Part shown: positions 1-12,966 of the stretch, one piece after another
How positions within the stretch are numbered: the first letter of the stretch is position 1
How the letters are laid out: each line of letters begins with the position of its first letter
Assembly: GCA_043820025.1 (NCBI GenBank)
Contig: JBDRED010000008.1
Coordinates: 1-12,966, forward strand
Direction: 5' to 3'
DNA length: 12,966 nt
Origin: JBDRED01 sp043820025 [NCBI: Elusimicrobiota bacterium]
Lineage (GTDB): Bacteria > RUG730 > JBDRED01
Notes under the pieces: model-generated
What the model saw: only the letters and a program-made list of their open reading frames with translations
The model's database searches: none
Told to the model about the DNA's origin: nothing
Program-made: the position numbers and the translations under genes

Positions 1-95
1 CAATGATGGTGTTTAAGAACGGAGAGATAGTTGAGAAGTCAGTCGGCGCTGCGTCAAAGATACAAGTATTGGGGAAGATTAGTAAGCATATATAA
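1..95 (+). CDS. trxA: Thioredoxin, C-terminal end (5' truncated by the window edge)
   Basis: An open frame enters from the left edge and ends at TAA 93-95. The visible residues include MMVFKNGEIVEKSVGA followed by a short helix. This matches the end of the thioredoxin fold: strand beta-4 with the F-K-N-G-E turn, strand beta-5 with V-G, then the final helix. Position 1-2 (nCA) would permit the Thr that often follows the cis-proline, but the CxxC active site lies outside the window. Thioredoxin reduces protein disulfides in the cytoplasm. The next gene is a CcdA-type membrane thiol transporter, which takes electrons from cytoplasmic thioredoxin, so the pair probably forms one redox operon. Another thioredoxin-fold protein is possible because only about 30 residues are seen. 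Confidence 0.72.
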   Translation, partial: MMVFKNGEIVEKSVGAASKIQVLGKISKHI

Positions 96-118
96 TACCT
101 CTCATTCTACGCTTTTGG

Positions 119-142
119 CCGGGCAGGTTTCAATCTACCCGG
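119..142 (+). other. Hairpin between the thioredoxin gene and ccdA
   Basis: CCGGGCAG (119-126) and CTACCCGG (135-142) form an 8-bp stem with one C-A mismatch and an 8-base loop. It is the only GC-rich patch in this 82-base spacer and no T-run follows, so it is not a standard terminator. It ends 23 bases before the ccdA ribosome site (AGGAG, 166-170). An mRNA-processing or stability role is inference. Confidence 0.4.
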
Positions 143-177
143 AGGGGAGAGGAAGTACAGGATATAGGAGATCAGTG

Positions 178-861
178 ATGGCTGATGTCAGTATTTTTAT
201 TGCGCTTGGCGCAGGTTTAGTATCATTTTTCTCGCCCTGCATATTGCCGCTCTTACCGGTATATATCTCATTTATTACAGGCCTTTCGCTTGAAGAATTA
301 AAAAATGTTGAAGACAAAAAGAAAAGGTTTAAAAATGTGCTTATTAGAATGAGCGCGTTTGTACTTGGGTTTTCTATTATTTTTATTATTCTTGGCGCTT
401 CTGCTTCTGTGGTTGGTAATATTATTTTAAAAAATAAAGAGCTCATACGCGTAATTGGCGGACTTGTTATTATTATTTTTGGGTTACAGGTAAGCGGGTT
501 AGCGCGTATTAAATTACTGCAGTCTGAAAAGAGACCGGATATGGCAAAGTATGGAGCTGGAGTGTTTGGGCCGTTCATAATTGGTTTGGTTTTTGGGCTT
601 GGATGGACGCCTTGTATTGGTCCGATATTAGGGAGTATACTTACAATTGCCGCTGCGAAACAAAGCGTAGCGCAGGGAATAATTCTGCTGAGTTTCTATT
701 CTGTTGGGCTTGCATTTCCTTTTATAATCTCCGGATTATTTTTAGATTGGGTTCTTGTGAGAATGATTAAGATTCATAAATATTTAAAATGGATTTCATT
801 ATTTAGCGGGATACTATTAATTGTAATTGGTATTTTATTAATATTTGGAAAAATATTTTAG
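178..861 (+). CDS. ccdA: CcdA-type cytochrome c biogenesis / thiol-disulfide transporter
   Basis: This 227-residue inner-membrane protein of the DsbD-beta/CcdA family carries reducing equivalents from cytoplasmic thioredoxin to extracytoplasmic thiol proteins, such as those maturing cytochrome c. The family signature is clear. The first membrane segment carries F-F-S-P-C-I-L-P with Cys21, and the later segment carries G-W-T-P-C-I-G-P with Cys146; these two cysteines form the redox pair. About six hydrophobic segments are visible, near residues 4-27, 53-77, 86-103, 129-155, 165-190 and 205-225. The length is normal for the short CcdA form without the DsbD periplasmic domains. ATG 178 is preferred because AGGAG (166-170) lies 7 bases before it and the protein begins directly with the CcdA N-terminus. 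The frame is open back to position 31, but that extension is not CcdA-like and would overlap the thioredoxin gene. Confidence 0.93.
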   Translation: MADVSIFIALGAGLVSFFSPCILPLLPVYISFITGLSLEELKNVEDKKKRFKNVLIRMSAFVLGFSIIFIILGASASVVGNIILKNKELIRVIGGLVIIIFGLQVSGLARIKLLQSEKRPDMAKYGAGVFGPFIIGLVFGLGWTPCIGPILGSILTIAAAKQSVAQGIILLSFYSVGLAFPFIISGLFLDWVLVRMIKIHKYLKWISLFSGILLIVIGILLIFGKIF

Positions 862-958
862 CATGCCGGTAAGACCGCGAATCTTAATCGTTTCATTTAG
901 AAATAATTTGGTATAAAATTTCCCTGGCCCCATTTGAAAAACAGAGTGTAAATCTATA

Positions 959-987
959 TTGTAAAATATATTTATTTGTGACATAAT
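959..987 (+). promoter_or_regulatory. Candidate sigma70-type promoter for the phoB-phoR operon
   Basis: TTGTAA (959-964) and CATAAT (982-987) are separated by 17 bases. They match the -35 consensus at 4 of 6 and the -10 consensus at 5 of 6 positions. The site lies in the 246-base gap between ccdA and the response regulator and would give a 5' leader of over 100 bases. I found no 11-bp-phased CTAACA-like repeats here, so PhoB autoregulation of this operon is not evident. Confidence 0.4.
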
Positions 988-1026
988 AAAAAGATCAGAG
1001 AGTAATATAAGCAATGAAAAACAAAA

Positions 1027-1062
1027 ATTGCCACGCGCAGACAAAGTAGAAGCTCGCAATGA
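1027..1062. repeat. Degenerate copy of an interspersed inverted repeat (ATTGCCACGCG ... GCTCGCAATGA)
   Basis: ATTGCCACGCG (1027-1037) and GCTCGCAATGA (1052-1062) flank a non-matching middle. The outer parts pair imperfectly (ATTGC with GCAAT). They resemble the short intergenic repeat of general form TCATTGCGAGC...GTGGCAAT that I recall from many environmental bacterial genomes. This is recognition by eye of a motif, not a database match. The GC-rich patch contrasts with the AT-rich spacer and lies in the predicted leader of the phoB mRNA. Confidence 0.4.
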
Positions 1063-1107
1063 TATAGGAAGCCGCGGAATAAGAGAGATAACTTAGGAGA
1101 GTATTTA

Positions 1108-1785
1108 ATGGCGAAGTTTATCGTAATAGTTGATGATGAGAAAGATATTGTATCACTTGTTACTATTAATTTGGAAAAGAGCGGATTTGACGCAAAAGGA
1201 TTTACAGATGTTAAGCCATTTTGGGAATTTTTAAAGAAGAAAAAACCTGATTTGATAATATTAGATCTTATGCTTCCGGAATCTGATGGGTTTGATATAT
1301 GTAAAAAGTTAAAGGCTGACATTAGGTTAAAGGATATTCCAATAATTATGCTCACTGCCAGAGGCGATGAGATAGACAAAGTCTTAGGATTGGAACTGGG
1401 AGCGGATGATTATGTAACAAAACCTTTTTCAGTAAAAGAGCTCATAGCCAGAGTTAAAAATATTACAAAACGATATGAAATATCATCTGAAAATGTTGAA
1501 ATTATTGATGAGGATTTTGTTTTAGATAATGATAGGCATGAGGTTATACTTAAGGGTAAAAAGATAGACCTTACTACATCTGAATTTAAGATATTACAGC
1601 TCTTGGCTTCTAAAAAGGGCCATGTTTTATCGCGAGACAGAATTCTCGAACATTTATGGGGCGATGACAAAATCGTTATTGACCGGACTGTGGATTTTCA
1701 TGTTAAGAATCTAAGAGAAAAGTTAGGGAAATATGGTAAATTAGTAAAGAATATCAGAGGAGTGGGTTATAAACTGGAAGTATGA
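1108..1785 (+). CDS. phoB: PhoB-type response regulator (OmpR/PhoB family)
   Basis: This is a 225-residue DNA-binding response regulator. The receiver domain (about 3-118) has the acidic pocket D9-D10, phospho-acceptor D53 in I-L-D-L-M-L-P, switch residue T83, and K105 in T-K-P-F. The C-terminal winged helix (about 128-225) has the typical L-T-T-S-E-F-K-I-L segment, the D-R-T-V-D-F-H-V recognition-helix region and the closing R-G-V-G-Y-K-L. Length and order match PhoB. AGGAG (about 1095-1099) precedes ATG 1108 by about 8 bases. The stop overlaps the kinase start in ATGA, so the two are translationally coupled. The name phoB rests on the PhoR-like partner and the adjoining pst genes; the regulator domains alone would only say OmpR family. 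Its probable target is the phased-repeat promoter at 3517-3570. Confidence 0.9.
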   Translation: MAKFIVIVDDEKDIVSLVTINLEKSGFDAKGFTDVKPFWEFLKKKKPDLIILDLMLPESDGFDICKKLKADIRLKDIPIIMLTARGDEIDKVLGLELGADDYVTKPFSVKELIARVKNITKRYEISSENVEIIDEDFVLDNDRHEVILKGKKIDLTTSEFKILQLLASKKGHVLSRDRILEHLWGDDKIVIDRTVDFHVKNLREKLGKYGKLVKNIRGVGYKLEV

Positions 1786-3503
1786 AAAAAAGTTTTTTTA
1801 AAGAAATATTCACAGGTTACTTAGTAGTTATTGTCTTGTTTTCTATAATAATCGGATTAATCTCAATTACTTCAATCAAACATTTCTATATTACATCAAA
1901 TTCTTCGCAGCTTGAAAAAATATCTAAAAGTTTAAGTGTTTCTGTAATAGTTATATTGCAAAGAAATAATATTACAGAGTTAAATGAATTTGTAAAAAAA
2001 ATGGATATTGATTTAGATGTTAGAATAACTGTGATGGATAAAGACGGCGCAGTATTAGCTGATTCGCAGGAAGATTATAAAGCAATGGATAATCATAGAA
2101 CCAGGCCTGAGGTTAACAGCGCTTTAAGCGGATATATCGAGAGTTCTATTCGATACAGTAAAACTTTGAAAGAAGATATGATGTATGTTGCAGTACCGCT
2201 TGTCAGCGGAGGCAGTATAATAGGGGCTATAAGGCTCAGCTACTTTATGAAAGACATGACCCGGTTTTTAGCCGGCCTTAGAACTAAAATAATAATTGCT
2301 ATGGGTTTAATCATTGTGTTGGCGCTTATTATTTCTTGGTTGTATGCCAGGCGTATTTCAGGGCCTGTCCGGTCGCTGAATGAAGCGTCAAAAAAAATGG
2401 CAGAAGGAAACTTTGATATTGAACTCCTGGTAAATGGGAATAATGAATTGGCGCAGCTTGGGCAAAGCTTTGGGCATATGACAAAGACTATTAGAAATCT
2501 TATTCAGGAATTATCTGAACAAAAGGAAGAAATGCGCGGCATAATTTCGTCTGTTGATGCAGGGATCTTAGGATTGGATAAAAATGATAAAGTGTTTTTG
2601 TGTAATGACGCATTCAAAAAACTTACGGATAATTCCGATGTTATGAATGTTTATATATTACAACTGATACGTGAACCGGAATTTGCCGAACTATTGAAAA
2701 AAATTAAGGTTTCTAAACATAATGAAACCAGAGAAGTTAATATTGGGAATAAGATATATCTATGCAATATGACATACGTTGAATTGAATTCTGAGATTAT
2801 AGCCATCTTTAATGATATAACCGCGCTTAAAGAGATTGAAAATTTTAAAAAGGATTTTGTACAGAATGTTTCTCACGAGTTAAGAACGCCGTTGTCATTA
2901 ATAAAGGGATTTATTGAAACAATGGAAGATGGAAAAAAATATAATGAAGAGTATATGAATATTATTAAAAGCGGTACGGATAGGATGATTAGTATTGTTA
3001 ACGATCTTTTAACTCTTTCCAAATTAGAGAATCAAAAGTCTCTTATTGAGAAACATGAGTTTGATGTGGAGAAAATGATAACAAATATTTTAACCATATT
3101 TAAAGAAAGAATAAAGAGTAAGGGATTAAATACAGAGATAGAAGTTGATAAAAATGTTAAGACTATAATTGCCGACGAATTTAAACTTGAACAGGCGCTT
3201 ATTAATCTAATAGATAATGCTGTTAAATATACTGAATCCGGCGCAATAAAAATAAATGTGCTAAAGAATGAAAATAAGGTTATTTTTAAAGTGCAAGACA
3301 ATGGAATAGGAATACCTGAAGAGCATTTGAATAGAATTTTTGAGAGATTTTACGTTGTAGATAAGTCAAGGTCACGGCAGCTTGGCGGAACCGGACTGGG
3401 ATTATCTATTGTAAAACATATAGTATTGCTCCACAATGGAGAGATAACCGTAGAAAGCAAACCTAATTTTGGAACCACATTTACCATAAAAATCCCTGTA
3501 TAA
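1782..3503 (+). CDS. phoR: PhoR-type sensor histidine kinase
   Basis: This is a 573-residue membrane kinase that would phosphorylate the upstream regulator when phosphate is scarce. Order: first membrane segment about 9-31; an extracytoplasmic sensor about 32-168 containing V-M-D-K-D-G-A-V-L-A-D-S (84-95); second membrane segment about 170-188; HAMP about 189-243; PAS about 245-350; HisKA with phospho-accepting H365 in S-H-E-L-R-T-P; and a HATPase domain with N-box N475/N479, D-N-G-I-G-I (506-511) and G-T-G-L-G-L (536-541). All catalytic motifs are intact. The sizeable extracytoplasmic sensor resembles Bacillus-type PhoR, not the enterobacterial form, which lacks such a domain. The gene starts inside the end of phoB (ATGA overlap) and is followed by the Pho-type promoter. 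The phosphate role is inferred from family resemblance and context. Confidence 0.9.
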   Translation: MKKSFFKEIFTGYLVVIVLFSIIIGLISITSIKHFYITSNSSQLEKISKSLSVSVIVILQRNNITELNEFVKKMDIDLDVRITVMDKDGAVLADSQEDYKAMDNHRTRPEVNSALSGYIESSIRYSKTLKEDMMYVAVPLVSGGSIIGAIRLSYFMKDMTRFLAGLRTKIIIAMGLIIVLALIISWLYARRISGPVRSLNEASKKMAEGNFDIELLVNGNNELAQLGQSFGHMTKTIRNLIQELSEQKEEMRGIISSVDAGILGLDKNDKVFLCNDAFKKLTDNSDVMNVYILQLIREPEFAELLKKIKVSKHNETREVNIGNKIYLCNMTYVELNSEIIAIFNDITALKEIENFKKDFVQNVSHELRTPLSLIKGFIETMEDGKKYNEEYMNIIKSGTDRMISIVNDLLTLSKLENQKSLIEKHEFDVEKMITNILTIFKERIKSKGLNTEIEVDKNVKTIIADEFKLEQALINLIDNAVKYTESGAIKINVLKNENKVIFKVQDNGIGIPEEHLNRIFERFYVVDKSRSRQLGGTGLGLSIVKHIVLLHNGEITVESKPNFGTTFTIKIPV

Positions 3504-3516
3504 TCAAATTTAAAAA

Positions 3517-3570
3517 CTAACACAATACTAACACAAGGCTTATATTAATCTAACTTATTTATTTTATACT
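3517..3570 (+). promoter_or_regulatory. Pho-box array and -10 element of the porin-pst promoter
   Basis: Four hexamers start exactly 11 bases apart: CTAACA (3517), CTAACA (3528), CTTATA (3539) and CTAACT (3550). The first two 11-mers agree at 9 of 11 positions. A -10 element TATACT lies at 3565-3570, about 9 bases after the last hexamer, and no separate -35 is evident. PhoB/PhoP boxes are known to be direct repeats of about 7 bases at 11-bp spacing that replace or overlap the -35. CTAACA resembles the Bacillus PhoP half site (TTAACA-like) as well as the enteric CTGTCA. Binding by this PhoB is inferred from architecture and from the porin-pst genes downstream. Confidence 0.72.
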
Positions 3571-3608
3571 TAATCATGAAATTATTTTTTGAGGAGGTGC
3601 GTAAAAAA

Positions 3609-3656
3609 ATGAAAAAGATTAATTCTGAAAAAATTCAAGGAGGAATAAATGTTTAG
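3609..3656 (+). CDS. Possible 15-residue leader peptide overlapping the porin start
   Basis: A short frame starts at ATG 3609 and ends at TAG 3654-3656, encoding MKKINSEKIQGGINV. It is preceded by an almost ideal ribosome site, GAGGAGGTG (3591-3599), with AGGAGG 11 bases before the ATG. The porin ribosome site AAGGAGG (3637-3643) lies inside this frame, and the porin ATG (3649) overlaps its last codons. Ribosomes finishing the peptide would therefore stop within reach of the porin start. The same frame is open back to ATG 3576, but that start has no ribosome site and sits at the predicted transcript end. The peptide has no recognisable family and no attenuator hairpin is seen; it may only serve coupling. 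Confidence 0.4.
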   Translation: MKKINSEKIQGGINV

Positions 3657-4857
3657 AAAATTATTTGCAGGAAGTTTAATTTGTTTAACGACTGTATCTT
3701 TTGCCGGAGCAGGTGAGATTGATTTATTGGTGCAAAAGTTAATGGAAAAAAATGTATTAACAGGGGGCGAAGCACAACAGATAATTACTATTACTAATGA
3801 AAACGTCAGAAAGGAGATTGCTAAAGGCGAGTCAAAGAGCGCGCCTGCATGGTCGCAGAATGTTAAGCTTTCCGGTGATTTGCGGTTGAGATATCAGAGA
3901 GAAGATAAAGGGAATAATTACTGGCGTGATAGAGTAAGATTAAGGGCAAGGTTAAAAGCTGAAGGGAAGGTTAATGATAAAGCAATGATTGTTATGGGCT
4001 TAGCAAGCGGATCAACTGATCCCAGGTCAACAAATCAAACTTTTGAGAAAACATTTGAGACAAAAGGGATACAATTGGACTATGCATATCTTCAATATGC
4101 GCTTCCTTGCGGCAGTCATTTGTTTGGCGGTAAATTTCCCGTGAAGTCAATAATATGGACTCCATCTGATTTGATGTGGGATGGGGATATAACGCTGGAA
4201 GGCTTTGGTTTTAGTAAGGACGGAAAAATCGGCGGGACAGAGGTATTTCTTAATGCAGGATATTTAATAGTAGAGCATCTGGGCGCTAGCGGAAACGCGA
4301 CTATGATTATTCTTCAGCCGGGTTTCAGCGCAGGACTAACAGATACAATTTCTTTAAAATTAGCGGGCTCTATTTATAATTTCGATAATATTAAAGGAAG
4401 AAACCTGACATATTCCGCGGGAACAAATACAGTGGATCTGACAAAAGGCGGGCTTAAGTATAATTTTAACTGCCTAAGCCTTGGTTTTGAGTTGTCATTT
4501 GCGGAACTATTTACTCAAAAATTTACTCTGTTTTCGGAGATGGTTACAAATCCTGATCCAGGTAAGAGTAACCAAGGATTTTTAGGCGGAGTAAAATTCG
4601 GATGCGCGAAAGTTGCAAACTTAGGCGATTGGCAGGTAAAGGCAATGTATAGAGAACTGCAAGCTGATGCTTGGATAGACGCGTTTCCGGATTCAGATGC
4701 TTTGGAGGGTGACACGGATAATCAAGGAATAGAGATCTCCGGCGAATATGGAATTGGCAAAGGAATGTATATAGGTCTTGATTACTACAATATAGGTAAT
4801 GTCGGAGAGAGTAATGGAAAAAGTTTGGCGCAGATAGATATAGGAGCAAAATTTTAA
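3649..4857 (+). CDS. Outer-membrane porin (putative-porin family), probably for phosphate-limited growth
   Basis: This is a 402-residue exported protein. A signal peptide covers residues 1 to about 21 (charged R3-K4, hydrophobic core, cleavage near F-A-G-A). A short helical segment follows (about 23-55, including L-L-V-Q-K-L-M-E-K-N-V-L-T), as in many beta-barrel proteins of the putative-porin (Porin_5-like) group. From about residue 70 (V-K-L-S-G-D-L-R-L-R-Y) alternating polar and hydrophobic strands run to the end. The last residues are A-Q-I-D-I-G-A-K-F, with the terminal Phe recognised by the outer-membrane assembly machinery. AAGGAGG (3637-3643) is 5 bases before ATG 3649. It is the first main gene after the Pho-type promoter and 15 bases before pstS, so it probably lets phosphate cross the outer membrane, a role like OprP or PhoE without evident homology to them. 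Ion selectivity cannot be read from the sequence. Confidence 0.82.
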   Translation: MFRKLFAGSLICLTTVSFAGAGEIDLLVQKLMEKNVLTGGEAQQIITITNENVRKEIAKGESKSAPAWSQNVKLSGDLRLRYQREDKGNNYWRDRVRLRARLKAEGKVNDKAMIVMGLASGSTDPRSTNQTFEKTFETKGIQLDYAYLQYALPCGSHLFGGKFPVKSIIWTPSDLMWDGDITLEGFGFSKDGKIGGTEVFLNAGYLIVEHLGASGNATMIILQPGFSAGLTDTISLKLAGSIYNFDNIKGRNLTYSAGTNTVDLTKGGLKYNFNCLSLGFELSFAELFTQKFTLFSEMVTNPDPGKSNQGFLGGVKFGCAKVANLGDWQVKAMYRELQADAWIDAFPDSDALEGDTDNQGIEISGEYGIGKGMYIGLDYYNIGNVGESNGKSLAQIDIGAKF

Positions 4858-4872
4858 AAAAAGGAGATTTTT

Positions 4873-5679
4873 ATGAAAAAAATATTAACCGGCGTTTTAT
4901 GTTTATGTTTGTTTATCGGACAAGTTTGGTCGGCAGATGAAATTACTATTGAAGGATCAACTACAGTGCTTCCCATAGCGCAGGCCACAGCCGAAAGATA
5001 TATGGATATGAATAAAGATAGTGATATATCTGTGCGAGGCGGCGGGTCGGGCGTGGGAATCGCTTCTCTTATTTCAGGGTCCTGCGATGTTGCAGATGCG
5101 TCCAGAGCTATAAAGGACAAGGAACTGGATCAAGCAGTGAGTAAAGGTATTGATCCTGTCGCTCATGTAGTTGCAATGGATGGAATAGCTGTAATAGTTC
5201 ATCCTTCAAATAGTATTAAAGGGCTGACAAAAAAGCAGTTAAAAGATATTTATACCGGTAAGTTGTCGCGGTGGAGCGAACTGAATATTTCTGAAAAAAG
5301 TATTGTTGTGGTTTCCAGGGATAGTGCGAGCGGCACATTTGAGGCATTTAATGGACTCGCTCTTGATAATCAAAAAGTTAGAGCCGACGCTCTGCTTGAA
5401 GCTTCGAATAAGGCTGTAGCTGCTGTAGTTGCTACTACTCCCGGCGCGATCGGGTATGTCGGATTAGGTTATGTGACACAGAGTGTGAAAAAGATAACCA
5501 TTGATGGTATTGTATGCGACAAAAATACTGTTTTGAGCGGAAAATATACTTTGGGAAGGCCGTTGTTTATGTACACGAATGGCGCGCCAAAAGGAGCAGT
5601 GAAGGATTATTTGGACTATGTGTTAAGTGAAGAAGGTCAAAAAATTGTTGAAGAGGCAGGGTATATAGGTATTAAATAA
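4873..5679 (+). CDS. pstS: Phosphate ABC transporter, periplasmic phosphate-binding protein PstS
   Basis: This 268-residue periplasmic binding protein captures phosphate and delivers it to PstC/PstA. The signal peptide is residues 1-21, with likely cleavage after V-W-S-A. Anion-binding loops are visible: E-G-S-T-T-V-L-P (27-34), R-G-G-G-S-G (55-60), D75 in D-V-A-D-A-S-R, and R149-D-S-A-S-G-T155, corresponding to the Arg/Ser/Gly/Thr phosphate ligands of known PstS. It belongs to the short PstS-like group of about 270 residues, not the longer enteric type. Cys10 and Cys12 lie in the hydrophobic core but without a clear lipobox, so a soluble periplasmic form is more likely. AAGGAG (about 4860-4865) is a good ribosome site. 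It is co-transcribed with the porin, and a stable hairpin follows its stop. Confidence 0.95.
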   Translation: MKKILTGVLCLCLFIGQVWSADEITIEGSTTVLPIAQATAERYMDMNKDSDISVRGGGSGVGIASLISGSCDVADASRAIKDKELDQAVSKGIDPVAHVVAMDGIAVIVHPSNSIKGLTKKQLKDIYTGKLSRWSELNISEKSIVVVSRDSASGTFEAFNGLALDNQKVRADALLEASNKAVAAVVATTPGAIGYVGLGYVTQSVKKITIDGIVCDKNTVLSGKYTLGRPLFMYTNGAPKGAVKDYLDYVLSEEGQKIVEEAGYIGIK

Positions 5680-5716
5680 ATAATTAAATAAGATGATCAT
5701 TGTTTAGTTGTAAATA

Positions 5717-5746
5717 TTTTGCCTCATTAATCGTAATGAGGCAAAA
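5717..5746 (+). other. Perfect hairpin in the pstS-pstC gap
   Basis: TTTTGCCTCATTA (5717-5729) and TAATGAGGCAAAA (5734-5746) are perfectly complementary over 13 bp with the 4-base loop ATCG. The stem starts with T's and ends with A's, and no T-run follows on the + strand, so it is not a clean intrinsic terminator. It probably protects the 3' end of the porin-pstS message or causes partial read-through, giving more PstS than membrane subunits. This is a known arrangement at pst operons but is inference here. Confidence 0.65.
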
Positions 5747-5769
5747 CTATATTTAGAAAAGGATTGTTT

Positions 5770-6672
5770 ATGATTGCAAAACATATGCTTAGAAATATTA
5801 AGGAAGAAATTTATAAATATATTTTTATGGCCATTGCATTTTCTTCGCTGATTTTTTTATTTGGCATTATTATTGTTTTATTTAAGAATGGTATTCCATT
5901 ATTTAAGGATTTTAGCATATCTTCTGTGCTGTTTGGAAAGTATTGGTATCCGACGTATGAGCCGGCAGAATTTGGCATGCTTCCTCTTATTCTAGGTTCA
6001 TTATGGATAACGATTGGCGCATTGTTTGTTTGTGTTCCGCTTGGCGTGGGATCAGCGTTGTATATCCATGAAATCGCGTCCTACAGACAGAGAATGTGGC
6101 TGAAGCCTTCAATAGAAATATTAGCTGCTGTGCCTTCGATTGTTTATGGTTTTTTTGGAATGGTTATTGTTGCTCCTTTCCTGCAAAAATTATTTGGAAT
6201 ACCTGTAGGATTATGCGCTTTTACAGCCAGCTTAATACTTGGCGTTATGGCAACGCCTACGGTTTGCAGTATAACAGAGGATGCGTTGGGATATGTGCCA
6301 AAAACATTTAAGGAAGCGTCGCTTGCTATAGGCGCTAATAGGTGGCAGACGCTTGTTCATGTTGTCATCCCGGCCGCGGGTTCAGGAATTTCAACAGCAA
6401 TTATTTTGGGTATTAGCAGGGCAATAGGCGAGACAATGACAGTGCTCATGGTAGCCGGCGGCGCTGCTGTTATTCCAAAATCTTTTTTTCAGCCGGTCAG
6501 GCCTATGACAGCAACTATCGCTGCTGAAATGGGAGAAGCTGTAGTCGGAAGCGGCCATTTCCATGCTCTTTTTAGTATTGGTTTAATACTTTTTTTAACA
6601 ACGCTCGTTTTTAATGTTATAGCTGAGATCATAAGTAAAAAATACAGATTAAAACTTGGATTCGGGAGATAA
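5770..6672 (+). CDS. pstC: Phosphate ABC transporter permease PstC
   Basis: This 300-residue inner-membrane subunit forms the phosphate channel with PstA. A first membrane segment lies near residues 16-38. A periplasmic stretch of about 40 residues follows (containing F-G-K-Y-W-Y-P-T-Y-E-P), then about five further segments. The cytoplasmic coupling loop that contacts PstB is E-A-S-L-A-I-G-A-N-R-W-Q-T, starting at residue 182. Motifs A-A-V-P-S-I-V-Y-G-F-F-G and A-I-G-E-T-M-T-V are typical of PstC. Its length is normal. ATG 5770 is chosen because AAAAGG (5757-5762) stands 7 bases upstream; TTG 5764, two codons earlier, is a worse start. The gene follows the pstS hairpin and precedes pstA by 7 bases. 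I see no convincing promoter of its own, so it probably depends on read-through from the Pho promoter. Confidence 0.94.
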   Translation: MIAKHMLRNIKEEIYKYIFMAIAFSSLIFLFGIIIVLFKNGIPLFKDFSISSVLFGKYWYPTYEPAEFGMLPLILGSLWITIGALFVCVPLGVGSALYIHEIASYRQRMWLKPSIEILAAVPSIVYGFFGMVIVAPFLQKLFGIPVGLCAFTASLILGVMATPTVCSITEDALGYVPKTFKEASLAIGANRWQTLVHVVIPAAGSGISTAIILGISRAIGETMTVLMVAGGAAVIPKSFFQPVRPMTATIAAEMGEAVVGSGHFHALFSIGLILFLTTLVFNVIAEIISKKYRLKLGFGR

Positions 6673-6679
6673 GTTATTT

Positions 6680-7552
6680 ATGAAAACTAGTACTAGTAAT
6701 AGAAATAGTGGAAAATTAATAGAGAAAATCGGGTTTTCATTGCTATTTGTATGCGCGTTAATTACTGTTTTATTTCTTGGAACTATTCTATATTTTATTT
6801 TTACGCGAGGTATCGGAATATTATCATGGCAATTTTTGACTGAAGCGCCAAGAATGTCAATGACTCAGGGCGGAATAGCGCCCGCAATCGTTGGAACATT
6901 ATATTTGACTCTGGGCGCTATTATCACAGCTTTACCTCTTGGCGTCGCGTGTTCAATATATTTATGCGAATATTCGCCGAGAGGATTTATTATCAATGCG
7001 GTCAGAATGGGAATCAATAATCTTGCCGGTGTGCCGTCTGTTGTTTTCGGACTTTTTGGATTAGCTGTTTTTGTTAAGTTCTTTGGATTTGGAGTTTCAA
7101 TTCTTGCCGGTAGTTTAACTTTGGGAATAATGGTTTTGCCCGGAATAATTTCTGCCTCACAAGAGGCTCTGCAGGCTGTGCCGCACTCAATAAGAGAGGC
7201 GTCGCTGGCTCTGGGCGCGACTAAATGGCAGACAATTAAAAGAATAGTGCTGCCGCACGCTCTTCCCGGTATTCTTACCGGAGTTATATTGGCTATTGGA
7301 AGAGCCGCAGGTGAAACAGCGCCTATTCTCTTTACAGCAGCGACATTTTATCGTCGAGGATATCCAACATCTATATTTTCTGAGGTTATGGCTTTGCCAT
7401 ATCATATTTACGCGCTTATGACAGAAGGAACTTATCCTGAAAAGCAGACCCGGATAGCTTACGGAAGCGCGTTGATATTACTTGCTATTGTGTTATTTAT
7501 TTCTGCGTTTGCGATTTATTTGAGGCATAGACAGAGAAAGTTTTTTCACTAG
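6680..7552 (+). CDS. pstA: Phosphate ABC transporter permease PstA
   Basis: This 290-residue inner-membrane partner of PstC has a first membrane segment at about residues 15-40. A short periplasmic loop with F-L-T-E-A-P-R-M-S-M-T-Q-G-G-I-A-P-A-I-V-G-T-L, characteristic of PstA, comes next. Five further hydrophobic segments and the coupling motif E-A-S-L-A-L-G-A-T-K-W-Q-T (from residue 173) follow. G-R-A-A-G-E-T-A-P-I-L-F-T-A-A is the conserved PstA end motif. ATG 6680 is preferred with GGGAG (6664-6668) 11 bases upstream; the frame is open to TTG 6656 inside pstC, but that would add only eight atypical residues. Spacing is 7 bases after pstC and 15 before pstB. The PstC and PstA coupling motifs are similar, as expected for the heterodimer. 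Confidence 0.94.
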   Translation: MKTSTSNRNSGKLIEKIGFSLLFVCALITVLFLGTILYFIFTRGIGILSWQFLTEAPRMSMTQGGIAPAIVGTLYLTLGAIITALPLGVACSIYLCEYSPRGFIINAVRMGINNLAGVPSVVFGLFGLAVFVKFFGFGVSILAGSLTLGIMVLPGIISASQEALQAVPHSIREASLALGATKWQTIKRIVLPHALPGILTGVILAIGRAAGETAPILFTAATFYRRGYPTSIFSEVMALPYHIYALMTEGTYPEKQTRIAYGSALILLAIVLFISAFAIYLRHRQRKFFH

Positions 7553-7567
7553 GGTATGGAGGTTAGA

Positions 7568-8329
7568 ATGGGAAATGATATTCGAATAAAGGTTGAAAAT
7601 ATAGATTTTTATTACGGAGACGCGCATATTTTAAAAGGACTTAGCCTTGATATTTATACAAATAAGGTTACTGCTGTTATAGGCCCTTCCGGATGCGGAA
7701 AATCTACATTTATACGGCTTTTTAACAGGATGAATGACCTTGCGCAAAATGGCAGGCTAAAAGGCAGGATTCTTTTAGACAATAAAGATATAAATCTTGA
7801 AAAGGTAGATGTTGTTGATATAAGGCGGCGTATTGGTATGGTTTTTCAGAAACCTAACCCATTCCCCAAAAGTATATTTGAAAATTTGGCTTATGGATTA
7901 AAGATAAATGGTATTAAAGATAAATCAATTATTGAAGAGCGGATAGTAGGGTCGCTGAAAGACGCTGCGTTATGGGAAGAGGTAAAGGACAGACTGCATG
8001 ACAGCGCTTTGGCTTTATCAGGCGGGCAGCAGCAAAGGCTCTGTATTGCGAGATGCCTGGCTGTCGAGCCTGAAGTAATTTTATTTGACGAACCCTGCGC
8101 GAGTTTGGATCCGATCTCTACGAAGAAAATTGAGGCGCTTATTGAACAGCTTAAATCAAAATATACAATAGTTATTGTAACGCATAATATGCAGCAAGCG
8201 GCTCGAGTCTCTGATTTTACAGCTTTTCTTTATTTAGGAAATTTAATAGAGTATGGGCCAACTCAGAATATTTTTACAATCCCGAGGGATAAGAGGACGG
8301 AAGATTATATAACAGGAAAATTTGGATAA
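7568..8329 (+). CDS. pstB: Phosphate ABC transporter ATP-binding protein PstB
   Basis: This 253-residue ATPase drives phosphate import. All nucleotide-binding elements are present: Walker [10 protein letters not shown] (39-47), Q-loop Q94 in [10 protein letters not shown], signature L-S-G-G-Q-Q-Q-R (150-157), Walker B with D174-E175 in V-I-L-F-D-E-P, D-loop S-L-D-P (179-182) and switch H206 in V-T-H-N-M-Q-Q-A. The [10 protein letters not shown] segment and [12 protein letters not shown] are specific to PstB among ABC ATPases. ATG 7568 fits best, with GGAGG (7558-7562) 5 bases before it. An in-frame ATG at 7556 would add four residues but has only a weak ribosome site and would bury the better one. 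It lies between pstA and phoU. Confidence 0.96.
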
Positions 8330-8341
8330 TAGGAGGCGCGA

Positions 8342-9001
8342 ATGTTAGAAAAGAGAATTATTGATCTAAAAAAGGATTTGGTAGAGTATGCTAATTTGGT
8401 CGAGAGCATGATAAAAAATGCTGTAAATGGTTATCTGACTAAAAATACTATTCTGTTAAAATCGATTATTGATGTGACAGAGCCTAAGACAAATCAGTTT
8501 GAACTTGATATTGAAGAATTATGTACTTCGGCCATTGCTAAGTTTGACCCAAAAGCTGTGGATTTAAGGACAATACTTATGATTTTAAAAATGAATAATG
8601 ACTTAGAGAGAATAGCAGATCATGCTGTTAATATTTCTGAGAGCGCGATATTCATTATTGAAAACTCAGGATTGGAATTTAAAGCAGACTTAACAGGCGC
8701 AGCAACTGTTGTAAGTAGTATGCTGCATGATACTATTACAGCGTTTATTAATGAGGATACTAATCTTGCAAAGGCAGTTTGCCGAGAAGATAATAAGGTG
8801 GATAGCTTTAGGCTGGAGACAATAAAAGAAATGGTTAAGGATATGAGTGAAAATCCTAATATTGTCGAGAAATGCCTTCATTTTCTTAGAATTTCAAGTA
8901 ACTTGGAAAGGATGGCTGACCTTTGCACTAACATGTCAGAGGATGTAGTGTTTATGGTTGAGGGCAAAATAATTAAACATCATGGCAAGGATGCGTCTTA
9001 A
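8342..9001 (+). CDS. phoU: Phosphate signalling protein PhoU
   Basis: This 219-residue cytoplasmic all-helical protein normally links Pst transport state to PhoR and keeps the pho regulon off when phosphate is plentiful. It shows the two-fold PhoU repeat: the first half has N86-D-L-E-R-I-A-D93-H-A and the second N187-L-E-R-M-A-D193-L-C-T-N, about 100 residues apart. These acidic motifs bind metal clusters in known PhoU proteins. In the second copy the usual His after A-D is replaced by Leu-Cys, a mild departure. AGGAGG (8331-8336) lies 5 bases before ATG 8342, and the gap after pstB is 12 bases. It is the last gene of the pst block. No clear terminator follows in the 98-base gap before the antiporter. 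Confidence 0.93.
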   Translation: MLEKRIIDLKKDLVEYANLVESMIKNAVNGYLTKNTILLKSIIDVTEPKTNQFELDIEELCTSAIAKFDPKAVDLRTILMILKMNNDLERIADHAVNISESAIFIIENSGLEFKADLTGAATVVSSMLHDTITAFINEDTNLAKAVCREDNKVDSFRLETIKEMVKDMSENPNIVEKCLHFLRISSNLERMADLCTNMSEDVVFMVEGKIIKHHGKDAS

Positions 9002-9036
9002 GATTAGAAAAAATCAAAACCTTTTATTAAAAAATG

Positions 9037-9065
9037 TTTACTTTTTCACTCCTAAATTGTATTAT
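9037..9065 (+). promoter_or_regulatory. Candidate sigma70-type promoter for the antiporter
   Basis: TTTACT (9037-9042) and TATTAT (9060-9065) are spaced by 17 bases and match consensus at 4 of 6 and 5 of 6 positions. Transcription would start near 9072, giving a leader of about 28 bases. There are no CTAACA-like phased repeats, so this gene looks independently expressed and not an obvious PhoB target, although read-through from phoU is possible. Confidence 0.5.
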
Positions 9066-9099
9066 CAGTACTTAATCCCTAAAAATGCAGGTCAAAATT

Positions 9100-11271
9100 A
9101 TGAAACTATTTTTCATTGTATTATCAATTTTTATTACCTCGCCTAGTCTCCTGTTTTCTGCTGAAACTGCGGGCCATGAAGATACTCTAATAAGCCAGAT
9201 GGCATTGATAGTGTTCCAGCTGAGTTTTATTCTTTTTGCCGCGTGGCTTGGCGGTACATTGTTTTCTAAAATGAGACTGCCTGCTGTTCTTGGCGAAATC
9301 ATTGCAGGTGTTATTATAGGGCCATATTTTTTAGGTCATATTCATATGCCCGGCTTTTCTGATGGCTTATTTCCTCTTATAGAAGGACAGTTTCCTGTGT
9401 CTGCGGCGTTGTACGCGTTTACTACTATCGCATCAATAATATTATTATTCTTAGTGGGTATTGAAACTGATATTAGAACATTTTTTAAATTTTCTTTTGC
9501 AGGGTCAATATTAGGTACCGGAGGTGTTATAGCCAGCTTTGCCTGCGGCGATTATGTAGCTGTACTATTATCCCCGGCATTGTTTGGTTATAAGATTAAT
9601 TTCAGCCATCCTGTAGCTTTGTTTCTTGGAGTTATTTCTGTGGCAACTTCAGTCGGTATCACTGCGCGAATACTTTCCGAAAAAAGAAAGATGGATTCTC
9701 CGGAAGGAGTGACAATACTATCAGCTGCTGTTGTCGACGACGTTCTTGGTATTATTGTGTTAGCCATTATTGTTGGTATTGTAAAAAGCGGTCACATTGA
9801 ATGGAAACAAGTCACAATGATAGGCCTTAAAGCGATTGGTATCTGGCTGGGATTTACCATTGCCGGGTTGATTTTCTCTTATAATTTAAGCAGGTTGTTA
9901 AAGAAAGCAAAGGATAGAGCTACTATATCAATTCTTAGTTTTGCTTTAGCGTTGTTTTTAGCCGGTATATTTGAAAAATCTGGACTTGCTATGATCATTG
10001 GCGCCTACATAATGGGATTATCACTTTCTAAGACGGATTTAGCGTTTATAATACAAGACAATCTCTCAGCGCTAGAGAGGTTTTTTGTGCCAATTTTCTT
10101 TTGCGTTATGGGTATGCTTGTAGATGTAAGAAGTATTACTTCTTTGACTATTGTTAAGTTTGGTTTGATTTACACCGGATTTGCTGTTCTTGGTAAAATT
10201 ATTGGATGCGGACTGCCCGCGCTGCTGCTTAATTTTAATTTACGCGGCGCTATAAGAATAGGCGTTGGTATGATACCACGAGGAGAAGTAGCTCTAATTA
10301 TTATGGGTATAGGTCTTACTGCCGGCATTCTTACGCCAGAGTTATTCAGTATAGCTGTTATTATGACTTTTCTTACTACGCTTATTACGCCGCCAATATT
10401 AGCAAAACTGTTTGAGTCGCATGAATCAGGATTAAGGAAAGCTGCAGGTGTTGATAAAGAACATAGGGAAGTTAGATATAAAATGCCAAATCCGGAAACA
10501 TCTGAACTTATTTTAGCTAAAGTATTAGATGCTTTTGATAGTGAAGGGTTTTATGTTCATAGAATGGAAATAACGGATAAAATTTATCAGATTAGAAAAG
10601 AAGAAACTTTTATTACCCTGCGTTATAATGAAGAGGAGTTTGCTTTTAATTGTGCAGTAGAGGACGAGTCTTTTATTCATACATTATTTTATGAAGTTTT
10701 AGCTGACATGGAATATCTTATTAAACATTTAAAGAATTTAGCTGATACGGAAAAGGTAGGCGAGAAAATACTTGTTTCACGAGATGAAAGTAAGAAAGAT
10801 AAAATTGATATAGCTGAAATTATAAGCCCCTTGGCAGTAAATGTGAATCTTAAGTCGAATAATAAAACCGATATAATTGCTGAATTGATAGATCTATTAA
10901 TTAAAGCAGGCCAACTGAATCATTCTAAACGCGACGAAGTTGTTAAGGATGTTACAGAACGCGAAATGACGATGTCTACAGGCCTGCAAAAAGGTATTGC
11001 TTTCCCTCATGCAAAAACTCTTGCGGTTGATAATATTGTTGTTGCGATTGGCGTAAAAAAAGGCGGGATTGATTTTGATTCGCTAGATAAAAAACCATCA
11101 AGTATTTTTGTTATAACCTTATCCCCTAAGGAATCTCCAAAACCTTATCTTCAGTTTATGGCTGAATTGACAAAGGTGCTTACGTATCCGGGTAACATAG
11201 AAAAGATACTTGACTGTGACTCTAATCAATACCTGTATAAATTATTAACTGCAAGAAAATCTAAGATCTAA
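9100..11271 (+). CDS. CPA2-type cation:proton antiporter with C-terminal PTS EIIA domain
   Basis: This is a 723-residue fusion protein. Residues 1-22 look like a signal peptide or an extra first membrane segment (M-K-L-F-F-I-V-L start, L-L-F-S-A end). Residues about 30-440 form the Na+/H+ exchanger membrane domain, with R-L-P-A-V-L-G-E-I-I-A-G near the start and the ion-binding D213-D214 in V-V-D-D-V-L-G; an Asp pair is usual in electrogenic antiporters. Residues about 455-560 are a charged soluble domain I do not recognise. Residues about 569-718 are a type-2 EIIA (PtsN-like) domain with phosphorylatable H637 in G-I-A-F-P-H-A-K, preceded by T-G-L-Q-K. The EIIA part could gate the transporter through phosphorylation by a PTS phosphocarrier not seen here; the cation is unknown. 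ATG 9100 gives the signal-like N-terminus; ATG 9085 is in frame five codons earlier, and both have weak ribosome sites. Confidence 0.88.
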   Translation: MKLFFIVLSIFITSPSLLFSAETAGHEDTLISQMALIVFQLSFILFAAWLGGTLFSKMRLPAVLGEIIAGVIIGPYFLGHIHMPGFSDGLFPLIEGQFPVSAALYAFTTIASIILLFLVGIETDIRTFFKFSFAGSILGTGGVIASFACGDYVAVLLSPALFGYKINFSHPVALFLGVISVATSVGITARILSEKRKMDSPEGVTILSAAVVDDVLGIIVLAIIVGIVKSGHIEWKQVTMIGLKAIGIWLGFTIAGLIFSYNLSRLLKKAKDRATISILSFALALFLAGIFEKSGLAMIIGAYIMGLSLSKTDLAFIIQDNLSALERFFVPIFFCVMGMLVDVRSITSLTIVKFGLIYTGFAVLGKIIGCGLPALLLNFNLRGAIRIGVGMIPRGEVALIIMGIGLTAGILTPELFSIAVIMTFLTTLITPPILAKLFESHESGLRKAAGVDKEHREVRYKMPNPETSELILAKVLDAFDSEGFYVHRMEITDKIYQIRKEETFITLRYNEEEFAFNCAVEDESFIHTLFYEVLADMEYLIKHLKNLADTEKVGEKILVSRDESKKDKIDIAEIISPLAVNVNLKSNNKTDIIAELIDLLIKAGQLNHSKRDEVVKDVTEREMTMSTGLQKGIAFPHAKTLAVDNIVVAIGVKKGGIDFDSLDKKPSSIFVITLSPKESPKPYLQFMAELTKVLTYPGNIEKILDCDSNQYLYKLLTARKSKI

Positions 11272-11392
11272 AAATTCCAAAAGATTCCAAGTTCGCCTAA
11301 CCTAGCATAAAATCGTGTTTTTTTCATTACAAAACATCTATATCATCTGAAGTAATTATGAAATTATCTTGAAAAGTTGAAATTAAGTTGAA

Positions 11393-11408
11393 TGTGATCA
11401 ATATCACA
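11393..11408. promoter_or_regulatory. CRP/FNR-family operator-like palindrome upstream of the surface protein
   Basis: TGTGATCAATATCACA has the form TGTGA-N6-TCACA, a full match to the core of the CRP site, and the symmetry extends one more base inward on each side (TGTGAT/ATCACA). Its centre is at 11400.5. If GATAAT (11450-11455) is the -10, transcription starts near 11462 and the site is centred near -61.5, the classical class I activator position. A weaker -10 (TTTATT, 11432-11437) with TTGACT (11410-11415) would place it near -43. A CRP/FNR-family regulator binding here is inference; none is encoded in the window. Confidence 0.55.
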
Positions 11409-11498
11409 CTTGACTTTGTCGTACAGCATACTTTATTCATAGTGGAGTTGATAATATTATATGGAAGCAAAAAAACTTTGTTAGTTGGGAGGGAGGAA

Positions 11499-11618
11499 AT
11501 GCAGGGAATAAAGCAGACTTCGAAAAAAAATATTTCCAGTTTTTCATTTCCTCTTAATTACATGAGAAACATTCAAAAATCATTTTTGAATGATAAAAGT
11601 ACTAGAGGGGAGTTATGA
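11499..11618 (+). CDS. Possible 39-residue protein coupled to the surface-protein gene
   Basis: ATG 11499 opens a frame of 39 codons ending at TGA 11616-11618, which overlaps the next ATG (11615) in ATGA. A strong ribosome site, GGGAGGGAGG (11487-11496), precedes it with one GGAGG 6 bases from the ATG. The peptide is basic and rich in Ser, Lys and Asn (starts M-Q-G-I-K-Q-T-S-K-K). It has no membrane segment, signal peptide or recognisable family. The frame is open back to about 11388, but that part runs through the operator and promoter region and is unlikely to be translated. The good ribosome site and stop-start overlap favour real translation, perhaps simply to feed ribosomes to the downstream gene. 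Chance cannot be excluded at this size. Confidence 0.4.
   Translation: MQGIKQTSKKNISSFSFPLNYMRNIQKSFLNDKSTRGEL
11571..11591 (+). other. AT-rich perfect hairpin just before the surface-protein start
   Basis: ATTCAAAAA (11571-11579) and TTTTTGAAT (11583-11591) form a perfect 9-bp stem with a 3-base loop (TCA). It ends 13 bases before the purine-rich ribosome site AGAGGGGAG (about 11604-11612) of the next gene and lies inside the 39-residue frame. It could modulate access to that site, but AT pairing makes it weak. Confidence 0.4.
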
Positions 11619-12966
11619 AAAAGTCGGTTCTTAGATTATTAATCCAAATATTAATTGTCTTTCAGATGACTGTCATTCTATCTGCTGACACTCCTCAAGG
11701 GAAAGTTAATTATCAAGGGCGATTGGAAAAAGACGGAGAAGTTGTTTCAGGCGTTAAAAATATTGAGTTTAAAATTTATGACACATTAACCGGTGGAAAT
11801 CTAATCTGGGTTAGCGGTCAAAGAAATGTTGAGGTTATTCAAGGATTTTTTAATTATCCATTAGGCGAAAATAATCCTTTACCAACTGCTTTATTTGGAC
11901 AGAAAGAATTGTATCTTGAGATCGTAATCGAATCTACAGTGATGACTCCTAGAGAAGAAATATTAATTCCGCCGTTTGCTATACGGGCCGGGGTTGTTGA
12001 TTGGAATAATATCGAAAATATACCGGCCGGGTTTGCTGATGGGACTGATGACGGAGGAGCTGCTTTAGGTCAGAATACTGTCGGATCTTATCAAATAATA
12101 GATGGTTCAATAACTGCAAATGATATTAAAGATGGTGAAATATTAACGAGTAAAATCGCTAATGGAGCTGTAACAGATATAAAAATTACTGATGTTGATT
12201 GGAGTAAAATAATAAATATGCCGGCCGGGTTTGCTGACGGAACTGATGATGGCAGCGCAACATTAGGCAAAGATAGTATAGGGTCATATCAAATAATTGA
12301 TTCAACAATAACAACATTAGATATTTTGAACGGTACAATAATCGATGCGGATGTTAGTAATGTTGCAGATATTGCAGCTTCAAAGCTACAATCAAATGTG
12401 ATGATAGAGGGCGAAAACGTAAGCTTACTAAACAATGACGCAGGATATTTAGCAACGATCTCAGGCGAGAATATTAGTCAGCTTACAAATGATGCAGGAT
12501 ACCTAACTTCTTTAAGCGAAATAGATCCAATATACAGCGCGTCAGCAAGTACTCAAGTAACGCAAGGCAAAATAGATAATTGGCAGAGTGCATTTGGATG
12601 GGGAAATCATGCATTAGTAGGTTACTTAACAACAATTGCAGGAGAGAACATCAGCTCACTTACAAATGACGCAAATTACATAACAATAAATGATACAGTA
12701 AGCTATGTAGCGGCAAACAGCATTGGAGCAAATCAAATAATTGACGGATCAATCACAAGCGCTGATTTAAGTTCAACAGAACCAATTTCAGTAACAAAGC
12801 TCTCTAACGTAGTAATGATTGAAGGCGAAAACGTAAGCTTACTAAACAATGACGCAGGATATTTAGCAACGATTTCAGGCGAGAATATCAGCCAATTAAC
12901 AAATGATTCAGGTTATTTATCAAGCATATACGGATTAAATGTAAGTACACTTACAAATGACGCAGG
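11615..12966 (+). CDS. Large exported repeat protein (tail-fibre-like / surface protein), 3' end outside the window
   Basis: This frame has no stop from ATG 11615 to the window end, at least 450 residues. A signal peptide covers residues 1-24 (K2-K3, hydrophobic core, cleavage after L-S-A). Residues about 26-120 form an N-terminal domain beginning G-K-V-N-Y-Q-G-R-L and including I-E-F-K-I-Y-D-T, a pattern seen at the start of many bacterial surface proteins. Two 66-residue units follow (129-194 and 195-260), each with D-W-x-K/N-I and P-A-G-F-A-D-G-T-D-D-G. Then come x-Q-I-I-D-x-x-I-T modules (159, 225, 373) and L-x-N-D-A-G-Y-L motifs at 272, 290, 349, 410, 428 and 446, often 18 residues apart. 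W-Q-S-A-F-G-W-G-N-H-A-L-V-G-Y-L (323-338) resembles phage tail-fibre repeats. The likely role is adhesion or cell-surface structure; the function is not proven. AGAGGGGAG serves as ribosome site. Confidence 0.8.
   Translation, partial: MKKSVLRLLIQILIVFQMTVILSADTPQGKVNYQGRLEKDGEVVSGVKNIEFKIYDTLTGGNLIWVSGQRNVEVIQGFFNYPLGENNPLPTALFGQKELYLEIVIESTVMTPREEILIPPFAIRAGVVDWNNIENIPAGFADGTDDGGAALGQNTVGSYQIIDGSITANDIKDGEILTSKIANGAVTDIKITDVDWSKIINMPAGFADGTDDGSATLGKDSIGSYQIIDSTITTLDILNGTIIDADVSNVADIAASKLQSNVMIEGENVSLLNNDAGYLATISGENISQLTNDAGYLTSLSEIDPIYSASASTQVTQGKIDNWQSAFGWGNHALVGYLTTIAGENISSLTNDANYITINDTVSYVAANSIGANQIIDGSITSADLSSTEPISVTKLSNVVMIEGENVSLLNNDAGYLATISGENISQLTNDSGYLSSIYGLNVSTLTNDA
11999..12394 (+). 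repeat. Two tandem 198-bp coding repeats in the surface-protein gene
   Basis: The unit starting at GAT 11999 and the next at GAT 12197 are offset by 198 bases (66 codons). Both encode D-W-(N/S)-(N/K)-I ... N-(I/M)-P-A-G-F-A-D-G-T-D-D-G and, 30 residues on, G-S-Y-Q-I-I-D. DNA identity is highest around GCCGGCCGGGTTTGCTGA and falls off later, so the duplication is moderately old. Confidence 0.75.
12398..12502 (+). repeat. 105-bp coding repeat, copy 1
   Basis: This copy recurs at 12812-12916, offset exactly 414 bases (138 codons). The core at 12410-12459 is identical to 12824-12873 over 50 bases; the rest differs mostly at third codon positions. It encodes V-M-I-E-G-E-N-V-S-L-L-N-N-D-A-G-Y-L and the following I-S-G-E-N-I-S-Q-L-T-N-D. 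The identical core implies recent duplication or gene conversion. Confidence 0.88.
12812..12916 (+). repeat. 105-bp coding repeat, copy 2
   Basis: This is the second copy of the unit at 12398-12502 (see that entry). It differs outside the 50-base identical core by mainly synonymous changes, such as CAGCTT versus CAATTA for Gln-Leu, plus one Ala-to-Ser change in D-A-G-Y to D-S-G-Y. A further partial L-T-N-D-A-G motif follows at 12950 and is cut by the window end. Confidence 0.85.

What the first reader, a model, noticed from the sequence alone, without database searches (positions are those of the whole stretch)
3517..3570. Four CTAACA-type boxes in exact 11-bp phase form an apparent Pho promoter with a non-enteric half-site
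Seen: hexamers at 3517, 3528, 3539 and 3550 (CTAACA, CTAACA, CTTATA, CTAACT), then TATACT at 3565. Known: PhoB and PhoP bind direct repeats at 11-bp spacing just upstream of the -10. Inferred: in this lineage the half site is CTAACA, between the enteric CTGTCA and Bacillus TTAACA forms. This gives a ready motif for finding the rest of the regulon.
Basis: partly seen in the sequence, partly recalled or inferred. Interest (0 to 1): 0.6.

Follow-up and report, generated by a model that had tools for sequence, protein, structure and literature searches.

The report
Phosphate-starvation promoter with four boxes
A DNA switch made of four evenly spaced binding boxes sits in front of phosphate-uptake genes in an uncultured bacterium; the same layout is kept in its relatives, so it is an ordinary phosphate-starvation promoter with locally varied letters.

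Summary
Comparison supports a Pho promoter. Upstream of 87 homologous porin-pst loci, repeat lag 11 is the strongest of 5-30, and randomly seeded motif finding recovers the same four boxes plus -10. A profile of 51 such sites has its best genome-wide hit before the porin in 19 of 20 Omnitrophota genomes. A model learned from a second phylum, without the window, picks the same register as best in the window: 14.8, next unrelated place 5.8, 0 of 300 shuffles as high.
What fails is "in this lineage the half-site is CTAACA". In 85 other sites none of boxes 1, 2 and 4 begins with C; the usual half-site is TTCACA, TTTACA or TTAACA. A model trained on those 85 sites scores the window's site no better than chance over the whole window. 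CTAAC boxes do occur in a few loci of the second phylum. Binding and induction are untested. It is a new member of a known kind.

The parts
1108..1785 (+). phoB-type response regulator (receiver + Trans_reg_C); recognition helix DRTVDFHVKNLREKL
   Evidence: Pfam PF00072 and PF00486; best-scoring NCBIfam model is PhoB TIGR02154, 225.5 bits, below its curated cut-off of 296.2; helix
1782..3503 (+). phoR-type sensor histidine kinase (sCache-like, HAMP, PAS, HisKA, HATPase)
   Evidence: PhoR model TIGR02966 294.2 bits, below its cut-off of 334.2
3517..3522 (+). Pho half-site 1, CTAACA
   Evidence: register found independently
3528..3533 (+). Pho half-site 2, CTAACA
3539..3544 (+). Pho half-site 3, CTTATA (the degenerate third site, T rather than C at position 5, as in relatives)
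   Evidence: box 3 position 5 is T in 52, A in 26, G in 5 and C in 3 of 86 sites
3550..3555 (+). Pho half-site 4, CTAACT, ending 9 bp before the -10 hexamer
3565..3570 (+). -10 hexamer TATACT
   Evidence: TATACT is the commonest hexamer at this place, 38 of 86 sites
3609..3656 (+). possible 15-codon leader ORF behind a GAGGAGGTG; its end overlaps the porin start; significance unknown
   Evidence: read by eye; reported within a 26-residue frame
3649..4857 (+). outer-membrane porin (Porin_5), first large gene of the operon
   Evidence: Pfam PF16930, 134 bits
4873..5679 (+). pstS, phosphate-binding protein
   Evidence: TIGR02136 269.9 bits, cut-off 206.6
5764..6672 (+). pstC, permease
   Evidence: TIGR02138 284.9 bits, cut-off 196.45
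6656..7552 (+). pstA, permease
   Evidence: TIGR00974 305.6 bits, cut-off 193.45
7556..8329 (+). pstB, ATPase
   Evidence: TIGR00972 393.4 bits, cut-off 343.2
8342..9001 (+). phoU
   Evidence: TIGR02135 163.7 bits, cut-off 130.25

Best explanation
This is the PhoB-dependent promoter of a porin-pstSCAB-phoU operon. Under phosphate starvation PhoR phosphorylates the adjacent PhoB, which binds the four 11-bp-spaced half-sites head to tail, probably as two tandem dimers on boxes 1-2 and 3-4. Box 4 lies in the -35 region, so PhoB stands in for a -35 element and recruits RNA polymerase to the TATACT -10; transcription starts near 3577. Shown here: the anatomy, the gene neighbourhood, conservation of layout and spacing in relatives, and that such sites rank first genome-wide before this operon. 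Inferred: binding, phosphorylation, direction of regulation, oligomer state and transcript start. CTAACA is the local spelling of a wider YTNACA half-site, not a lineage consensus.
For: Layout and genes. Lag 11 is the strongest self-similarity lag of 5-30 in 87 upstream regions (15.29; others 13.1-14.5) and in 29 regions of a second phylum (15.31; lag 22 next at 15.10). Randomly seeded EM recovers four 11-bp boxes plus -10; sites score at least 5 in 65 of 87 regions of 450 bp, while 1,840 regions shuffled in 2-base blocks reach at most 6.9 (99.9% point 5.74). Of 28 loci without such a site within 450 bp, 20 have one scoring at least 14 further upstream, 19 of these wholly outside the DNA used in training; no shuffle control was run for the longer regions. 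The profile's best genome-wide hit lies before the porin in 19 of 20 genomes, and in 11 of the 12 that gave no site to the profile; pstS downstream had been checked for 16 of the 19. A second-phylum model finds the window's site with no help from the window. In all 68 loci with phoR found upstream there is a site; it starts within 100 bp of the matched end of phoR in 59.
Against: Trained on the 85 other Omnitrophota sites, without the window, the model scores the window's site -0.4, second to a place at 11636 (-0.3); 43 of 300 whole-window shuffles reach -0.3. The earlier score of 10 owed much to the window being in the training set. The genome nearest to the window by porin and PhoB, G604, was the one of 20 without a profile hit at E 0.05, though a weaker model site of 16.0 was found there (L089). 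Neither PhoB nor PhoR passes the curated NCBIfam equivalog cut-off. In the second phylum pstS was found downstream in only 12 and phoR upstream in only 4 of 29 loci. There are no binding or expression data.
Confidence: 0.92

Rival explanations
1. One reading: CTAACA is the half-site of this lineage, a form between enteric and Bacillus sites, and defines its regulon.
For: Boxes 1 and 2 are CTAACA and box 4 is CTAACT. CTAAC boxes occur in some loci of the second phylum, such as L065, L066 and L067. PhoB proteins with the same KN helix (L236 for G604, 61% identical; L234 for G511, 54%) go with A at position 3 in box 4, and in L090 (G511) also in boxes 1 and 2.
Against: None of 85 other Omnitrophota sites has C at position 1 of boxes 1, 2 or 4. 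The sites of G604 and G511 read TTCACT/TTTATT/CTTATA/TTAACC and TTAACC/TTAACA/TTTATA/TTAATA. The window holds one such site only, and no genome of its own is held.
Confidence: 0.15
2. The repeats are bound by another OmpR-family regulator rather than by the adjacent PhoB.
For: OmpR/PhoB-family regulators in general bind direct repeats (PMC4832192, passages read). Some relatives carry a second response regulator gene beside the site (L111, L112, L115, L139).
Against: phoB and phoR directly precede the site and the pst operon follows it; this order recurs (phoR upstream found in 68 of 94 loci, pstS downstream in 89 of 94). PhoB helix types tend to go with half-site types.
Confidence: 0.06
3. Chance repeats in AT-rich intergenic DNA next to an ordinary sigma-70 promoter.
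For: The site does not stand out against the Omnitrophota consensus over the whole window.
Against. The promoter scan found no -35 partner for the TATACT at 3565.
Confidence: 0.02

Closest known systems
E. coli Pho box / pstS promoter (PhoB)
   Same: Direct repeats of 11 nt (7 better and 4 less conserved), bound head to tail, about 10 bp upstream of the -10, before pst genes (PMC4415409, PMC1906773, PMC3465305; passages read). That E. coli pstS has four half-sites with a third reading CTTACA is from recall.
   Different: The E. coli core is CTGTCAT (PMC4415409, PMC3465305, passages); here position 4 is A, and in the window position 3 of boxes 1, 2 and 4 is A.
Bacillus subtilis PhoP boxes (TTAACA type)
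   Same: 11-nt repeats (PMC4415409, passage) and TNACA core (the TTAACA consensus is recalled and is in the finding).
   Different: The window has C at position 1; many relatives have C or T at position 3.
Streptomyces PhoP repeats (GTTCACC) and cyanobacterial SphR boxes (CTTAACCT with 3-bp linker)
   Same: TTCAC and TTAAC cores at 11-nt spacing, close to the forms in Omnitrophota and the second phylum (consensus letters from passages of PMC4415409 and PMC1906773).
   Different: Other phyla; numbers of boxes and target genes were not compared here.

Membership tests
Pho box (PhoB/PhoP operator) | Tandem direct repeats at 11-nt spacing | tested here: met
Pho box (PhoB/PhoP operator) | Located about 10 bp upstream of a -10 element | tested here: met
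   Box 4 ends 9 bp before TATACT; same spacing in the motif
Pho box (PhoB/PhoP operator) | Before phosphate-acquisition genes, conserved in relatives | tested here: met
Pho box (PhoB/PhoP operator) | Bound by the phosphorylated cognate regulator | not testable with these tools
   needs gel shift or footprint
Pho box (PhoB/PhoP operator) | Responds to phosphate limitation | not testable with these tools
   needs a reporter or transcript mapping
Enteric Pho box (CTGTCAT) | T at position 4 of the half-site | tested here: not met
   A at position 4 in all four boxes of the window and in 84, 86, 83 and 86 of 86 sites for boxes 1-4
Bacillus-type box (TTAACA, consensus recalled) | T at position 1 and TNACA core | tested here: inconclusive
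   TAACA core in boxes 1 and 2, but C at position 1
PhoB equivalog (TIGR02154) | Score above the curated cut-off of 296.2 bits | tested here: not met
   225.5 bits, though it is the best-scoring NCBIfam model
PhoR equivalog (TIGR02966) | Score above the curated cut-off of 334.2 bits | tested here: not met
   294.2 bits; WalK (354.5) and PnpS (337.1) models score higher but also stay below their cut-offs of 725 and 400

The most novel reading that the evidence does not exclude
PhoB regulators of Omnitrophota fall into specificity classes readable from one recognition-helix position, the residue just before Leu-Arg: Thr goes with TTTAC half-sites (box 2: 12 of 12), Arg with TTCAC (box 2: 19 of 22), and Asn, as in the window, with A at position 3 (box 2: 2 of 3, window included). 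The window's CTAACA would then be the target of its own Asn-type PhoB, and the phylum a natural series for testing how PhoB specificity evolves. Against it: His and Lys at this position also go with C (box 2: 6 of 6), box 4 follows the rule poorly (A in 9 of 12 for Thr as well as 3 of 3 for Asn), and ancestry is not corrected for.
Probability: 0.3. Interest if true: 0.5.

Novelty: new member of a known kind. Interest (0 to 1): 0.33.

Why it matters
It extends the four-half-site Pho promoter, with a degenerate third site, to an uncultured phylum by comparison rather than by resemblance, and gives a tested profile (R1) that ranks this promoter first in 19 of 20 genomes. The same profile has a few further hits, two of them before glnA. 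The possible link between PhoB helix type and half-site type can be tested directly.

Tried and rejected
The CTWAYW pattern was dropped as a lineage motif. The first upstream scan left minus-strand loci unturned and was replaced. A closer relative of the window was sought in the order of G604 (21 of 42 genomes with a match): near-full-length porin matches reach 47%, and only partial ones are higher (58% over residues 14-150 in G793; 55% over residues 11-162 in G655 and 52% over 18-209 in G744). The porin tree puts the window beside members of that order with support of 85, below the tool's mark of 95, and an end branch of 1.32, so its place in Omnitrophota is likely but not firm. Rfam found nothing in the window.

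Papers: nine searches listed no paper on a Pho box of Omnitrophota. 'Omnitrophota' was paired with 'pho regulon' (0 papers), 'pstS' (1, PMC11066067, listing and start of abstract only) and 'PhoB' (2, of which 1 was listed, on Borrelia flagella); one search listed only 10 of 1,292 papers. Subscription journals are mostly not in that library. Passages, not whole texts, were read of PMC4415409, PMC4832192, PMC3465305, PMC1906773 and PMC3547664.

Selection: the 94 porin loci are the window, L057-L059, and 90 (L089-L178) taken from the best-scoring places downwards, leaving out matches without the N-terminal part; not all 195 genomes with a match were used. EM used 87 of them (pstS downstream and at least 150 bp upstream). 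R1 used 51 of 86 sites, chosen by me for spread. The second-phylum model used 21 of 29 regions (dropped: L063, L064, L068, L069, L071, L080, L086, L087; L069 scored well but was printed short). In one search, 43 of 86 sites had a readable helix, and for L111, L112, L115 and L139 that helix belongs to a second regulator close to the site.

Full report
Observation. Box 4 ends 9 bp before TATACT, and the promoter scan found no sigma-70 -35 partner for that -10, as expected for an activator-dependent promoter. The genes around are phoB, phoR, then porin, pstS, pstC, pstA, pstB and phoU, all on the + strand. The five pst/phoU genes pass the curated cut-offs; PhoB and PhoR are named by domain make-up, model ranking and position, because they fall below the equivalog cut-offs.

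Relatives. No genome is held for the window. A PstS scan of genome contigs found its nearest relatives in a MAG labelled Deltaproteobacteria (L001, 62% over nearly the whole protein) and in three labelled Omnitrophota (L002 and L003, 65%; L008, 69% over a part). The porin has a match in 195 of 384 Omnitrophota genomes searched and in 52 of 395 genomes of the phylum of L001's genome, which the tool leaves unnamed. The best near-full-length porin identity is 47%, and the nearest PhoB found is 61% identical (L236, genome G604).

Conservation of the layout. From 94 porin loci (89 with pstS downstream, 68 with phoR upstream) I took 87 upstream regions of up to 450 bp. Without any motif assumed, self-similarity is highest at lag 11. 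EM started from random segments converged on .A.TTCACacA.AtTTCACat..cCTTCAT.t..ttTTAACa..c...tTgTAtaCTt: four boxes in 11-bp phase and a -10 at the same distance as in the window. Sites score at least 5 in 65 of 87 regions; 1,840 regions shuffled in 2-base blocks reach at most 6.9, with a 99.9% point of 5.74. Where no site lay within 450 bp it was usually further up, with other small genes in between: 20 of 28 such loci score at least 14 in the longer region, 19 of these wholly outside the training DNA (no shuffle control for the longer regions). In all, 86 of 94 loci, and 83 of 89 with pstS, have a site of at least 8; the eight without one are L101, L119, L138, L166, L171, L172, L174 and L176, of which L119 and L176 have 70 and 104 bases upstream.

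Genome-wide rank. The 51-site profile R1, searched in 20 whole genomes, gave 38 hits at E 0.05; in 19 genomes the best hit lies before the porin homologue. Eight of the 20 genomes had given a site to the profile; of the other 12, 11 have their best hit there, and G604, the nearest to the window, had none at that threshold. The tool scored at most 150 candidates per genome. For 16 of the 19, pstS downstream had been seen; for G419, G469 and G632 it was not checked.

The window against these models. When the window is left out of training, the Omnitrophota model no longer singles out its site over the whole window (-0.4, against -0.3 at 11636; 43 of 300 shuffles as high). The scores of about 10 therefore overstate its fit. 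Limited to the intergenic stretch 3504-3648, the same model chooses 3514, with 1 of 2,000 shuffles as high. In the second phylum, EM on 29 regions (12 with pstS, 4 with phoR found) gives tTAAC..Aaa.tTAAC..t....TcAT......tTAACA, again with lag 11 strongest. A model from 21 of those sites, with no knowledge of the window, puts the window's site first at 14.8; the next is 6.3 one repeat away, then 5.8 elsewhere, and 0 of 300 shuffles reach it; a wider version is reached by 1 of 300. So the window's promoter belongs to the same design but uses a TAACA core with C in front. Phased TTAAC-type boxes were also seen upstream of pstS in L009 (labelled WOR-3) and L005 (labelled Cloacimonadota), without a control.

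The half-site. In 86 sites, boxes 1, 2 and 4 are mostly TTCACA, TTTACA/C/T, TTAACA/C or forms with G at position 1; position 4 is A in 84, 86 and 86 of 86; C at position 1 occurs in the window only. Box 3 is different: position 5 is T in 52, A in 26, G in 5 and C in 3 of 86. The window's CTTATA fits that degenerate third box. CTAAC boxes exist in the second phylum (for example L065, L066, L067), so the form is not unique, but the claim that it is the half-site of the lineage is not supported.

PhoB and half-site. In 43 of 86 loci a recognition helix could be read. The residue just before Leu-Arg tends to go with the third base of boxes 1 and 2: Thr with T (box 1, 11 of 12; box 2, 12 of 12), Arg with C (box 1, 19 of 22; box 2, 19 of 22), Asn with A (2 of 3 in each, window included). 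His and Lys also go with C (6 of 6 in each). Box 4 follows poorly: A in 3 of 3 for Asn but also in 9 of 12 for Thr, and C in 15 of 22 for Arg. Ancestry is not corrected for, so this is a lead. A review states that the Pho-box consensus varies between species with the contacts that the regulator makes (PMC4415409, passage read).

Other hits of R1. Thirteen of the 38 hits lie away from the porin. Of these I looked at eight: before glnA in two genomes (L213, L214), before a gene for a TPR-like protein in two (L210, L211), between a second phoR-like gene and pstB (L212), and three weak ones with no convincing gene (L216, L217, L218). A second response regulator follows a further site near the porin in L209. 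The other five were not looked at. Gene names here are my reading of the translations, not family searches. PhoP and GlnR compete at glnA in Streptomyces, according to the title of a paper in the reference list of PMC4415409 (that paper was not read).

Verdict. The finding is real and ordinary in kind: a PhoB-type promoter of a porin-pst operon, not found described for this lineage in nine paper searches.

Noticed in passing
L057, L105, L121, L134 and others, between the Pho promoter and the porin: A small protein of about 60-80 residues (pattern DF(I/V)ASxLRSQLxxL...ESLRxVExxLRQIRK) is encoded between promoter and porin in 42 of 83 loci by an HMM built from 15 of these sequences, two of which (L093, L108) were in a wrong frame; seeds match by construction. 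Three examples have no Pfam match above cut-off and two no NCBIfam match. The window, with 77 bases in that gap, is not among the 42.
   Followed up: partly
window 3609-3656: A possible 15-codon leader ORF with its own GAGGAGGTG, ending inside the porin start; it may be a remnant or a translational coupling device.
   Followed up: no
L213 and L214, about position 1501: Phased boxes 2-4 and TATACT before glutamine synthetase in two Omnitrophota genomes, suggesting phosphate control of nitrogen assimilation.
   Followed up: partly
L125, L126, L127, L135, L137: A stand-alone receiver-domain-like protein of about 130 residues lies between the Pho promoter and the porin in these loci (named by eye).
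   Followed up: no
window 11615-12964: Long repetitive protein with repeated GENVSLLNNDAGYL-like segments, running off the window end.
   Followed up: no
window 9085-11271: Sodium/proton exchanger domain fused to a PTS EIIA domain in one protein, the next gene after phoU.
   Followed up: no
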